Shown: piece by piece, positions 1 through 64,000 of the stretch
Numbering within the stretch: the first letter of the stretch is position 1
Layout of the letters: each line of letters starts with the position of its first letter
Source: Actinoplanes siamensis
GTDB taxonomy: Bacteria > Actinomycetota > Actinomycetes > Mycobacteriales > Micromonosporaceae
Reading direction: 5' to 3'
Assembly (NCBI RefSeq): GCF_016862395.1
Contig: NZ_BOMW01000016.1
Location: 1-64,000 of the forward strand
DNA length: 64,000 nucleotides
Notes under the pieces: model-generated
Databases searched by the model: none
Told to the model about the DNA's origin: nothing
Seen by the model: the letters and a program-made list of their open reading frames with translations, nothing else
Made by a program: the position numbers and the translations under genes

Positions 1-92
1 GGTTCGCGGGGAGCGCGGGAGGCGGTTCGCGGGGAGCGCGGGAGGCGGTTCGCGGGGAGCGCGGGAGGCGGTTCGCGGGGAGCGCGGGCGGC
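1..92. repeat. Tandem repeat, four 23-bp units
   Basis: Four head-to-tail copies of a 23-bp unit that begins GGTTCGCGGGGAGC. The first three are identical and the fourth has one A-to-C change near its end. The array starts at the window edge, so it may continue upstream. No convincing gene is seen from here to position 327. Confidence 0.9.
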
Positions 93-327
93 GCGAGAGG
101 CGCCCGCGGGGGAAGCCGGCCGGGGGGGGAACGGTTACCGCACGCGGTGACAACCCACCCGGGAACGCCAGGCGGAGCCAGGACCGGTGTGTCGCCGTCG
201 AGCACCTCTCGGACTGTAACGGGCGTGAAGCGTGAGTTGCGGGTTCATTCACCACTGCGGGTGAGTGGACCTCGATTGCGCGCAGCGATCCGTCAGCCTG
301 ACTCTTTCATCGGCAGTCACCAATATC

Positions 328-819
328 TCAGAGGGCGCCACCGGGCGGCGGGAAGAACCGGTTCACCATGAACAGCACGCCGCCCGCGAAGAGCAGGAGC
401 ACCGCGCCGAGAATCACCGCCCCGACCGCCCCGGTGCCGGCCCCGACGGTGGCGATCGCGGTGTCCGGCCGGTCCGGGTCGAAGGCCACCGTGTGCTGAG
501 CGCCGGCCGGATGCGATCGGTTACCGCGCTGGTCGGTGAGCACGGTCCGTACCTCCCGCCCGGTTCGCGTCGTGAACCTGACGACCGGCAGGAAGTGTGT
601 CGTCCCCTCGCTGAGGGGCTCCACCTGGTTGTCGACCACGGTGGCCACCGCCCGCTCGCCGGCACGGGCCAGCCGTTGGGCGCGAAACCAGCAGTGGAGA
701 CCGCTAATGATCACCGCAAGACCCGCGGTGGCCGGCACCAGTACCAGGAAACCGGTCACCACCAGCGCGAACATCCGAAAATTGCCGTTGATCATGGCGG
801 CAATGTAGCTGATAACCAC
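328..819 (-). CDS. DUF3592-like two-helix membrane protein
   Basis: A 163-residue protein of unknown function. One hydrophobic helix lies near residues 17-42 and a second near residues 125-152, flanking a soluble beta-rich stretch with the pattern ATVVDN...PVVRFTTRTGREV. That layout matches DUF3592-type membrane proteins. The GTG start directly abuts the stop of the upstream LacI gene, which suggests translational coupling. ATG at 795 is an alternative start that would shorten the N-terminus. Its place behind a sugar repressor gives no clear functional hint. Confidence 0.7.
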   Translation of the reverse strand: MVISYIAAMINGNFRMFALVVTGFLVLVPATAGLAVIISGLHCWFRAQRLARAGERAVATVVDNQVEPLSEGTTHFLPVVRFTTRTGREVRTVLTDQRGNRSHPAGAQHTVAFDPDRPDTAIATVGAGTGAVGAVILGAVLLLFAGGVLFMVNRFFPPPGGAL

Positions 820-1926
820 TCATCCCCGGGCAAAAAGTCGATGCGGGGCGGTGCTCGAACGGAGTACCACCTCCGGCGCCACCACCACGTTGGACGGCGG
901 GGCGTCCCCGTCGACCCGGGCCATGTGATGCAGCAGCAGCGCCAGGGCCCGCCGCCCCAGTTCCCCGAAGTCCTGGTGCACGGTGGTCAGCGGCGGCAGG
1001 AAGTACCCGGAGTCCGGCATGTCGTCGAAGCCCACCACGCTCACTTCCTCGGGCACCCGCCGGCCGGCCTCGTGCAGGGCGCGCAGCACGCCGAGCGCGA
1101 TCCGGTCGTTGGCGCAGAACACCGCGGTGACCTGCGGGTCCGCCGCCATTCGCCGGCCCTGCTCGTAACCCGCGGCGGCGTCCCACCACCCGGGGCGGAT
1201 CGCCGGCACCACGGCGCCGGCCGCGTACAGCGTCTCCCGCCAGCCATCCACCCGGGCCTGCGCCTCCGGCCAGTCCGGCGGGCCGGCGGCGTGATGCACG
1301 GTGGTGTGTCCGAGGTCGAGCAGGTGCTGGGTGGCGATGCGTGCGCCGGCCGCGTTGTCCACCCGTACCGTCGGAAATGGATCGGAGCCGGAACCGGCGC
1401 CGCCCACCGCGACACACGTCAGGCCGTTCGGCGCGTGCGTGAGCGCCGTGGTGACAGCGGGTTTCGGCGCGATCGCGATGATGCCGTCCACGTCGTGCTG
1501 GGCGAGCCGGTCGACCGCCTCCAGTACCGGCCGGTGGGCGAGTTCCCGTACCGTCGCGACACTCACCAGGTACCCCGCGGCCCGCGCCGCGCTCTCGATC
1601 CCGTAGAGCATCGACTCCGGGCCGAACAGCGTCGTCTCGAAGCCGATGATGCCCAGGGTCCGCGACTCCCGGGTGGCCAGCGTCCGCGCCGCGAGGTTGC
1701 GCCGGTAGTTGAGCGAGCGCATCGCGGCGAGCACGCGCTCCCGGGTCTCCGCCCGAACATTGGGATGATCGTTGATCACCCGCGAGACCGTCTGATGTGA
1801 CACCCCGGCCAGCTTGGCGACGTCGCGCATGACGCTTCCCCGCTCCTTGCCGGGCCGCGGCCGGAGGGCGGGAAGGGGCATCTGGGCAGCCGGTTCGATG
1901 TCCGGCGCCGGGTCAGAGGTCGGCAT
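820..1926 (-). CDS. LacI-family repressor, probably of the arabinose operon
   Basis: DNA-binding sugar-responsive repressor. The LacI helix-turn-helix reads RDVAKLAGVSHQTVSRVIN, followed by a periplasmic-binding-protein-like effector domain with the usual CANDRIALGVLRALHEAG and VSVVGFDDMPDS segments. It is transcribed away from a sugar ABC transporter and araA, so L-arabinose or an arabinoside is the likely inducer (inference). The start is uncertain. ATG 1926 gives 368 residues. ATG 1830 is preceded by AAGGAG at a longish 12-nt spacing and would begin right at the HTH. A longer reading to 2040 would run through the promoter region and is unlikely. Confidence 0.88.
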   Translation of the reverse strand: MPTSDPAPDIEPAAQMPLPALRPRPGKERGSVMRDVAKLAGVSHQTVSRVINDHPNVRAETRERVLAAMRSLNYRRNLAARTLATRESRTLGIIGFETTLFGPESMLYGIESAARAAGYLVSVATVRELAHRPVLEAVDRLAQHDVDGIIAIAPKPAVTTALTHAPNGLTCVAVGGAGSGSDPFPTVRVDNAAGARIATQHLLDLGHTTVHHAAGPPDWPEAQARVDGWRETLYAAGAVVPAIRPGWWDAAAGYEQGRRMAADPQVTAVFCANDRIALGVLRALHEAGRRVPEEVSVVGFDDMPDSGYFLPPLTTVHQDFGELGRRALALLLHHMARVDGDAPPSNVVVAPEVVLRSSTAPHRLFARG

Positions 1927-2012
1927 TGGATGATATCTACCAGGTGACCGCGCGGTGGCTGCGAGTGACATCGCTGTTCTTGCGATCTGCCGGAAACAAC
2001 GATCCCGATCTC

Positions 2013-2040
2013 TTGACGGACACGTTGAGAACGGTAACAC
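2013..2040 (+). promoter_or_regulatory. Putative promoter with operator half-site for the arabinose operon
   Basis: TTGACG (2013-2018) and TAACAC (2035-2040) are 16 nt apart and resemble -35 and -10 boxes. The -10 overlaps AACGGTAACA, the same 10-mer found in the operator at 2125-2140. Repressor binding here would block polymerase. The promoter assignment is inference. Confidence 0.45.
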
Positions 2041-2124
2041 TCACGAAACGCAAGCTGTGACGACGGTCGCAGCGGTTCGGCGATCTCCCCGGTGCTGGCC
2101 CGTGCCCGCCAGCCGCTGGCCTAT

Positions 2125-2140
2125 TTGTTAACGGTAACAA
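2125..2140. promoter_or_regulatory. LacI-type operator
   Basis: TTGTTAACGGTAACAA is an inverted repeat (TTGTTA, 4 nt, TAACAA), lying just upstream of the ribosome binding site of the binding-protein gene. It shares AACGGTAACA with the promoter-proximal element about 100 bp upstream. The neighbouring LacI protein is the obvious candidate ligand. Confidence 0.65.
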
Positions 2141-2153
2141 CTTTCTGGAGGTT

Positions 2154-3143
2154 ATGGTGCGCGTGAAGGTGATGGCGGCGGCGCTGACCGGCTTGCTGGC
2201 CGTGTCGACACTCGCCGGTTGCGGTGGTGGCGGCGACAGCGGCTCGGGCGGGGGCAAGGACGACGGCAAGCTCGTTCTCGGCTTCTCCCAGGTCGGCGCG
2301 GAGAGCGGGTGGCGTACCGCGAACACCAAGTCCATCCAGGACGCGGCGGCCGCGGCCGGCTACGAGCTCAAGTTCTCCGACGCCCAGGGCAAGCAGGAGA
2401 AGCAGATCGAGGCGATCCGCAGCTTCATCACGCAGAAGGTGGACGTCATCGCGTTCTCCCCGGTGGTCACCTCCGGCTGGGACTCGGTGCTCAAGGACGC
2501 CAAGGACGCCGGCATCCCGGTCATTCTGACCGACCGCGCGGTGGATTCGCAGGACAAGTCTCTCTACAAGACCTTCCTCGGCTCCGACTTCGTCAAGGAG
2601 GGCAAGGAGGCCGGCGACTGGCTGGTCAAGCAGAACGAGGGCAAGACCGACCCGGTGAACGTCGTCGAGCTGCAGGGCACCGTCGGCGCCGCGCCGGCGA
2701 TCGACAGGCAGAAGGGCTTCGCCGAGGCGATCAAGGCGAACCCGAACATCAAGATCGTGAAGTCCCAGTCCGGCAACTTCACCCGGGCCGAGGGCAAGAC
2801 GGTGATGGAGGGCATCCTCCAGTCCACCCCGGACATCGACGTGCTCTACGCGCACAACGACGACATGGGTCTCGGCGCCATCGAGGCGATCGAGGCGGCC
2901 GGCAAGAAGCCCGGCAAGGACATCCAGATCATCACGGTGGACGCGGTCAAGGACGGCATGCAGGCCCTGGCCGACGGCAAGATCAACTTCATCGTGGAGT
3001 GCAGCCCGCTCCTCGGCCCGCAGCTGATGGACCTGGCCAAGAAGGTCAAGGCCGGCGAGACGGTGGACCCGCGGATCCTCACCGAGGAGACCACCTTCAC
3101 CCAGGAGCAGGCCAAGGCGGCCCTGCCGGACCGCAAGTACTGA
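2154..3143 (+). CDS. Sugar ABC transporter substrate-binding lipoprotein (YtfQ-like)
   Basis: Extracellular sugar-binding lipoprotein. A signal peptide ends in the lipobox LAGC near residue 23, followed by a Gly/Ser linker and a two-lobed periplasmic binding protein domain of the ribose/galactofuranose (YtfQ) type, for example LGFSQVGAESGWRTANT and DVLYAHNDDMGLGAIEAIE. The family binds pentoses or furanose sugars; with araA as the last gene of the operon, L-arabinose is the best guess. GGAGG at 2147-2151 is only 2 nt from ATG 2154 but 5 nt from the next codon, GTG 2157, so GTG 2157 may be the true start. Confidence 0.9.
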   Translation: MVRVKVMAAALTGLLAVSTLAGCGGGGDSGSGGGKDDGKLVLGFSQVGAESGWRTANTKSIQDAAAAAGYELKFSDAQGKQEKQIEAIRSFITQKVDVIAFSPVVTSGWDSVLKDAKDAGIPVILTDRAVDSQDKSLYKTFLGSDFVKEGKEAGDWLVKQNEGKTDPVNVVELQGTVGAAPAIDRQKGFAEAIKANPNIKIVKSQSGNFTRAEGKTVMEGILQSTPDIDVLYAHNDDMGLGAIEAIEAAGKKPGKDIQIITVDAVKDGMQALADGKINFIVECSPLLGPQLMDLAKKVKAGETVDPRILTEETTFTQEQAKAALPDRKY

Positions 3144-3229
3144 GCGGACCGCGAGTCCCCACGTCGAGGCGGATGCGGGCCACTCCGGGCAGCCGGGGTG
3201 GCCCGCACGGCCGCGGAACGGAGTTCACG

Positions 3230-4762
3230 ATGGGCGAACCGGCCACAGATCCGGTCCTCGAGATGACCGGCATTCGCAAGGTCTTCCCCGGCGTCGTCGC
3301 CCTGGACGGCGTCGACTTCCGGTTGTACCCCGGCGAGGTGCACGCCCTGATGGGCGAGAACGGCGCCGGCAAGTCAACCCTGATCAAGGTGCTCACCGGC
3401 GTCTACGAGATCGACGGCGGCGACATCCGGCTGGGCGGCGAGCAGGTCCGCATCGCCGGCCCGCTGGCCGCCCAGAAGGCCGGGATCAGCACCGTGTACC
3501 AGGAGGTCAACCTCTGCACCAACCTCACGGTCGCGGAGAACATCTTCATCGGCCGGGAGCCGCGGGCGTTCGGCAAGATCCGCTGGGGCGTGATGCGCAA
3601 GCGCGCGGCCGAGCTGTTGAAGCGGCTCGACCTGGACCTCGACGTGTCCGCGCCGCTGAGCACGTACTCGCTGGCCATCCAGCAGATGGTGGCGATCGCC
3701 CGGGCCGTCGACATCTCGGCGCGCGTGCTGATCCTCGACGAGCCCACGTCCAGCCTGGACGCCTCCGAGGTCGAGCAGCTGTTCCGGGTGATGCGGCGGC
3801 TCAAGGACGACGGGGTGGCGATCCTGTTCGTGTCGCACTTCCTGGACCAGATCTACGAGATCTCCGACCGGCTCACCGTGCTGCGCAACGGCCAGCTGAT
3901 CGGTGAGTACCGGACCGCGGAGCTGCCCCAGGTCCAGCTCGTCGAGAAGATGATCGGCAAGGAGCTGGCGACGCTGGAGAGCCTCGAGGACAAAGCCCAG
4001 CGCTCCCGTACGAGATCCGCCACCGCCGCCCCGATCCTGCAGGCCAAGGGCATCGGCCGGACCGGCGCGATCGCCCCGTTCGACCTGACCATCCACGAGG
4101 GCGAGGTGGTCGGCCTGGCCGGGCTGCTCGGCTCCGGCCGCACCGAGCTGGCCCGCCTGCTGTTCGGCGCGGACAAGGCCGACCAGGGCGAGCTGAGCAT
4201 CGACGGCAAGCCGGTCACGCTGCGCGACCCGCAGATGGCGATGAAGCGGGGGATCGCCTTCTCCTCGGAGAACCGTCGCACCGAGGGGATCATCGGCGAC
4301 CTCAGTGTCCGGGAGAACATCATCCTGGCGCTGCAGGCCGCCCGCGGCTGGACCCGCCCGATCCCGCGCCGCAAGCAGGACGAGATCGTCGACAAGTACG
4401 TCAAGGCGCTGTCGATCCGGCCGGCCGACCCGGAGCGCCCGGTGCGCAACCTGTCCGGCGGCAACCAGCAGAAGGTGCTGCTGGCCCGATGGCTGATCAC
4501 CGAGCCGCGGCTGCTGATCATCGACGAGCCGACCCGGGGCATCGACGTCGGCGCCAAGGCGGAGATCCAGAAGCTGGTCGCCGAGCTCTCCGACGGCGGC
4601 ATGGCGGTCCTGTTCGTCAGCGCCGAGCTGGAGGAGGTCCTGCGGCTCAGCCACAAGATCGCGGTGCTCCGGGACCGGCGCCTGGTGGAGGAGCTGGACA
4701 ACACCGCGGGGGTCGACGCCGACCGCATCATGCAGACCATCGCCAGCGGAGCAACCTCATGA
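3230..4762 (+). CDS. Sugar ABC transporter ATP-binding protein, two ATPase domains
   Basis: Cytoplasmic ATPase of 510 residues with two tandem nucleotide-binding domains, as in RbsA/YtfR. The first half has Walker A GENGAGKST and LDEPTSSLD. The second half has a GLLGSGRTE loop in place of Walker A, the signature LSGGNQQKVLLARW and IIDEPTRGIDVGAK. A degenerate Walker A in the second domain is normal for this family. The start at 3230 is set by GGAG 6 nt upstream. The reading frame is open further upstream but lies within the previous gene. The stop overlaps the next start by ATGA. Confidence 0.93.
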   Translation: MGEPATDPVLEMTGIRKVFPGVVALDGVDFRLYPGEVHALMGENGAGKSTLIKVLTGVYEIDGGDIRLGGEQVRIAGPLAAQKAGISTVYQEVNLCTNLTVAENIFIGREPRAFGKIRWGVMRKRAAELLKRLDLDLDVSAPLSTYSLAIQQMVAIARAVDISARVLILDEPTSSLDASEVEQLFRVMRRLKDDGVAILFVSHFLDQIYEISDRLTVLRNGQLIGEYRTAELPQVQLVEKMIGKELATLESLEDKAQRSRTRSATAAPILQAKGIGRTGAIAPFDLTIHEGEVVGLAGLLGSGRTELARLLFGADKADQGELSIDGKPVTLRDPQMAMKRGIAFSSENRRTEGIIGDLSVRENIILALQAARGWTRPIPRRKQDEIVDKYVKALSIRPADPERPVRNLSGGNQQKVLLARWLITEPRLLIIDEPTRGIDVGAKAEIQKLVAELSDGGMAVLFVSAELEEVLRLSHKIAVLRDRRLVEELDNTAGVDADRIMQTIASGATS

Positions 4763-5766
4763 CCATCGTCAAGAACCGGCTGTTCTGGCCGGTCGCCATC
4801 CTCGTGGCGCTGCTGATCGTCAACCTGTTCACGTCCAACCAGTTCATCACCCTGCAGGACGGGCACCTGTTCGGCGCGCTGATCGACATCCTCCGGGGCA
4901 GCGCGCCGCTGATCCTGGTCGCGCTCGGCATGACGCTGGTCATCTCGACAGGCGGCATCGACCTGTCGGTCGGGTCGGTGATGGCGATCTCCGGCGCGGT
5001 GGCCTGTCTGCTCATCAAGGACCTGGGCGACCAGAACGCGACCGGCTCGGTGCTGCTCATCATGGGCGTCGCGATCGCCGTCTCGGCCGCGCTCGGCCTG
5101 TGGAACGGCTCGCTGGTGGCGGTCGTCGGCATCCAGCCGATCATCGCGACGCTGATCCTGATGGTGGCCGGGCGCGGTCTGGCCCAGCTGGTCACCGACG
5201 GGCAGATCATCAACGTGCAGTCCAGCCCGTACGCGACGGTCGCCACCGGGTTCTTCCTCACCCTGCCGGTGGCCTTCCTGATCGCCATGGCCGCCGTCGC
5301 GCTGATCCTGGTGCTGACCCGGCGGACCGCGCTGGGCCTGCTGCTCGAGTCGGTCGGCGGCAGCCCGAGCGCGAGCCGGCTGGCCGGCATCCGGGCCAAG
5401 CGGATCACCGTCATGGTGTACGTGGTCTCCGGCGCCTTCGCCGGTCTCGCCGGCCTGATCTACAGCGCCAACATCAAGAGCGCGGACAGCATCGCGGCCG
5501 GCAACCTGATCGAGCTCGACGCGATCCTGGCCGTCGTGATCGGTGGCACCGCGCTGATCGGCGGCCGGTTCTCCATCGCCGGCACCGTCGTCGGCGCGAT
5601 CCTCATCCAGACGCTGCAGGTCACCGTGGTCAGCATCGGCGTGCCGTCCAAGGCCACCCTGCTCTTCAAGGCGGTCGTGGTCGTCGTGCTCTGCCTGTCC
5701 CAGTCGGCGACCTTCCGGGAGAAGGTCTTCGGCCGCTTCAAGCTCCGGTCGGAGGTGCCGGCATGA
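4759..5766 (+). CDS. Sugar ABC transporter permease (YtfT-like)
   Basis: Integral membrane permease of 335 residues in the RbsC/YtfT family. It has about eight to ten hydrophobic helices and the family hallmark [19 protein letters not shown] near residues 60-80. It would pair with the next gene product to form the membrane channel. It overlaps its neighbours on both sides by 4 nt, which indicates tight translational coupling within the operon. Confidence 0.93.
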
Positions 5767-6779
5767 CCGTCATGAGCCCGCAGCCGGTCACCACGGACCC
5801 GGCGATCAACCCGCGCCGCCGCGTCTACCGGCCGAACACCAAGTACATCCCGATCCTGGCCACCCTGGCGCTGCTGCTCGTCATGTACCTCGGCGGCCTG
5901 GTCAACTACGAGAATTTCGACCAGCCCAGCGTCGTGGTCAACCTGTTCCGCGACAACGCGGTCCTGCTGGCCGTCGCGGTCGGCATGACCTTCGTGATCC
6001 TCACCGGTGGTATCGACCTGTCGGTCGGCGCGGTGATCTCGCTGACCACCACGCTGACCGCGACCCTGCTGCAGGGCGGCTGGCCGCCGCTGCTGGTGCT
6101 GCCGCTGGTGCTGATCCTCGGCGCGCTGCTCGGCGCCGGCATGGGCGCGGTGATCCACTACTTCAGGGTGGAGCCGTTCATCGCCACCCTGGCCGGGCTC
6201 TTCCTGGCCCGCGGCCTGGCGCTGTTCATCAACCAGGAGTCGATCCCGATCCGGGACGAGCTCTGGACCACGCTCTCCGACATGCGCATCCCGCTCGGGG
6301 AGACCACCAAGACCACGCTGACCGCGATCGTGGCCCTGGTGGCCGTGCTGATCGCCGCGGCGGTGCTGGCCTGGACGCGGTTCGGCCGCAACGTCTACGC
6401 GATCGGCGGCAGCGCCGACTCCGCCCTGCTGATGGGCCTGCCGGTGGCCCGTACCCGGATCGCCGTCTACACCATCAGCGGCTTCTGCGCGGCGCTCGGC
6501 GGGGTGCTCTACACGATCAACTCCACCTCCGGGCACGCGCTGCAGGGCACGGGCACCGAGCTGGACGCGATCGCCTCCTGCGTCATCGGGGGCGTGCTGC
6601 TCACCGGCGGCGCCGGATACGTCTTCGGCAGCCTGCTCGGCGTGATGGTGTTCGGCCTGATCACCACGATCATCAACTTCCAGGGCGACCTGAACGCGGC
6701 GTGGACCCGGATCGTCGTCGGCGTCCTGCTGTTCGGCTTCATCGTTCTGCAGCGACTGGTCACACGGAGGACTCGATGA
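5763..6779 (+). CDS. Sugar ABC transporter permease (YjfF-like)
   Basis: Second permease of the transporter, 338 residues. It carries the same RbsC-type signature, [18 protein letters not shown], and multiple transmembrane helices. Two different permeases next to one double-ATPase subunit is the YtfQRT-YjfF arrangement. The gene ends at the araA start (ATGA overlap), with GGAGG at 6766-6770 serving araA. Confidence 0.93.
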
Positions 6780-8260
6780 GCAACGGGGAGATCTGGTTCC
6801 TGACCGGCAGTCAGGGCCTCTACGGGCCGCAGACGCTGGAACAGGTCGCCACCCAGTCCCGGCAGATCGCGGCCACGCTGCGGGACAGCTTGGACGCCGA
6901 CGTGGTCTGGCAGCCCGTGCTGACCGGCCCGGAGCAGATCCTCGACGTCTGCCGCCGCGCCTCGTCCACACCCGGCGTGCTCGGCGTGATCACCTGGATG
7001 CACACGTTCTCGCCGGCCAAGATGTGGATCGCCGGCCTGGACGCGCTGCGCGCCCCGCTGCTGCACCTGCACACCCAGCACAACGTGGCGCTGCCCTGGT
7101 CCGAGATCGACATGGATTTCATGAACCTCAACCAGGCCGCGCACGGCGACCGGGAGTTCGGGTTCGTCGAGAGCCGGCTCGGGGTGCCGCGCAAGACGGT
7201 GGCCGGCCACGTCAGCAACCCGGCGGTGGTGGCGCGGATCGCGACCTGGGTGCGGGCCGCCCGCGGGTACGCCGCGATGCGCTCGTTGAAGCTGGCCCGC
7301 TTCGGCGACAACATGCGCGACGTCGCGGTGACCGAGGGGGACAAGGTCGAGGCGCAGTTGCGGTTCGGGGTGTCGGTCAACACCTACGGGGTCAACGACC
7401 TGGTCGCGGTGGTCGACCAGGTCGGGGACGCGGAGATCGACAAGCTGGTCGGGGAGTACTCCGACCTCTACGAGATCTCGTCCGAGCTGCTGGACGGCCG
7501 CCGCGAGAGCCTGCGCTACGGCGCCCGCATCGAGATCGGCCTCCGGCAGTTCCTCACCGACGGCGGCTTCCAGGCCTTCACCTCGAACTTCGAGGACCTC
7601 GGCGGCCTGCGGCAGCTGCCCGGCCTGGCGGTGCAGCGGCTGATGGCCGAAGGCTACGGCTTCGGCGGCGAGGGCGACTGGAAGACCTCGGTGCTGGTGC
7701 GCACGCTCAAGGCGATGGTCCCGGGCGGCGGCACGTCCTTCATGGAGGACTACACCTACGACCTGACCCCCGGCAACGAGGTCATCCTGGGTGCGCACAT
7801 GCTCGAGGTCTGCCCGTCGATCGCCGCGTCCAGGCCGCGGCTGGAGATCCACCCGCTGGGCATCGGCGGGCGCGAGGACCCGGTCCGGCTGGTCTTCGAC
7901 GCGGCGCCGGGCAAGGCGATCGTTCTCGGACTGGCCGATCTGGGGGAGCGGTTCCGCCTGGTCGCCAACGAGATCGAGGTGGTGCCGCCGACCGAACCGC
8001 TGCCGAGGCTCCCGGTGGCCCGCGCGGTCTGGAAGCCGGCGCCGTCGCTCTCCACGTCGGCCGAGTGCTGGCTGACGGCCGGCGGGCCGCACCACACGGT
8101 GCTCTCCTCGGCGGTCGGCGCGGAGGAACTGGCCGATCTCGCCGACATGGTCGGCACCGAGCTGCTGCTCATCGACGCGGACACGACGACGCGGCAGTTC
8201 ACCAAGGAGGTGCGCTGGAACCAGGCGTACCACCGCCTGGCCCGGGGTTTCGGCCGTTAG
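6776..8260 (+). CDS. araA: L-arabinose isomerase
   Basis: Converts L-arabinose to L-ribulose (EC 5.3.1.4), the first step of arabinose catabolism. It is 494 residues long, against about 500 in E. coli. The N-terminus [12 protein letters not shown] is diagnostic. The metal and catalytic residues known from the family correspond to E299 (GFGGEGDW), E324 (SFMEDY), H341 (GAHMLEV) and H440 (GGPHH). The start at 6776 has GGAGG 5 nt upstream and overlaps the permease stop. No araB or araD is in the window, so ribulokinase and epimerase must be encoded elsewhere. Confidence 0.97.
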
Positions 8261-8272
8261 CGGCCGCGGCTC

Positions 8273-8329
8273 GAGCCCCGGGGGAGCACGGCCCGCGAGC
8301 GCGGCTGGCCTCCCCCGGCGCCGGGGCTC
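8273..8329. terminator. Bidirectional hairpin between convergent genes
   Basis: GAGCCCCGG...GGGAG pairs with CTCCC...CCGGGGCTC across a GC-rich loop, with a small internal bulge. It lies between the ends of araA and the convergent LamG-like gene and overlaps the stop codon of the latter. There is no T-tract, as is common in actinobacteria. Confidence 0.55.
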
Positions 8330-9026
8330 AGACCACCTCCACGGTGACGTAGTCCAGGTCCCCGGCGAAGTAGTCGCAGCCCACCGTGACCTGATCGCAG
8401 TCCAGCTTCCCGCCGATGGTGAGCGGCCAGCTGTTCCCGATCGCCCCGGTCCAGCCCTGCCGCCCGGCCACCCGCCGCCCGTCGATCGCCAGCGCCACCC
8501 CGGTGCCCACTCGCACGCAGGTCACCACGTGCCAGTCCCCGTCATTGATCGCGTGCGGAGCGTCCGCCTCCAGGACCCCGCGGTCCCCCCGGAACGAGCA
8601 CTGCACCCGCCCGTTCGGGATCTGCAGCTTGAAGTTCCCGCCGCCGGTGGTCGACTGGCCCTTCTGGATGATGTTGCCGAAGTGGTTGGTGGTGCGCAGC
8701 CGTATCGTCACGGCGAAGTTCCGGGTGCCGGGATTGAGCCCCGGCGCGTCCGGGACCACGACCAGATGGCCGGGGCGGGCCGGCGGGGTGTCCGGTTGCA
8801 GCCGGTCGAACCGGTAACCGGAGGAACCCTGGACGTAGACGCCGGTGCCGACTTCGTCACCGATGTGTCCGTCAAGTCTGTTCCCGCTGCTGTCGGACAT
8901 CCGGGTGGCTCCGGGCGGCTCGTTCATCGCCCAGTAGGCGACCGGGAAGGCCTGCGCCGGGTGCGCCGCCGCGGGCGTACCGGTCAGAAGGATTGTCGAG
9001 GTCAACAGCGCGACCGTGTGTCTCAT
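8328..9026 (-). CDS. Secreted LamG / concanavalin A-like domain protein
   Basis: A 232-residue protein with a clear Sec signal (MRHTVALLTSTILLTG, cleavage after AAAHPAQA) and then a single beta-sandwich of the laminin-G/ConA-lectin type: YWAMNEPPG at the N-terminus, FAVTIRLRTTNHFGNIIQKG in the middle, and GDLDYVTVEVV at the C-terminus. Such domains bind glycans or pad secreted enzymes; no catalytic domain or cell-wall anchor is attached. The start at 9026 is supported by GAGGA upstream. It may help capture polysaccharide for the adjacent arabinose system, but that is inference. Confidence 0.82.
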   Translation of the reverse strand: MRHTVALLTSTILLTGTPAAAHPAQAFPVAYWAMNEPPGATRMSDSSGNRLDGHIGDEVGTGVYVQGSSGYRFDRLQPDTPPARPGHLVVVPDAPGLNPGTRNFAVTIRLRTTNHFGNIIQKGQSTTGGGNFKLQIPNGRVQCSFRGDRGVLEADAPHAINDGDWHVVTCVRVGTGVALAIDGRRVAGRQGWTGAIGNSWPLTIGGKLDCDQVTVGCDYFAGDLDYVTVEVV

Positions 9027-9064
9027 GGCGGTCCTCGAGGGATGTCGGAGCGGAAATGTGATGA

Positions 9065-9101
9065 GACTAATCGGTCTTAAACCCCTGATTAGTACTAATC
9101 G
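9065..9101. promoter_or_regulatory. Palindromic operator candidate with a second half-site
   Basis: GATTAGTACTAATC (9087-9100) is a perfect 14-bp palindrome. ACTAATCG occurs twice, at 9065-9072 and 9094-9101, 29 bp apart. The site lies just upstream of the LamG-protein gene, in an AT-rich patch of an otherwise very GC-rich window. The protein that binds it is unknown. Confidence 0.5.
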
Positions 9102-9287
9102 CCTAAATAGGCATGTGAAGGGTGGTCTCCGACCCTGGCTGAGTGCCGGTTCAGCTTGGTAGCATCCCCGCCGATCATGGTTGACACCCTCGACGGCCAT
9201 GGCGCTCCGGCCGGGTTTCTCGCAGGAGCGGCACCAGCACGCCGGTGCCTGGAAAACACTGACATTTCAGATAAGGAACGTGTCGAA

Positions 9288-9977
9288 GTGCTGCTGAACG
9301 GGACTGACGGTGAGACCTCGGAGCACAAGTTGATCGCGCCCAACCCGGGGCTGCCGAACCAGGCGCTGCAGGTGCTCGCCCTCGCGCAGCGCACCGCGGA
9401 GGAACACGTCGCGAGTGCCCAGCACCACGCGGACAAGATCCGTACCGACGCGCTGGCGGCCGCCGACCAGATCGCCCGGGACGCGCAGGCCCACGCGAAC
9501 AACGTGCGCCAGGAGGCCGACCGGGTGATGGCCGAGGCGCGCGCGGCCACCGAGCTGATGGCCCGCGAGGCGCAGTCCCGCGCCGAGGAGGCCCGCCGGG
9601 CCGCCGACAAGATCGTCGCCGACGCCCGCCAGCGCGCCGAGTCGATCGGCGCGGACGCCCTGCACGGCGCCGAGCAGCTGAAGCTGCAGGCCCAGCAGCG
9701 TTACGACGACGTGGTCGGCAGCCTGGGCGCCAAGCGCGAGGCGCTGCAGCAGCAGATCGAGGCCCTGGAGAACTTCGACCGCGAGTACCGCAGCCGCCTC
9801 ACCCAGTTCATGCAGGGCCAGCTACGCGCCCTCTGGGCCGACGCCCCGCAGGTCACCGCCGAGGTGATCGACGAGGAGCCGATCGCCGAGGAAATCGAGG
9901 CGGCCCCGCGGCACGGCCACCACCACGCGGCCGCCGAGGACGCCGAGGTCACCGAGCAGGACGAAGAGCAGCACTGA
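9288..9977 (+). CDS. DivIVA-like coiled-coil protein
   Basis: A 229-residue, mostly alpha-helical protein. Residues 20-160 form a long alanine/charged coiled coil with repeated A(D/E)xIxxxA heptads (HADKIRTDALAAADQIARDAQ), resembling actinobacterial DivIVA/Wag31-type and SepIVA-like polar scaffold proteins. The C-terminus is acidic and has a HGHHH cluster. I place the start at GTG 9288 because AAGGAA lies 9 nt upstream; ATGs at 9177 or 9156 in the same frame would add a low-complexity extension. The exact cellular role is not determined. Confidence 0.7.
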   Translation: MLLNGTDGETSEHKLIAPNPGLPNQALQVLALAQRTAEEHVASAQHHADKIRTDALAAADQIARDAQAHANNVRQEADRVMAEARAATELMAREAQSRAEEARRAADKIVADARQRAESIGADALHGAEQLKLQAQQRYDDVVGSLGAKREALQQQIEALENFDREYRSRLTQFMQGQLRALWADAPQVTAEVIDEEPIAEEIEAAPRHGHHHAAAEDAEVTEQDEEQH

Positions 9978-9990
9978 CGGCAGGGTCGCC

Positions 9991-10026
9991 GGGACGGCCC
10001 GGACCGCTTCCGGTCCGGGCCGTCCC
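9991..10026. terminator. Strong hairpin terminator
   Basis: A perfect 16-bp stem (9991-10006 with 10011-10026) closed by a CTTC tetraloop, 13 nt after the DivIVA-like gene. It is followed by GATT but no long T-tract. Confidence 0.8.
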
Positions 10027-10143
10027 GATTGCGGGGGTACGCCGTGAGCCCGGCCCGCGTCCACCAGCACCGCCGGCGGGGCCGCCGATGATCCCCCCGA
10101 GTGGTCCGGGCGGTGCCGCCGCCGCAACACCGCCCGGACCGGA

Positions 10144-12342
10144 TCAGACGCTTGCGGCCTGGGGCTGCTCGTCCGCGTTCGGCGCGGACGAGGCGGCCGC
10201 GGCCCGGCGCTCCAGGGCCGCGCCCTCGACGTCGAGCTCCGGCAGCCAGCGCAGCCAGCTCGGCAGCCACCACGCGGAGCGGCCGAGCAGGGAGAGCGCC
10301 GCCGGCACCGCGATCATGCGGATCACGAAGGCGTCGAAGGCGATGCCGATGGCCAAGGCGAACGCGATCGGCTTGATCGTGTCGTTGCCCTCCGGGACGA
10401 ACGCCGCGAAGACCGCGAACATGATCGTCGCGGCGGCCAGCACGACCGGGGCGGCCTGGCGGAAACCGGTGACGATGGCGTCGCGCGGGGCGGCGCCGTG
10501 GGCGTGCGCCTCGTGCATCCGCGACACCAGGAACACCTGGTAGTCCATGGCCAGGCCGAACAGGATGCCGACGATGATGATCGGCGCGAGGCTGATGATC
10601 GGGCCGGTGGAACCGGCGTTCACCACGTCGGCCAGCCAGCCCCACTGGAAGACCGCGACCGTGGCGCCGAACGCCGAGCCGATGGTGAGCAGGAAGCCGA
10701 GCACGCCCACCACCGGCACCAGCAGCGAGCGGAACACCAGCACCAGCAGCACGAACGCCAGGCCCACGACGAGCGCCAGGTAGACCGGGAGCGCCGCGTT
10801 GAGCTTCTGCGACACGTCGATGCTGATCGCGGTCTGCCCGGTGACGTACACCTTGGCGCCGTCACCGTCGTCGATCGTGTCCCGGATGCCGTGCACCAGG
10901 TCGACGGTCTTCTGGTCCTCCGCGCCCGAGCCGGGGATGAGCGTGATCAGCGCGGCGGACCGCGCCTGGTCCGGCCGCGGCGGGGTGGCCAGGGCGACGT
11001 CGGGCAGCGTGGCGACCCGGTTCTGCACGGTCGCCGCGTAGGCCACCGCGTTCGGCCCGTCGACCAGGATCAGCAGCGGGCCGCTGACGCCCGGCCCGAA
11101 CCGCTCGTCGATGATCGCGTCGGCCTTGGCCTGGGTGCTGCCCTCCGGCGAGCGCTGCGCCAGGGTGGTCTGCATCTTGACGAAGGGCAGCGCGATCACG
11201 CCCAGCGCGAGCACCGCGAGGAGCAGGCTGACCACCCGCTTCTGGCTCACCGTGTGCGCCCAGCCCCGGATGAAGCCGCGGCCGTCGGGGACCTCGTCCT
11301 GCGCGGCGGGCGGGACGTCGCGCAGCTTGCGCGGCAGCGCGCGCAGGCCGATGAACCCGAGGATCGCGGGGACCAGGGTGATCGCGACGAGCACGGCGAC
11401 CACGACGGTGGCCGACGCGGCCAGGCCCATCTCGGTGAGGAACGGGATGCCCACCACGGAGAGGCCGGCCAGCGCGATGACCACGGTGAGACCGGCGGTG
11501 ACCACCGCGGAGCCGGCCGTGCCCACCGCGTACGCCGCGGCGGACTCGACGTCCTTACCGGCGCGCAACTCGTGCCGGAAGCGGGTGACGATGAACAGCG
11601 CGTAGTCGATGCCGACCGCGAGGCCCAGCATCACCGCCAGGATCGGGGTGGTCGACTGGAGCTGGACGAAGCCGGAGAGCGTGGTGATGCCGGCGACGCC
11701 GATGCCGACGCCGACGATCGCGGTCAGCAGGTTCATCCCGGCGGCGACCAGCGAGCCGTAGCTGAGCGCGAGCACGATGAGCGCGACGACGACGCCGATG
11801 CCCTCCGAGGCGCCGCCGATGTCGGCGGCGTTGCTCAGCGCCTCACCGCGGGCCTCGACGGTCAGCCCGCCGGTGTGCGCCCGGTCGAGCGCGGCGCCGA
11901 TCGCCTCCCGCTCCTCGTCGGTGACCTCGGACGGCTGCACGCCGTACGTGACGGTGGTCAACGCCGTGCTCAGGTCCCGGGAGACCGACGGGTTCCGCTT
12001 GTCGAACGGGTCGCTGACACCGACCACGCCGGGCAGCTTGCCGAACGCCGCCACGGACTGCCCGACCTGACCGGCCAGCGCCGGATCGGTGATCTTCTGC
12101 CCGGCCGGCGCCTGGAACACCACCTGCACGGTCGCGCCGGCCGAGGCGTCGCCGAACCGGTCCTTCATCAGGTCCAGCGCGATCGTCGACTCCTGGCCGG
12201 GGATCCGGAACGTGTTGACGGTCTCGCCGGAGAGTTTGACCGCGCCGAAGGCCACGGCCAGCAGGGCGAGCAGCCAGACGACCGTGACGATGATGCGATG
12301 CCGCACGGCGCCGAGGCCGAGACGGTGCAACAACGTTGCCAT
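10144..12342 (-). CDS. MMPL-family RND transporter
   Basis: A large inner-membrane transporter of 732 residues with the two-fold MMPL/SecDF architecture. There are two sets of transmembrane helices, each preceded by an extracytoplasmic loop. The family proton-relay motifs are GIDYALFIVTR (about 244-254) and GLAMDYQVFLVSR (about 596-608). Members export lipids or hydrophobic drugs using the proton gradient. It sits 16 nt downstream of a TetR gene on the same strand, so it is probably the efflux target of that repressor. AGGGA precedes ATG 12342. Confidence 0.93.
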   Translation of the reverse strand: MATLLHRLGLGAVRHRIIVTVVWLLALLAVAFGAVKLSGETVNTFRIPGQESTIALDLMKDRFGDASAGATVQVVFQAPAGQKITDPALAGQVGQSVAAFGKLPGVVGVSDPFDKRNPSVSRDLSTALTTVTYGVQPSEVTDEEREAIGAALDRAHTGGLTVEARGEALSNAADIGGASEGIGVVVALIVLALSYGSLVAAGMNLLTAIVGVGIGVAGITTLSGFVQLQSTTPILAVMLGLAVGIDYALFIVTRFRHELRAGKDVESAAAYAVGTAGSAVVTAGLTVVIALAGLSVVGIPFLTEMGLAASATVVVAVLVAITLVPAILGFIGLRALPRKLRDVPPAAQDEVPDGRGFIRGWAHTVSQKRVVSLLLAVLALGVIALPFVKMQTTLAQRSPEGSTQAKADAIIDERFGPGVSGPLLILVDGPNAVAYAATVQNRVATLPDVALATPPRPDQARSAALITLIPGSGAEDQKTVDLVHGIRDTIDDGDGAKVYVTGQTAISIDVSQKLNAALPVYLALVVGLAFVLLVLVFRSLLVPVVGVLGFLLTIGSAFGATVAVFQWGWLADVVNAGSTGPIISLAPIIIVGILFGLAMDYQVFLVSRMHEAHAHGAAPRDAIVTGFRQAAPVVLAAATIMFAVFAAFVPEGNDTIKPIAFALAIGIAFDAFVIRMIAVPAALSLLGRSAWWLPSWLRWLPELDVEGAALERRAAAASSAPNADEQPQAASV

Positions 12343-12358
12343 GGGAGATTTCCCTTGT

Positions 12359-12952
12359 TCAGTGGGTGTGTGGATGCCCGAGCGCGTCGTAGGCGACGTC
12401 GACGAGCGTGGTGAGCGCGTCCGGGGTGAAGCAGTCCCGCAGGGCGACGGCGGCCACCGCGAGCGCCCCGAGCGCGCCGACGACCCGGACCGACCGGACC
12501 GGGTCGGTGAGCGACCCGGCGGTGCCGAAGGCGGCGCCGGTGAACGGCTCGTCGCCGAAGGCCACGGCCACCTCCTGGCCGATCGTCTCCAGCGCCGCGC
12601 CGAACTCGCTCTCCCGGTCGGCGAGCAGGCAGGACAACAGCAGCGCGACCGCGCCGGGCTGCCCCAGCGCCAGCCGGGCCACCCCGCTGATCACCGACCG
12701 GTCACGCTCCGGGCCGGGCGGCAGCGGCGCGGCCGCCGCGGCCACCTCCCGGATCTGCCCCACGCAGCGCTCGATGACCGCCTCCTGCAACGCCTCCTTG
12801 GTCGGGAAGCGGTGCAGCAGCCCGGTCTTCGAATAGCCCACCGCGTCCGCGATGCGCTGCACCGACGTCTCCTTGAAGCCGTGCCTGGCGAACAGGTTGG
12901 CGGCGGCGTCCAGGATCTCGTCGTCGATCTGCTGCTTGGTGGGGCGGGGCAT
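12359..12952 (-). CDS. TetR-family repressor of the MMPL transporter
   Basis: A 197-residue one-component regulator. The N-terminal TetR HTH (residues 8-55) reads ILDAAANLFARHGFKETS followed by VGYSKTGLLHRF; the C-terminal ligand-binding half is helical and variable. It is the first gene of a two-gene unit with the MMPL transporter. Two matching inverted repeats just upstream (12974-13009) suggest autoregulation. ATG 12952 is chosen because it gives the standard TetR N-terminus; the open frame further upstream is not TetR-like. Confidence 0.92.
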   Translation of the reverse strand: MPRPTKQQIDDEILDAAANLFARHGFKETSVQRIADAVGYSKTGLLHRFPTKEALQEAVIERCVGQIREVAAAAAPLPPGPERDRSVISGVARLALGQPGAVALLLSCLLADRESEFGAALETIGQEVAVAFGDEPFTGAAFGTAGSLTDPVRSVRVVGALGALAVAAVALRDCFTPDALTTLVDVAYDALGHPHTH

Positions 12953-12973
12953 AGGACCACCGTAGACCTTTCT

Positions 12974-13009
12974 GGACCAGACTGGTCCGTCAGGGACCGT
13001 GGTGGTCCC
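12974..13009. promoter_or_regulatory. Twin TetR operators
   Basis: Two inverted repeats with identical architecture, GGACC-N5-GGTCC: GGACCAGACTGGTCC at 12974-12988 and a second at 12994-13008 (extended to GGGACC...GGGTCC-type symmetry at 12993-13009). Their centres are exactly 20 bp apart, about two helical turns, which would suit two TetR dimers binding on one face of the DNA. Confidence 0.7.
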
Positions 13010-13321
13010 CACACATCGCACGGGTTTCAGTGCCCGGATCTTCGCAAGACAAGACCGGTTGCGGGGTACGGCATCACCGCGGTCACCGGATGATGCCGCC
13101 TCGTGCCGGCACACGCGCGGACCGCGCCGTGGCGCGTCCTGCGACCGGACGTCCCGCGTGGCGCGGCCGCCCCGCCCGCGCCGCAAGGATGCCCATGGAA
13201 ACCGCGCGCTGCTGGGAGCTCGTCGAGACGGCCGGCTCCGAGGCCGGTCCCGGCTGGGCCGGCCGCATCCGACCGGCGCCGGGGACCGTGGTGCCACCTC
13301 GGGCGTGATTGAGTGTTGCCC
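13010..13321. other. Intergenic, no supported gene
   Basis: About 310 bp between the TetR operators and the amidohydrolase start. Several short open frames overlap on both strands, but none has a ribosome binding site or recognisable protein features. The amidohydrolase promoter should lie here but no clear boxes are visible. Confidence 0.5.
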
Positions 13322-14950
13322 ATGCCCGCTGATCTGATCCTGACCAACGGTTCCGTCTTCACCGCCGATCCGTCGCGCGGGCCCGCCACCACGGTCGCGG
13401 TGCGGGACGGGCGGGTGGTCGCGGTCGGCGGCGACGAGGTCCGGGAGCTGGCCGGCCCGCGCACCGAGACGATCGACCTGGCCGGCCGGCTGCTGCTGCC
13501 CGGCTTCCAGGACGCGCACGTCCACGCCGTGATGGGTGGCGTCGAGCTGAACCAGTGCGACCTCACCGGGACCACCGATCTCGAGGAGTACCTGCGCCGG
13601 ATCCGGGCCTACGCCGACGCCCACCCCGGCCTGGAGTGGATCACCGGCGGGGGCTGGGCGATGGAGGTCTTCCCCGGCGGCGTCCCCGGCCGCGAGCTGC
13701 TCGACCTGGTCGTCCCCGACCGCCCGGTCTACCTGATCAACCGGGACCACCACGGCGCCTGGGTCAACAGCCGGGCCCTGGAGATCGCCGGCCTCGGCCC
13801 GGACACCCCCGACCCGGCGGACGGCCGGATCGACCGGCGGCCGGACGGTGTGCCGGCCGGCGGGCTGCAGGAGGGCGCCATGCAGTTGGTGGCGCGACTA
13901 CTGCCCGAAGTCACTTCGGCCGAGCGGTTGGCCGGGCTGCTGCGGGCCCAGACGCTGCTGCACTCGCTGGGCATCACGGCCTGGCAGGACGCGATGCTCT
14001 GCGCGACCAACGGCTATCCGGACGTCTCCGACGCCTATCTGGCGGCGGCCACCACCGGCCGGCTCACCGCGACCGTCGTCGGCGCGCTGTGGTGGGACCG
14101 CGAGCGCGGCGCCGAGCAGATTCCCGACCTGCTCGCCAAGCGGGAGCGGCACACCGTCGGCCGGCTGCGCGCCGGCAGCGTGAAGCTGATGCTCGACGGC
14201 GTCGCGGAGAATTTCACCGCGGCGATGACCCAGCCCTACCGTGACTCGTGCGGCTGTGCCACCACCAACGCGGGCCTGTCCTTCATCGACCCGGTGGCGT
14301 TGCGGGAACATGTGACGACGCTGGACTCGCACGGTTTCCAGACGCACTTCCACGCCCTCGGCGACCGCGCGGTGCGCGAGGCGCTGGACGCGATCGAGGC
14401 GGCCCGCGCGGCCAACGGGTTCCGCGACACCCGCCCGCACCTGGCCCACCTGCAGGTGGTGCACCCGTCCGACGTGCCCCGTTTCCGCGCGCTCGGCGTG
14501 ACGGCGAACCTGCAGGCGTTCTGGGCCGCGCACGAGCCGCAGATGGACGACCTGACGATCCCGTTCCTGGAGCCCGCCCTGGCCGCCCGGCAGTATCCGT
14601 TCGGCGACCTCTGGCGCGCCGGAACACACCTGGCAGCAGGCAGCGACTGGCCGGTGACCACGCCGGACCCGCTGCAGGCCGTCCACGTCGCCGTCAACCG
14701 GGCCCACCCCGGCAGCGGTTACCACCCGTTCCTGCCCGAGCAGAGCCTGGACCTGGCGACGGCGCTGACGGCGTACACGGCGGGCTCGGCCTTCGTGAAC
14801 CACCTGGACGACACCGGCAGCATCCGCCCCGGCTTCCGGGCCGACCTGGTCGTGCTGGACCGGGACCTCTTCGCCACCCCACCCGCCGAGATCGCCGGCG
14901 CCTCGGTCGCGATGACCCTCATCGACGGAGAACTGGTCCACGCGGCCTGA
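13322..14950 (+). CDS. YtcJ-like metal-dependent amidohydrolase
   Basis: A 542-residue amidohydrolase-superfamily enzyme of the YtcJ/AmiH type (amidohydrolase 3). The N-terminal small beta-sandwich (ADLILTNGSVFTAD) is followed by the metal-binding GFQDAHVHAV motif (HxH near residue 60), an internal SVKLMLDGV segment, an FHALGDRAVREALDAIE helix with a further His, and AAGSDWPV with the catalytic Asp, then a C-terminal LVVLDRD strand. The natural substrate of these enzymes is usually unknown. ATG 13322 lacks a good Shine-Dalgarno; GTG 13313 is an alternative. Confidence 0.88.
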   Translation: MPADLILTNGSVFTADPSRGPATTVAVRDGRVVAVGGDEVRELAGPRTETIDLAGRLLLPGFQDAHVHAVMGGVELNQCDLTGTTDLEEYLRRIRAYADAHPGLEWITGGGWAMEVFPGGVPGRELLDLVVPDRPVYLINRDHHGAWVNSRALEIAGLGPDTPDPADGRIDRRPDGVPAGGLQEGAMQLVARLLPEVTSAERLAGLLRAQTLLHSLGITAWQDAMLCATNGYPDVSDAYLAAATTGRLTATVVGALWWDRERGAEQIPDLLAKRERHTVGRLRAGSVKLMLDGVAENFTAAMTQPYRDSCGCATTNAGLSFIDPVALREHVTTLDSHGFQTHFHALGDRAVREALDAIEAARAANGFRDTRPHLAHLQVVHPSDVPRFRALGVTANLQAFWAAHEPQMDDLTIPFLEPALAARQYPFGDLWRAGTHLAAGSDWPVTTPDPLQAVHVAVNRAHPGSGYHPFLPEQSLDLATALTAYTAGSAFVNHLDDTGSIRPGFRADLVVLDRDLFATPPAEIAGASVAMTLIDGELVHAA

Positions 14951-15054
14951 CGCCGCACCGGGCGATCCGCCCCGAGATGCCTCGAGGGTGCGGTCCGCCC
15001 GCGTGCGCGGCACCCCGGAAGGTGATGGTGACCGGAGACCGGCCGGGCGCCGCC

Positions 15055-15388
15055 GGGCGGGCGGAACCGGATGAACGCGCCGGCAGTTCCCGGCCATGTC
15101 GTACCGGCCGCAGCTGTTGTCGCGTAGACGTGCTGGGGACGAGCCACGCCTTCAGCGCGGTCCCGCGAACCACGTCCGTCGCGACGAACAGCAGGTCCAG
15201 GTTGTACCGGGGCACGAAGGCCGGCGACCGGACGAAAGGCGACGAAACCCTCGGACCGGATCCGCTTGCTGTCCGAGATCCGGGCCTTGACCCGCACCGC
15301 GAGCGGCGCTGTCGATCCGCTGCGGTGGAACAGGAGGTCGACACCCCTCGTCGTCGACGAGCGAGGTGGACACGTTGAGAGCTCCTCG
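15055..15388 (-). pseudogene. Frameshifted remnant of a conserved hypothetical gene
   Basis: Three frames on this strand join into one sensible protein if single extra bases are skipped. One frame gives STSLVDDEG, the next gives GVDLLFHRSGSTAPLAVRVK through EGFVAF, the next gives VRSPAFVPRYNLDLLFVATD through AWLVPS, and a last shift leads to YATTAAAGTTWPGTAGAF. The first shift lies in a GGGG run near 15346 and the second near 15234. No single frame encodes it. The D...VRVK spacing is compatible with a PD-(D/E)XK-like fold, which is tentative. No intact start or stop is identified. Confidence 0.6.
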
Positions 15389-15628
15389 TAGTGGTGAGGA
15401 CGCAGAAGGCCGCGATCAGATGATCGGCCGCCTTCCCCGTCCGGCCGGCGTCCGTTGTTCGAGGGTGTAGCCGTCCACGAGCCCACCCTGACGGAGGCGT
15501 CCTCCGCCGTTCATCGTGGACGGTGGCGACTCGGCGGATCAGAATTGCCCGGTCGGCGAGCGTGACCAGCCGCTCCGCACGTCACGACGGATATACATTG
15601 CGCGAAGGTTTCGTGACGAGGGGTGATT

Positions 15629-17002
15629 ATGGCAGAAGAGAGCTGGCACACCGCGCGGCTGATTCCGACGTCCGGGATCAATGGCGCCGACGAACAGGAG
15701 CGGCGCGCGACATCGGCGCTGCTCGCGGTGATGAGCGCGGTCCGGGAGTTCGGGCGGGCCCTGACGCAGCCGTACGGTGCACCGGCGGGTGTGGTGCAGA
15801 CCTTCATCGAGGTGCCGTTCACGCTCGGCGACGGCAAGTCCTTCCCGGACGGCCTGATCCGGGTCGCTCGCGGCCAGCGGCAGTGGACGGCGCTGGTGGA
15901 GGTCAAGACCGGCACCAACGAGCTGCAGCCCGAGCAATTGGAACGCTATCTCGACATCGCCAAGGAACAGGGCTTCGACGCCCTCATCACGATCTCCAAC
16001 GAGATCCCGCCGGTGGCCGGGCAGCACCCGACGCGGATCGACAAGCGCAAGCTGAAGAAGGTGGCGCTGCATCACCTCCCGTGGTCCGAAGTGCTGACCG
16101 TGGCGGTGATGCAGAAGGAGTACCGGGGTGTGGCCGATCCGGACCAGGCGTGGATTCTCGGCGAGCTGATCCGCTATCTGGAGCATCCGAAGTCCGGCGC
16201 CCTGGAGTTCAGCGACATGGGGCCGTCCTGGGTGGCCGTCCGGGAGTCGGTCGGCGCCGGGACGTTGCGGGCGGCGGACGCGGCGGCGCCGGAGATCGCC
16301 GGGCGGTTCGACGCGCTGGTGCGATACGCCGGACTGCGGCTCGGGCGCAAGTTGGGCACGGACGTCGTTCCGGCTCTGACACGCAAGGAGCAGGCCGAGC
16401 CGATGAGCCGCACGCAGGCACTGGTCGGCCAGCTCGCCACGACCGGCACGATGACGGCGGCGCTGCGGATCCCGGGCGCGGTCGGCACGCTGTCGGTGAC
16501 CGCCGACCTGCGCGCCGCGAAGATCACCTGTCATGTCGACGTGGAGGCGCCACGCGAGGGCCGGCCGACGACCCGGGTGAACTGGCTGATCCGCCAGTTG
16601 AAGGACGCGCCGGAGACCGTCCGCCTGGAGTCCTACGCCTTGCATGCCCGGGGCGCGGGCAGCGCGGAGTTGCTGCGGGTGGTCCGGGAGAACCCGGCGG
16701 TCCTGGTCAGCGACCCGGCCAAGGACCTGCGCACGTTCCGGGTGGCGCTGATCTCGGCGGCCGGCACCAAACGCGGGCGAGGCCGCGGGGCGTTCATCGA
16801 CTCGGTGCTGGACGCGATCGACGACTTCTACAGCCAGGTCATCCAGAACCTGAAGCCCTGGATGCCGGCACCCCCGCGACTGCGCTCCGCCGAGGAGTCC
16901 GTCGCCGTCGAGCCGGTCCCGCCGGCGCTGGTGTCCACCGCGCTGTCGTCCCAGGACGACCCGGTGCCGGCCCCGCGGCCGAGCCCCGCGACGATGTCCT
17001 GA
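15629..17002 (+). CDS. Hypothetical protein with PD-(D/E)XK nuclease-like N-terminus
   Basis: A 457-residue cytoplasmic protein I do not recognise by name. Residues 50-140 resemble a restriction-endonuclease-like core: a conserved Asp in SFPDGLI, the strand TALVEVKTGTNEL (E-V-K), then a helix QLERYLDIAKEQGF and the strand DALITISNE. The rest is helical and mixed alpha/beta with a proline-rich tail. GGGG precedes ATG 15629. It lies alone beside a frameshifted gene. It could be a DNA-processing or defence-type protein, but no partner genes support that. Confidence 0.7.
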   Translation: MAEESWHTARLIPTSGINGADEQERRATSALLAVMSAVREFGRALTQPYGAPAGVVQTFIEVPFTLGDGKSFPDGLIRVARGQRQWTALVEVKTGTNELQPEQLERYLDIAKEQGFDALITISNEIPPVAGQHPTRIDKRKLKKVALHHLPWSEVLTVAVMQKEYRGVADPDQAWILGELIRYLEHPKSGALEFSDMGPSWVAVRESVGAGTLRAADAAAPEIAGRFDALVRYAGLRLGRKLGTDVVPALTRKEQAEPMSRTQALVGQLATTGTMTAALRIPGAVGTLSVTADLRAAKITCHVDVEAPREGRPTTRVNWLIRQLKDAPETVRLESYALHARGAGSAELLRVVRENPAVLVSDPAKDLRTFRVALISAAGTKRGRGRGAFIDSVLDAIDDFYSQVIQNLKPWMPAPPRLRSAEESVAVEPVPPALVSTALSSQDDPVPAPRPSPATMS

Positions 17003-17178
17003 CGGGCGGGCTTGACAATGCGCGAAGAGAAGGGTGTCGATGACCGGGGTGTGACGACAGACCTCGACCCCCTTCTCGCCGCACTCTTTGTCAAGATCGA
17101 CGACTGGCTCGGACGGCCACAGCGGAAGGGACGCAAAATCTCGCGTTGTGGCAGCACAACTGACGACCGGGCGGCCGG

Positions 17179-17892
17179 TCACATGGCCAGTATGGAGTCG
17201 ATGCCGCGCTGGAACAGCTCGTCGTCGTTCCATCGCCCGTCTTCGAGGTGTCCTGAGGCGATAAGGGTGGGATAGGCGTCGGCATTGGCCAACAACTGGC
17301 GCCGGGCTTCGGCCCGGGCCCCGGGATCTTCCGTCTGGCGCCAGGTGGCTTCGGTGATGGCTGCGCCGATCACATAATTCGCCAGCAACCGGGTGATGAC
17401 GGCCAACCGGGAGCCGGTAAAACCCCCACGGACGAGCGCCGACTGCAGGAACTCGGTGCGCGCCAGGACGTTGGGCCCGAGCATCGGTCGCCCGATCAGA
17501 CTCGGCGCCCAGGGATGGCGAAGCATGACCGCGCGCCACCCGAATGTCAACGCGCGCACATCATCACGCCAGTCGTCACCGACGTCCGGGAGTAGCACCT
17601 CCGCGAAGATGTGGTCCAGGGTCAAGTCGAGGACATCGTCCTTCGTCTTCACGTGCCAGTAGAGCGCGGTCGAGGTCACCGCGAGGCGCTGCGCCAGGTT
17701 TCGCATTGTCAACCCGTCGATGCCACGCTCATCGAGCAAAGTCGCTGCTACCCCGACGATGCGCTCACGGCTCAGCGGCGCCGCCCGGCGCGGCCGGTCC
17801 GCCTCCTCACGCAGCCACACCGCGCCAGCGGTCCCACCACGTCGACTGTTCTTTTCGCCAGCCGACGGCTCACCCAATTCGTTCGCCTTCAC
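17179..17892 (-). CDS. TetR/AcrR-family regulator
   Basis: A 237-residue repressor with a basic N-terminal extension, then the HTH (residues 40-90: LSRERIVGVAATLLDERGIDGLTMRNLAQRLAVTSTALYWHVKTKDDVLDL). The LTMR...LYWHVKTK type with a C-terminal TetR_C domain is the tetracycline-repressor-like branch. It is divergent from a degenerate MFS efflux gene, with two repeat operators in between, which is the classic repressor/pump layout. Because the pump is broken, the present role of the regulator is unclear. Confidence 0.9.
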   Translation of the reverse strand: MKANELGEPSAGEKNSRRGGTAGAVWLREEADRPRRAAPLSRERIVGVAATLLDERGIDGLTMRNLAQRLAVTSTALYWHVKTKDDVLDLTLDHIFAEVLLPDVGDDWRDDVRALTFGWRAVMLRHPWAPSLIGRPMLGPNVLARTEFLQSALVRGGFTGSRLAVITRLLANYVIGAAITEATWRQTEDPGARAEARRQLLANADAYPTLIASGHLEDGRWNDDELFQRGIDSILAM

Positions 17893-17922
17893 TACCTGAT
17901 CCTAGTACGGTGGTGAGGCAAC

Positions 17923-17955
17923 CTTACGTTGGTAAGTTGATGTTACGTTGTTAAG
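17923..17955. promoter_or_regulatory. Tandem operator between tetR and the MFS remnant
   Basis: TTACGTTGnTAAG occurs twice in the same orientation, at 17924-17936 and 17943-17955, 19 bp apart. The first copy extends to the inverted repeat CTTAC-GTTG-GTAAG. The second runs directly into the AAGGAG of the downstream remnant, so a bound repressor would cover its translation start. Confidence 0.65.
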
Positions 17956-17963
17956 GAGACGGT

Positions 17964-18357
17964 GTGACGTCTGCTCGATGGTGGGCACTTGCTACCGCAG
18001 GGCCCGCGCAACTGAAATCCTCATCGGTCCTGGCCTTGGCCGTGCCATCACCCCTGCGGCCAACGCGGCGACCAGCGGCGTCGGCGACGACAACACCGGA
18101 GCGGAATCAGCCGCTGTCGATGCCGCCACGCAGCCCGGCGGCTGCATCGGCACCGCGCCGCTCAACACCGTCGCGTCGCCCGTGACGGCAGCCGCACCAG
18201 GTTCGGCGCACGGCCGAAACGCGACCGGCGATGCCACCGTCGCACCGCTTTCGACGCCGCCTTGGTGACCGCCGTGGCGCTGCTCGTGCTCGCGGCCATC
18301 ACCGTCGCCCTCGTCATGCCCCGCCACCATCGGCGGCAACCGGTAGCAGTCAGGTGA
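17964..18357 (+). pseudogene. Internally deleted and frameshifted DHA2-type MFS efflux gene
   Basis: GTG 17964, with GGAG 5 nt upstream, begins TSARWWALATAGPAQL, a typical DHA2 MFS N-terminus. After about 17 codons the homology jumps (near 18015, in another frame) to ILIGPGLGRAITPAANAATS and PGGCIGTAPLNTVASPVTA, the region around the last transmembrane helices. It then shifts again to DAALVTAVALLVLAAITVAL and ends at a stop at 18355-18357. Roughly 130 codons remain of about 480, so some 350 codons including most helices are missing. The gene cannot encode a transporter. Confidence 0.72.
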
Positions 18358-18402
18358 ACCGAAAAGGCGTTCCCGCCCGGCCGGAAAGGACGGTACGAAT
18401 CA

Positions 18403-18630
18403 ATGCCTCTGCTGCGGATCCAGCTGGACAGCGACAGAAACACCGCACGCCGTGTCCTGGAACTCCACCAAGCAGGCAAAGTGCACCACGAAACCCGAGA
18501 TGCCGCACGCGACGAAGTGTGGCGCCGCGGCCGCACACCCGCCGCGGAACCGGTCTTCATCGGCACCACCAACGGCGAGCCCGTCCGGCTCCTCTACGAC
18601 GTAGAGGTCTACCTGGACACCACGCGTTGA
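18403..18630 (+). CDS. Small hypothetical protein
   Basis: A 75-residue charged soluble protein (MPLLRIQLDSD...) ending YDVEVYLDTTR. Codons ending in A or T are more frequent than in the neighbours, hinting at acquisition. AAGGA lies upstream at a long 13-nt spacing. I do not recognise the family. A weakly similar start (MPPLRIQLS) occurs at 18720 without a convincing continuation. The coding status is plausible, not certain. Confidence 0.45.
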   Translation: MPLLRIQLDSDRNTARRVLELHQAGKVHHETRDAARDEVWRRGRTPAAEPVFIGTTNGEPVRLLYDVEVYLDTTR

Positions 18631-19119
18631 ACCGCAACCACCGCACGTGAGCGCGGCCGTGGGGCTGCGCGGTGTGCGCCGGGCAGCCCCGGCGACGCTC
18701 TGGGGTGAGGTAGAGGCCCGTGCCGCCATTGAGGATCCAACTCTCCGGAATCGCGAAGCCCGCCCGTCTTCGAGCCACGCCCCGGCAGGTGTGGCTGCGC
18801 CGAGGACACCCCGAGCCGATGCAACCAAACGGCGGCCTCCACACCACGCCGCCACCCGTACCGCCAGGCTCGGCCGCCACCGGCCTTCGCCGCACGGGCC
18901 GGGCCGACCTGCATTTCGTCGACCACGTACGGGTCCTGGTGGCTTGCAGCGAAGTCGACCGGCACGGCACGTTCGGAGGCTCTCAGCCGCCGGGTTCGGG
19001 CGGATCGGCAGGGGGCTGTCGATCGACGAGGCTGCGCCGCGTCCTGCGCGGGCCGAGGGTTCACCGACGACGCCGGCGAGGGCGCCTGGAGACCGGTCCG
19101 GAGCACCCGACGAGCAGGG
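18631..19119. other. No supported gene
   Basis: About 490 bp with long overlapping open frames on both strands that are low-complexity (Arg/Pro/Gly-rich) and lack ribosome binding sites or recognisable motifs. Given the remnants on both sides, it is probably eroded sequence. Confidence 0.5.
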
Positions 19120-19145
19120 GCCCGGCGCCCCGGGAAGGGCGCCGG
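19120..19145. terminator. Hairpin terminator of the galactanase gene
   Basis: CCCGGCGCCC (19120-19129) pairs perfectly with GGGCGCCGGG (19136-19145) over a 6-nt loop. It lies 18 nt past the galactanase stop in the direction of transcription. Confidence 0.75.
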
Positions 19146-19163
19146 GCGGTCAGCCGCTGAGGA

Positions 19164-20261
19164 TCACGCGGTCCACTTGACGTAGGAGTTGAACTTCCCG
19201 CCGGCGTCGAAGGTGGCCATGTTGTCCCATCCGTCGCCGGTGCCGTTGATGTCCGCCGGGTCCCAGCCGTTCCCGGCGATGGCGTACCAGGTCGGCTCCC
19301 AGTAGAAGACGCCGATGGCGCCGGCGTTCCGGGCGGTGTTCTGGATCCAGCTGAACTCGGTGCCCTGGCCGGCCTTGGTGGCGGGCTGGCCGTCGCAGGT
19401 GACGGTGCCGGGGATCGAGTTGGACTGGCTGTCGGCATTGGCGGTGGTGTACATGTACGCCGTCTCGGCGACGACTACCGGTTTGCCGTACCGGGACCTC
19501 ACGTCCGCGATCACGTTGTACAGGTTCGCCAGCGTGCCGTGCCACATGCAGTAGTAGGACAGCGCGGTGATGTCCCAGGTGACGCCCTGGGCCTTGATGC
19601 CGTCGTAGAACCAGCGGGCGTTCGCGTCACTGTCCGCGTCCGCGGTGTGGATCATCACCTGGGTGCCGGAGTTGCAGGCCTTCGTCGCGTTGTAACCCTG
19701 TTTGAGCAGCGAGGCCAGCGGCGCGAAGTTGTTGTTGGTGACCTTGCCGGCCGGCCACAGCATGCCGACGTTGATCTCGTTGCCGATCTGCACGCTGTCC
19801 GGGGTGGTGCCCTGCGCCTTCAGTGCGGTGCACACGTCGTAGGTGTAGTTGTAGACGTCGGCCTGCAACTGGGTGAGCGAGTGCGAGCTCCACGCCGCCG
19901 GCGGGTACTGCTTGCCGGGGTCCGCCCAGGTGTCGGAGTAGTGGAAGTCGACAAGCAGCTTGAAGCCCTTGGCCTTGATCGTTTTCGCCTGCTGGAGCAC
20001 CTTGGCCTTGTTGTTGTAGCCGCTGGCCGGGTTGTTCCAGACGCGCAGCCGCAGGTAGTTCGCGCCGGCGCCCTTGAGGATGTCGTACGGGTCGGCCTGG
20101 GCGCCGGCCGCCGTGTAGTACCTGCCGCCCAGGTCGAGCGTGCGCTGCAGCGACGACACGTCGGCGCCGAGCATGCCGAGGGAGGCGGCTCGGGCGGGGT
20201 GGGGGGTGAGGGCCAGCGTCAGGAGCACGGCTCCGACGACGGCCAGGAGGGATTTGCGCAT
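19164..20261 (-). CDS. Secreted arabinogalactan endo-beta-1,4-galactanase (GH53)
   Basis: Cuts the beta-1,4-galactan side chains of pectin (EC 3.2.1.89). It has a Sec signal peptide (residues 1-26, ending PARA) and then one GH53 (beta/alpha)8 barrel over the remaining 339 residues. The catalytic acid is E162 in QIGNEINVG and the nucleophile is E266 in VVVAETAYMY. The N-terminal GADVSSLQ and YLRLRVWNNP are typical. GGAG is 4 nt from ATG 20261. It lies in a galactan cluster with LacI, an ABC importer and GH35, so its products would be imported and split inside the cell. Confidence 0.95.
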   Translation of the reverse strand: MRKSLLAVVGAVLLTLALTPHPARAASLGMLGADVSSLQRTLDLGGRYYTAAGAQADPYDILKGAGANYLRLRVWNNPASGYNNKAKVLQQAKTIKAKGFKLLVDFHYSDTWADPGKQYPPAAWSSHSLTQLQADVYNYTYDVCTALKAQGTTPDSVQIGNEINVGMLWPAGKVTNNNFAPLASLLKQGYNATKACNSGTQVMIHTADADSDANARWFYDGIKAQGVTWDITALSYYCMWHGTLANLYNVIADVRSRYGKPVVVAETAYMYTTANADSQSNSIPGTVTCDGQPATKAGQGTEFSWIQNTARNAGAIGVFYWEPTWYAIAGNGWDPADINGTGDGWDNMATFDAGGKFNSYVKWTA

Positions 20262-20327
20262 GTCGCTCCTTCGGGGATAGGAACAGAAATCAGCGACGCC
20301 GAGCGGGGTACGGGTTGATCCGCCCGT

Positions 20328-20558
20328 ATCGTCGACGGTCGCCGTGTTCTCCCGGGCGTTGCCGGGGTGCTCGACGTCCCACCGGTTGCCGTCGGTCGCG
20401 GTCCAGGCGGGCTCCCGGTGGAGGACGCCGAGCGCCCCGGATGCCCGGGCGGCATCCCGCACCTGGGTGAACTCCCGGGCCCGCCCCCGCGGCGACGCGT
20501 GGATCGGGTCGCACGGGCCGGCCGAGGTGATGATGTTCTCCAGGCGCGGAGCATCGCC
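20328..20558 (-). pseudogene. Fragment of a second GH53 C-terminus
   Basis: An open stretch without a usable upstream start reads ENIITSAGPCDP..., AREFTQVRDAARASGALGVL, HREPAWTATDGNRWD and ENTATVDD. It aligns step for step with the C-terminus of the intact galactanase next door (TCDGQPATKAGQGTEF, IQNTARNAGAIGVFYWEPTW, GNGWDPADI, DNMATFDA). It is therefore a leftover of a duplicated or recombined GH53 gene, only about 77 codons long and lacking both catalytic glutamates. Confidence 0.72.
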
Positions 20559-20661
20559 GGCGAGCGGGTCTTCCGTGAAGCGATGATCATCAATGTCGCT
20601 GGGTTCATGACGCTCCTTTGCCGACAGGAAGGGCGCACGGGAAGCCGGGAGAGAGAAAAGG

Positions 20662-21699
20662 TCAGGCAGGTGAGGAGGTACGCAGCACCAGGCTGGTGGG
20701 CACGGTGACGGAGAGGGGCGTACGGCCGTTGATCACGTCCACGAGGAGCCGGACCATCTCCTCGCTGATGCGTTCCAGGGGCTGGCGCACCGTGCTCAGC
20801 GGCGGCTCGGTCGTCGCCGCCAGCCCCGAGTCGTCGAAGCCGACCACCCGCACGTCGCCGGGCACCGCGCGCCCCGCGTCGCGCAGCACCGGCAGGGTGG
20901 CCGCGGCGATCGCGTCCGACGCGGCGAACACCGCGTCCACGTCCGGGGCGCGGTCCAGCAGCGTCCGCATCCCGGAGGCGCCGTTCTCGCGACGCCAGTC
21001 GCCGTGCACGATCAGGTCCTGGTCGACCGGCAGGCCGTGCGCCATCAGCGCGTCGGTGTATCCGGCCAGGCGGTCCACGCCGCCGGAGGTGTCCAGCGGC
21101 CCGGTGATCGTGGCGATCCGCCGGCAGCCGGCGGTGATCAGGTGCTCGGTGGCGATCCGCGCCCCGGCCCGGTCGTCGGCCGAGACCGAGCTCATCACGT
21201 CCTCCAGGCCGAGCACCCGGCCGCAGGCCACGATCGGCACCTGGGCCGTGACCAGCTGCTTGAGCAGCGGGTCGCCGGAGTGCGGGGAGACCAGCAGCAC
21301 CCCGTCGACGTGGCCGCCGTTGAGGAACGCGATCGTCCGGCTGCGTTCCTCGGGGGTGGAGGCGATCATCAGGATCAGGGTCAGCTCGCGGTCGGAGAGC
21401 GCCTGAGCCACGCCGCGCAGCAGCACCGAGAAGTTCGGGTCCTCGAAGAGCAGGTGCTGCGGCTCGGTGAGCAGGAACGCGATCGATCCGGAGCGGCCGG
21501 TGGCCAGCGATCGCGCGTGCTGGTTCGTCGTGTACCCGGTCCGGGAGATCGCGTCCCGGACCGCGCGCACGGCCTCCGGACTGACCCAGTCACGCCCGTT
21601 GAGGACCCGCGAGACGGTCGCGTACGACACCCCGGCCTCGCGAGCGACATCGCGGATGGTGGGGCGTTTGCGCGACACGTTCGGGATCATAGTCGTCAC
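20662..21699 (-). CDS. LacI-family repressor of the galactan cluster
   Basis: A 345-residue LacI repressor with the HTH TIRDVAREAGVSYATVSRVLNG at residues 14-35 and an effector domain containing FAASDAIAAATLPVLRDAG and VRVVGFDDSG. It is the last gene of the importer operon, so it is probably autoregulated with it. The likely targets are the two CTGTGACCGGTTACAG sites at 24878 and 24968. The inducer is probably galactose or a galacto-oligosaccharide (inference). The start is ATG 21699 with no close alternative. Confidence 0.93.
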   Translation of the reverse strand: MTTMIPNVSRKRPTIRDVAREAGVSYATVSRVLNGRDWVSPEAVRAVRDAISRTGYTTNQHARSLATGRSGSIAFLLTEPQHLLFEDPNFSVLLRGVAQALSDRELTLILMIASTPEERSRTIAFLNGGHVDGVLLVSPHSGDPLLKQLVTAQVPIVACGRVLGLEDVMSSVSADDRAGARIATEHLITAGCRRIATITGPLDTSGGVDRLAGYTDALMAHGLPVDQDLIVHGDWRRENGASGMRTLLDRAPDVDAVFAASDAIAAATLPVLRDAGRAVPGDVRVVGFDDSGLAATTEPPLSTVRQPLERISEEMVRLLVDVINGRTPLSVTVPTSLVLRTSSPA

Positions 21700-21705
21700 C
21701 CTTGC

Positions 21706-22533
21706 CTATGCCTTGACGCCGCCGGCGGCCAGGTCGACCTGCCAGTACCGCTGGAGCGTGAGGAACAGGGCGATCAGCGGGACGATCGACACGAGCGCGC
21801 CGGTCACCACCACGGTATACATCGAGGGCTGGCTCGCACCCTGGTTGAGCAGGCCGTTCAACCCCACCGTCAGCGGATACAGCTTGTCGTCGCCCAGCAT
21901 GATGTACGGCAGCATGAAGTTGTTCCAGATCGCCACGAACTGGAAGAGGAACACCGTCACCAGGCCGGTGCGCATCATCGGCAGGACCACCCGGGCGAAG
22001 GTGCGCCAGTCGCCGGCCCCGTCGATCCGGGACGCCTCGAGGATCTCCGACGGCACCGCCGCGGCGGCGAAGATCCGGGCGAGGTAGATGCCGTACGGGC
22101 TGATGAAGCTGGGCAGCAGCACCGCCCAGTAGGTGTTGGTCAGCCCGATCCCGGACAGCAGCAGGTACTGCGGGATGGCCAGGATGACGCCCGGGACCAG
22201 CACGCCGGCCAGGATCACGTTGAAGACCAGGCCCTTGCCCGGGAAGTCGAACTTGGCCAGGGCGTACCCGCTCATCGCGGAGAGGAGGGTGGAGACGGCC
22301 GCCCCGACACCGGCGTACAGCGCGGTGTTGGCCATCCACCGCCAGTACAGGCCGTCCCGGTAGCCGCTCAGGTCGCCCAGGTTGTCGAGCAGGTGGGTGC
22401 CCGGCGCGAGGGTGAACGTGGAGAACAGCTCACCGGCGCTCTTGCTCGAGGCGATCAGCACCCAGACCACCGGGAGCAGACAGTACGCGGCGCCCAGCAG
22501 CAGCAGGGTGGTGGCCAGCTTGCTGTTCTTCAT
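21706..22533 (-). CDS. Carbohydrate ABC transporter permease (MalG type)
   Basis: A 275-residue inner-membrane permease with six helices. The cytoplasmic EAA loop reads EILEASRIDGAGDWRTFARVVLPMM, which couples to the ATPase. It overlaps the upstream permease by 4 nt. As in other CUT1 importers, no ATPase gene is in the operon; a shared MsiK-type ATPase elsewhere in the genome would energise it. Confidence 0.94.
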   Translation of the reverse strand: MKNSKLATTLLLLGAAYCLLPVVWVLIASSKSAGELFSTFTLAPGTHLLDNLGDLSGYRDGLYWRWMANTALYAGVGAAVSTLLSAMSGYALAKFDFPGKGLVFNVILAGVLVPGVILAIPQYLLLSGIGLTNTYWAVLLPSFISPYGIYLARIFAAAAVPSEILEASRIDGAGDWRTFARVVLPMMRTGLVTVFLFQFVAIWNNFMLPYIMLGDDKLYPLTVGLNGLLNQGASQPSMYTVVVTGALVSIVPLIALFLTLQRYWQVDLAAGGVKA

Positions 22534-23462
22534 GAGTCTTCCTGGTCGAAGGCCCGGCGCCCGACCAGCTTGAGGAAGCCGAAGGACAGCAGGAACGTGG
22601 CGAGGGCGATGACCACCGAGGTGGCGGCCGCGGAGTGGATGTCGTTGCGGACGAACGCGTCCCGGTAGACCTTCATCAGCGGGGTCCAGGTGAAGGAGAT
22701 CGTGTTGCTGAGCGGCTTGAGCGTCATCGGCTCGGCGAACACCTGCAGCGTCGCGATCATCGAGAAGACGAACGTCATGATCAGGGATGGCAGCACGATC
22801 GGGATCTTGATGCGCCAGGCGATCGCGAGCTCGGACGCGCCGTCGATCCGGGCCGACTCGTACAGGCTGGTCGGCACGGACTTCAGCGCGGTGTAGAGGA
22901 CGATCATGTTGAAGCCGGTGCCGCCCCAGACCGCGACGTTCGCCACCGCGTACAGCACCCACGACGAGGAGAGCAGCTCGGGCGTGCCGATCCCGAGCTT
23001 GCCCAGGGCGTAGCCGAAGGGGCTGACCCGGGGCAGGTAGAGGAAGCCCCAGAGCAGCGAGGCGACCACGGCCGGCACCGCGTACGGCAGGAAGATCGAG
23101 ATCCGGGCGAAGCCGCTCAGCGCCGGCCGGGTGCGGTTCGCGTCCAGCAGCAGGGCCATCAGCAGCGCCAGGCCGAGCATGGCCGGAACCACGATCAGGC
23201 CGTAACCCAGGATCCGGTAGACGCTGGGCAGCCACTCCGGGTCGGTCATCGAGCGGGCGTAGTTGCTCAGCCCGGCCCACACCTCGGTGCGGGACTTCGA
23301 GCCGAGGCCGAGGCCGCTCACCTTCACCTTGCGCAGGCTCAGGTAGCCGGCGTAGCCGATCGGGGCGGCCAGGAAGAGGGTGAACAGCAGCAGTCCCGGG
23401 GCGAGGAAGGCGTACGGGACGCCGGCCCGCCGGATGGATCTTCGGGTGGTGGTCAGCGACAT
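22530..23462 (-). CDS. Carbohydrate ABC transporter permease (MalF type)
   Basis: A 310-residue permease with six or more helices. The EAA loop reads SLYESARIDGASELAIAWRIKIPIVLPSL. It is the partner of the MalG-type protein downstream. The start at 23462 is preceded by AGGAAGGG about 9 nt upstream; the longer frame to 23510 has no such signal. Confidence 0.93.
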   Translation of the reverse strand: MSLTTTRRSIRRAGVPYAFLAPGLLLFTLFLAAPIGYAGYLSLRKVKVSGLGLGSKSRTEVWAGLSNYARSMTDPEWLPSVYRILGYGLIVVPAMLGLALLMALLLDANRTRPALSGFARISIFLPYAVPAVVASLLWGFLYLPRVSPFGYALGKLGIGTPELLSSSWVLYAVANVAVWGGTGFNMIVLYTALKSVPTSLYESARIDGASELAIAWRIKIPIVLPSLIMTFVFSMIATLQVFAEPMTLKPLSNTISFTWTPLMKVYRDAFVRNDIHSAAATSVVIALATFLLSFGFLKLVGRRAFDQEDS

Positions 23463-23520
23463 CGCCAAGACCCTTCCTGTGGGGGATCGGGTGGGGTGGT
23501 CGAGCCCCACCCGGTGCAGG

Positions 23521-24831
23521 TCATCCGGCGACGGTGAAGCCGCTGTTCTTCATGTCGTCGACAGTCGCCTTCTGGATGGTGGCGAGCGACTCGGTGAAGG
23601 CGGACGCCTTCTTCGACTCGGCGGCCTTGCCGAACGCGTCGTTGAACGCGCTGTACGCGACGTTGACGTTCGGGCCGTAGGTGAACGGCCGGGCCTGCTT
23701 GCCGGCCTCGGCGGCGATCGTGTAGAAGTCGCTCTGGCCGGCGAAGAACGCCGGCGGCGTGGTCAGCACGCTCGTCGCGTCGTTCGCGGCGGGGTAGACG
23801 TTCGCGGTGCCGGCGAGCAGCTTGAGCGCGGCCGGGTCGCTGTTGAGCCACGCGATGAACTCAGCGGCCTCCTTCGGGTGCTTGCTCTGGCTGGTGACGC
23901 TGGTCGCCGAGCCGCCCCAGTTGCCGGTCGCCGGGCTCGCGGCGTCCCACTGCGGCATGGACGCGGCCTTCCACTTGCCCTTGGTCTCCTTGGCGCTGCC
24001 CTCCAGCACGCCCGGCGCCCACACCGCGGAGACCCAGCCGACCTGCGAGCCGTCGTTGAGAGCGGCGTTCCACTCCGGGGTGTACATCGGCTTGTTGTCG
24101 ATGACGCCCTTCTCCACCAGGCCGCCCCAGTAACCGGCCACCTTCTGGGTCGCCGCGTCGTTGACGTCGACCGTCCAGGAGTCGCCCTGCACGCCCCACC
24201 AGGATGCGCCGGCCTGCTGCGCCAGCCCCACGAACAGGCCCGCGTCGGCGGCGGAGAACGTGCCCAGGTACTGCTTCGGGTTCGTCTTGTGGATCTTCTC
24301 GGCCGCGGCCGCGTAGTCGTCCCAGGTCTTGGGCGCCTGCAGGCCGTTCTTCTCGAAGACGTCGGAACGGTAGAAGAACATCAGCGGGCCGGAGTCCTGC
24401 GGGACGCCGTAGAGCGCGTCGCCGCCCAGGGTGACGCTGTTCCACGCGGCGGCCGGAAACTTGTCCTTGAGCGAGCCGGCCTGGGAGGAGATGTCGGCGA
24501 GCGCGTCGGCGGAGATCAGGGTGGGGATCTTCTGGTACTCGGCCTGCATCACGTCGGGCGCGCCGGAGCCGGCCTTGATCGCGGTGAGCAGCTTGGTGAC
24601 GGCCGGGTCGCCGCCGTCCTGCTTGTTGACCGTGACGTGGATGTCCGGGTGCGTCGAGTTCCAGCCCTCGACCACCTTGTCCATGTTCGGCGCCCAGCTC
24701 CAGTAGGTCAGCGCGACCTTCTCGCCGCCGCCTGCGCTGTCGGCCTTGTCGTCGGAGCCGCTGCACGCCGTGGTGGTGAACAAAGCCGCGGCGGTCAGGG
24801 AAGCCAGCAGCGGAGCAAGGGTCTTTTTCAT
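23521..24831 (-). CDS. Extracellular carbohydrate-binding lipoprotein (CUT1 family)
   Basis: A 436-residue solute-binding protein (SBP_bac_1 fold). The signal peptide and lipobox TTTACS put the lipidated Cys near residue 23. The mature part begins VALTYWSWAPNMDKVVEGWNS and contains DVMQAEYQKIPTL. Placed between a beta-galactosidase and a galactanase, it probably binds galacto-oligosaccharides (inference). GGAGG lies 5 nt before ATG 24831. Confidence 0.94.
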   Translation of the reverse strand: MKKTLAPLLASLTAAALFTTTACSGSDDKADSAGGGEKVALTYWSWAPNMDKVVEGWNSTHPDIHVTVNKQDGGDPAVTKLLTAIKAGSGAPDVMQAEYQKIPTLISADALADISSQAGSLKDKFPAAAWNSVTLGGDALYGVPQDSGPLMFFYRSDVFEKNGLQAPKTWDDYAAAAEKIHKTNPKQYLGTFSAADAGLFVGLAQQAGASWWGVQGDSWTVDVNDAATQKVAGYWGGLVEKGVIDNKPMYTPEWNAALNDGSQVGWVSAVWAPGVLEGSAKETKGKWKAASMPQWDAASPATGNWGGSATSVTSQSKHPKEAAEFIAWLNSDPAALKLLAGTANVYPAANDATSVLTTPPAFFAGQSDFYTIAAEAGKQARPFTYGPNVNVAYSAFNDAFGKAAESKKASAFTESLATIQKATVDDMKNSGFTVAG

Positions 24832-24877
24832 TGGTCCTCCTTGATGGGCACGCCGGGTGAGGGCCACGGGTCGATGC

Positions 24878-24893
24878 CTGTGACCGGTTACAG
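24878..24893. promoter_or_regulatory. LacI operator, importer side
   Basis: CTGTGACCGGTTACAG, a near-perfect palindrome centred on ACCGGT, about 47 bp upstream of the binding-protein gene. It is identical to the copy at 24968-24983. Confidence 0.75.
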
Positions 24894-24967
24894 TGCTGCT
24901 GTTACGGGGATGTGTCAAGCCCTTGCCTTGAGCCGGTTGATCCTGTGTATCGTTCGGGCCTGCCGGA

Positions 24968-24983
24968 CTGTGACCGGTTACAG
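24968..24983. promoter_or_regulatory. LacI operator, beta-galactosidase side
   Basis: A second identical CTGTGACCGGTTACAG, extended by A/T to an 18-bp symmetric site, 23 bp upstream of the GH35 start. The two sites, 90 bp apart, serve the two divergent transcripts and could support looping. Confidence 0.75.
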
Positions 24984-25006
24984 TCCGAACGGAAAGAGGG
25001 GTTCTC

Positions 25007-27364
25007 GTGCCCAACCAAGCGGAGCCACTCTCCGTCCGCCACCAGCCCTGGGCGACGCCCCTGCGCAGGCCACGGATGAGCAACACCGAGGACGTCCGGC
25101 CCGGCCTGTCACTGACGAACCGGTACCTGACGCGCAACGGTGTCCCGGTCATCCCGGTCTCCGGGGAGATGCACTACAGCCGGGTGCCGCGGCATCGCTG
25201 GGCCGAGCGCCTACGCCAGATGAAGGCCGGCGGCGTCACCGTGGTGGCCAGCTACGTCTTCTGGCTGCACCACTCGCCGGCCCCGGGGGAGTGCCGCTTC
25301 GACGGCAACCTCGACGTCGGCGCCTTCGTCGACCTGGCCGTCGAGACCGGCCTGGAGGTCGTCCTGCGGATCGGCCCGTGGGTGCACGCCGAGAGCCGCA
25401 ACGGCGGCTTCCCGGACTGGGTCCAGCGCGCCCCGGTCCGGCACCGCACCGACGACCCCGGCTATCTGGAGCTCGTCGCGGACTGGTTCGGCCGGCTCGG
25501 CGCCGCCGTCGGCGACCGCTTCGGCAAGGTGCTCGGCATCCAGCTGGAGAACGAGCTGTACACCCAGCCCGGCCACCTGCGCACGCTCAAGCGGATGGCC
25601 CGCGAGGCCGGCATGGCCGCGCCGATCTGGACCGCCACCGCCTGGGACAGCGCGGAGCTGCCCGAGGAGGAGGTGCTCCCGCTCTACGGCGGGTACGGCG
25701 ACGGCTTCTGGGTGGACGCGGACGCGCCGTGGGCGCCGAACTTCCGCGACCACTACTTCTTCTCACACGTCTGGGACGACCCGGGCATCGGCGCCGACGT
25801 GCGGCGCGCCCAGAACATCGAGGCGGCCAAGGGCGGCCCACGCACCCCGTCCGATCTCTTCCCGGCCGCCACCTGCGAGCTCGCCGGCGGGATGGCCACC
25901 GCGTACCACAGGCGCCCGCGCCCGTCCGCGCTGGACGTGGCGACCATCGCGCACTGCAAGATCGGCAACGGGTCGGCCTGGCAGGGTTACTACATGTATA
26001 CCGGCGGCACCAACCCGAGCAGTCCGGAAGGCATGCAGGAGTCGCACGCCACCGGCTACCCGAACGACCTGCCGCGCCTCGGCTACGACTTCCACGCCCC
26101 GATCGGCGAGGCCGGCGCGCTCGCCCCCAGCCACGCCGAGTTGCGCCGCCAGCACATCTTCCTGTCCGCCTTCGGCGACCGGCTGGCCGAGATGCCGTCC
26201 AGCCTGCCGGACGTGCGCCCGAACGGCGTGGAGGACAGCGAGACCCTGCGCTGGGCGCTGCGCAGCGACGGCCGCAGCGGCTTCCTCTTCGTCGCCTGGC
26301 ACCAGCCGCACGTCCCGCTCGACACCTACCGGGGGGCACGCTTCCGGGTCGTACTCGAGGAGGGCGCTCTGGAATTCCCGGCGGAGCCGGTGGACATCCC
26401 GGCCGGGACCCTCGCGCGCTGGCCGGTCAACCTGACCGCCGGCGGCGTGCGTATCGCCTGGGCCACCGCCTCCGCGCTGACCCTGCTGCCCGGCGCGGTG
26501 CCTACGCTGGTGCTGCTCGCCGACGCCGGCATCAGCCCCTCGCTGGCCGTTTCCGATCAGGCGCCGATCGCGCTCGTGCCGGGGCTGGCGCCGGTCCGGC
26601 TGGAGACCGCGACCGGCGCGCTCGACGTGCTGGTGCTGCCGGCCGAGACCGCCGGGTCCGTCTGGGTCTGTGCGGAGGCCGGCCGCCGGCTGCTGCTCAG
26701 CGACGACGAGCTGCAGTGGGACGCCGCCGGGCGGCTGTCGGTCAAGACCGGCAGGGCGACTGCGGCGGTACGGGCCTACGACCCGGCCGCCCGCACGTTC
26801 ACCGACCTGGCGATCGGGCCGTGGCGTGCCCCGCTCGCCGCCGAGGTCCGCGCCGTCGAGCTGCGCGCGGCCACCGCCGTGCCGGCCCGGTACGGCGAGC
26901 ACGACGGCCGCCCGTCCGCTCCGGGCCGCGCGGCGTTCGACGAGCACGCCGCGGTCTACCGCCTTCAGCTGCCGGACTGGGCCGCCGACCCGGAGCACGA
27001 CGCGCTGCTGCGCATCGACTGGGCCGGTGACGTCGCCGAGCTGCGCGTCGACGGCGTCCCGGTCACCGACCGGTTCTGGGACGGCTCGCACTGGCTGGTC
27101 AACCTGGTCGACGCCGGCTACCGCGCGGGCGCCGAGGTGACCCTGCACCTGCTGCCGCTGGCCACGGTCTCCCGGGTGTCGGTGCCCGAGGACGCCCGGG
27201 ACCGCCTGGTCGCCGCGGACCCGCAACTGCTGGCTCTCGACGCGATCCGGGTGACCGGCCGCGGCGTCGCCACCGAGCCGGAGCCCGTGCAGCGGGTGGG
27301 CCGGACGGCCGACGGACGCGTGATCGTCCACTCCGACGACACCGAGCCGTTCGTCGCGCGCTGA
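25007..27364 (+). CDS. Beta-galactosidase, GH35
   Basis: A 785-residue intracellular glycosidase removing terminal beta-galactose (EC 3.2.1.23). The N-terminal barrel has SGEMHYSRVP, RIGPWVHAESRNGGFPDW, the acid/base E183 in QLENEL and the probable nucleophile E291 in CELAGG (the usual family motif is TE-aromatic-xGG, so this is a divergent version). Beta-sandwich domains follow. There is no signal peptide, so it should process imported galacto-oligosaccharides. GTG 25007 has GAGGGG upstream; ATG 25076 is a shorter alternative. Confidence 0.92.
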   Translation: MPNQAEPLSVRHQPWATPLRRPRMSNTEDVRPGLSLTNRYLTRNGVPVIPVSGEMHYSRVPRHRWAERLRQMKAGGVTVVASYVFWLHHSPAPGECRFDGNLDVGAFVDLAVETGLEVVLRIGPWVHAESRNGGFPDWVQRAPVRHRTDDPGYLELVADWFGRLGAAVGDRFGKVLGIQLENELYTQPGHLRTLKRMAREAGMAAPIWTATAWDSAELPEEEVLPLYGGYGDGFWVDADAPWAPNFRDHYFFSHVWDDPGIGADVRRAQNIEAAKGGPRTPSDLFPAATCELAGGMATAYHRRPRPSALDVATIAHCKIGNGSAWQGYYMYTGGTNPSSPEGMQESHATGYPNDLPRLGYDFHAPIGEAGALAPSHAELRRQHIFLSAFGDRLAEMPSSLPDVRPNGVEDSETLRWALRSDGRSGFLFVAWHQPHVPLDTYRGARFRVVLEEGALEFPAEPVDIPAGTLARWPVNLTAGGVRIAWATASALTLLPGAVPTLVLLADAGISPSLAVSDQAPIALVPGLAPVRLETATGALDVLVLPAETAGSVWVCAEAGRRLLLSDDELQWDAAGRLSVKTGRATAAVRAYDPAARTFTDLAIGPWRAPLAAEVRAVELRAATAVPARYGEHDGRPSAPGRAAFDEHAAVYRLQLPDWAADPEHDALLRIDWAGDVAELRVDGVPVTDRFWDGSHWLVNLVDAGYRAGAEVTLHLLPLATVSRVSVPEDARDRLVAADPQLLALDAIRVTGRGVATEPEPVQRVGRTADGRVIVHSDDTEPFVAR

Positions 27365-27564
27365 CCTCCGCGGAACGCGACGACCTGGCCGGATCTATCT
27401 GGACGTGCTGGGCCGGCTCGGCCGTTACCTCCCCGGCCAGGAGCCGCCGCCCCACATCGGCGGCGTGCGCCAGGCGCCGGTCCGGGCTGGACGCGACGCG
27501 CTGCTGACCGGCGCGAGTCCGGCCGGGCCCCGGTGGGCCCGGCCGGATCGGCACGCCGCCGGGT

Positions 27565-27987
27565 TCACCCGATGGTGAACTTGACCTCGGCCAGGGCGCT
27601 GTTGTCGATGACCTCGTCGTCGCAGCTGAGCTTCGCCGTCGTGGTGCAGTAGAACTCGTTCGGCGCGCCGTACGGGTTGAGCCAGGTGATGGTGAACTCG
27701 CCCTTCTCGGTCCGGAAGGTGATGTTGCCGGCGGTGCCGCCCTTCTCCTCGTCCGACACGGTGCGGAACCAGTCGGAGTCGCCGGCCGAGATGTCCTTGA
27801 AGGGCCGGACGTCCCAGCCCCCCTCGGTGACTCGGTAGCGGGCCCGGGTGAAGTCGTAGCTGCTGTCGTTGACGACGGTGATCTTGACGGCGTGGTCGCC
27901 GACCTTGGCCTGCGCGACGCCGGGAAGGCCGGCGGCGAGTCCCGCGGTGGCCAGCGCCGCGGCGGTTCCGATACGCAGAAGATTCAT
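27565..27987 (-). CDS. Small secreted beta-rich protein, possibly aegerolysin-like
   Basis: A 140-residue protein with a Sec signal (MNLLRIGTAAALATAGLAAG, cleavage after AQA) and then a compact domain of about 110 residues: ITVVNDSSYDFTRARYRV, GGWDVRPFKDISAG, GTAGNITFRT, FTITWLNPYGAPNEFYC. The order of an N-terminal VxN-S strand, a central GTxG strand and a W-NPYG strand resembles aegerolysin or crystal-protein-like beta-sandwiches, but this is pattern recognition only. Three cysteines are in or near the C-terminal third. GGAG sits 6 nt before ATG 27987, favouring it over ATG 27999. Confidence 0.7.
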   Translation of the reverse strand: MNLLRIGTAAALATAGLAAGLPGVAQAKVGDHAVKITVVNDSSYDFTRARYRVTEGGWDVRPFKDISAGDSDWFRTVSDEEKGGTAGNITFRTEKGEFTITWLNPYGAPNEFYCTTTAKLSCDDEVIDNSALAEVKFTIG

Positions 27988-28121
27988 GACTGTCTCCACA
28001 GCTCCCGTTGGATAAGTACGACGATTCGGGGCGAACAGGACAACCCCGGACGTACTCGTCGAGTATCGCGTACCGCAAATCGCTTACCCGGAGAATGTTT
28101 GAAATCGAATCCGACGAGTTC

Positions 28122-28709
28122 TTACCGCTGACACTTCCGCACGACGGTCACCGTCGATCCGGCCTCGACAGCCAGCGACAGGGTGAGCCCGTCCTTGAGC
28201 GGCACGCAGGACACCTCGGACCCGCGGCGGATCAGCAGGTAGTCTTCGGTCGACTGCCGGGGCACGAACCAGGTCAGCGCGACCGCCGCCACCAGCGCGG
28301 CCATGGCCCCCACGACCGCTCGCCGCGCCTGCCGCAGCAACCTCGCGGCGCTCTGCTCCTGCCTCTGGAAACCGTCACGGACCTGGGCGTACGTGCTCAG
28401 CGCCGACCCGATGCTGCCCTGCGCCGCCTCGGCCGCGCACCACGTCGCGAACCCGGCGCCACCGATCGCCGCCAGCACACAGATCCCCGCCGCGACCCGC
28501 CACCCGACGGGCAGCTGATCCACACTGCGCGGCCCGGCGACCAGGGCCACCAGGCTGAGCAGCCCGGTCAACGACCCGATCGTGGCCGCCCAGCGGCCGG
28601 CCACCGCCCGCACGTCGTACAGCGAGTCCAGCGTCAGCCGCCGCGCCCGCGCCTGCCACTCCCGGTCCACCGCGGTCACCGTGCCGGGCCGCGCCCGCAG
28701 CCTGATCAC
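28122..28709 (-). CDS. Membrane protein of unknown function
   Basis: A 195-residue protein with two hydrophobic pairs. Helices near residues 40-60 and 70-90 are followed by a cytoplasmic amphipathic stretch (YAQVRDGFQRQEQSAARLLRQARR), a third helix near 130-150, and a short extracytoplasmic tail with two Cys (EVSCVPLKDG, VVRKCQR). The GTG start overlaps the stop of the Cys-rich gene upstream by 4 nt, so the two are translated together and probably work together. No family recognised. Confidence 0.72.
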   Translation of the reverse strand: MIRLRARPGTVTAVDREWQARARRLTLDSLYDVRAVAGRWAATIGSLTGLLSLVALVAGPRSVDQLPVGWRVAAGICVLAAIGGAGFATWCAAEAAQGSIGSALSTYAQVRDGFQRQEQSAARLLRQARRAVVGAMAALVAAVALTWFVPRQSTEDYLLIRRGSEVSCVPLKDGLTLSLAVEAGSTVTVVRKCQR

Positions 28710-29020
28710 GGCTGGTCCGCCAGCAGCTCGAGGTAGGCGGCGCGGCCGCACCCGGTGCGCCCGGCGGGCCGTCCCTCGTGGTCCTGCACGCAGTCGCAGA
28801 CCACCAGCACCGGCTCCGGCCCGGTCGGCGGGGTCCACCTCGGATCGGGCCGGGCCCCGGGCGCCATGATCACCGTGACCACCCGCGTCTCGGTCGGATG
28901 GCCGCAGGTCGGGCAGTCGCCGGACAGCCGGACCCCGCCGGCGATCTGCTCGACCGCCCAGGTCCGCTCCACGGCCTCCGGCCAGCCCGGCGGCGTCTCC
29001 TCGCGGTACGGAACGGTCAT
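28706..29020 (-). CDS. Small zinc-ribbon-like protein
   Basis: A 104-residue protein with a CPTCGH knuckle near residue 38 and a second cysteine set, CDCVQDHEGRPAGRTGCG, near residues 75-92, suggesting one Zn site. It ends AAYLELLADQP. GGAGGGG is 7 nt upstream of ATG 29020. It is the first gene of a two-gene unit with the membrane protein downstream. Function unknown; a Zn-ribbon adaptor or regulator is possible. Confidence 0.72.
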   Translation of the reverse strand: MTVPYREETPPGWPEAVERTWAVEQIAGGVRLSGDCPTCGHPTETRVVTVIMAPGARPDPRWTPPTGPEPVLVVCDCVQDHEGRPAGRTGCGRAAYLELLADQP

Positions 29021-29123
29021 GGGCACGCCCCTCCGTGATGGTGGCTTCGCGTCATGCTAGGTCGCCGAGTCCACCATCGAGCAGACGGGTCCGGCGGCGG
29101 GTCCGGCGTAGTAGGGTCCAGCC

Positions 29124-31145
29124 ATGGGCGGTGATCGATCTCTAGGCGTCGAGGAGCCGGCCGCCGTCCACTACGAGCAGGAAGAACGGCCGGCCCGGGA
29201 GCTGGGCGGACGCGTCGGAACCGGGGTCGCCGGGGTCGCCGCCGGGGCTGGGCTGTGCACCCTCTGGCAGGTGTTCCGGCCGCTCGCGCAGGGCAGCCAG
29301 TTCTACCTGATCGTCTTCCTGGCGGTGACGCTGCCGCTGGTGTTCCTCGCGTACAAGGCACGACGCGACAGCGACCGGAAGCCCACCTGGAGCGACTGGA
29401 TCCTCGCCGCCGCCGCGCTGGTCGCCTGCCTCTACCCGGTCAACCCGCTCGGCGGGGGCTACGACGGTTTCCTCGACCGGCAGGCGCTGCTCGAACCCGT
29501 CGACGTCGCCTTCGGCGCCGTCCTGCTGGTCCTGGTCGTCGAGGCCGCCAGGCGAACGACCGGGCTGGCGCTGCCCGTCGTCTGCCTCGCCTTCCTGCTG
29601 TACGGGTACTACGGCGGCCGGCTCCCGCAGGACTGGCCGATCGCCCACGCCGGACTCGACTTCGCGCAGATCGTCGACGCGCTGTACAACTCGGGGAGCG
29701 GGTTCTACGGCACGCCGCTGGACGTGGCCGCGACGTACATCGTGCTCTTCACCATCTACGGCGCCGTGCTCGACCTCTCCGGGGCCAGCCGGTTCTTCGT
29801 CGAGCTGTCGGTCGCCGCGTTCCGTAGGTCGCGCAGCGCCGCCGGGCGGACCGCCGTGGCCGCGGGCTTCCTGCTCGGCACCGTCTCCGGGTCGGGGACC
29901 GCGACGGCGGTCAGCGTGGGCGCGGTCACCTGGCCGATGCTGCGCCGCGCCGGGTACCCGCCCGAGCAGGCCGGCGGCATGCTCGCGGCGGCCGGGGTCG
30001 GCGCCATCCTGTCACCGCCGACGCTGGGCGCCGCGGCGTTCATCGTCGCCGAGTACCTCGACGTCTCCTACCTGACCGTGCTGGGCTGGGCGACGATCCC
30101 GACGCTGCTCTACTACCTCGGCATCCTGCTGGCTGTGGAGATCGACGTACGCCGGTTCGGGGTGCGCGCCGTGGATCCGCCCACGACCAGCGCGTGGCGG
30201 CTGCTGACCCGGTCCGGCTACCACTTCTCGTCGCTCGTCCTGATCGTCGTGCTGCTCGCGATCGGGGAGAGCGCCACCCGCGCCGTGGTCTACGCGACGC
30301 TGCTCGCAGTGGCGCTGTCCTTCCTGGACCGCGGGGCGCGGCTGACCCCGGTCCGGCTCTTCGGCGCGCTCGCGGCCGGGGTCCGCGGGGTGCTGCCGGT
30401 GGTCGCGGTGTGCGCCGCGGCCGGTGTGATCACCGCTGTCACCACCAAGACCGGCCTCGGCGCCCAGCTCGCGTCCCTGCTGGTCAGCGGCGCGCGGGCG
30501 ATCACCGACAACCCGGACGTGGTGCTCGCCTCGACGGTGGTGCTGGCCGCCGTGGCGCTGTCCGTGCTGGGCCTCGCGGTGCCGGTGACAGCCAGCTTCA
30601 TCATCGGCTGGGTGATCATCGGGCCGGCATTGCTGGGGCTCGGGGTGGCCGCGCCGGCCGCCGCCATGTTCGTCTTCTACTACTCGGTGCTCTCCGAGGT
30701 CACGCCGCCGACCGCGCTCGCCGCGGTGGGCGCGAGCGCCATCACCGGCGGGCGGACCATGCCGACGATGTGGCAGGCGCTGAAGTACGCGCTGCCGGCG
30801 TTCCTCGCGCCGATCGCCTTCGTGCTCACCGATCGCGGCGAGTACCTGCTGGCCAGAGGGCCGATCGGCGGCATCCTGTGGACCAGCGCGGCGGCCGGGC
30901 TGGCGGTGCTCGGGCTGGCCGTGGCGACCGGCGGCTGGGTGCCGGGCATCGGCCCGGCCGGGGCGCCGAGCCGGGTGCTCGGCGCCGTGGCCGGGTTGTT
31001 CCTGCTCTACCTCGCGCCGCTCGCGGCCGGCGTCGGCGTGGCGGCGCTGGCGGTCGCCGCGCTGCTGGCGGCCCTCACCCGGGGGCGCGACGACACAGGC
31101 CGTACCAGAGACGGCACCGAGACAGCGACCGGAGGACCCGCATGA
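29124..31145 (+). CDS. TRAP transporter fused small/large permease (DctQM type)
   Basis: A 673-residue polytopic membrane protein. The N-terminal third (four helices) corresponds to the DctQ small subunit. The rest is a DctM-type permease with GTVSGSGTATAVSVGAVTWPML and AAAGVGAILSPPTLGAAAFI, hallmarks of TAXI-associated TRAP permeases. It imports organic acids or related solutes driven by an ion gradient. The stop overlaps the start of the binding protein (ATGA). The substrate is not predictable here. Confidence 0.93.
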   Translation: MGGDRSLGVEEPAAVHYEQEERPARELGGRVGTGVAGVAAGAGLCTLWQVFRPLAQGSQFYLIVFLAVTLPLVFLAYKARRDSDRKPTWSDWILAAAALVACLYPVNPLGGGYDGFLDRQALLEPVDVAFGAVLLVLVVEAARRTTGLALPVVCLAFLLYGYYGGRLPQDWPIAHAGLDFAQIVDALYNSGSGFYGTPLDVAATYIVLFTIYGAVLDLSGASRFFVELSVAAFRRSRSAAGRTAVAAGFLLGTVSGSGTATAVSVGAVTWPMLRRAGYPPEQAGGMLAAAGVGAILSPPTLGAAAFIVAEYLDVSYLTVLGWATIPTLLYYLGILLAVEIDVRRFGVRAVDPPTTSAWRLLTRSGYHFSSLVLIVVLLAIGESATRAVVYATLLAVALSFLDRGARLTPVRLFGALAAGVRGVLPVVAVCAAAGVITAVTTKTGLGAQLASLLVSGARAITDNPDVVLASTVVLAAVALSVLGLAVPVTASFIIGWVIIGPALLGLGVAAPAAAMFVFYYSVLSEVTPPTALAAVGASAITGGRTMPTMWQALKYALPAFLAPIAFVLTDRGEYLLARGPIGGILWTSAAAGLAVLGLAVATGGWVPGIGPAGAPSRVLGAVAGLFLLYLAPLAAGVGVAALAVAALLAALTRGRDDTGRTRDGTETATGGPA

Positions 31146-32143
31146 GACGAATCCTGGCCGTCACCACCCTGTCCGCGCTGGCCCTGGCCGCCACCTCGTG
31201 CGGCGGCCGGCAGAACACCGCGGCCACCGACGCCGGTGGCGACGTCACCTGTCAGGTCGCCCAGGACACCCGGATCGGCATCGCGACCGGCAACGCCACA
31301 GGTGTCTACTTCGCGCTGGGCAACGCCTTCGCCGAGCAGGTGAACGCCTCCGGCGGCAAGGTGCGGGCCACCGCCGCGGAGACCGGGGCGTCGGTGCAGA
31401 ACATCCAGCAGCTCGTGGCCGGCACCTACGACGTGGCGTTCTCGCTCGCCGACACGGCCGCCGACGCGGTCGGCGGCACCGGCGGCTTCACCGCGAAGCA
31501 GCCGGTCGCCGCGCTGGCCCGGATCCACACCAACTACACGCAGGTGATCGTCCGCAAGGCCGCCGGGATCAAGGACGTCGCCGGGATGAAGGGCAAGCGG
31601 ATCTCCACCGGATCGCCGAAGTCCGGCACCGAGGTGATCGCCAACCGTGTCCTGACCGCGGCCGGTCTGGACCCGGCGAAGGACGTCAGCGCGCAGAAGC
31701 TCGACCTGACCAAGACCGTGGACGGGATCAAGGACGGCACGATAGACGCGTTCTTCTGGTCCGGCGGCCTACCCACCCCGGGGATCACCGACCTGCTCAC
31801 GACCGCGAAGGACCAGGTCGAGTTCCTGGACATCACCCCGCTGCTGCCCGAGCTGCGGAAGATCAACGAGGTGTACCAGGAAGGGGTCGTCCCGGCGGCG
31901 GTCTATCAGCAGGCAGCCGACGTGAAGACCGTCGTCGTGCCGAACTTCCTGCTGGTCCGGGCGGACCTGGACCCGGACGTGGCCTGCGTGCTGACGAAGA
32001 CCCTGTTCGACAGGAAGGCGCAGCTGGCGCAGGCCAACGCGGCGGCCAGGGAGATCACGCTGGAGACGGCGCGCAGGACGTCGCCGGTGCCGGTGCACCG
32101 CGGCGCGGAGAAGGCCCTCGACGACCTGCACGCCCCGCAGTGA
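31142..32143 (+). CDS. TAXI-family TRAP solute-binding lipoprotein
   Basis: A 333-residue binding protein. The signal peptide ends at the lipobox AATSCG (Cys near residue 20). The TAXI motif region reads IGIATGNATGVYFALGNAFAEQVN, with GASVQNIQQLVAGTYDVAFSLADTA following. It delivers substrate to the fused permease encoded immediately upstream. GGAGG lies 7 nt before ATG 31142. Glutamate-type substrates are known for some homologues, but this one is unassigned. Confidence 0.94.
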   Translation: MRRILAVTTLSALALAATSCGGRQNTAATDAGGDVTCQVAQDTRIGIATGNATGVYFALGNAFAEQVNASGGKVRATAAETGASVQNIQQLVAGTYDVAFSLADTAADAVGGTGGFTAKQPVAALARIHTNYTQVIVRKAAGIKDVAGMKGKRISTGSPKSGTEVIANRVLTAAGLDPAKDVSAQKLDLTKTVDGIKDGTIDAFFWSGGLPTPGITDLLTTAKDQVEFLDITPLLPELRKINEVYQEGVVPAAVYQQAADVKTVVVPNFLLVRADLDPDVACVLTKTLFDRKAQLAQANAAAREITLETARRTSPVPVHRGAEKALDDLHAPQ

Positions 32144-32231
32144 CGGTCCGGCGGCCGCGCGCCGGTCACCAGGTCGTGGCCGCCGGTCCCCGCCGGAGCC
32201 GACCGGACGGGTCGGGCTGAGGACAAATGCG

Positions 32232-32260
32232 TTGCCGGTCCGGGGCGGGCCTTCTAGGTT
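32232..32260 (+). promoter_or_regulatory. Promoter of the leader/tRNA locus
   Basis: TTGCCG (32232-32237) and TAGGTT (32255-32260) with 17-nt spacing, close to the actinobacterial housekeeping consensus. Transcription would start near 32267. The promoter is embedded in long inverted repeats: 32237-32249 pairs with 32317-32329, and GGACACAGC 32261-32269 pairs with 32298-32306. Confidence 0.6.
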
Positions 32261-32295
32261 GGACACAGCTTCCACGTCTCGAGGAGTTCAGGACG

Positions 32296-32343
32296 ATGCT
32301 GTGTCCGGACCTTTATCCCGCCCCGGATCGGTGGCGCGGCTGA
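32296..32343 (+). CDS. 15-codon leader ORF
   Basis: ATG 32296 opens MLCPDLYPAPDRWRG and stops at TGA 32341-32343. GAGGAG at 32281-32286 is 9 nt upstream, an excellent ribosome binding site for so short an ORF. The first seven codons include TGT, CTT and TAT, all rare in such a GC-rich genome. The start codon falls at the edge of the 3' arm of a perfect 9-bp inverted repeat (GGACACAGC/GCTGTGTCC). The ORF ends 18 nt before the stem of an intrinsic terminator. Position and codon content fit a leader peptide that senses translation speed; this is inference. Confidence 0.55.
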   Translation: MLCPDLYPAPDRWRG

Positions 32344-32361
32344 GCCCGCCCGCACATGTGC

Positions 32362-32396
32362 GCCGCTGATCCCCGTACGGGAAAGGCGGCTTTTTT
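32362..32396 (+). terminator. Intrinsic terminator after the leader ORF
   Basis: GCCGC (32362-32366) pairs with GCGGC (32386-32390) around the self-complementary CCCGTACGGG, followed by six T residues (32391-32396). The palindrome GCACATGTGC (32352-32361) abuts it. This is the only terminator in the window with a clean T-tract and it separates the leader from the tRNA cluster. Confidence 0.75.
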
Positions 32397-32412
32397 GTGT
32401 TTGGTGGAATCC

Positions 32413-32488
32413 TGCCCTCGTAGCCCAACCGGCAGAGGGCCGGTGTTGAGGACGCCGGTGGTGCGCGTTCGCATCGCGCCGGGGGGCA
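32413..32488 (+). tRNA. Degenerate tRNA-Leu(GAG)-like element
   Basis: It folds as a cloverleaf: acceptor GCCCTCG (32414-32420) against CGGGGGGC with one extra G, D stem GCCC/GGGC with GG in the loop, anticodon stem CGGTG/CGCCG with loop TTGAGGA (anticodon GAG), and T stem GCGCG/CGCGC with loop TTCGCAT. Departures from a normal tRNA are the bulged acceptor, no base 26, C instead of the conserved A58, and a short variable loop although Leu tRNAs are class II. It may be a pseudo-tRNA or a noncanonical array tRNA. Confidence 0.45.
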
Positions 32489-32509
32489 ACGGTGTTCCGG
32501 ACGCGCCAC

Positions 32510-32590
32510 GCGGGCGCGCCGACGTCGGAGAGTCGGGCCCGGCTGTAAACCGGGTGCTTCGCTGAGCAGGTTCGAATCCTGCCGCCCGCA
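32510..32590 (+). tRNA. tRNA-Tyr (GTA)
   Basis: A perfect 7-bp acceptor (GCGGGCG/CGCCCGC, discriminator A), D stem CCGA/TCGG, anticodon stem CCCGG/CCGGG with loop CTGTAAA (anticodon GTA), an 11-nt variable arm, and T arm GCAGG-TTCGAAT-CCTGC. The D loop is unusual (no A14; C at position 8). CCA is not encoded. Confidence 0.75.
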
Positions 32591-32600
32591 CGCACCACCC

Positions 32601-32671
32601 GATCGCATGCCCGAGTGGTCAGGGAACCGCCTGCAAAGCGGTGCACGCCGGTTCGAATCCGGCTGCGATCT
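32601..32671 (+). tRNA. tRNA-Cys (GCA)
   Basis: Acceptor GATCGCA/TGCGATC with discriminator T, D stem CCC/GGG, anticodon stem ACCGC/GCGGT with loop CTGCAAA (anticodon GCA), 4-nt variable loop, and T arm GCCGG-TTCGAAT-CCGGC. All stems are perfect. It lies 10 nt after the Tyr tRNA, so the two are probably one transcript. Confidence 0.92.
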
Positions 32672-32739
32672 CGTTGAACCGGCTGACGGCAACGGCGGTA
32701 CACCCCGGCAACAGCAGCTCCCACCAGGGGGAGACCGGG

Positions 32740-34083
32740 ATGACCGCCGTGCCCCAGCCTCGAGTCCTCACCTTCCGCCGTTCCGTCCGCGTCGCGCGCG
32801 CCGCGATCGTGGCATTCATCGTGTTCAACGTCGTGGCCGTGCAGCTGATGTTCGTCGCCGCCGGACCCGGCAAGAATCCGCCCGGTACGATCGGCCGGCT
32901 CCTCGGCCTCTACCTGGCCCTCGCCATGGCCCTGCAACTGCTGCTGGTGGCCCGCCTGCCGGTGGTCGACCGGGCGTTCGGCATGGACCGCCTCACCGTC
33001 TGGCACCGCTGGACCGGCCTGGCGATCTTCTGGCTGGCCCTGGCGCACCCCGCGTTCGTGGTGCTCGGATTCGCCAGGCTGGACGGCATCCCGATCCTGG
33101 CCGAGACGGCGAATCTGGCCCGCCAACTCCCGGTCCTGCTCGGCATGATCGCGGCCGGCCTGCTCATGGTCATCGTGGCGCTGTCCGTCCGGGCCGCCCG
33201 GCGCCGGCTGTCCTACGAGGCGTGGCATGCCATTCATCTGCTTCTGTACGTGGTGGTCCTGCTCGGCGTGCTGCACCAGGTGTACGAGGGCACCGCGTTC
33301 CGGGTCAACCCGGTCACGCAGGTGTACTGGTGGGGGCTGTGGGCGTTCGCGCTCGGCGCCCTGATCGCCGGCCGCCTGGTCGTCCCGATGGTCCGCAACT
33401 CCCGGCACCGGTTGCGGGTCGCCGCGGTCGTCGAGGAGTCCGACGACACCGTCTCCGTCCACATCACGGGCCGTGAGCTGGAGAAACTGCCGGCCCGAGC
33501 GGGGCAGTTCTTCCTCTGGCGCTTCCCCGGCCACAACCGGTGGTGGCAGGTCAACCCGTTCTCGCTCTCCGCCACGCCGAACGGCCGCTCGCTGCGCCTC
33601 ACCGCGAAGGGCGTCGGGGCGACCAGCGCCGGGCTGCGGGATCTGCCGATCGGGTCGCGGGTCTACGCGGAAGGTCCGTACGGGGCGTTCACGGCGGCGC
33701 ACCGCACCCGGGGCGCGACGGTGCTGATCGCCGGCGGGATCGGCGTGACCCCGATCCGCGCGCTGTTGGAGGACCCGGATCTGACCGGTCACGTGGTGGT
33801 GCTCTACCGGGTGCGGGAGGTGCGCGACGCGGTCCTTCTGGGAGAGATGCAAAACCTCGCCGATGTACGGCAGGCGCGCCTGCACCTGCTGACCGGCCGC
33901 ACCGGCGGCGGCCATCGCCCGTTCGCGCCGGAACAGTTGGTCGCGCTGGTCCCCGACATCACCGCCCGGGACGTGTACGTCTGCGGCCCGGACGCCATGA
34001 CCGCGGCTGTGCTGGACAGTCTCCGGCGCCTGCGAGTCCCGCCCCGCCAGATACACGCCGAACGCTTCCACCTCGCCACCTGA
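32740..34083 (+). CDS. Ferric-reductase-like transmembrane flavoprotein
   Basis: A 447-residue membrane oxidoreductase. The N-terminal half has about six helices with His residues in WHRWTG, LAHPAF and WHAIHLLLYVVVLLGVLHQV that suit two b-type hemes. The C-terminal half is a ferredoxin-NADP reductase module with NPFSLSATP (flavin), GGIGVTPIRALLED and VCGPDAM (NAD(P)H). It moves electrons from cytoplasmic NAD(P)H across the membrane to an external acceptor such as Fe(III) or oxygen. GGGGGAG is 6 nt before ATG 32740. Confidence 0.9.
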   Translation: MTAVPQPRVLTFRRSVRVARAAIVAFIVFNVVAVQLMFVAAGPGKNPPGTIGRLLGLYLALAMALQLLLVARLPVVDRAFGMDRLTVWHRWTGLAIFWLALAHPAFVVLGFARLDGIPILAETANLARQLPVLLGMIAAGLLMVIVALSVRAARRRLSYEAWHAIHLLLYVVVLLGVLHQVYEGTAFRVNPVTQVYWWGLWAFALGALIAGRLVVPMVRNSRHRLRVAAVVEESDDTVSVHITGRELEKLPARAGQFFLWRFPGHNRWWQVNPFSLSATPNGRSLRLTAKGVGATSAGLRDLPIGSRVYAEGPYGAFTAAHRTRGATVLIAGGIGVTPIRALLEDPDLTGHVVVLYRVREVRDAVLLGEMQNLADVRQARLHLLTGRTGGGHRPFAPEQLVALVPDITARDVYVCGPDAMTAAVLDSLRRLRVPPRQIHAERFHLAT

Positions 34084-34090
34084 CCAGCCC

Positions 34091-34210
34091 CCACGATCCG
34101 CCCCGATCCGCCACCCTGATCCGCCGGCCTGGGTCCGCTCGCCCGGTTCGCCACCCTGATCCGCCCGCTTGATCCGCCGTCCGCGTCCGCCGAATCCGCT
34201 CCGCCTGCTC
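34091..34210. repeat. Irregular GATCCGCC repeats
   Basis: A run of loosely spaced 7-9-bp repeats related to TGATCCGCC (at least six matches), directly after the ferric-reductase-like gene. No gene is present. Confidence 0.5.
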
Positions 34211-34242
34211 GTTCATCGGCTATCCACCGGCCATCACAGACG

Positions 34243-34275
34243 GGAACCGCCCGGAAGATGCCCCCGGGCGGTTCC
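34243..34275. terminator. Hairpin terminator
   Basis: GGAACCGCCCGG pairs perfectly with CCGGGCGGTTCC (12 bp) over a 9-nt loop. No T-tract. It is the first of two strong hairpins placed 3 nt apart. Confidence 0.7.
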
Positions 34276-34278
34276 TCC

Positions 34279-34330
34279 AGAGGTTCCCGGGTGCTGCCTC
34301 GGTATGGGGGAGACAGCACCCGGGACCTCT
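34279..34330. terminator. Long hairpin
   Basis: AGAGGT-T-CCCGGGTGCTG pairs with CAGCACCCGGGACCTCT: 17 bp with a single bulged T and a 17-nt loop. With the preceding hairpin it isolates the ferric-reductase gene from the remnant region. Confidence 0.65.
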
Positions 34331-34360
34331 CGCCTCCCCACCCCGTCCCCGCACCCGGCT

Positions 34361-34475
34361 GGTGCTGATCGTCGTCATCCGCCCCGCTTAGGCACTGTGA
34401 CACCCGGCCGGTCGAGCCGGACTGGTGCTGGTTGTTGTCATTCCGTCCTGGTTGGGGACTGTGCGGCCCGGCCGG
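34361..34475 (+). repeat. Imperfect direct repeat duplicating a gene start
   Basis: About 51 bp at 34361-34411 is repeated at 34424-34475 (both run from GGTGCTG to CCCGGCCGG) with scattered substitutions. The second copy forms the 5' end of the following remnant (MLVVVIP...); the first encodes VLIVVIRPA followed by a stop. It looks like a partial tandem duplication of the gene's first codons. Confidence 0.6.
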
Positions 34476-34729
34476 AAAGGTGCGGGACGAAGTGTTCGCG
34501 CTGCTGCCCCGGCACGGGGAACCCTGGAGCGCCGGGTGCACGACACCGCCGGCAGCGAGGAAGTGCGCCTCATCCGGTTCAGGGAACGTTCTGGCTACGA
34601 CGGATTCATGGCCGACCCGGATCGTCCTGCCTTCGGGCCGCCCTTGGCGACGCCGCGCCCACGACCCGGGTCGTCGCGGCTCGGGACGTCGTGCGCCCTT
34701 CCACCGGGCAGGAGTCCGAGAACAGGTAG
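34425..34729 (+). pseudogene. Frameshifted small ferredoxin-fold (DUF1330-like) gene
   Basis: Joined across frames, the sequence reads MLVVVIP..., KVRDEVFALLPRHGE, LERRVHDTAGSEEVRLIRF, RERSGYDGFMADPDRP, then LRAALGDAAPTTRVV and a stop at 34729. This is the layout of a DUF1330 / antibiotic-monooxygenase-like dimeric alpha-beta protein of about 95 residues. At least three frame changes are needed, so no intact product is made. A partial duplicate of its start lies just upstream. Confidence 0.6.
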
Positions 34730-34764
34730 CGAAACCGCTGCGCTCCGATGGGCCACTGCGGGCC

Positions 34765-34871
34765 GTGAAGCAGGGTGCCCGTGGTGAAGCAGGTGCCCGT
34801 GGTGAAGCAGGGTGCCCCTGGTGAGGCTGGGCGCCTGGTGCGGCTGGGCGCTCGGTGGGGCTGGGCGCGTG
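34765..34871. repeat. Degenerate tandem repeat, six units of 17-19 bp
   Basis: Units begin GTG(A/C/G)(A/G)GC and read GTGAAGCAGGGTGCCCGTG in the first copy, drifting to GTGGGGCTGGGCGCGTG in the sixth. Repeats are contiguous with no spacers, so this is not a CRISPR array. No gene overlaps it convincingly. Confidence 0.75.
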
Positions 34872-34921
34872 CTGGGCGGGCGTGGTGACGATGGCGGGGA
34901 CGGGCGGGGTCGCGGCTGGGC

Positions 34922-35689
34922 TCAGGTCACCGAGATCAGCGCGGCGACGCTGGTGGCCAGGATGTAGAGGCAGGTGGCGAGTGTGACGGCTCGGTGGCGG
35001 CGGGCTTCCGGCCAGCCGGCTGCTCGGAGGGTGACGGACAGGAGCGGGAGCGCCAGGATGGCGTGCAGGGCTACGCCGTGGACCGGTTTCAGGGAGCCGG
35101 CGGTCTCGTAGGCGATCTGGGGACTTGCCGTACGGAACAGGATCGAGCCCTTCGCCACCATGGCGATGCCGGTGGCCAGGGCGAGCAGCAGCAGCGCCCA
35201 GCCGGCCCGCAACGCCAGCCGCAGGTCGGCCGGGGCTCGCAGGCGGCCCCGCAGGGCGGTGACGGCGAAGGCGGCCAGGACCACCACCAGCACCGCGCCG
35301 CCGAGGGCCAGGGCCATGGCGATCACGCGGGACAGCGGCGTCTCGGTGTTGAAGTGGGACGGGAGCCGTCGCCAGGCCTGGACGGTGATGCCGGCGACCT
35401 CCAGCACGCAGTCGGCGGTGAAGACGCCCAGCAACCAGCTGCGGGCTCGGGGACTCAGCACCGAGTAGCCGGTCACCCAGGTGATCGTGATCAGGGTCAG
35501 GCCGAAGGAGAGGCCGAACGTGGTGGGCTTGCGCCAGGAGACCGGGCCCTCCCACGGGCCGCCGTCGGCCAGGAAGATGCCGAAGTGCACCGCGCCGGAG
35601 AGCACCAGCAGGACTCCGACCAGGTAGGCGGTCCGCTCCACCGGGCGCAGGCGGCCGGCTCGGGTGGCGGCGTCCAGGAGTGCGGTCAT
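34922..35689 (-). CDS. Polytopic membrane protein of unknown function
   Basis: A 255-residue protein with about seven transmembrane helices, no signal peptide and few charged loops. Features such as VLSGAVHFGIFLADGGPWEGPVSWRKPTTFG and SLKPVHGVALHAILALPLLS recur in actinobacterial hypothetical membrane proteins. Conserved His residues in the first and sixth helices could hint at heme or metal binding, but this is unproven. A 20-bp palindrome lies about 60 bp upstream. Confidence 0.8.
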   Translation of the reverse strand: MTALLDAATRAGRLRPVERTAYLVGVLLVLSGAVHFGIFLADGGPWEGPVSWRKPTTFGLSFGLTLITITWVTGYSVLSPRARSWLLGVFTADCVLEVAGITVQAWRRLPSHFNTETPLSRVIAMALALGGAVLVVVLAAFAVTALRGRLRAPADLRLALRAGWALLLLALATGIAMVAKGSILFRTASPQIAYETAGSLKPVHGVALHAILALPLLSVTLRAAGWPEARRHRAVTLATCLYILATSVAALISVT

Positions 35690-35748
35690 GCGGACGATCC
35701 TGCCGGGCGGGCGTGGGCTGCCGCGTCGGGCTGCGGGCGTATTTCCGG

Positions 35749-35768
35749 CGTACGCCCGTGGGCGTACG
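35749..35768. promoter_or_regulatory. Near-perfect 20-bp palindrome
   Basis: CGTACGCCC-GT-GGGCGTACG, 60 bp upstream of the membrane-protein start on the minus strand. It could be an operator or a short hairpin; no linked regulator is evident. Confidence 0.45.
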
Positions 35769-35958
35769 AGGGCGCCGGCGGTCGACAGCGGCTCCGACCC
35801 AGGGATGAGAAAGGAACGGATGACGGGCGACTGACGGGATGGAAGGACGGCTCCGGCCGCGTTGTCTTCGGCGACGACCCGGCGGAGGTGGCGGCGGCGG
35901 AGAGATCCGGAAAGCCCTAGACTGACCAGCGCTGACCCTCGAACGGCGGGAGCCGCCG

Positions 35959-36492
35959 ATGGCCGTCGATGTCGATGATCCGCTGGTCAAATTCGGACGC
36001 TGGGCGCTTGCCAAGGTCTGGTTCGGCGGCGTGGTCTCCGGTGCCTACGCGCTGGGCCGTCACTACCACTGGCCGCAAGCTTTCCTCACCTTCGCCGCCG
36101 TCCTCGGCGCCGTCGCGCTGGCCGCGGCGTGCTCGTTCCTGCCGATCTGGACCAGACATCGCCCGAGCGGTATCCCGGTCGTGGACATCGGCCTGCGGGT
36201 GATGGTCTGGGGCGGCCTCACCGCCTCGGTGATCGCGCTGTTGATCGGCCTGCCGGCGGTCGGCATGGTGGCCGCCGCGCTGCTGTTCAGCACCGCGGCA
36301 CGCACCTTCCGTGACCCGTTCGTCCCGTTTCTGCGCCGCCTCCCGATCACGCCGGCGGTGCCGCACCGGGAACATTCAAGATCAAGATCGGCTTCCTCCG
36401 GTACGGCGGGCGCCGGCCCCCACCCCGGCTCCCCGGCGAACGGTCACCGGGCTGTCCGGGGCGGGGCGACCCGTCGCCGGGTGGCCGGATGA
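35959..36492 (+). CDS. Small membrane protein of unknown function
   Basis: A 177-residue protein with three or four helices (about residues 17-33, 40-60, 80-110) and a basic, low-complexity C-terminal tail from about residue 130 that may be unstructured. GGGAG is 6 nt before ATG 35959. The tail's composition resembles the remnant DNA downstream, so the original stop may have been lost (inference). Confidence 0.65.
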   Translation: MAVDVDDPLVKFGRWALAKVWFGGVVSGAYALGRHYHWPQAFLTFAAVLGAVALAAACSFLPIWTRHRPSGIPVVDIGLRVMVWGGLTASVIALLIGLPAVGMVAAALLFSTAARTFRDPFVPFLRRLPITPAVPHREHSRSRSASSGTAGAGPHPGSPANGHRAVRGGATRRRVAG

Positions 36493-36632
36493 CCGGGTGC
36501 TCCGGGCCGGTGCGACCGGCTGCCGAGGGGACCAGCCGACCGGCGCTCCGGGCCGGTGCGACCGGCTTGCCCCGCGGCCCGGTCGGCGGGCGGTGCCGAG
36601 CCCGGAGAACCGGCGGTGGCCCGCAGGCGGTC

Positions 36633-36788
36633 ATGCCGCAGATCGGCGGGGCGCTCGGCACGTCGGTGCTGATCTCGGTCGTCAGCGGCCGGGTGGACGG
36701 CACGCCTCCGGGCTCGCCGACCGATGCCGGGGCGCCCGCGGCGGCCCTGGTTTCCGGGGCGTTCCGCCTGCTCGTCGGGCCGGGACCC
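36633..36788 (+). pseudogene. Fragment of an MFS transporter C-terminus
   Basis: About 50 codons reading PQIGGALGTSVLISVVSGR followed by GAPAAALVSGAFRLLVGPG. This corresponds to the late-helix region of DHA2 drug exporters (QIGGALGTS is a hallmark). It has no own start signal and no downstream helices. It is the second MFS relic in the window. Confidence 0.55.
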
Positions 36789-36912
36789 GGCGCGCCGAGG
36801 CGCACCGACCGCGGCGCCGCTCAGCCGGGCCGCTTTCGTGCCGAACTTCGGGACATGAGGCGGCTCGGGGTGGATCTCGGCGGGAACGTCAAGATCATGC
36901 CCGCGCCGCACG

Positions 36913-37040
36913 GTCACCGGTGTGGCGCAGGTCGCCGCCGCGACCGCCGAGGGGGCGCGCACCACACAGCAGGCCGCGGCAGACTTGACGACCAGGCTGG
37001 CCGGTGCCTGACCAACCTCGTCGGCGGCTTCCGCCACTGA
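36913..37040 (+). pseudogene. Fragment of a methyl-accepting chemotaxis protein C-terminus
   Basis: VTGVAQVAAATAEGARTTQQ AAADLTTRLAG in one frame continues, after a 1-base shift, as LTNLVGGFRH and a stop at 37038-37040. The Ala/Thr/Gln-rich helix and the terminal L..LVG.F(R/K) motif are typical of MCP signalling domains. It ends 18 nt before a GAF-domain gene. Confidence 0.55.
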
Positions 37041-37058
37041 GTTCCCGGAAGGGGTTCC

Positions 37059-37565
37059 GTGCAGATCGATCTCCACGACCGTCTGGCCGAGCCGTCGCGG
37101 CTGGCCGAGCTGGCCCGGTACGACCTCGCCGACGCCACCCTGCGGGCCGAGCTGGACGAGGTGGCCAAGCGGAGCGCCAAGCTGCTCGAGGCGCCGGTCT
37201 CGCTGGTGTCGGTGCTCACCGCGGACACCCAGCAGATCATCGGGTCGTACGGGCGGGGCGGGTGGGTGGCCACGGCGCAGGGCGCCGCAGCCGAGTGGGC
37301 GGTGTGCAGCCGCACCGTGCTGAACGGCGAGCCGTACTGCGTGGCCGACTTCAGCGACGACCCGGCGCACGCGGCCAATCCCTTCCTGGCGAGCGCCGGT
37401 CTGCGCAGCTACCTGGGCGTGCCGCTGGTGACGCCGGGCGGGGTGCTGCTCGGGGCGCACTGCGTGGTGGACACCCGGCGGCGGATCTACACGGGCGTCG
37501 ACATGGCGGTGCTGTCGGACAGCGCGGAGGAGGCCATGGACGCCCTGCTGAAGCACCGCAGCTAG
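37059..37565 (+). CDS. Stand-alone GAF-domain protein
   Basis: A 168-residue cytosolic sensor consisting of one GAF domain: PVSLVSVLTADTQQIIGSYG, WAVCSRTVLNGEPYCVADF, LGVPLVTPGGVLLGAHCVVD. Such domains bind small ligands or nucleotides; Cys residues in CSRTV and YCVADF could react with a cofactor. No output domain is attached. GGAAGGGG is 4 nt before GTG 37059. The upstream MCP fragment suggests it once neighboured a signalling gene. Confidence 0.85.
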   Translation: MQIDLHDRLAEPSRLAELARYDLADATLRAELDEVAKRSAKLLEAPVSLVSVLTADTQQIIGSYGRGGWVATAQGAAAEWAVCSRTVLNGEPYCVADFSDDPAHAANPFLASAGLRSYLGVPLVTPGGVLLGAHCVVDTRRRIYTGVDMAVLSDSAEEAMDALLKHRS

Positions 37566-37818
37566 GCGAACCGGCGCCAGCGCGTCCGGCGCGGGTGGCC
37601 GGGGAGCCCGGCCCGGCCGGTCGCCCAGAGCAGCGTGGGCCAGGGTCGCCCGCCGGCGCCTGCCAGTCCTGGCCGGTGCTGTGCCGGAGGACCGCGACGG
37701 CTTGGGCCACCACGTCGCGCACGTCGCCGGAATCCACAAGTGAGTCACCCGTGTGGCGCACGGTATCGCAAAAATGTCGTACCCCGCGCGCATCATCGGC
37801 GGCATGGGAGAAGCAGCC

Positions 37819-38277
37819 ATGCCGATCCGCCGCCGGATCGAGTTGTCCATCGCCGAGACCCGCCTCCGATTCCAGCAACTGGTCCGACTCACCGGCCTGA
37901 CCGGCCAGGTCACCGTCGTGGTCGACGGCGGCCGGGCGATCGCCGCCATCGTCCCGGCCTCCGACGTCCTGCAGCCGCCGCCGGCGGCGCTGGGAAGGCC
38001 GCGGCCGGCCGTGGCGGGACCCGCGCCTGCCGAGAGGTTCCGCCCCGCCGTGGAACGGCCGGGAGCCGCGCCCGCCCCGGAGAGCGGCGCCGGCTGGCTG
38101 CGCCGCATCGAGAAGGTGCGCGAGGACGTCCGCCGCCAGCACGCCGGCCGGATCCAGGAGCTGTCCCAGGCGCTGGACGAAGCGTGGCGGATGCTGGACA
38201 CCCTGCACCCGCCCGGCACCGACCGCCACGTCGACACGCTGCGTGCGGCCCACGGAGACGTGCGCCGCACTCGATGA
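37819..38277 (+). CDS. Phd/YefM-like N-terminus with C-terminal helix, function unknown
   Basis: A 152-residue protein. Residues 5-50 (IELSIAETRLRFQQLVRL, GQVTVVVDGGRAIAAIVPASD) resemble the DNA-binding half of Phd/YefM antitoxins; an Ala/Pro linker and a helix (RRIEKVREDVRRQHAGRIQELSQAL) follow. No toxin gene is adjacent. GGAG lies 8 nt before ATG 37819, favouring it over upstream ATGs at 37804 and 37753. Confidence 0.6.
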   Translation: MPIRRRIELSIAETRLRFQQLVRLTGLTGQVTVVVDGGRAIAAIVPASDVLQPPPAALGRPRPAVAGPAPAERFRPAVERPGAAPAPESGAGWLRRIEKVREDVRRQHAGRIQELSQALDEAWRMLDTLHPPGTDRHVDTLRAAHGDVRRTR

Positions 38278-38320
38278 TCAATCTCCACTTCACCTATCGG
38301 AGCGGAGGTAAGATCGGCCA

Positions 38321-39385
38321 ATGGCGCGCCAGCTCGATCTGTTCGTACCCGGGATGGTGTTCCTCGATGTCGTCTTCACCGGGCTGCGTGAGCTGCCCGG
38401 CCCCGGCACCGAGGTGCGTGCCTCCGGGATGGGGTCGTGCCCCGGCGGGGTGGCCAATCTGGCTGTGGCCGCCGGCCGCCTCGGCCTGCACACCGGCCTC
38501 GGCACGGCGCTGAGCAGGGACGCCTACGGCGAATTCTGTCACCAGGTGCTCAGCCGGCAGGAGGGAATCGATCTTTCCGCGTCCCGGCGGCTCGACGACT
38601 GGCACTCGCCGGTCACCGTCTCGCTGGCCTACGACCGCGACCGCAGCATGATCACCCATGGGCATCCGCTGCCCACCGACGACGAGGGCCTGGTCAACGG
38701 GCTGCCGGCGGCCCGCGCGGCGGCCGTGAGCCTGGGCGGCTCGGCCACCGGCTGGGTGCCCCGGGCCGGGCGCAACGGCACCCTGATCTTCGCGGACGTC
38801 GGGTGGGACGAGACCGACCAGTGGGACTTCGACGCCCTCTCGGTGCTGCCCGACTGCCACGCTTTCCTGCCCAACGCGGTCGAGGCGATGCGCTACACCC
38901 GCACCGGCACGCCCGGCGCGGCGCTGGACAAGCTGGCCGGTCTGGTGCCGATCGTGGTGGTGACCGACGGCGGCGACGGCGCGCGCGCGGTCGACGCGGC
39001 GACCGGTGAGGTGGCGACGGTTCCGGGCGTGCCGGTGGAGGCGCTCGACCCGACCGGCGCCGGTGACGTCTTCACCGCCGGGTTCATCGCCGGCACGCTG
39101 GGTGGCTGGCCGCTGGCCGACCGGGTGGCGTTCGCGAACCTGGTGGCCGCGCTCTCCGTGCAGCACTTCGGCGGGTCGCTGTCCGCGCCCGGCTGGGGGG
39201 ACATCGCCGACTGGTGGCAGGCCACGCTGCGGGCCGCCGAGCGGCGCCACCCCGAGTCCAGCGAGGGCGAGCTGGCCCGGCGCTACGCGTTCCTGCCCGA
39301 GGTGATCCCGCCCGGCCGGCGCAACGCGGTGCACCGGGCGACCGCCACCATCGCCCGCCTGTCCGACGCGCATGCCGAGCGCTGA
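38321..39385 (+). CDS. PfkB-family carbohydrate kinase
   Basis: A 354-residue sugar kinase of the ribokinase fold. The N-terminal substrate region has GSCPGGVANLAVAAGRLG; the C-terminal PfkB signature reads DPTGAGDVFTAGF with catalytic D249. It heads an operon of ABC importer and GH4 genes and overlaps the first permease gene by 14 nt. The sugar is not predictable; a ketose or the GH4 product is plausible. GGAGG is 12 nt from ATG 38321. Confidence 0.92.
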   Translation: MARQLDLFVPGMVFLDVVFTGLRELPGPGTEVRASGMGSCPGGVANLAVAAGRLGLHTGLGTALSRDAYGEFCHQVLSRQEGIDLSASRRLDDWHSPVTVSLAYDRDRSMITHGHPLPTDDEGLVNGLPAARAAAVSLGGSATGWVPRAGRNGTLIFADVGWDETDQWDFDALSVLPDCHAFLPNAVEAMRYTRTGTPGAALDKLAGLVPIVVVTDGGDGARAVDAATGEVATVPGVPVEALDPTGAGDVFTAGFIAGTLGGWPLADRVAFANLVAALSVQHFGGSLSAPGWGDIADWWQATLRAAERRHPESSEGELARRYAFLPEVIPPGRRNAVHRATATIARLSDAHAER

Positions 39386-40334
39386 CGCGGCGCCCGCGCC
39401 GGCCCGCGCGAGCAGGCGCGCCGGCGGACGCCGGCCACGCGCGTCGGCGCGCTCGGGGACGGTCGGCGGGAGCAGGCGCGCCGACACGCTGGCGGGGTAT
39501 GCGTTCCTCGCGCCCAGCCTGGTGGGCGTCGGCGGGTTCCTGCTGCTCCCGGTCGGGATCGTGGCGGGCATCAGCCTCTTCCGGTGGGACCTGGTGAGCC
39601 CGGCCCGGTGGACCGGCCCGAGCAACTACCAGTCGATCCTCACCGACCCGGCGTTCGGCCGGTCGTTGGCCGTCACCGCGTTCTTCGTCCTGCTGGTCAT
39701 CCCGCTGCAGACGGCGCTCGGCCTGGCCGCCGCCCTGCTGCTGGACCAGCGACTGCCCGGCTCCACCTGGTTCCGCGCGATCCTGGTGCTGCCGTGGATC
39801 AGCGCCCCGCTGGCGCTGGGAGTGGTCTGGCGCTGGCTGTTCGACCCGTCGGACGGCGCGATCAACCAGCTGCTCGGGCACCGCGTCGAGTGGCTGACCA
39901 GCCCCACCCTGGCGCTGCCGTCGGTCGCCGCGGTCACGGTCTGGACCAATGTCGGCTATGTGGCGCTGTTCTTCCTGGCCGGGCTCGCCGGCATCCCGCC
40001 GCAGTACGCGGAGGCGGCCCGCATCGACGGGGCCGGCCCGTGGCAGCGGCTGCGCCGGATCACCCTGCCGCTGCTCCGCCCGACCACGTTCTTCGTGCTG
40101 GCCACCGGCGTGATCAGCAGTTTCCAGGTGTTCGACACGGTCTACGCGATGACCCGGGGCGGTCCGGCCGGGCGCACCGAGGTGGTGGCGTACGCGATCT
40201 ACCGGGAGGCGTTCGTCGACTTCCGGATGGGCCGGGCCGCGGCCATGTCGGTGGTGCTCTTCCTGCTGTTGATCACGGTGACGATCGCTCAGCAGAGCTG
40301 GTTCCGCAGACGGACGACGTACGAGATGGGGTGA
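39372..40334 (+). CDS. Carbohydrate ABC transporter permease (MalF type)
   Basis: A 320-residue permease with a basic, Ala-rich cytoplasmic N-terminal extension of about 35 residues and then six helices. The EAA loop reads YAEAARIDGAGPWQRLRRITLPLL. Partner of the next gene. It overlaps the kinase gene end, so expression is coupled. Confidence 0.93.
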   Translation: MPSADAAPAPARASRRAGGRRPRASARSGTVGGSRRADTLAGYAFLAPSLVGVGGFLLLPVGIVAGISLFRWDLVSPARWTGPSNYQSILTDPAFGRSLAVTAFFVLLVIPLQTALGLAAALLLDQRLPGSTWFRAILVLPWISAPLALGVVWRWLFDPSDGAINQLLGHRVEWLTSPTLALPSVAAVTVWTNVGYVALFFLAGLAGIPPQYAEAARIDGAGPWQRLRRITLPLLRPTTFFVLATGVISSFQVFDTVYAMTRGGPAGRTEVVAYAIYREAFVDFRMGRAAAMSVVLFLLLITVTIAQQSWFRRRTTYEMG

Positions 40335-40337
40335 GGC

Positions 40338-41153
40338 ATGCGCCGTGCCGTGTTGACCTACCTCGCGCTGGGGATCGGCGCGATCCTGATCCTCGCGCCC
40401 TACCTGATGAGCGTGCAGACGTCGGTGAAGACGCCGCGGCAATTCGCGCAGCAGCCGCCGCTGGCCCCGCCCCGCCCCCCGACCGGCGCGAACTACGCCG
40501 AGCTGGTCGTCGGCGGGCACACCCTGATCCCACCGCTGGTGGTCACCGTCCAGGTCGTCGTGGTGGTCGTGATCGGACAGCTGACCTGCTCGGTGCTCGC
40601 GGCGTACGCGTTCGCCCGGCTCGACTTCCCGGGCCGCGACGCGATCTTCTGGGTCTACCTGGCCACCCTGATGGTGCCGGTGGCCGCCGTGCTGGTGCCC
40701 AGGTTCGTGCTGCTCAGCGAGACCGGACTGAGCAACACGTTCTGGGGGATCGTGCTCCCGTCGATGTTCGGCTCGCCGTACGCGATCTTCCTGCTCCGCC
40801 AGTTCTTCCGTGCCGTCCCGCAGGAGCTGCTGGACGCCGCGCGGATCGACGGCGCCGGCCATCCGGGTGTGCTGCGGCACGTGATCCTGCCGCTCAGCCG
40901 TCCGATCCTGGCCACCCTGCTGATCATCACGGCGGTCACGCACTGGAACGACTTCCTCTGGCCCCTGGTGATCACCAGTGGCGCCCGCTGGCAGGTGCTG
41001 ACCGTGGCGGTGGCCGGCCTGCAGAGCCAGTACCAGGGCAACTGGACGCTGGTCATGGCGGCCACCACGCTCGCCACCATGCCGCTGCTCGTGCTTTTCG
41101 TGCTCTTCCAGAAGCACATCGTCCGTTCGATCACCATCACCGGGATGAAGTGA
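40338..41153 (+). CDS. Carbohydrate ABC transporter permease (MalG type)
   Basis: A 271-residue permease with six helices and the EAA loop ELLDAARIDGAGHPGVLRHVILPLS. It starts 3 nt after the MalF-type gene. As in the other importers of this window no ATPase gene is present, implying a shared ATPase encoded elsewhere. Confidence 0.93.
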   Translation: MRRAVLTYLALGIGAILILAPYLMSVQTSVKTPRQFAQQPPLAPPRPPTGANYAELVVGGHTLIPPLVVTVQVVVVVVIGQLTCSVLAAYAFARLDFPGRDAIFWVYLATLMVPVAAVLVPRFVLLSETGLSNTFWGIVLPSMFGSPYAIFLLRQFFRAVPQELLDAARIDGAGHPGVLRHVILPLSRPILATLLIITAVTHWNDFLWPLVITSGARWQVLTVAVAGLQSQYQGNWTLVMAATTLATMPLLVLFVLFQKHIVRSITITGMK

Positions 41154-41157
41154 GCAC

Positions 41158-42426
41158 ATGCGACGACTGTTCCTGATCCTCGCGGCCCTGCTGCTGGCCG
41201 CGGGCTGCTCGATCGCCGGCGGCGACGCGAAGGGGCGCACCACTGTCACCTTCCGGCTCTGGGACGAGCAGGTGGCCAAGGCGTACCAGCAGTCCTTCGC
41301 CGCGTTCGAGAAGGCGCATCCGGACATCGGCGTGCAGGTCCAGGTGGTGCCGTGGGCCGACTACTGGACCAAGCTGCCGGCCGACGTCGCCGCCGGCACC
41401 GCCGCGGACATCTTCTGGACCAACACCTCCAACTTCGGCCTCTACGCCGACAACGGGCAGCTGCTGCCTGTCGAGTTCACCGGCGACTGGACGACATCGG
41501 TCGTCGACCTCTACACCCGCAACGGCAAGCTGTGGGGTGTGCCGCAGCTGTGGGACTCCATCGCGCTCTACTACAACAAGGACCTGGTTCCCGACCCGCC
41601 CACGCTGACCTGGGACCCCGCCGCCCCGGACGATGCCCTTCGCGCGACGCTGCGGAAACTCACGGTCGACAGCGCGGGCCGGCACCCCGGGCAGTCCGGC
41701 TTCGACCCGCAGAAGACCAGGGTGTACGGGTTCAACGCCGCCTTCGACCTGCAGGCGATCCTGTGGGATTTCGTCGGATCCAACGGCGGCACCTGGCAGT
41801 CCGGCGACACGTTCGACTTCGCGGACCGGCCGAAGACCGTGCAGGCCGTGCAGTACGTCGTCGACCTGATCAACGCCGAGCACGTGGCGCCGCCGGCCGC
41901 GGACACCAACACCAACGGCGACAAGGCGCTGCAACTGTTCACCCAGGGCCGGATGGCGCTGTTCCAATCCGGACCGTACCACCTGAAGAGCATCCAGGAG
42001 GCCGCCGGTTTCCAGTGGGGCGTCGCGCCGCTGCCGAACGGCCCGGCCGGGCGGGTCGGCGTGGTGCACGGCGTCGCCGCGGTGGCCTCCGCGAAGACCA
42101 GACACCGGGACGCGACGGTCGAGGTGCTCAAGTGGATCGGATCGGCGGACGGGCAACGGCCGATCGCGGAGGGCGGGTACGCGTTCCCCGGCGTGACCAC
42201 CGCGCAACCGGTCTTCGTGGACTACTGGAAGAAACAGGGCGTCGACCTGCAGCCGTTCCTCGACTCGGCGGGCGGCACGACGTTCCCGGCGCCGCTCGGG
42301 CCGCGGGTCGGCGCGGGCCAGACCGCGTACACGCCGATCCTGCAGCAGGTCTTCCTCGGCCGGCTCGGCGTCGCGGAAGGATTGCGCAAGGCGCAGGACG
42401 CCGGCAACGAGGCGATGAAGGGCTGA
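41158..42426 (+). CDS. Extracellular carbohydrate-binding lipoprotein
   Basis: A 422-residue CUT1 solute-binding protein. The signal peptide ends at LAAGCS (Cys17) and the mature part begins TVTFRLWDEQVAKAYQQSFAA; Trp/Tyr-rich stretches such as VPWADYWTKLP suit a sugar-binding cleft. It starts 4 nt after the permease gene and 1 nt before the GH4 gene. Its ligand is probably the GH4 substrate or its precursor. Confidence 0.93.
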   Translation: MRRLFLILAALLLAAGCSIAGGDAKGRTTVTFRLWDEQVAKAYQQSFAAFEKAHPDIGVQVQVVPWADYWTKLPADVAAGTAADIFWTNTSNFGLYADNGQLLPVEFTGDWTTSVVDLYTRNGKLWGVPQLWDSIALYYNKDLVPDPPTLTWDPAAPDDALRATLRKLTVDSAGRHPGQSGFDPQKTRVYGFNAAFDLQAILWDFVGSNGGTWQSGDTFDFADRPKTVQAVQYVVDLINAEHVAPPAADTNTNGDKALQLFTQGRMALFQSGPYHLKSIQEAAGFQWGVAPLPNGPAGRVGVVHGVAAVASAKTRHRDATVEVLKWIGSADGQRPIAEGGYAFPGVTTAQPVFVDYWKKQGVDLQPFLDSAGGTTFPAPLGPRVGAGQTAYTPILQQVFLGRLGVAEGLRKAQDAGNEAMKG

Positions 42427-42427
42427 C

Positions 42428-43747
42428 ATGCGGTTGACGATTCTGGGCGGCGGCGGTTTCCGCGTCCCGCTGGTGTACCAGGCGCTGCTCGCTGATCCGG
42501 AACGGACCATCACCGAGGTCGTCCTGCACGACGTGGACGCCGGGCGGCTCGACGCGATCGGGCGGGTGCTGGCCGCTCTGGGGCGGGGCGCGGTCCCGGT
42601 GCGGGCCACCGCCGATCTGGACGAGGCGCTGACCGGGGCGGCGTTCGTGTTCTGCGCGATCCGGGTCGGCGGGCTGCGCGGACGGGTGGTCGACGAGCAC
42701 GTGGCGCTGGCCGCCGGGGTGCTGGGGCAGGAGACGGTGGGGGCCGGCGGGATCGCGTACGGGCTGCGGTCGGTGCCCGAATCGCTCCGCATCGCCGGCC
42801 GCGCCGCGGCGCTCGCGCCGGACGCCTGGCTGATCAATTTCACCAACCCGGCGGGACTGGTCACCGAGGCGATGTCCCGGATCCTCGGCGACCGGGTGAT
42901 CGGGATCTGCGATTCGCCGTCCGGGCTGGTGGACCGGGTCCTGCGGGCGCTCGCGGTCCGGCCCGGACAGGTGCGGGTGGACTACGCCGGCCTCAACCAC
43001 CTCGGCTGGCTCTACGGGGTGCACGACGCGTCCGGCCGGGACCTGTTGCCGGGGCTGCTGGCCGACGACGCGCGGCTGGGCACGATCGAGGAGGGCCGGC
43101 TCTTCCGGAACCTTCGCGAGCTGGGCGCCATCCCCAACGAGTACCTGCACTACTACTACGACCCGGCCGGCACGCTGGCGGCGGTGCGGTCGGCGCCGCG
43201 GACCCGGGGCGCGTTCCTGCGCGAGCAGCAGGAGCGGTGCTACCACGAGATCGCCGTGCGGGATCCGCTGACGGCCTGGCGGGACGCCTGGCGGGAGCGG
43301 GAGGCGACGTACATGACGGAGAACCGGGAGCTGACCGGGGCGGGGGAGCGCGAGCACGACGAGGCCCGCCCGGCCGGATACGAAGGGGTCGCGCTCGCCG
43401 TGATGCGGGCGCTGGCCCGGGACGAGCCGGCGACGCTGATCCTGAACGTGCGCAACCGCGGGACGCTGCCGATCCTGGACGACGACGCGGTGGTGGAGGT
43501 GCCGTGCCGGGTCGACGCGCGCGGGGCGGCGCCGCTGCCGGTCGGGCCGTTGCCGGAGCACGCGGTGGACCTGGTGCGGGCGGTGAAGGCGACCGACCGG
43601 TTGATCCTGTCGGCGGTCGAGACCGGGTCGCGGGACGCCGCGGTGCGCGCGATGGCCACGCATCCGCTGGTCGGCGATCCGGCGGTGGCGGCGCGGCTGG
43701 TCGACGCCTACCGGGCCGAGTTGCCGGAGCTGTCCTACCTGGCCTGA
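42428..43747 (+). CDS. GH4 family glycosidase (6-phospho-beta-glucosidase-like)
   Basis: A 439-residue NAD- and Mn-dependent glycosidase. The N-terminal Rossmann strand is LTILGGGGFRVPLVY; conserved positions are N140 in NFTNPAG, the metal ligand C161 in GICDSPSG and H191 in AGLNHLGW. GH4 enzymes cleave by a redox-elimination route. Sequence type and family naming suggest 6-phospho-beta-glucosides, but the gene sits with an ABC importer rather than a PTS, so a non-phosphorylated substrate, or phosphorylation by the PfkB kinase, must be considered. Confidence 0.9.
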   Translation: MRLTILGGGGFRVPLVYQALLADPERTITEVVLHDVDAGRLDAIGRVLAALGRGAVPVRATADLDEALTGAAFVFCAIRVGGLRGRVVDEHVALAAGVLGQETVGAGGIAYGLRSVPESLRIAGRAAALAPDAWLINFTNPAGLVTEAMSRILGDRVIGICDSPSGLVDRVLRALAVRPGQVRVDYAGLNHLGWLYGVHDASGRDLLPGLLADDARLGTIEEGRLFRNLRELGAIPNEYLHYYYDPAGTLAAVRSAPRTRGAFLREQQERCYHEIAVRDPLTAWRDAWREREATYMTENRELTGAGEREHDEARPAGYEGVALAVMRALARDEPATLILNVRNRGTLPILDDDAVVEVPCRVDARGAAPLPVGPLPEHAVDLVRAVKATDRLILSAVETGSRDAAVRAMATHPLVGDPAVAARLVDAYRAELPELSYLA

Positions 43748-43878
43748 GCCCCGCACGGCAGATGCGGCCGTGGCGCCGGCTCCGGCCGGCTGCGCGGATC
43801 GGCCCTGGCGCGCGGCTGATACCGGCGAGTAACCTGCGGGGACCTTGGTGGTCGTCGAGGGTGCAGGAGGTGTGCCGG

Positions 43879-44202
43879 GTGCCGCACGTGGAGGTCTCCG
43901 CCGGGACGGTTGTCACGATCCTGGGCATGATCGTGCTGGCGGTGCAGGCCGGCGCGATCCCGTTCACCTACGCCGCCGCCACCCGGCACGTGCGGCGCGG
44001 CGGCACGCGGCCGGCCCTGGTCGCGACCGGGGCGTACCTGCTCGGCTGCCTGCTCACGCTGGTCTTCGTGGCGGTCTTCGCCTGCTCGGACTTCCCGATG
44101 CCGCTGGCGGTGCCGCTCGGTTACCTGCCGATGTGGCTCTTCGCGCTGCTGATCCTCAAGGATCCGGAGGCGCGGCCCAGCGGGCGGCGCCTCCGGAGCT
44201 GA
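43879..44202 (+). CDS. Small three-helix membrane protein
   Basis: A 107-residue hydrophobic protein with helices near residues 10-28, 45-65 and 72-92 and a basic C-terminus. GGAGG at 43866-43870 is 8 nt before GTG 43879, fixing the start within a longer open frame. No family recognised. It is convergent with the desaturase gene. Confidence 0.65.
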   Translation: MPHVEVSAGTVVTILGMIVLAVQAGAIPFTYAAATRHVRRGGTRPALVATGAYLLGCLLTLVFVAVFACSDFPMPLAVPLGYLPMWLFALLILKDPEARPSGRRLRS

Positions 44203-44203
44203 C

Positions 44204-45358
44204 TCAGGCCGCGGCCGGCTCGGCCACCGGCATGCGCGGCGGGATGGACGGGTCCGCGTCCGGCATCGGCTTGCGGTTCGGGAAGGACAGCCGGATCACC
44301 TTGGCCCACGCCGAGGCGACCTGCAGCGGCAGCGGGCCGGTCACGTACGGCAGGTCGTACTTCTCGAAGAGCGCCCGCACCTTGACCGCGACCTCGGGGT
44401 ACCGGCTGCTCGGCAGGTCCGGGAAGAGGTGGTGCTCGATCTGGTGGGACAGGTTGCCGGTCATGATGTGCATCAGCCGGCTGCCGGAGATGTTGGCCGA
44501 GCCGAGCATCTGCCGCAGGTACCACTCGCCGCGGGTCTCGCCCTTGATCGAGGTGCGCTCGAAGGTGGAGACGCCGTTCGGGAAGTGACCGCACATGATC
44601 ACCGAGTGGCTCCACAGGTTGCGGACCAGGTTCGCGGTGAAGTTCGCGGCGATGGTGTGCAGGAAGGACGGGCCGGACAGCGCCGGGTGGATGATGTAGT
44701 CCTTGAGCACCTGGCGGCGGATCTTGCGGCCGACCGCCTTGACGTTCGCCCGGAACTGCGGGTTGTTGCGCCGCTTCCTGGTCTTCAGGTTCTTGCCCAG
44801 CTCCAGGTCGTAGGCGGCGATGCCGTACTCGAAGAAGAGCGCGTTGATGAAGTTCCACAGCGGCTGGGCGAGGTAGAACGGGTGCCAGCGCTGGTTCTCG
44901 TCGACCCGCATGATGCCGTACCCGAGGTCGTTGTCCTTGCCGACGACGTTCGTGTACTTGTGGTGGACCTCGTTGTGCGAGTGCTTCCACTGGTCGGCCG
45001 GCGTGACGTGGTCCCACTCCCAGGTGGTGGAGTGGATCTTCGGGTCGCGCATGAAGTCGTACTGCCCGTGCAGGATGTTGTGGCCGATCTCCATGTTCTC
45101 CAGGATCTTCGCCACCGACAGACCGGCCGTGCCGATCAGCCAGGCCGGCGGGAAGAGCGAGAACAGCAGCACCGCGCGGCTGCCCATCTCCAGGCTGCGC
45201 TGCACCTTGATGACCTTGCGGATGTACGCGGCGTCGCGTTCCCCCCGGGCGGCGAGCACCTCGTCCCGGATCGCGTCCAGCTCACGGCCGATCGCCTCGA
45301 TGTCCTCGGCGGTCAGGTGGGCGATCGGGTTGTTTTCCTGGCGTTGCAGTGTCGTCAC
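44204..45358 (-). CDS. DesA3-type membrane fatty acid desaturase
   Basis: A 384-residue acyl-CoA/lipid desaturase introducing a double bond into membrane fatty acids. All three His boxes are present: HNILH, HSHNEVHH and QIEHHLFP, holding the di-iron centre. Hydrophobic helices lie between them. It is 31 nt downstream of a [2Fe-2S] oxidoreductase on the same strand, the same pairing as DesA3 with its reductase in mycobacteria. GTG 45358 (GAGGA upstream) is preferred over TTG 45379. Confidence 0.94.
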   Translation of the reverse strand: MTTLQRQENNPIAHLTAEDIEAIGRELDAIRDEVLAARGERDAAYIRKVIKVQRSLEMGSRAVLLFSLFPPAWLIGTAGLSVAKILENMEIGHNILHGQYDFMRDPKIHSTTWEWDHVTPADQWKHSHNEVHHKYTNVVGKDNDLGYGIMRVDENQRWHPFYLAQPLWNFINALFFEYGIAAYDLELGKNLKTRKRRNNPQFRANVKAVGRKIRRQVLKDYIIHPALSGPSFLHTIAANFTANLVRNLWSHSVIMCGHFPNGVSTFERTSIKGETRGEWYLRQMLGSANISGSRLMHIMTGNLSHQIEHHLFPDLPSSRYPEVAVKVRALFEKYDLPYVTGPLPLQVASAWAKVIRLSFPNRKPMPDADPSIPPRMPVAEPAAA

Positions 45359-45389
45359 GAGTTCCTCGATCTCTCTCAACGGCGGGGGG

Positions 45390-46496
45390 TCAGGCGTCCA
45401 GACGGCAGGGCCCGGCGGCGGCCGAGACGCACGTCTGGACCAGGACGTTGTCGCCTTCCACGGCGGTGGTGACGGTGCCGTCGCGCAGGTCGCGGACGAT
45501 GCCCTCGCGCATCGGCAGCACGCAGGAGTAGCAGATGCCCATCCGGCAGCCGGACGGCATCAGCTGGCCGGCGGCCTCACCGGCGTCCAGGATCGAGACG
45601 CCGCCCGGCGCCTCCACCGTGACGCCGGAACGCTCGAAGGCGACCGTGCCGCCCTCGCCCGCGACCAGCACGGTGGGCCGGAACCGCTCGACGTGCAGCC
45701 GTTCGGCGATACCGGCCTCGGCCCAGTGGTCGGCCATCGCGTCCAGCATCTCGCCCGGGCCGCAGGCCCAGGTCTCCCGCTCGAACAGGTCCGGGACGAG
45801 GGTGTCCAGGTCGGCCGGCTTGATCCGGCCGTCCGCGCCGGTGTGCCGCTCGACCAGCCGGATCGTGCCCCGCGCGGCGAGCTCCCGCAGCTCGGCGCCG
45901 AACACCACGTCCTGCGGCGTGCGGGCCGAGTGCACCACGACCACGTCGGACAGCTCGTGCCCGGCGCTGCGCAAAATACCCATGACCGGCGTGATCCCGC
46001 TGCCGGCGGTGACGAACAGGCTCTTCGCCGGCCGCTCGCGCGGCACGACGAAATCGCCGGCCGGCAGGTCGAGGTTGACGATCATGCCGCGGCGGGCGTG
46101 GTCCATCAGATACGAACTGACCACCCCGTCGCGTACGGCGTTGACCGTCACGCAGATCCGGCCGGACGGGTGCCCCGCGGCGCTGCTCACCGAATAGGCG
46201 CGCCACAGGCGGATGCCGTCCACGTCGACGCCGAGCCGCACGTACTGCCCGGGCTCGTGCGGGCGCCAGCCGCGGCCCGGCCGCAGCTCCAGGGTGACCG
46301 CGTTCGCGGTCTCCCGCCGGACCGCCTCGACTCGGGCGCGCAGGACGTCGGGGTTGCGCAGGGGGGCGATCACGTCGAGGTAGTCGGTGGGCACCACCGG
46401 GGTGGTGATCAGCTCGACGACGCGCCACGCGCCGTTGCGCAATGTCTGTGTAACAGGCACCTGACCAAGCCTGGTCGGTCGGGCGGGCGAAAGCAT
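45390..46496 (-). CDS. Ferredoxin-NAD(P) reductase with fused [2Fe-2S] domain
   Basis: A 368-residue electron-transfer protein. The flavin domain has RAYSVSS, the NAD(P)H domain has GSGITPVMGIL and ACGPGEML, and the C-terminal plant-type ferredoxin domain has CRMGICYSC plus a fourth Cys in QTCVS. It supplies electrons to the desaturase downstream. The start at ATG 46496 has no clear Shine-Dalgarno; GTG 46460 is an alternative. The inverted repeat GACCA-AGCC-TGGTC (46463-46476) sits between the two candidate starts. Confidence 0.93.
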   Translation of the reverse strand: MLSPARPTRLGQVPVTQTLRNGAWRVVELITTPVVPTDYLDVIAPLRNPDVLRARVEAVRRETANAVTLELRPGRGWRPHEPGQYVRLGVDVDGIRLWRAYSVSSAAGHPSGRICVTVNAVRDGVVSSYLMDHARRGMIVNLDLPAGDFVVPRERPAKSLFVTAGSGITPVMGILRSAGHELSDVVVVHSARTPQDVVFGAELRELAARGTIRLVERHTGADGRIKPADLDTLVPDLFERETWACGPGEMLDAMADHWAEAGIAERLHVERFRPTVLVAGEGGTVAFERSGVTVEAPGGVSILDAGEAAGQLMPSGCRMGICYSCVLPMREGIVRDLRDGTVTTAVEGDNVLVQTCVSAAAGPCRLDA

Positions 46497-46572
46497 GACC
46501 AGCCGAAGTGAATCCGAGGCACCATAATTGTTCGGCGGGGACAAGAATCGGAGTCGAAACGAAGGAGTTTGT

Positions 46573-47766
46573 GTGATCGAGCCGCTACGTGACGTCCGGT
46601 CGTACCGGCTGCCGGTCGACGTGGTCGACCCGCTCCGGCGCGGGCTGCCCGAGGTGGCCGTGCAGACCATCGCGGCGATCACGATGGAGGTGCCGGCGTA
46701 CGCGGAGCCGTTCGCCGGCGAGCTGGGCCACAAGATCGAGCGGGCCGTGCAGGCCGCCCTGGGCACCTTCCTCAACCTGGTCTCGCGGCCCGGCACCGAC
46801 CCCGGCACGCCGCTGGCCTCGGCCCTGGAGGCGGCGTACGCGCTGGGCCGCGGCGAGGCGCGCAACGGCCGCAGCCTGGACGCGCTGCTCTCGGCGTACC
46901 GGGTGGGCGCCCGGGTGGCCTGGCGGGAGCTGGCCGCGATCAGCGTCCGCTCGGGGCAGCCGGCCGGCACCATCGCGGACTTCGCCGAGCTGGTCTTCGC
47001 GTACATCGACGAGCTGTCCGCGGCCAGCATCGCGGGGCACGCCGACGAGCTGGCCGCCTCCGGCCGGATCCGGCTGCGCCACCTGCAGCAGCTCGCCCAA
47101 GCGCTGGTCGCCGGGGAGCCCGCGCACGTGCTGCAGTCAGCCGCCGAGCGCGCCGAGTGGGCCCCGCCGCAGACGCTCACCGCCGTCCTGCTGCCGGAAC
47201 GGTCGTCCCGTTCGCTGATCGACCTGCTCGACCCGCGCACGCTGCCGCTGGCCGGGGCGCTGCCGGACCTGCCGGGCACGGCGGTGCTGCTGGTGCCGGA
47301 TCCGCAGGGCGCCTCCCGGCCGCATCTGACCCGCCTGCTGACCGGGCACGACGCGGTGATCGGGCCGGCCCGGCCATGGCTGCTGGCGCAGTGCTCGGTG
47401 GAGCGCGCGGTCCGGGTGCACCAGTTGCACCCGCCGCGCCGGGGCGTGGTCGTGGACACCGAGGAGCACCTGGCCGAGCTGGTCGTGCAGGCCGACCCGG
47501 GCGCGCTGGCCGACCTGCGGGACCGGGCGCTGGCACCGCTGGCCGGGGAGCGCGGGACGGCCGCGGCCAAGCTGGTGGAGACGCTGCGCAGCTGGCTGTT
47601 GCACCACGGGCGGCGCGAGGACGTGGCGGCGGAGCTGTTCGTGCACCCGCAGACGGTGCGGTACCGGATGGCCCGGCTGCGCGAGCTCTACGGCGAGCGG
47701 CTCAAGGATCCACAGTGGGTGCTGGCGCTGACCATCGCGCTCGCGATGCCGCTGCCGGAGGCATAG
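46573..47766 (+). CDS. PucR/CdaR-type transcriptional regulator
   Basis: A 397-residue regulator. The N-terminal two-thirds is an alpha-helical sensing region (an RsbT-like/DUF4-type helical domain followed by a GGDEF-like fold lacking catalytic motifs). The C-terminal HTH_30 reads EDVAAELFVHPQTVRYRMARLRELYG. It is divergent from the reductase/desaturase operon, which it probably controls. AAGGAG precedes GTG 46573. The stop is followed by a probable terminator at 47888. Confidence 0.88.
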   Translation: MIEPLRDVRSYRLPVDVVDPLRRGLPEVAVQTIAAITMEVPAYAEPFAGELGHKIERAVQAALGTFLNLVSRPGTDPGTPLASALEAAYALGRGEARNGRSLDALLSAYRVGARVAWRELAAISVRSGQPAGTIADFAELVFAYIDELSAASIAGHADELAASGRIRLRHLQQLAQALVAGEPAHVLQSAAERAEWAPPQTLTAVLLPERSSRSLIDLLDPRTLPLAGALPDLPGTAVLLVPDPQGASRPHLTRLLTGHDAVIGPARPWLLAQCSVERAVRVHQLHPPRRGVVVDTEEHLAELVVQADPGALADLRDRALAPLAGERGTAAAKLVETLRSWLLHHGRREDVAAELFVHPQTVRYRMARLRELYGERLKDPQWVLALTIALAMPLPEA

Positions 47767-47887
47767 GTATACCGACGGGCCGCCTACTGGTTCGCCTGGT
47801 TTGCAACCTCAATGGCGATTCATGTCTGTCGGCTTCCTTTGGCGATGACACGTCATGGGCGTGCGCCTTTCGGCCACGACACCCCTT

Positions 47888-47910
47888 GAGCCCCGGCCGC
47901 TGCGGGGCTC
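47888..47910. terminator. Hairpin terminator or attenuator before metNIQ
   Basis: GAGCCCC (47888-47894) pairs with GGGGCTC (47904-47910) over a 9-nt loop, followed by CTTCCTGTTAT. It could end the pucR transcript or act in the metN leader. Upstream, the 5-2-5 inverted repeat ATGAC-AC-GTCAT (47845-47856) is a possible operator. Confidence 0.55.
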
Positions 47911-47998
47911 CTTCCTGTTATCGGAAAGTGACTGAGCCCGTGAGGGTCGTTACACCGAGTGGATCGACCGGACCCCTGCGGCTAGCGTGGTACGTGCT

Positions 47999-48027
47999 GC
48001 AAAACCGATGGGCTGGATAGGTTTTGC
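47999..48027 (+). promoter_or_regulatory. Inverted repeat in the metNIQ leader
   Basis: GCAAAACC and GGTTTTGC form a perfect 8-bp stem around a 13-nt loop, ending 35 nt before the metN start. It is A/T-rich for this window. It may be an operator for a methionine regulator or part of an RNA switch; it does not match any SAM riboswitch pattern I know. Confidence 0.5.
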
Positions 48028-48061
48028 GATCCGGATCACAAAGGTTGACCAGGGTGTTTAC

Positions 48062-49045
48062 GTGATTGAAATTAGCGGTCTTCGCAAGACGTACCGCTCC
48101 CGGACCGGGTCCGTGGTGGCTGTCGACGGCGTGGACCTGAGCGTGGGCGAAGGCGAGGTCTACGGCGTCCTCGGGCGCAGCGGGGCCGGCAAGAGCACGC
48201 TGCTGCGCTGCGTCAACATGCTGGAGCGGCCCGACGCCGGCACGGTCCGCGTCGGCGACGTGGAGCTGACCGGGCTCACCGGCAAGCGGCTGCGCACCGC
48301 CCGGCACGGGATCGGGATGATCCACCAGCACTTCGCCCTGCTCTCCTCGCGCACCGTCGCCGGGAACGTGGCGTTCGCCCTGGAGGTCACCGGCACCCCG
48401 CGGGCCGAGCGCAAGGCCCGTGTCGCCGAGCTGCTGGAGCTGGTCGGGCTCACCGAGCGGGCCGGGGCGTACCCCGCTCAGCTCTCCGGCGGCCAGAAGC
48501 AGCGGGTCGGCATCGCCCGCGCGCTCGCCGCCCGGCCCCAGGTGCTGCTCTCCGACGAGGCCACCTCGGCGCTCGACCCGGAGACCACCGAGTCGATCCT
48601 GCGCCTGCTGCTCGATCTGAACCGGCGGCTCGGCCTGACCATCCTGCTGATCACGCACGAGATGACAGTGGTGAAGCGGATCTGCAGGTCGGTGGCGCTG
48701 ATGCGGGACGGCCGGTTCGCCGAGTCGGGCACCGTCGCGGAGCTGCTCCGGCGCCCCGGCTCGGAGCTGGCGAGCGGCCTGTTCCCGCTGGGCGGGCCGG
48801 CCGGGCTGGACGGCGCGACAGTCGTCGACGTCACGGTCAGCGGCGCCGACGCGGACGCCCCGATCATCGCGGAGCTGGCCCGGCGGTTCGACACCGACGT
48901 GCGCATCCTGGGCGGCGCGGTGGAGACGCTGGCCACCACCCGCGCCGGCCGCTGGCGGCTCGCGCTGCCCGGCACGCCGCAGGACAACACCGGGGCGCTG
49001 GAGTTCCTGCGCAGCCGTGGCGCCGAGGTCGAGGTGGCGTCGTGA
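48062..49045 (+). CDS. metN: Methionine ABC transporter ATPase
   Basis: A 327-residue ATPase of the D/L-methionine importer. Walker A is GRSGAGKST, the signature is LSGGQKQRVGIARAL, Walker B ends LLSDEATSALDPETT. The C-terminal NIL regulatory domain (about residues 255-327, VVDVTVSGADADAPIIAELARR) is present and binds methionine to inhibit transport in E. coli MetN. GTG 48062 has only a weak ribosome binding site. The stop overlaps metI. Confidence 0.95.
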   Translation: MIEISGLRKTYRSRTGSVVAVDGVDLSVGEGEVYGVLGRSGAGKSTLLRCVNMLERPDAGTVRVGDVELTGLTGKRLRTARHGIGMIHQHFALLSSRTVAGNVAFALEVTGTPRAERKARVAELLELVGLTERAGAYPAQLSGGQKQRVGIARALAARPQVLLSDEATSALDPETTESILRLLLDLNRRLGLTILLITHEMTVVKRICRSVALMRDGRFAESGTVAELLRRPGSELASGLFPLGGPAGLDGATVVDVTVSGADADAPIIAELARRFDTDVRILGGAVETLATTRAGRWRLALPGTPQDNTGALEFLRSRGAEVEVAS

Positions 49046-49698
49046 CCTGGTCCGAAGTCTTCGAGCTGCTCGGCCCGGCGTCCCGGGAGACCGCCTGGAT
49101 GGTCGGCGTGGCCTCGCTGTTCACCGCGGTCGGCGGCCTGCTGATCGGGGTGCTGTTCGTGCTCACCGAGCGCGGTGGCCTGCTCCCGGCCCCGCCGCTG
49201 AACGCGCTGCTCGGCCTGATCGTCAACCTCGGCCGCTCGATTCCCTTCCTGATCCTGATGGTGTCGATCACCCCGTTCACCCGTCTGGTCGTGGGCACCA
49301 GCATCGGCACCGACGCGGCGATCGTCCCGCTGATCGTCGGGGCCGTCCCGTTCTTCGCCCGCATCGTCGAGACGGCGCTGCACGAGGTGCCGGGCGACGT
49401 GGTCGCCGCCGCCACCGCGATGGGCGCCGGCCGCGGCACCATCGTCGGCAAGGTGCTGCTCCGCGAGGCGCTGCCCGGCCTGATCTCCGGGTTCACCATC
49501 ACGATCATCGCGATCACCGGATACTCGGCGATGGCCGGTTCGGTCGGTGGCGGCGGGCTCGGCGCCTTCGCGATCGACTACGGCTACAACCGCTTCGAGG
49601 GCAAGGCCATGACCGCGACGGTCCTGGTGCTCGTCGTCTTCGTCCAGCTCGTCCAGATGGTGGGCGACTTCCTCGCCCGCCGGCTCTCCCACCGATAG
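49042..49698 (+). CDS. metI: Methionine ABC transporter permease
   Basis: A 218-residue permease with five helices, typical for MetI. The coupling loop reads IVETALHEVPGDVVAAATAMGAGRGTIVGKVLLREALPGL. It overlaps metN by GTGA and is followed 16 nt later by metQ, giving the standard metNIQ order. Confidence 0.95.
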   Translation: MTWSEVFELLGPASRETAWMVGVASLFTAVGGLLIGVLFVLTERGGLLPAPPLNALLGLIVNLGRSIPFLILMVSITPFTRLVVGTSIGTDAAIVPLIVGAVPFFARIVETALHEVPGDVVAAATAMGAGRGTIVGKVLLREALPGLISGFTITIIAITGYSAMAGSVGGGGLGAFAIDYGYNRFEGKAMTATVLVLVVFVQLVQMVGDFLARRLSHR

Positions 49699-49714
49699 AA
49701 AGGCACCACCGAGA

Positions 49715-50530
49715 ATGCGCCGCCGTTCCCTCACCGCCGCACTGGCCGCCGCCGCCCTCGTCCTGGGGCTCAGCGCCTGCGGATCCGGTGACGAGGCCAC
49801 CGACAAGGACACCCTCAAGGTCGGCGTCAGCCCGGTCCCGCACGGCGAGATCCTGCAGTACGTCAAGGACAACCTGGCCGCGAAGGAGGGCCTGAAGCTG
49901 GACATCGTCACGTTCAACGACTACGTCCAGCCGAACGTGGCCCTGCAGGAGAAGCAGCTCGACGCCAACTACTTCCAGCACATCCCGTACCTGCAGGAAG
50001 AGATCAAGTCGAAGGGCTACAAGTTCACCGCGCTCAAGCCGGTGCACATCGAGCCGCTCGGCGTGTACTCCAAGAAGGTCAAGGCGCTGGCGGACGTGCC
50101 GGCCGGCGGCGTGGTGGCGATCCCGAACGACCCGTCCAACTCGGGCCGGGCGCTGAACCTGCTCGCCAAGAACGGCCTGATCACCCTCAAGGACGGCGTC
50201 GGTGTCGGGGCGACTCAGAAGGACATCGTCTCGAACCCGAAGAACCTGCAGTTCAAGGCGCTCGAGGCGGCCCAACTGCCGCGCAGCCTGGAGGACACCG
50301 CGATCTCGGTGATCAACGGGAACTACGCGATCCAGACCGGCCTGAAGCCGGCCACCGACGCGCTCGCGCTGGAGACCGCCGAGAACAATCCGTACGCGAA
50401 CCTGGTCGTGGTACGCGCCGGTGACGAGAACGACCCGCGGATCGTCAAGCTGGAGAAGCTGCTCCACTCGCCAGAGCTCAAGAAGTTCATCGACGACAAG
50501 TACCAGGGCAGCGTGCTCGCCGCCTTCTGA
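49715..50530 (+). CDS. metQ: Methionine-binding lipoprotein
   Basis: A 271-residue NlpA/MetQ lipoprotein. The lipobox LSAC places the lipidated Cys near residue 22. The mature domain has LKVGVSPVPHGEILQYVKD, TFNDYVQPNVALQEKQLDANYFQH and AIPNDPSNSGRALNLLAKNGLI, all hallmarks of the family. GAAAGG precedes ATG 49715 at a long spacing. A strong terminator follows. Confidence 0.96.
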   Translation: MRRRSLTAALAAAALVLGLSACGSGDEATDKDTLKVGVSPVPHGEILQYVKDNLAAKEGLKLDIVTFNDYVQPNVALQEKQLDANYFQHIPYLQEEIKSKGYKFTALKPVHIEPLGVYSKKVKALADVPAGGVVAIPNDPSNSGRALNLLAKNGLITLKDGVGVGATQKDIVSNPKNLQFKALEAAQLPRSLEDTAISVINGNYAIQTGLKPATDALALETAENNPYANLVVVRAGDENDPRIVKLEKLLHSPELKKFIDDKYQGSVLAAF

Positions 50531-50543
50531 CGTCCGATCGGCG

Positions 50544-50572
50544 CCGTGGCGCGGGAGGAGCCCGCGCCACGG
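50544..50572. terminator. Terminator of metNIQ
   Basis: A perfect 12-bp stem, CCGTGGCGCGGG against CCCGCGCCACGG, with a 5-nt AGGAG loop, starting 13 nt after the metQ stop. Confidence 0.85.
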
Positions 50573-50666
50573 TGTGGCACGAACGCGTGACGTAACGTCC
50601 CCGGAACGTCCCTACAGTCCTTTGCGGACGGAACCACTGCTTCGGACTTTACGGGGACTGTGCTCA

Positions 50667-51290
50667 ATGCGTACCACATCAATCGTCTTCATCGGCGCAG
50701 CCGCGATCGCCCTGCTGGCCGGCGGCTGCTCGGAAAAGGTCTCCCCGGCGCCGCCGGCCTCCGCGCCCTCGCCGGCGGCCTCGGCAAACCCTGCGCCGGT
50801 GACGAAGCCGGCGGCGGCGCCGGCAACGAAGGCGCCGGTGAAACCGACGACGAGGCCGGCGGGCCACGACGCGGACTGGATCGGCGCCCTGGCGGGATGC
50901 CCGAACGACGGCCAGAAGACCGAAGTGCAGAAACTCGTGTACGGCGACGTCACCGGCGACGGTGTGCCGGACGCCCTGGTGGCCCGCACCTGCGAGGCGG
51001 CCACCTCCTACTGGCCGACCACCGTCGAGGTCTTCGACGGCGCCAGCGGGGCGAATCCGAGGAGGGTCGGCACCCTGCTCACCGACGTCGGCGACAAGGA
51101 CCTGCCGTGGTTCCGGTCGATGAGCGTTTCCGGGCAGACGGTGACGATCAAGGCGTACGGGACGAGCCCCCGGGCGGAGCGCGCGTGCGCGGACCTCGAG
51201 CTCACCTATCGATACGATTACCGCGGTGGCGAGTTCACCCGTACCGGCCGCCAGGCGACCAGGTCCGCGGAATGCCTGCCCATTCAGTGA
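50667..51290 (+). CDS. Lipoprotein of unknown function
   Basis: A 207-residue secreted lipoprotein. The signal peptide ends at LAGGCS (Cys21), followed by a Pro/Ala-rich linker to about residue 67. The folded domain contains VYGDVTGDGVPDALVARTC, similar to the Asp-rich calcium-binding repeats of FG-GAP/VCBS proteins, and four Cys that could form two disulfides. No enzymatic motif. ATG 50667 is within a longer open frame but begins the signal peptide. Related lipoproteins are common and uncharacterised in actinobacteria. Confidence 0.82.
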   Translation: MRTTSIVFIGAAAIALLAGGCSEKVSPAPPASAPSPAASANPAPVTKPAAAPATKAPVKPTTRPAGHDADWIGALAGCPNDGQKTEVQKLVYGDVTGDGVPDALVARTCEAATSYWPTTVEVFDGASGANPRRVGTLLTDVGDKDLPWFRSMSVSGQTVTIKAYGTSPRAERACADLELTYRYDYRGGEFTRTGRQATRSAECLPIQ

Positions 51291-51295
51291 GAGAG

Positions 51296-51373
51296 GCGCG
51301 CCCTTCGTCGAGGATGCGCACCCCTCGTCGAAGGAGCGCGCCCTCCGTCGGAACGCGGTGACGGAGGGCGCGC
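51296..51373. terminator. Bidirectional terminator with three 20-bp repeats
   Basis: GCGCGCCCTCCGTC (51336-51349) pairs perfectly with GACGGAGGGCGCGC (51360-51373) over a 10-nt loop between the convergent lipoprotein and ald genes. The 5' arm is the third of three tandem 20-bp units starting at 51296, 51316 and 51336 (GCGCrCCCyTCGTCGArGGA-like). Confidence 0.8.
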
Positions 51374-51386
51374 GGGGAGGGCCGGA

Positions 51387-52505
51387 TCAGGCCGCGAGAA
51401 CCGAGCTGACGGACTCGGCGGGGAGGCCGAGCGCTGATCCGACCAGGTCGTTGGTGAGCACGCCGGCGTGCACGTTCAGGCCCGCGGCGAGCGCGGGGTC
51501 GGCGCGCAGCGCCTCCTTCCAGCCCAGGTCGGCCAGCTTCAGGGCGTACGGCAGGGTGGCGTTCGTCAATGCGTAGGTGGAGGTGTTCGGCACCGCGCCC
51601 GGCATGTTCGCCACGCAGTAGAAGACCGAGCCGTGCACCTGGTAGACCGGGTCCTGGTGGGTGGTCGGGCGCGAGTCCTCGAAACAGCCACCCTGGTCGA
51701 TCGCGATGTCGACGAGCACCGAGCCGGGCTTCATCCGCTTGACCAGCTCGTTGCCGACCAGGGTGGGAGCCTTCGCGCCGGGCACCAGGACCGCGCCGAT
51801 CACCATGTCCGCCTCCAGGACCGACTGCTCGATCGCGTACGTGCTGGAGACCAGCGTCCGCACCCGGCCGCCGAACCGCTCGTCGAGCTGCCGCAACCGC
51901 GGGATGCTCAGATCAAGAACGGTCACCTCGGCGCCGAGGCCGAGAGCGATGGTGGCCGCGTTCGCGCCCGAGACGCCGCCGCCGATCACAGTGATCTTGG
52001 CCGGCGCCACGCCGGGCACGCCGCCCGGGAGGACGCCGCGGCCGCCGCTGTTGCGCATCAGGCTGTACGCGCCGACCTGCGGGGCGAGCCGGCCGGCCAC
52101 CTCGGACATCGGGGCGAGCAGCGGGAGGGAGCCGTCGGCGAGCTGGACGGTCTCGTACGCGATCGCGGTCGTCCCGCTGCGCAGCAGCGCCTTGGTGCCC
52201 TCGGCGTCGGCGGCCAGGTGCAGATAGGTGAAGAGGACCTGGTCGGCGCGCAGCCGGTGGTACTCCTCCGCGATCGGCTCCTTGACCTTGAGGATCAGGT
52301 CGGCCGCCGCCCACACCGAGTCGGCGTCGGGCAGGATCCGCGCGCCGGCCGCCCGGTAGTCGTCGTCGCTGATCGCCGAGCCCACCCCGGCGCCGGTCTG
52401 CACGACGACCTCGTGTCCGTGACGCACCGCCTCCACCACGCCCGCGGGTGTGATCGCCACCCGGTACTCGTGGTTCTTGACCTCTTTCGGCACACCGATG
52501 TGCAT
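51387..52505 (-). CDS. ald: Alanine dehydrogenase
   Basis: Reversible NAD-dependent oxidative deamination of L-alanine to pyruvate (EC 1.4.1.1). It is 372 residues, the standard length. R15 (HEYRVAITP), K75 (ILKVKEP), H96 (TYLHLAAD) and D270 (VDIAIDQGG) are all in place, and the NAD site reads [12 protein letters not shown]. It is divergent from an Lrp/AsnC regulator, matching the ald-aldR arrangement known in mycobacteria. Confidence 0.97.
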
Positions 52506-52648
52506 GAGGGATGTCCTTTCGCCCGACGCCCGGGGAACGGCGCCTTATTCGGTTAGAGTGAAACGATGTGCAGCAGGCGGGCAAGTCCGGCGAACAACAT
52601 TTTGTGCTTGCCGTCGGCACCGCATTTGCTTCGCTCCGGCGCTCGCTG

Positions 52649-53116
52649 ATGACGGACCTGCCGAAGGATGTTCGAGGCCTGGATCACGTCGACCTGGAGC
52701 TGCTGAGCCTGCTCCAGGCCGACGGCCGGATGCCGAACAACGCGTTGGCCGAGCGGGTGGGCATCGCGCCGTCGACCTGTCTGACCCGGATTCGGCGGTT
52801 GCGTGAGCTGGGCGCGATCCGCGGGTTTCATGCCGATGTGGATCCGGCCTGGATCGGGCGCCCGATCCAGGCGATGATCGCGGTCCGGATCCGGTCCGAC
52901 GCGCGGGACGCGATCGGGAAGTTCGCCGAGTCGCTGGCCGGGATCCCGGCTGTCCGGGATGTCTACTTCATCTCCGGGAACTACGATTTCCTGCTGCACG
53001 TGGCGGCCGCCGACGTGGACGACCTGCGTTCGGTGATCACCGAGCGGCTCAGCGGCACGCGGCTGATCGCGGGCACCGAGACGTATCTGATCTTCGAGCA
53101 TCGCCGCGGAAGCTGA
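52649..53116 (+). CDS. Lrp/AsnC-family regulator, probably of ald
   Basis: A 155-residue regulator. The N-terminal HTH (LDHVDLELLSLLQADGRMPNNALAERVGIAPSTCLTRIRRL) is followed by an RAM/AsnC ligand domain (IQAMIAVRIR, VRDVYFISGNYDFLLHVAAADV). It is divergent from ald and probably activates it in response to alanine (inference from the AldR paradigm). ATG 52649 gives the usual family length but has a weak ribosome binding site; a start at 52568 would add 27 residues. Confidence 0.9.
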   Translation: MTDLPKDVRGLDHVDLELLSLLQADGRMPNNALAERVGIAPSTCLTRIRRLRELGAIRGFHADVDPAWIGRPIQAMIAVRIRSDARDAIGKFAESLAGIPAVRDVYFISGNYDFLLHVAAADVDDLRSVITERLSGTRLIAGTETYLIFEHRRGS

Positions 53117-53226
53117 CGCGGCCTCCGATCGGTGCCGCGCGGCCTCGCGGGTCGCGGTCGCCGGGCGCTCCGCGCGATGCGGCGGTACGTCGCCCGGCCG
53201 GGTGGGCCGGGGGAGGTGGTTGTCCG

Positions 53227-53850
53227 TCAGCGGGTGAGGCGGTCGGTGAGCATGTGGATCGCGAACAGGTGGAAGCCGAGCACCAGAGGGACGGTCACCG
53301 GGACGGCCAGGGCCAGGAAGAATGCGACGACGTTGGTCAGGGCGAGAGCCGCCACGCACTTCGGGTGGTTCCCGGGGCGGCGGGCCGCCTCGCGCCACGG
53401 GAGGTCCGGGGTCCGGCCCAGGTGGGCCAGGGCCAGGGCGGCGACTCCGGAGAGCCCGATCACGGCGAGGGTGGTGACGGCGAGCAGCGGTGGGCCGCCG
53501 GGGACCCAGCCGCCGCGGACGGCGGCCAGGTCCAGTGCCAGCGCGGCGGCGGCGAGCAGGGTGGCCAGGCCGGGGAGGACCGCGCGGCGGTAGATCTGGA
53601 ACAGGCGGCGCCAGGGTGGGAGGTGGCCGTCCAGGTAACGGCCCCGGACCGCCGCCGACCCCGTGGCCAGGGCCGCCGGGAGAGTGACCAGCGGGAGGGC
53701 CAGGACGGTGACCGCTGTGCCGATCAGGGCCAGGTCGGTGGCCAGGGCCGTCCGGTCGCGCCAGTCCACCCGCGCCGCCGGCGGTTCCTCCGTGGGCCAG
53801 GCCGCAGGCGCGGACAGGGGGATCGGGAGCTCGCGGTGCGGCATCGTCAT
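53227..53850 (-). CDS. DUF624/YesL-like membrane protein
   Basis: A 207-residue protein with five hydrophobic helices. Position (last gene of a CUT1 sugar-transport operon), size and pattern (PLVTLPAALATGSAAVRGRYLDG, FQIYRRAV) match YesL/DUF624 proteins that accompany pectin-sugar importers in Bacillus. Their role is unknown, perhaps transporter assembly. ATG 53850 overlaps the permease stop by 4 nt; ATG 53844 is an alternative. Confidence 0.78.
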   Translation of the reverse strand: MTMPHRELPIPLSAPAAWPTEEPPAARVDWRDRTALATDLALIGTAVTVLALPLVTLPAALATGSAAVRGRYLDGHLPPWRRLFQIYRRAVLPGLATLLAAAALALDLAAVRGGWVPGGPPLLAVTTLAVIGLSGVAALALAHLGRTPDLPWREAARRPGNHPKCVAALALTNVVAFFLALAVPVTVPLVLGFHLFAIHMLTDRLTR

Positions 53851-54713
53851 CCCTTCAGGCCCGTCGTGTTGATGCCCTCGACCAGCAACCGCTGGAAGGC
53901 GACGAAGAACAGGAACACCGGGGCCAGCGACAGCACCGACATCGCGAACATCGGGCCGACCGCGGACTGCCCGGTCGAGTCGATGAACAGGGTGAGCGCC
54001 ACCGGCGCGGTGTACTTCTCCAGGTCGGAGAGGTAGACCAGCTGGCGGAAGAAGTCGTTCCAGGTCCAGATGAAGCTGAAGATCGCCGTCGAGACCAGGG
54101 CCGGGCGGGAGAGCGGCAGCACCACGTAGCGGAAGATCGAGTAGGCGCCGCAGCCGTCGATCTTCGCGGCGTCGTCGAGTTCGCGGGGGATGCCGCGCAT
54201 GAACTGGACCATCAGGAAGACGAAGAACGCGTCGGTGGCCAGCAGGTGCGGGACGATCAGCGGGAGGTACGGCCACGGGCCGCCGACCCAGCCGAAGGAC
54301 CGGAACATCACGAACTGCGGGACGATCAGCACGTGGCTGGGCAGCAGCAGGGTCCCGATCATGACGGCGAACCACAGGCCACGCAGGCGGAAGCGCAGGC
54401 GGGCGAAGGCGTACGCGGCCAGCAGGCAGGACGTGCAGTTGGCGACGACGGTCAGGACGGCGACCAGGAAGCTGTTCAGGAAGTAGCGCCCGAAGCCGAC
54501 GTCGAAGTGCGTCCAGCCGTCCGGATAGTTCGCCGGCGTCCAGCTCTGCGGCCACACCGAGACGTTGTTCAGGATCTCCTCGGGCGCCTTGAACGAGGTG
54601 CCCAGCATCCACAGCAGCGGGTACAGCACCAGCGCGGTGAGCAGCAGCAGGACGACCGGACGGACCAGCGAGCGAGGCTTGAACGGCCGGCGGGCGGATG
54701 TGCGGCTGACCAT
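53847..54713 (-). CDS. Carbohydrate ABC transporter permease (MalG type)
   Basis: A 288-residue permease with six helices. The EAA loop reads ELDDAAKIDGCGAYSIFRYVVLPLS. Its start shares one base with the MalF-type stop (TGATG). The importer lies opposite uronate-catabolic genes and behind a LacI repressor, so oligogalacturonide or glucuronide uptake is the likely job. Confidence 0.94.
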   Translation of the reverse strand: MVSRTSARRPFKPRSLVRPVVLLLLTALVLYPLLWMLGTSFKAPEEILNNVSVWPQSWTPANYPDGWTHFDVGFGRYFLNSFLVAVLTVVANCTSCLLAAYAFARLRFRLRGLWFAVMIGTLLLPSHVLIVPQFVMFRSFGWVGGPWPYLPLIVPHLLATDAFFVFLMVQFMRGIPRELDDAAKIDGCGAYSIFRYVVLPLSRPALVSTAIFSFIWTWNDFFRQLVYLSDLEKYTAPVALTLFIDSTGQSAVGPMFAMSVLSLAPVFLFFVAFQRLLVEGINTTGLKG

Positions 54714-55696
54714 CAGTCGTCTCCGTCCGAGTAGTGGACCCAGAACCGGCCGGTGCGGAACAGCACCACCGTGACCAGGCCGATCGTGATCAGGAAGACC
54801 CAGGCCATCGCCGAGGCGTAGCCCATCTCGTAGTTCGCGAAGCCGCGGATGTAGAGGTAGAGCGTGTACATCAGGGTCGAGTCGACCGGCCCGCCGGTGC
54901 CGCCGGACAGCACGAACGCCGACGTGAAGCCCTGGAAGCCGTGGATCGTCTCGAGCACCAGGTTGAAGAAGATCACCGGGGACAGCATCGGCAGCGTCAC
55001 GCTGAGGAACCTGCGGAGGTTGCCGGCGCCGTCCACCTCGGCCGCCTCGTACAGCTCGGTGGGCACCTGCTTGAGGCCGGCCAGGAAGATCACCATCGGG
55101 GCGCCGAACTGCCAGACGGCGAGCAGGATCAGCGTGCCGAGCGCGGTGTCCGGGTCGTTCACCCAGGCCCGGCCCTCGACGCCGAACCAGCCGAGCACCG
55201 CGTTCACCGAGCCGCCCCGGTCGAACAGGCTGTGCCAGACCATCGCCAGCGCCACGCTGCCGCCCAGCAGCGACGGCAGGTAGAACAGGCCGCGGAACAG
55301 GCCGGAGCCGCGGAACGAGCGGTTCAGCAGCAGCGCCACGCCGAGCGCGGCGCCCAGCTTCAGCGGGGTGGCGATGAACGCGAAGATCAGCGTCACCTTG
55401 ACCGCGTGCCAGTAGGCCGGGTCGTCGCCGAACATCCGCTCGTAGTTCTTCAGCCCGATCCACTCCACATCGGACCACGGCGTGAGGATGTCGTAGTTGG
55501 TGAAGCTCAGGTACAGCGACATCAGCATCGGGATCGCGGTGATCGCCGCGAACCCGAGCAACCAGGGAGTGAGGAAGACGTATCCGGCGCGGCCGTCGTC
55601 CCGGTGCCGGGTGGGCCGGCCCCGCCGCTGGTGGGCGGCGGGACCGGACCGCGGCCGGGGCTCGGGCGGCCGGGTGCTGACAGCCACGTTGCTCAC
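54713..55696 (-). CDS. Carbohydrate ABC transporter permease (MalF type)
   Basis: A 327-residue permease with a basic cytoplasmic leader (about 40 residues) and six helices. The EAA loop reads ELYEAAEVDGAGNLRRFLSVTLPML. The GTG start at 55696 overlaps the binding-protein stop by 4 nt (GTGA), which fixes it within a longer open frame. Confidence 0.93.
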   Translation of the reverse strand: MSNVAVSTRPPEPRPRSGPAAHQRRGRPTRHRDDGRAGYVFLTPWLLGFAAITAIPMLMSLYLSFTNYDILTPWSDVEWIGLKNYERMFGDDPAYWHAVKVTLIFAFIATPLKLGAALGVALLLNRSFRGSGLFRGLFYLPSLLGGSVALAMVWHSLFDRGGSVNAVLGWFGVEGRAWVNDPDTALGTLILLAVWQFGAPMVIFLAGLKQVPTELYEAAEVDGAGNLRRFLSVTLPMLSPVIFFNLVLETIHGFQGFTSAFVLSGGTGGPVDSTLMYTLYLYIRGFANYEMGYASAMAWVFLITIGLVTVVLFRTGRFWVHYSDGDD

Positions 55697-56976
55697 CGGC
55701 TGATCGCGGCCTGGGCGGCGGTGCGGAACTGCTCGGCGGCCTTGGCCGGGTCGGCGGTGCCGAACTGGGCGGCCTCGGCGGCCTTGATCAGCTCGGTCTT
55801 GACCGTGGCGTGGCCCTTCGGCGGCACGGTCGGCGCCGGGCCGAACTTGCTGACCAGCTCGTCCTCGAGGGCGATCGAGGCCTTCATGGACGGGTCGGAG
55901 GTGGACGAGGCGACCGACGTGCGGATGTCCAGGTTGGACGGCAACCCCCGGTCGGTGCCCAGGATCTTGCCGGCCTCGGGGTCGTTGGCGAGGAAGTTCA
56001 GCACGTCGACGGCGGCGTCCTTGTGCTTGCTGCCGCGGTAGACGGAGAGGTACATCGAGGCGCGGGCCCACTGCGCGGACGGGTCGCCCGGGTAGGCGAC
56101 GACGCCCAGCTCGTCCTTGGTGTTCTTCTGGATGTCCGGCATCTGGTTGGCCCACACCCACGAGGTGAGCGCCTTCCCGGTGACCACCAGCTGCTTGGTG
56201 ATGTCCGTGGCGTTGCCCTCGTGGATCACGTCAGCGGTCGGGGTGGCCTTGGCGTCCCGGGCCCCCTTCCACAGCTCGAACCACTTCTGCACGTCCTCCT
56301 TGGCGAACCCGAGCTGGTTGCCGGTGTAGAAGTCCTTGCCGTTCTGCCGCAGCCAGACCCAGAACGCCTTGTAGTCGGCGCTCGGGTCCATGGTGCCGGC
56401 GGTGCCCGTGGCGGCGCCCGCCCGCTGCGCCCAGGTGATGAAGTCCGCCCAGCTCATGCCGGTCTTGGGCAGCTCCTGCCCGGCCGCCTCCAGCTTGGTC
56501 TTGTTGAACACCAGGCCCTGGGTGTTCTCCCCCATCGCCAGGCCGGCCAGCTTGTCGCCGACGACCCCGTACTTCCAGAGGCTCTCCGGGAACTTGGTGA
56601 CGTCGAGCTTGCCCGAGTCCTGGTACTTGGTGAGGTCCTCGGTGACGTTGCGGGTCGCGTACTCGGCGAGGTAGTTGTCGTCGATCTGGAAGATGTCCGG
56701 CGCGCCGTCGCCCGCGGTGAGCGTGGCCAGCTTGTCGAAGTAGCCCTGGTTGGCCTGCCAGGTGGTCTTGAACGTGACGCCCGGATGCTTCTGCGTGTAG
56801 AGGGCGAGCGCCTGCTCGGTGAGCTTGGCGCGGGCCTCGCCGCCCCACCAGAAGAACGTCAGCTCGGTCTTGCCGCTGTTGCTGGAATCATCGTCGCCTC
56901 CGCAGGCGCCGAGCAGCGCCAGCGGCAGGGCGATCGCGGCGGCCATCAGGCCGCGGAACAAGCGGGGTGCGGTCAT
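55693..56976 (-). CDS. Extracellular sugar-binding lipoprotein of the hexuronate operon
   Basis: A 427-residue CUT1 solute-binding protein. The lipobox LLGACG puts Cys near residue 25. The mature N-terminus reads LTFFWWGGEARAKLTEQALALY and a downstream segment DIFQIDDNYLAEYA is typical of binding proteins for oligogalacturonides and related sugars. It lies 9 nt after the lacI stop, so it belongs to the same transcript. Confidence 0.94.
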   Translation of the reverse strand: MTAPRLFRGLMAAAIALPLALLGACGGDDDSSNSGKTELTFFWWGGEARAKLTEQALALYTQKHPGVTFKTTWQANQGYFDKLATLTAGDGAPDIFQIDDNYLAEYATRNVTEDLTKYQDSGKLDVTKFPESLWKYGVVGDKLAGLAMGENTQGLVFNKTKLEAAGQELPKTGMSWADFITWAQRAGAATGTAGTMDPSADYKAFWVWLRQNGKDFYTGNQLGFAKEDVQKWFELWKGARDAKATPTADVIHEGNATDITKQLVVTGKALTSWVWANQMPDIQKNTKDELGVVAYPGDPSAQWARASMYLSVYRGSKHKDAAVDVLNFLANDPEAGKILGTDRGLPSNLDIRTSVASSTSDPSMKASIALEDELVSKFGPAPTVPPKGHATVKTELIKAAEAAQFGTADPAKAAEQFRTAAQAAISR

Positions 56977-56985
56977 GGGGTTGGG

Positions 56986-58011
56986 TCACTCCTTGGCGTA
57001 TGCGGCGACCTCAGCGGTGGTCGCGCCGGCCGGGGCGTACGGCCCGGGCCCGGTGGAGTTGCGGATGACCAGGTCGGTCCGGAGGCTGACCTGTCCGGTG
57101 GCGCCGTCGTCGCCCTGCTGGAGCAGCATGTCGACGGCGGCGCGCCCGGCGGCCGCGGTCGGGTTCGCCACGGTGGTGAGCGTGGGGCGGACCAGCGCGC
57201 TGGTCGCGATGTCGTCGAAGCCGACGACGCTGACCCGCTCGGGCACGGCGACGCCGCGGTCCTGCAACGACTGGAGCAGGCCGACGGCCATCAGGTCGTT
57301 GTAGGCGAGCACCGCGGTGGCGCCGGTGGCGAGCACCGTCTCGGCGGCGTCCGCGCCGGCCGAGGAGATCGGCTGGTGCGGGCCGAGGACGGTGAGTTCC
57401 GCTCCGCCGGACCGGGCGGCGGCCCCGGCGGCTTTGCGGATCTCCCGGTTGGTCCACGACCCGCGCGGACCGGACAGGTAGACGAGGTGGCGGTGGCCCA
57501 GGCCGACGAGGTGGCGCACCGCCGAGCGGGCGCCGGCGCCGACGTCCATCACCACCGCCGGAAGCCCGTCGATCAGGCGGTTCACGACGACCAGGGGCAC
57601 CTCGCGGCGCAGTTGCTCGATCTGGTCGTCGCTCATCCGGGGGCTGCAGAGCAGGATCCCGTCGACCTGCTTGGCCAAGGCCCGGACGAGGTCGGTTTCG
57701 ACGACCGGGTCCTCGTCGGTGTCGGCGACGAAGACGTGGTAGTCACGCCGCCGGGCATGGGTCTCGGCCGCCTTGATCATGGGCGGGAAGAACGGGTTGG
57801 CGATGTCGGCCACGATCAGGCCGATGTTGTGGGTCCGTCCGGTGATCAGCGCCCGTGCGGCCCGGTTCGGGCGGTAGCCGAGTTCCTCCGCGGTGGCCAG
57901 GACCCGCGTGCGTGTCTCGGGGTTGACCAGGTGCGGCGCCGAGAAGGTGCGCGACACCGTGGAGATGTGCACACCGGACGCCTTGGCGACGTCCCGGATG
58001 GTCACGGCCAC
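56986..58011 (-). CDS. LacI-family repressor of the hexuronate locus
   Basis: A 341-residue repressor. The HTH reads TIRDVAKASGVHISTVSRTF; the effector domain has VLAYNDLMAVGLLQSLQDRG and VSVVGFDDIA. It is the first gene of the importer operon and divergent from the catabolic operon, with two GCAAACG(G/T)TTGC operators between. GTG 58011 has a GGGGG ribosome binding site 7 nt upstream; the longer frame to 58155 would run through an operator. Confidence 0.94.
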   Translation of the reverse strand: MAVTIRDVAKASGVHISTVSRTFSAPHLVNPETRTRVLATAEELGYRPNRAARALITGRTHNIGLIVADIANPFFPPMIKAAETHARRRDYHVFVADTDEDPVVETDLVRALAKQVDGILLCSPRMSDDQIEQLRREVPLVVVNRLIDGLPAVVMDVGAGARSAVRHLVGLGHRHLVYLSGPRGSWTNREIRKAAGAAARSGGAELTVLGPHQPISSAGADAAETVLATGATAVLAYNDLMAVGLLQSLQDRGVAVPERVSVVGFDDIATSALVRPTLTTVANPTAAAGRAAVDMLLQQGDDGATGQVSLRTDLVIRNSTGPGPYAPAGATTAEVAAYAKE

Positions 58012-58062
58012 GATGCCACCCCCTCGGAATGTGATCCGGCTCTCTCTGGTGGAGCCATTAAT

Positions 58063-58074
58063 GCAAACGGTTGC
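58063..58074. promoter_or_regulatory. LacI operator on the importer side
   Basis: GCAAACGGTTGC, one mismatch from the perfect palindrome at 58193-58204. It is 51 bp upstream of the lacI start. Confidence 0.75.
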
Positions 58075-58158
58075 TGAAGTGTCAACGCCCTTCGATGTCC
58101 CCTCTGGTGCCGGATCATCACGTATCCGGGGCAAAATTGGACATTTATCGTCCACGCA

Positions 58159-58204
58159 TTGACTTGCATCGTCATCTGCTCCCTAATCTGTTGCAAACGT
58201 TTGC
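58159..58204 (+). promoter_or_regulatory. Promoter and LacI operator of the uronate catabolic operon
   Basis: TTGACT (58159-58164) and TAATCT (58184-58189) look like a promoter with 19-nt spacing. The perfect palindrome GCAAACGTTTGC (58193-58204) follows immediately, over the expected transcription start. The two operators are 130 bp apart and could support looping. Confidence 0.7.
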
Positions 58205-58218
58205 CGAATGGAGGCGCC

Positions 58219-59526
58219 TTGACTCGTTTCGCCCTCGTCGGGGCCGGCGCCCGCGCCGGGATGTTCGTCCGGGCGCTCACCGACCACGCCGGCGTCGCCC
58301 AGCTGGTGGCGCTGGCCGACACCAACCCGGCGCGGCTCGCGGTCCACAACCGGCGGCTGGAGGACCTCGGGAGAAAACCGGTTCCCGCGTACGACGCGGC
58401 CGACTTCACCGAGATGCTGCGGCGCGAACGCGTCGACGTCGTGGTGGTCACCACCGTGGACCGCTATCACGAGCAGTACCTGGTCGCGGCCATGGAAGCC
58501 GGCTGCGACGCGGTCACCGAGAAACCGATGACCGTGGACGCCGCGTCGTGCCGGCGGATCCTCGAGACCTCGCGCCGGACCGGCCGCAGCGTCCGGGTCA
58601 CCTTCAACTACCGCTACAACCCGCTGCACGAGGCCGTGAAGCGCGAACTGCGCCAGATCGGCGAGATCGGATCGGTGCACTTCGAATGGCTGCTCGACGT
58701 CCGGCACGGCGCCGACTACTTCCGCCGCTGGCACCGCGACAAGGCCAACTCCGGCGGCCTGCTGGTGCACAAGGCCGGCCACCACTTCGACCTGGTCAAC
58801 TGGTGGCTGGACGACGGTCCCGACCAGGTCTTCGCGGCCGGGCGGCTGTTCTTCTACGGCGAGCAGGGCCGGCGCCACGGGTACGCCCGGGACTACGACC
58901 GCGCGCACGGCGCGGCCGCCGCCGAAGGCGACCCGTTCGCGCTGCGGATGGCCGACGAGCCGGCGATGCGGGAGCTGTACCTGCGGGCCGAGCAGCACGA
59001 CGGCTACCTGCGCGACCGCAACGTCTTCGCCCCGGGCGTGACGATCGAGGACGACATGGCGGTCCTGGTCCGCTACGCCCGGGGCGCCTCGATGAGTTAC
59101 CACCTCACGGCGTACGCGCCCTGGGAGGGGTACCGGGTGATGTTCAACGGCAGCCGTGGCCGCCTGGAACTGGAAGTCGTCGAGACCGACCACGTCGCAC
59201 CGGCCTCGGCCGCCGGCGTCAAGGGTGAGCCCGGCTCCCTCTCCACCGCCGAGCGGGGCTGGCGGCGGCTGCTGATCCGGCCGTTCTGGGCGCCGCCGCG
59301 GGAGATCGAGGTGGACGGGTACTCCCGGCAGGGGCACGGTGGAGCCGATGTCCGCATGCTCGCCGACCTCGTCCGCCCGGATCCGCCCGCCGATCCGCTC
59401 GGGCGTTCCGCCGATGCCGTGGCCGGCGCCCGTGCCCTGCTCACCGGCCTGGCCGCCAACGAAAGCCTGGCAACCGGACAGGCCGTCCGCGTGCACGACC
59501 TCCTAGATCTTGAGGAGCTCAGTTGA
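58219..59526 (+). CDS. Gfo/Idh/MocA-family oxidoreductase
   Basis: A 435-residue NAD(P)-dependent sugar oxidoreductase. The Rossmann motif is FALVGAGARAGMFVRAL; the family catalytic segment reads VTEKPMTVDAASC (EKP); the C-terminal domain carries KAGHHFDLVNWWLDD with the conserved His. TTG 58219 is 4 nt from GGAGG (58210-58214), making it the likely start. It is first in the uronate operon and may act on an unsaturated or cyclic uronate derivative. Confidence 0.92.
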   Translation: MTRFALVGAGARAGMFVRALTDHAGVAQLVALADTNPARLAVHNRRLEDLGRKPVPAYDAADFTEMLRRERVDVVVVTTVDRYHEQYLVAAMEAGCDAVTEKPMTVDAASCRRILETSRRTGRSVRVTFNYRYNPLHEAVKRELRQIGEIGSVHFEWLLDVRHGADYFRRWHRDKANSGGLLVHKAGHHFDLVNWWLDDGPDQVFAAGRLFFYGEQGRRHGYARDYDRAHGAAAAEGDPFALRMADEPAMRELYLRAEQHDGYLRDRNVFAPGVTIEDDMAVLVRYARGASMSYHLTAYAPWEGYRVMFNGSRGRLELEVVETDHVAPASAAGVKGEPGSLSTAERGWRRLLIRPFWAPPREIEVDGYSRQGHGGADVRMLADLVRPDPPADPLGRSADAVAGARALLTGLAANESLATGQAVRVHDLLDLEELS

Positions 59527-60932
59527 CACTGTTCCCCGCCGAGGCGACCCAGCGCCAGATCGCCCGTGAGCTCTACGCCCACGCCCGTGACCTGCCGCTG
59601 ATCAGCCCACACGGTCATGTCGACCCGGCGCTGCTGGCCGACGACGAGCCGTTCCCGGACCCGGCCCGGCTGTTCGTGGTGCCCGACCACTACGTCACCC
59701 GGATGCTGGCCAGCCAGGGCATCCCACCCGCCCGGCTGGGCGTGCCGAGCGTCGACGGCAGCGAGGTGGAGACCGACGGCCGGGCGATCTGGCGGCTGCT
59801 CGCCGAGAACTGGCACCTTTTCCGCGGCACGCCGTCGCGGCTCTGGACCGAGAAGGTGTTCGCCGAGGTGTTCGGCTTCGACAAGCGCTTCGGCGCGGAG
59901 ACCGCCGACGAGATCTACGACGAGCTCTCGGCCCGGCTGGCCGAGCCGGAGTACCGGCCGCGGGCGCTGTTCACCCGGTTCAACATCGAGGTGCTGGCCA
60001 CCACCGAGAGCCCGATCGACGACCTCGCGGTGCACGCCAAGCTCGCGGCCGACGGTTGGGGCGGCCCCGGCGGGCGGGTGATCACCACGTTCCGGCCGGA
60101 CAACCTGGTCGACATGGAGTGGGCCGGCTGGGCCGAGCGGGTGGCCGCACTCGGCGAGCTGACCGGGCAGGACGTGGGCACGTACCCCGGCTTCCTGGCC
60201 GCGCTGCGGGCCCGCCGGGAGCTGTTCGTCGCGGCCGGCGCCACCAGCTCGGACCACGGCCACCCGACCGCGGCCACCCTCGACCTCAGCGACGCGGACG
60301 CGGCCGTGCTCTACCGCAAGGGCCTGGGCGGCGCGGCCGACGCCGCGGACGCCGAGGCGTTCCGGGCACACATGCTCGTCGAGTTCGCCCGGATGTCGCT
60401 GGACGACGGCCTGGTCATGCAGCTGCACCCGGGCTCGGTGCGCAACCACAACCGGGCGCTGCACGCCCGGCACGGCCGCGACGTCGGCGGCGACATCCCG
60501 TCCGCGACCGAGTACGTCCGGGCCCTGCGGCCGCTGCTGGACCGCCACGGCGACGACCCCCGCCTGCGGATCGTCCTCTACACGCTGGACGAGACCACGT
60601 TCACCCGGGAACTCGCGCCGCTCGCCGGCGGGTACGCGGCCCTCTACCTGGGCGCGCCGTGGTGGTTCCTGGACAGCCCGGAGGGGCTGCGCCGGTTCCG
60701 CGAGACGGTCACCGAGACCGCCGGGTTCTACAACACGGCCGGCTTCGTCGACGACACCCGCGCGTTCTGCTCGATCCCGGCCCGGCACGACGTGGCCCGC
60801 CGGGTCGACGCCGGTTTCCTGGCCCGGCTGGTCGCCGAGGACCGGCTGCCGCTCGACGAGGCCGCCGAGACCATCGCTGACCTGGCGTACCACCTGCCGA
60901 AGAAGGTCTTCCGGCTGGACGGTCCGGCATGA
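59523..60932 (+). CDS. uxaC: Glucuronate/galacturonate isomerase
   Basis: A 469-residue uronate isomerase (EC 5.3.1.12) converting D-glucuronate to D-fructuronate or D-galacturonate to D-tagaturonate. It has the amidohydrolase-like fold with LISPHGHVDP (metal HxH) near residue 30, MQLHPGSVRNHN, and GAPWWFLDSPEGLRRFRETVTE near residue 380. The TTG start overlaps the previous stop (TTGA). Length matches the family. Confidence 0.96.
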   Translation: MTLFPAEATQRQIARELYAHARDLPLISPHGHVDPALLADDEPFPDPARLFVVPDHYVTRMLASQGIPPARLGVPSVDGSEVETDGRAIWRLLAENWHLFRGTPSRLWTEKVFAEVFGFDKRFGAETADEIYDELSARLAEPEYRPRALFTRFNIEVLATTESPIDDLAVHAKLAADGWGGPGGRVITTFRPDNLVDMEWAGWAERVAALGELTGQDVGTYPGFLAALRARRELFVAAGATSSDHGHPTAATLDLSDADAAVLYRKGLGGAADAADAEAFRAHMLVEFARMSLDDGLVMQLHPGSVRNHNRALHARHGRDVGGDIPSATEYVRALRPLLDRHGDDPRLRIVLYTLDETTFTRELAPLAGGYAALYLGAPWWFLDSPEGLRRFRETVTETAGFYNTAGFVDDTRAFCSIPARHDVARRVDAGFLARLVAEDRLPLDEAAETIADLAYHLPKKVFRLDGPA

Positions 60933-62383
60933 CCGTGACCACCGGGCTGAGCCTCGCCGCGCTGCACCGCCTCGCCCCGCAGAACCGTCCCGCGGTGCGC
61001 CCCGGGGACGTGCGCCCCGGCATCCTGCACCTCGGGCTCGGCGCGTTCCACCGCGCCCATCAGGCCGTCTACACCGAGACCGCGGTCGCGGCGAGCGGCG
61101 GCGAGTGGGGCATCGTCGGGGTCGCGCCGCGCTCCCGGGACGTGCTCGACAAACTGCGGGCCCAGGACCGGCTCTACAGTGTGCTGACGGTCGGCGGCGA
61201 CGGCGGGGACCACGCCCGTGCGGTCGGGATCCTGTCCGGACTGGGCCATGCGGCCGGCGATCCGTACGGCGTGCTCGCGGCGATCGCCGATCCCGGGATC
61301 CGGATCGTGTCGCTGACCGTGACCGAGAAGGCGTACCGGCTCGGCCCGGACGGGCGACTGCTGCTCGACGACGAGCTGCGGGCCCAACTGACCGGGGCGG
61401 CCCCGCCGGTGAGCGTGCCCGCCCTGCTGGCCCGGGGGCTGCTCGCCCGCACGGCCCCGCTGACCGTGCTGTGCTGTGACAACCTGCAGGGCAACGGGCC
61501 CCGGATCCAGGGGATGGTGGCCCAGGCGCTGGAGGTGGCCGGCGCCTCGCTGCCCGACGGCGTGGACTTCCCGGCCACCATGGTGGACCGGATCGTGCCG
61601 GCGACCAGCGCGGACCACCTGCGCCGGGCGGCCGCCGCGCTGGGCGCCGCGGACCGGGCGCCGGTGGTGGCCGAGCCGTTCCACCAGTGGGTGATCGAGG
61701 ACCGGTTCCCGGGCGGGCGGCCCGACTGGGGCGCCGCCGGGGCGATCCTGACCACGGACGTCGCCCCGTGGGAGACGCTCAAGCTGCGCGCGCTGAACTC
61801 GGTGCACTCGGCCTGCGCGTACCTCGGCGCGCTGGCCGGCCGGGAGATGATCGCGTCGGTGCTGGAGCTGCCCGGCATGGACGGGCTGCTGCGCAGGTTC
61901 CTCGCCGAGGACATCGCGCCCTCGGTCACCCCGCCGCCGGGAGTGACCGTTCTCGATTACGGCGAGACGGTGCTCGAACGATTCGCCAACCGGGAGCTCG
62001 GCCATCGTACGCACCAGGTCGCCATGGACGGCACGCAGAAGTTGCCGCACCGGCTGCTCGGGACGATCGCCGACCGGCGCCGGGCCGGCGCCGTGCCGGC
62101 GTGGGCGGCGCTGGTGCTCGCCGGGTGGATGCGGTTCGTGCGGGGATACGCCGACGACGGGTCCGCGCTGCCGCTCGACGACCCGCTGGCCGGCCGGATC
62201 CGGGCGATCGTGCGGGCCGCGCCGGACACGCCGGAGGGGCTGGTCGACGCGCTGCTCGGGCTCTCCGAGGTGTTCCCGGCGGGGTTCGCCGACGACGCGT
62301 CGCTGCGCGCCGAGCTGATCCGCTGGTCGGGGGAGCTGGCCCGGCACGGCGCGGCGCGGACGATCGCGGCGGCCGGGCGATGA
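60929..62383 (+). CDS. Fructuronate reductase / mannitol dehydrogenase family
   Basis: A 484-residue polyol/uronate dehydrogenase. The N-terminal NAD-binding segment is ILHLGLGAFHRAHQAVYTE; further family marks are LTVTEKAY, CDNLQGNG and LKLRALNSVHSACAYLG. Directly following uxaC, it most likely reduces D-fructuronate to D-mannonate (UxuB, EC 1.1.1.57). Tagaturonate or mannitol cannot be ruled out from sequence alone. ATGA overlaps join it to both neighbours. Confidence 0.92.
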   Translation: MTVTTGLSLAALHRLAPQNRPAVRPGDVRPGILHLGLGAFHRAHQAVYTETAVAASGGEWGIVGVAPRSRDVLDKLRAQDRLYSVLTVGGDGGDHARAVGILSGLGHAAGDPYGVLAAIADPGIRIVSLTVTEKAYRLGPDGRLLLDDELRAQLTGAAPPVSVPALLARGLLARTAPLTVLCCDNLQGNGPRIQGMVAQALEVAGASLPDGVDFPATMVDRIVPATSADHLRRAAAALGAADRAPVVAEPFHQWVIEDRFPGGRPDWGAAGAILTTDVAPWETLKLRALNSVHSACAYLGALAGREMIASVLELPGMDGLLRRFLAEDIAPSVTPPPGVTVLDYGETVLERFANRELGHRTHQVAMDGTQKLPHRLLGTIADRRRAGAVPAWAALVLAGWMRFVRGYADDGSALPLDDPLAGRIRAIVRAAPDTPEGLVDALLGLSEVFPAGFADDASLRAELIRWSGELARHGAARTIAAAGR

Positions 62384-63471
62384 CTGCCCGGGTGGCGCTC
62401 GTCGGCGCCGGCGGGCACGGCCTGTCGCACCGGCGCAAGCTGCGGGAACTCGCCGGGCGCGGGCTGCTGGAGATCGCCGCGCTGTGCGACAGGAACCCGG
62501 TGGAGCCGGAGCCCGGAGTGCCGTTCTTCGACGACCACGAGACGATGCTCCGGGCCGTCCGCCCGGACGCCGTCATCGTGTGCACGCCGCCGCACACGCA
62601 CCTGCCGATCGCCCTGGACTGCCTGGCCGCGGGCGCGGACCTGCTGCTGGAGAAGCCTCCGGTGGTCTCCGTCGCCGAGCACGCGGAACTGGAGGCCGCG
62701 GTGCGGCGCACCGGGCGCCGCGTCCAGGTGGGCTTCCAGGCGCTCGGGTCGGCGGCGCTCGCCGCTTTCCGGCAGGCGGCCCCCGACGGGCCGCTGGTCT
62801 CCGCGGCCGGCGCCTGGTGGCGCCCGGACAGCTACTACCGGCGGGCGCCCTGGGCCGGTAAACAGGCGGCCTTCGACGGGGCGCTGGTCAACCCGTTCGC
62901 GCATGCGCTGATGCAGGCGCTGGCGGTGGCCGGCCGGTTCGCGCCGGTGTCGCTGGAACTGGAGCGATACAAAACCCGGGACATTCAGACCGACGACTGT
63001 ACGTTCATGCGGCTGACCGGTTCCGACGGGCGGCGTCTGGTGGCCGCGGTGACCCTGGCGTCCGAGGTCTTCGTGGCCGGGGAGATCCGGGTCGGTGATG
63101 CCCTGCTGGAGTACCCGACGGACCGGGTGCGGCTGCCGGGGGAGCGGTTCCGCGAAGTCCCCGGACGGGTCGGGTTGCTGGAGAACCTGCTTTCCGGCGC
63201 CGAGTTGATCGCCCCGCTGGACCGGACCCGGACCTTCACCGCCGTCGCCGAGGCCATCGTGGCGGCGCCCGCCCCGGCGCCGCTCCCCGGCCTCCGGCCG
63301 CATCCCGACGGCACCGGGAAGGTCGTGCCCGGGATCGACCAACTCGTCCGGCAGGTGGCCGCCACCGGGCTCCTGCCGTCCGAAAGTGACATCGCCTGGG
63401 CGGTTGGGCCGCACCGGGTGCTCTTCGAGACCGAGGAAGGCGGGATCCATGCGCAAGCTGAACATCGCTGA
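62380..63471 (+). CDS. Second Gfo/Idh/MocA-family oxidoreductase
   Basis: A 363-residue NAD(P)-dependent oxidoreductase with the N-terminal VALVGAGGHGLSHRRKL and LLLEKPPVVSVAEHAELE (EKP). The C-terminal domain is shorter than in the first paralogue, and GALVNPFAHALMQAL lacks the GGG(x)LxDxGxH form. Substrate unknown; the operon suggests a uronate or its lactone. It overlaps the cupin gene by 23 nt. Confidence 0.9.
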   Translation: MTARVALVGAGGHGLSHRRKLRELAGRGLLEIAALCDRNPVEPEPGVPFFDDHETMLRAVRPDAVIVCTPPHTHLPIALDCLAAGADLLLEKPPVVSVAEHAELEAAVRRTGRRVQVGFQALGSAALAAFRQAAPDGPLVSAAGAWWRPDSYYRRAPWAGKQAAFDGALVNPFAHALMQALAVAGRFAPVSLELERYKTRDIQTDDCTFMRLTGSDGRRLVAAVTLASEVFVAGEIRVGDALLEYPTDRVRLPGERFREVPGRVGLLENLLSGAELIAPLDRTRTFTAVAEAIVAAPAPAPLPGLRPHPDGTGKVVPGIDQLVRQVAATGLLPSESDIAWAVGPHRVLFETEEGGIHAQAEHR

Positions 63472-63784
63472 GTTCCAGGAGCACCACCGCGGGCCCACGT
63501 TCACCAGTGTGCTGCCGGGTCACGTCGTACAGAGGGGCGGGTTCCGGGTTTATCCCGAGCCGAACTTCCGGACGCATGACGAACCCGGGCGGCACGTCCA
63601 CACCGTGCCCGAGATCTTCGTGATCGTGCAGGGCAGCGGGGTGATCGAGACGGACGGGGCCGAGGTGGACAGGTTCCGCGCGGGCGAGGCGCTGCTCTTC
63701 GAACCCGGCGAGGACCACCACCTGATCAGCCGCGGTGACCAGCCGCTGGTCTTCGTGTGGATGCACCTGGAACCCGTTTCCTGA
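63449..63784 (+). CDS. Small cupin-domain protein
   Basis: A 111-residue single-domain cupin. Cupin motif 1 reads HVHTVPEIFVIVQGSGVIETDG and motif 2 reads FRAGEALLFEPGEDHHLIS, with the His/Glu ligands for one metal. Proteins of this size in pectin operons are often KdgF-like, converting unsaturated galacturonate to a linear ketone, which would suit a pathway fed by pectate lyase (inference). GGAAGG is 8 nt before ATG 63449. Confidence 0.88.
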   Translation: MRKLNIAEFQEHHRGPTFTSVLPGHVVQRGGFRVYPEPNFRTHDEPGRHVHTVPEIFVIVQGSGVIETDGAEVDRFRAGEALLFEPGEDHHLISRGDQPLVFVWMHLEPVS

Positions 63785-63799
63785 CCTCGGGAGTCGTCC

Positions 63800-64000
63800 A
63801 TGCCCCGGAGAACCGCTCTCGCGGTGACGTTCGGCCTGCTCCTCGCCGGCGTCGCCACCGTACCCGCATCCGCGGCCGCCACCACCGTCCCCGCCGTCGC
63901 CCGGGAGGTCCTCCCCGCGAACGACGGCTGGGCCGCCGGGACCACCGGCGGCGCCGCCGCCGACGACGACCACGTCTTCGTGGTCCGCACCCGGGACCAG
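63800..64000 (+). CDS. Secreted protein, probable pectate lyase, truncated by window end
   Basis: The first 67 codons of a longer gene: a Sec signal (MPRRTALAVTFGLLLAGVAT, cleavage after ASAAA) and then VAREVLPANDGWAAGTTGGA followed by DHVFVVRTRDQ. The GWA...GTTGGA...VxVRTR(D/A)(Q/E)L opening is characteristic of family 1 pectate lyases. GGGAG is 6 nt before ATG 63800, 15 nt after the cupin gene, so it may belong to the uronate operon. The catalytic part lies beyond the window. Confidence 0.75.
   Translation, partial: MPRRTALAVTFGLLLAGVATVPASAAATTVPAVAREVLPANDGWAAGTTGGAAADDDHVFVVRTRDQ

What the first reader, a model, noticed from the sequence alone, without database searches (positions are those of the whole stretch)
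32232..32671. Leader ORF, intrinsic terminator and three tRNAs: possible tRNA-feedback attenuator
Seen: a good promoter (TTGCCG-N17-TAGGTT), a strong ribosome binding site, a 15-codon ORF MLCPDLYPAPDRWRG with the rare codons TGT, CTT and TAT among its first seven, a T6 intrinsic terminator, then tRNA-Leu(GAG)-like, tRNA-Tyr(GTA) and tRNA-Cys(GCA). The three anticodons read exactly CTT, TAT and TGT. Inference: slow decoding of the leader when these tRNAs are scarce would alter folding of the downstream RNA and let transcription reach the tRNA genes, a self-adjusting tRNA supply loop. The codon match could be chance, and the tRNAs could have their own promoter.
Basis: partly seen in the sequence, partly recalled or inferred. 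Interest (0 to 1): 0.78.

Follow-up and report, generated by a model that had tools for sequence, protein, structure and literature searches.

The report
Leader peptides that police tRNA arrays
In Actinoplanes and related bacteria, clusters of spare tRNA genes often sit behind a tiny gene whose codons list the tRNAs of that cluster, so the cell can probably switch on the spare set when one of those tRNAs runs short.

Summary
In detail: promoter-like site, ribosome site, 15-codon ORF with rare TGT, CTT and TAT codons, T6 terminator, then tRNA-Leu(GAG)-like, tRNA-Tyr(GTA) and tRNA-Cys(GCA). Many tRNA clusters (1 to 35 genes) in the genus, in other genera of its family and in one more family have a leader ORF and terminator in front, and the leader contains the amino acids whose tRNAs follow: 186 of 199 (null 141.8, sd 4.9), second set 287 of 299 (null 227.8, sd 5.9). 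Where two related leaders serve clusters that differ, the leaders differ in the expected direction 43 times, in the opposite direction 4 times. Codons match even at isoacceptor level. The leader's 3' end can pair with the terminator's 5' arm (60 of 63), the antiterminator of a ribosome-mediated attenuator; in the window it has 14 pairs. I conclude these are tRNA-supply attenuators: finished leader translation ends transcription, a stall lets it reach the tRNA genes. Regulation itself is inferred, untested. Ten searches of an open-access library showed no description. The biological trigger is open.

The parts
32232..32260 (+). promoter-like site TTGCCG-N17-TAGGTT
   Evidence: TTGnC-N16..20-TAnnnT occurs within 110 nt before the leader start in 41 of 63 leaders, 0.4 on average in mononucleotide shuffles; not found by the strict scan
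32282..32286 (+). ribosome binding site AGGAG
   Evidence: blind caller
32296..32343 (+). leader ORF MLCPDLYPAPDRWRG; control codons TGT (codon 3), CTT (codon 6), TAT (codon 7)
   Evidence: MLCxxxYLAPDRWRG in the eight Leu-Tyr-Cys relatives
32325..32338 (+). 5' strand of the antiterminator, inside the last codons of the leader
   Evidence: 14 pairs with 32359-32372, -29.5 kcal/mol, z -3.0
32359..32372 (+). 3' strand of the antiterminator; overlaps the 5' arm of the terminator
32362..32396 (+). intrinsic terminator (hairpin 32362-32390, T6)
   Evidence: stretch 32344-32397 -20.5 kcal/mol including a small upstream hairpin, z -1.1
32414..32487 (+). tRNA-Leu(GAG)-like gene, short variable loop, probably decaying in this genome
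   Evidence: no Rfam tRNA match at E<=1; 9 of 9 relatives 49.2-51.1 bits
32510..32591 (+). tRNA-Tyr(GTA)
   Evidence: ARAGORN; below the Rfam tRNA threshold, as in the relatives
32601..32672 (+). tRNA-Cys(GCA)
   Evidence: 58.7 bits

Best explanation
The block is a ribosome-mediated transcription attenuator that controls supernumerary tRNA genes. RNA polymerase starts after 32232-32260 and a ribosome follows on the leader. If all codons are read without delay the ribosome reaches the stop codon, covers the 3' end of the leader and frees the 5' arm of the terminator: transcription ends before the tRNA genes. If charged tRNA-Cys, -Leu or -Tyr is scarce the ribosome waits at TGT, CTT or TAT, the leader's 3' end (GGATCGGTGGCGCG) pairs with the terminator's 5' arm, and the polymerase goes on into exactly the genes for these tRNAs: a negative-feedback loop. 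In larger clusters the leader is longer and holds codons for nearly every tRNA of the cluster. Shown by sequence: ORF, terminator, competing antiterminator, codon-anticodon covariation across loci. Inferred: translation, stalling, read-through, and that scarce tRNA (rather than scarce amino acid) is the relevant signal.
For: A caller blind to tRNA identity found leaders before 65 of 93 tRNA operons in 85 loci. Leader amino acids cover 186 of 199 cluster amino acids over 33 leader groups against 141.8 (sd 4.9, max 159 of 5000) for same-length random leaders; the same DNA in frames +1/+2 gives 117 and 122. Exchanging leaders among all 65 clusters: 0 of 20000 shuffles reach the observed values. 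Isoacceptor level: 210 of 225 anticodons have a codon they read, synonymous-codon shuffles 195.1 (sd 4.0), 1 of 2000 reach it. Second set of 32 calls: 287 of 299, null 227.8 (sd 5.9, max 249), frames 196 and 205. 39 sister pairs: 43 support, 4 contradict. Antiterminator: at least 5 pairs between leader tail and terminator arm in 60 of 63; own arm -20.62 against -18.74 (sd 0.28) with swapped arms, 0 of 10000; covariation 0.147 against 0.117 (sd 0.008), 0 of 500. Window: terminator probability 0.99 with a ribosome on the stop codon, 0.11 with one held upstream, 0.13 with none. Leaders use rare codons: TAT 40 of 64 Tyr, TGT 45 of 66 Cys.
Against: No expression data. Equilibrium folding shows the switch (terminator more likely by more than 0.2 with the ribosome at the stop) in only 26 of 63 leaders, mean 0.91 against 0.69; in L084 the masked stop removes the terminator as well. 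In 12 of 63 the tail binds the arm less than 1 sd better than shuffled tails. Of the 8 outer antiterminator pairs only 1 shows changes on both sides; most covariation lies in the inner hairpin. With clusters of at most 5 amino acids, one per coarse group (6 clusters), leader exchange reached the observed values 26 and 104 times in 20000. Leaders also hold amino acids without a tRNA in the cluster. L069 keeps Cys codons though no tRNA-Cys is found; L134 has tRNA-Val but no Val codon. 28 of 93 operons had no blind call, 8 of them single tRNAs. In the second set rare codons are less marked (TAT 7 of 24, TGT 9 of 24). The window's own tRNA-Leu looks damaged.
Confidence: 0.87

Rival explanations
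1. Amino-acid attenuator: the leader senses lack of amino acids, as in classical biosynthetic attenuators, and the extra tRNAs are made as part of a starvation response.
For: The same anatomy responds to any cause of low charged tRNA; sequence cannot tell the causes apart.
Against: What follows these leaders is tRNA genes (protein genes further on were not surveyed), and more tRNA does not relieve lack of an amino acid; isoacceptor-level matching (L287 with TTG and AAA codons before Leu-CAA and Lys-TTT) is not needed for sensing an amino acid.
Confidence: 0.25
2. General translation-stress switch: any slow ribosome (antibiotic, cold) opens the cluster and codon identity does not matter.
For: Any stall before the last codons would work mechanically.
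Against: Codon content tracks cluster content between sister loci, 43 against 4.
Confidence: 0.08
3. The tRNAs are transcribed from their own promoter and the leader with its terminator belongs to something else.
For: The strict scan finds no promoter at the leader; clusters with a boxA-like element after the terminator could in principle start near there.
Against: Leader and cluster stay together and covary in two families; 16 of 20 stretches fetched around model hits in other genera have two or more tRNAs downstream.
Confidence: 0.04
4. Chance or shared ancestry produces the codon match.
For: Window-type loci are related by descent; three codons in one leader are weak evidence alone; several leaders of the second set resemble leaders of the first.
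Against: 33 leader groups, other genera, and above all differences between sister leaders.
Confidence: 0.01

Closest known systems
Leader-peptide (ribosome-mediated) transcription attenuators of amino-acid operons such as trp, his, leu (recalled)
   Same: Short ORF with control codons, intrinsic terminator, competing antiterminator whose 5' strand is covered by a ribosome at the stop codon
   Different: Controls tRNA genes, not enzymes; control codons match the encoded anticodons, up to most of the amino acids in one leader
tRNA array units of actinobacteria (Morgado and Vicente 2018, PMC5966550; 2019, PMC6515697; passages seen)
   Same: Dense supernumerary tRNA genes; an HNH endonuclease inside some large arrays here, as a passage of PMC9569102 reports for mycobacteria
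   Different: The terms leader, attenuat and promoter do not occur in the main text of those two papers; no leader with terminator was called before two mycobacterial plasmid arrays
T-box riboswitches (recalled)
   Same: Sense tRNA charging to control transcription
   Different: Bind tRNA directly without translation; no T-box match in the window

Membership tests
ribosome-mediated transcription attenuator | short ORF with ribosome site between promoter and terminator | tested here: met
   promoter-like motif in 41 of 63, translation itself not shown
ribosome-mediated transcription attenuator | control codons related to the product of the operon | tested here: met
ribosome-mediated transcription attenuator | intrinsic terminator before the structural genes | tested here: met
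ribosome-mediated transcription attenuator | antiterminator exclusive with the terminator, its 5' strand under a ribosome at the stop codon | tested here: met
   window; set: 60 of 63; equilibrium switch clear in only 26 of 63
ribosome-mediated transcription attenuator | read-through rises when the control codons cannot be read | not testable with these tools
   needs expression data
tRNA array unit | many tRNA genes at high density (19 to 39 in the passage seen) | tested here: not met
   window locus has 3; relatives reach 31 (L063) and 35 (L284)
T-box riboswitch | match to the Rfam T-box model | tested here: not met
   in the window only tRNA-Cys reaches a gathering score

The most novel reading that the evidence does not exclude
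These clusters are a self-indexed reserve translation kit: the leader is a list of the spare tRNAs behind it, and loss of any of them, for instance to a tRNA-cutting toxin or phage-linked nuclease, opens the whole operon, which supplies divergent replacement tRNAs and in two genomes a second RNase P RNA to process them.
Probability: 0.4. Interest if true: 0.95.

Novelty: new variant of a known kind. Interest (0 to 1): 0.88.

Why it matters
tRNA gene expression in bacteria is usually treated as constitutive or growth-rate controlled (recalled). Here codon-anticodon matching writes the regulatory logic into DNA, so that the input of each switch can be read off and predicted for many loci. It gives a testable role to unexplained tRNA arrays and a natural multi-tRNA shortage sensor.

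Tried and rejected
Leader as a repeated element of the own genome: the degenerate leader pattern hits once; the other own-genome match to the leader region (L002) has no tRNA near. Of 28 hits of the pattern CCNGAYCGNTGGCGNGGNTGA in 354 family genomes, 10 are leaders before tRNAs and 18 have no tRNA in the fetched stretch. Of 17 stretches in the named-genome scan 14 are Actinoplanes or Paractinoplanes; the other three have no tRNA near and are taken as chance. A plasmid source of the window block: no match; a large array (L138) meets no plasmid or phage record covering 80% of it; among the 15 rows listed of each search the matches are short, mostly at tRNA genes in phages, partly at protein genes in plasmids. 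Leaders before arrays on plasmids of Mycolicibacterium, Mycobacterium, Tsukamurella and Arthrobacter: no terminator, hence no leader, within 900 nt (L298, L299, L301, L302; for L301 only 224 nt and for L302 only 811 nt lie before the first tRNA); the Nonomuraea array L300 has a candidate leader and terminator. Preferential change of the anticodon stem in array tRNAs, as escape from anticodon nucleases might leave: not evident; acceptor 0.54, anticodon stem 0.50, T arm 0.54 identity to housekeeping tRNAs. Grouping at 50% over whole peptides merged too much because of the shared tail; groups on the leader body.

Dropped rows: searches use 63 of 65 leaders (L089 and the second L100 call left out as wrong ORFs; both kept); the arm test uses 62. 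and model R1 use 42 of the 63. One search examined 40 loci: 32 calls, 8 without (2 of these without any tRNA); L247 and L284 are one locus counted twice there, and the L281 call looks like a wrong ORF; L284 and L281 were dropped, which uses 93 loci. The caller is that, but I had already looked at many of these loci, they are high-scoring hits I chose, and several leaders resemble leaders of the first set. Met was left out of the counts, kept. The trimming of the last six codons and the grouping threshold were chosen after seeing the data.

Full report
OBSERVATION. The leader is ATG CTG TGT CCG GAC CTT TAT CCC GCC CCG GAT CGG TGG CGC GGC TGA. The strict consensus scan lists neither promoter nor terminator, but folding gives the hairpin 32362-32390 followed by T6.

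THE SAME BLOCK ELSEWHERE. In 67 genomes of the genus the leader type of the window occurs in 10, own included. All ten stand before tRNA genes: nine before Leu-Tyr-Cys with MLCxxxYxAPDRWRG, and one (G060, L012/L062) before Leu-Tyr with MLYARLYLAPDRWRG; that leader has no Cys codon and its 10-kb stretch no tRNA-Cys.

MANY OTHER tRNA CLUSTERS HAVE LEADERS. Reading the clusters found showed an ORF and a terminator before many of them. Examples, leader then tRNAs: MRRWQYPYLVLTGRRS - Trp Gln Tyr; MYCWQQPCHYPGPIGRRS - Trp Gln Tyr Cys; MRCLYYAPDRWCG - Tyr Cys; MSISLLSGRRRWRN - Leu(CAG) Ser Ile; MTLQALRLLDRWRC - Leu Thr Leu; MTTLTALHLLDRWSC - Leu Thr Leu Val (Val is not in the leader); MSFYPSYEPGRWRC - Pro Ser Met Tyr; MSYLPSLESSLEHERWSG - Leu Leu Ser Tyr; MLSKASITSQRLMSRDQVVRFVSSRGRWRR - Arg Phe Leu(CAA) Gln Asp Ser Ile Lys(TTT) Val, with the codons TTG and AAA.

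STATISTICS. A caller that does not see the tRNAs (ribosome site, ORF, stop 20-130 nt before a hairpin with a T run) returned a leader for 65 of 93 operons in 85 loci; the loci were fetched because they resemble the window's tRNAs, so this is not a survey of all tRNA clusters. Of the 28 without a call, 8 are single tRNAs and some show a leader when read by eye (for example L062, L065, L125). Over 33 leader groups the leaders hold 186 of 199 cluster amino acids; same-length leaders drawn from the pooled residues hold 141.8 (sd 4.9, maximum 159 in 5000); the same DNA read in the other frames 117 and 122. At codon level 210 of 225 anticodons find a codon they can read, against 195.1 (sd 4.0) after shuffling synonymous codons, 1 of 2000 reaching it. 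Exchanging leaders among all 65 clusters, or among 12 coarse groups, never reached the observed values in 20000 shuffles; with only the 6 coarse groups of at most 5 amino acids, 26 (leader residues in the cluster) and 104 (cluster amino acids in the leader) of 20000 did. In a second set, found with a covariance model of tail and terminator only, the figures are 287 of 299 against 227.8 (sd 5.9, maximum 249, which counts one locus twice; misses listed). Among 39 matched pairs of related leaders (93 loci), an amino acid whose tRNA is in only one of the two clusters is found only in that cluster's leader 43 times and only in the other leader 4 times; 118 times both leaders have it, 5 times neither.

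NATURAL EXPERIMENTS. L066 (Tyr-Cys) and L110 (Cys only) have nearly identical leaders, MCRVCYAPDRWCG and MCRVCCTPDRWCG: TAT has become TGT where no tRNA-Tyr is found. Against: L069 keeps TGT TGC while no tRNA-Cys is found. In G027 a second copy of the window block has decayed, the leader's start codon and frame included. In the window itself codon 8 is CCC where the eight relatives L004-L011 have CTC, and the tRNA-Leu gene fails the Rfam model that the same gene of 9 of 9 relatives passes: codon and tRNA seem to decay together, though CTT at codon 6 remains.

SWITCH. The last codons of the leader (GGTGGCGC and variants) pair with the terminator's 5' arm, by at least 5 pairs, in 60 of 63 leaders when the 3' arm is not yet made; against shuffled tails the mean z is -2.3, and 12 of 63 lie above -1. 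Own arms fit better than arms of other loci (-20.62 against -18.74, sd 0.28, 0 of 10000), and the tail class with GGGAGGC fits best to its own arms. On the alignment of 42 the outer helix is 89.9% paired but only 1 of its 8 pairs has changes on both sides; the inner hairpin around the stop codon has 5 of 6; covariation 0.147 against 0.117 (sd 0.008), 0 of 500. In the window the antiterminator has 14 pairs, -29.5 kcal/mol, z -3.0, against -20.5, z -1.1, for the terminator stretch. With a ribosome masking the stop codon the terminator probability is 0.99; with a ribosome upstream 0.11; with none 0.13. Over 63 leaders the means are 0.91 (at the stop) and 0.69 (upstream), and only 26 show a shift above 0.2. 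That calculation is at equilibrium; attenuation works during transcription, so it neither proves nor disproves the switch in the others.

RARE CODONS. In 63 leaders TAT makes 40 of 64 Tyr codons, TGT 45 of 66 Cys codons and CTT 30 of 186 Leu codons; in three window ORFs and part of a fourth 3 of 57, 2 of 12 and 3 of 262. In the second set TAT is 7 of 24 and TGT 9 of 24.

RANGE. Model R1 matches 236 of 354 family genomes at E<=1e-3, in 26 of 44 genera; weak matches may be ordinary terminators. Of 20 stretches fetched around hits in other genera, 18 have a tRNA downstream, 16 at least two. In an order sample 31 of 298 match at 1e-5, four of them in another, unnamed family; all six stretches fetched from these four genomes have a called leader before tRNAs. 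In a class sample 3 of 394 match, all in the window's family. A Nonomuraea plasmid array has a candidate leader and terminator; four other actinobacterial plasmid arrays gave none.

WHAT THE CLUSTERS ARE. They look supernumerary: the own genome has separate Leu-GAG and Tyr genes, and array tRNAs share on average 0.70 identity with housekeeping ones of the own genome (450 compared). A separate housekeeping tRNA-Cys was not seen in the stretches fetched from this draft genome. Array tRNA-Leu lack the long variable arm in 82 of 83. Four large arrays read carry an HNH-endonuclease-like gene (two checked against Pfam), and 2 of 17 array loci scanned, one of the own genome and one of G060, hold an RNase P RNA that is the genome's second.

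LITERATURE. Ten searches of the open-access library showed no paper joining tRNA arrays or tRNA operons with leader-peptide attenuation. Three of them were broad (976, 417 and 59 papers) and only the 20, 15 and 12 best were listed. The one hit for leader peptide, tRNA operon and attenuation together is a review of pyrrolysine systems (listing only). Passages of PMC5966550, PMC9569102 and PMC6515697 were seen. Preprints and most subscription journals are not held, so absence there is not established.

CONCLUSION. The attenuator reading is well supported by comparative sequence. The cause of the shortage it answers is unknown; replacement of tRNAs destroyed by nucleases is attractive because more tRNA would help then and would not help in starvation, but nothing here tests it, and the anticodon stem of array tRNAs is hardly more diverged (0.50 identity) than acceptor stem and T arm (0.54 each).

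Noticed in passing
L188 688-1046 (own genome, contig C119); L063 3883-4249: A second RNase P RNA (217 and 221 bits) lies inside a large tRNA array; G000 and G060 have two RNase P RNAs, G037 and G053 one.
   Followed up: partly
array loci: Array tRNA-Leu genes lack the long variable arm (73-77 nt in 82 of 83; housekeeping 84-87 nt in the own genome).
   Followed up: partly
15 of 65 leaders, between terminator and first tRNA, e.g. L133, L138: An element like TTGACAACTCCACAGCGGATGG resembles TTTGAGAACTCAACAGGG, which lies just upstream of 16S rRNA in 3 of 3 places in G037 (no hit in the draft G000); perhaps a boxA-type antitermination site (name recalled).
   Followed up: partly
L063 2625-3074; also array gaps of L100, L247 (same locus as L284) and L248: HNH endonuclease gene between array tRNA-Gly and tRNA-Gln genes.
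   Followed up: partly
L138, gaps 11538-12469 and 12542-13441, minus strand: Two ORFs of 310 and 295 aa sit inside an array; the first region matches a phosphotransferase gene of a Pseudonocardia plasmid.
   Followed up: no
L008 1-420, reverse strand: Decayed second copy of the window block in G027: start codon lost, stop inside the leader, tRNA-Leu broken.
   Followed up: partly
window 32234-32246 with 32320-32331, and 32262-32269 with 32298-32305: Promoter spacer GCCGGTCCGGGGC is nearly complementary to the leader's GCCCCGGATCGG, and GACACAGC pairs with GCTGTGTC across the ribosome site; meaning unknown.
   Followed up: no
L189 (own genome contig C37), L188 with L192 (contigs C119 and C14): Further tRNA clusters in the own genome: Trp-Leu with leader MRWQAST...RRWRG, and array pieces at contig ends, the leader of one cut by the end of C119.
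   Followed up: partly
window 32740-34080: The gene after the block is a ferric-reductase-like oxidoreductase; by eye a similar gene start follows the blocks of L110 and L069, so the block may sit at one old chromosomal place.
   Followed up: no
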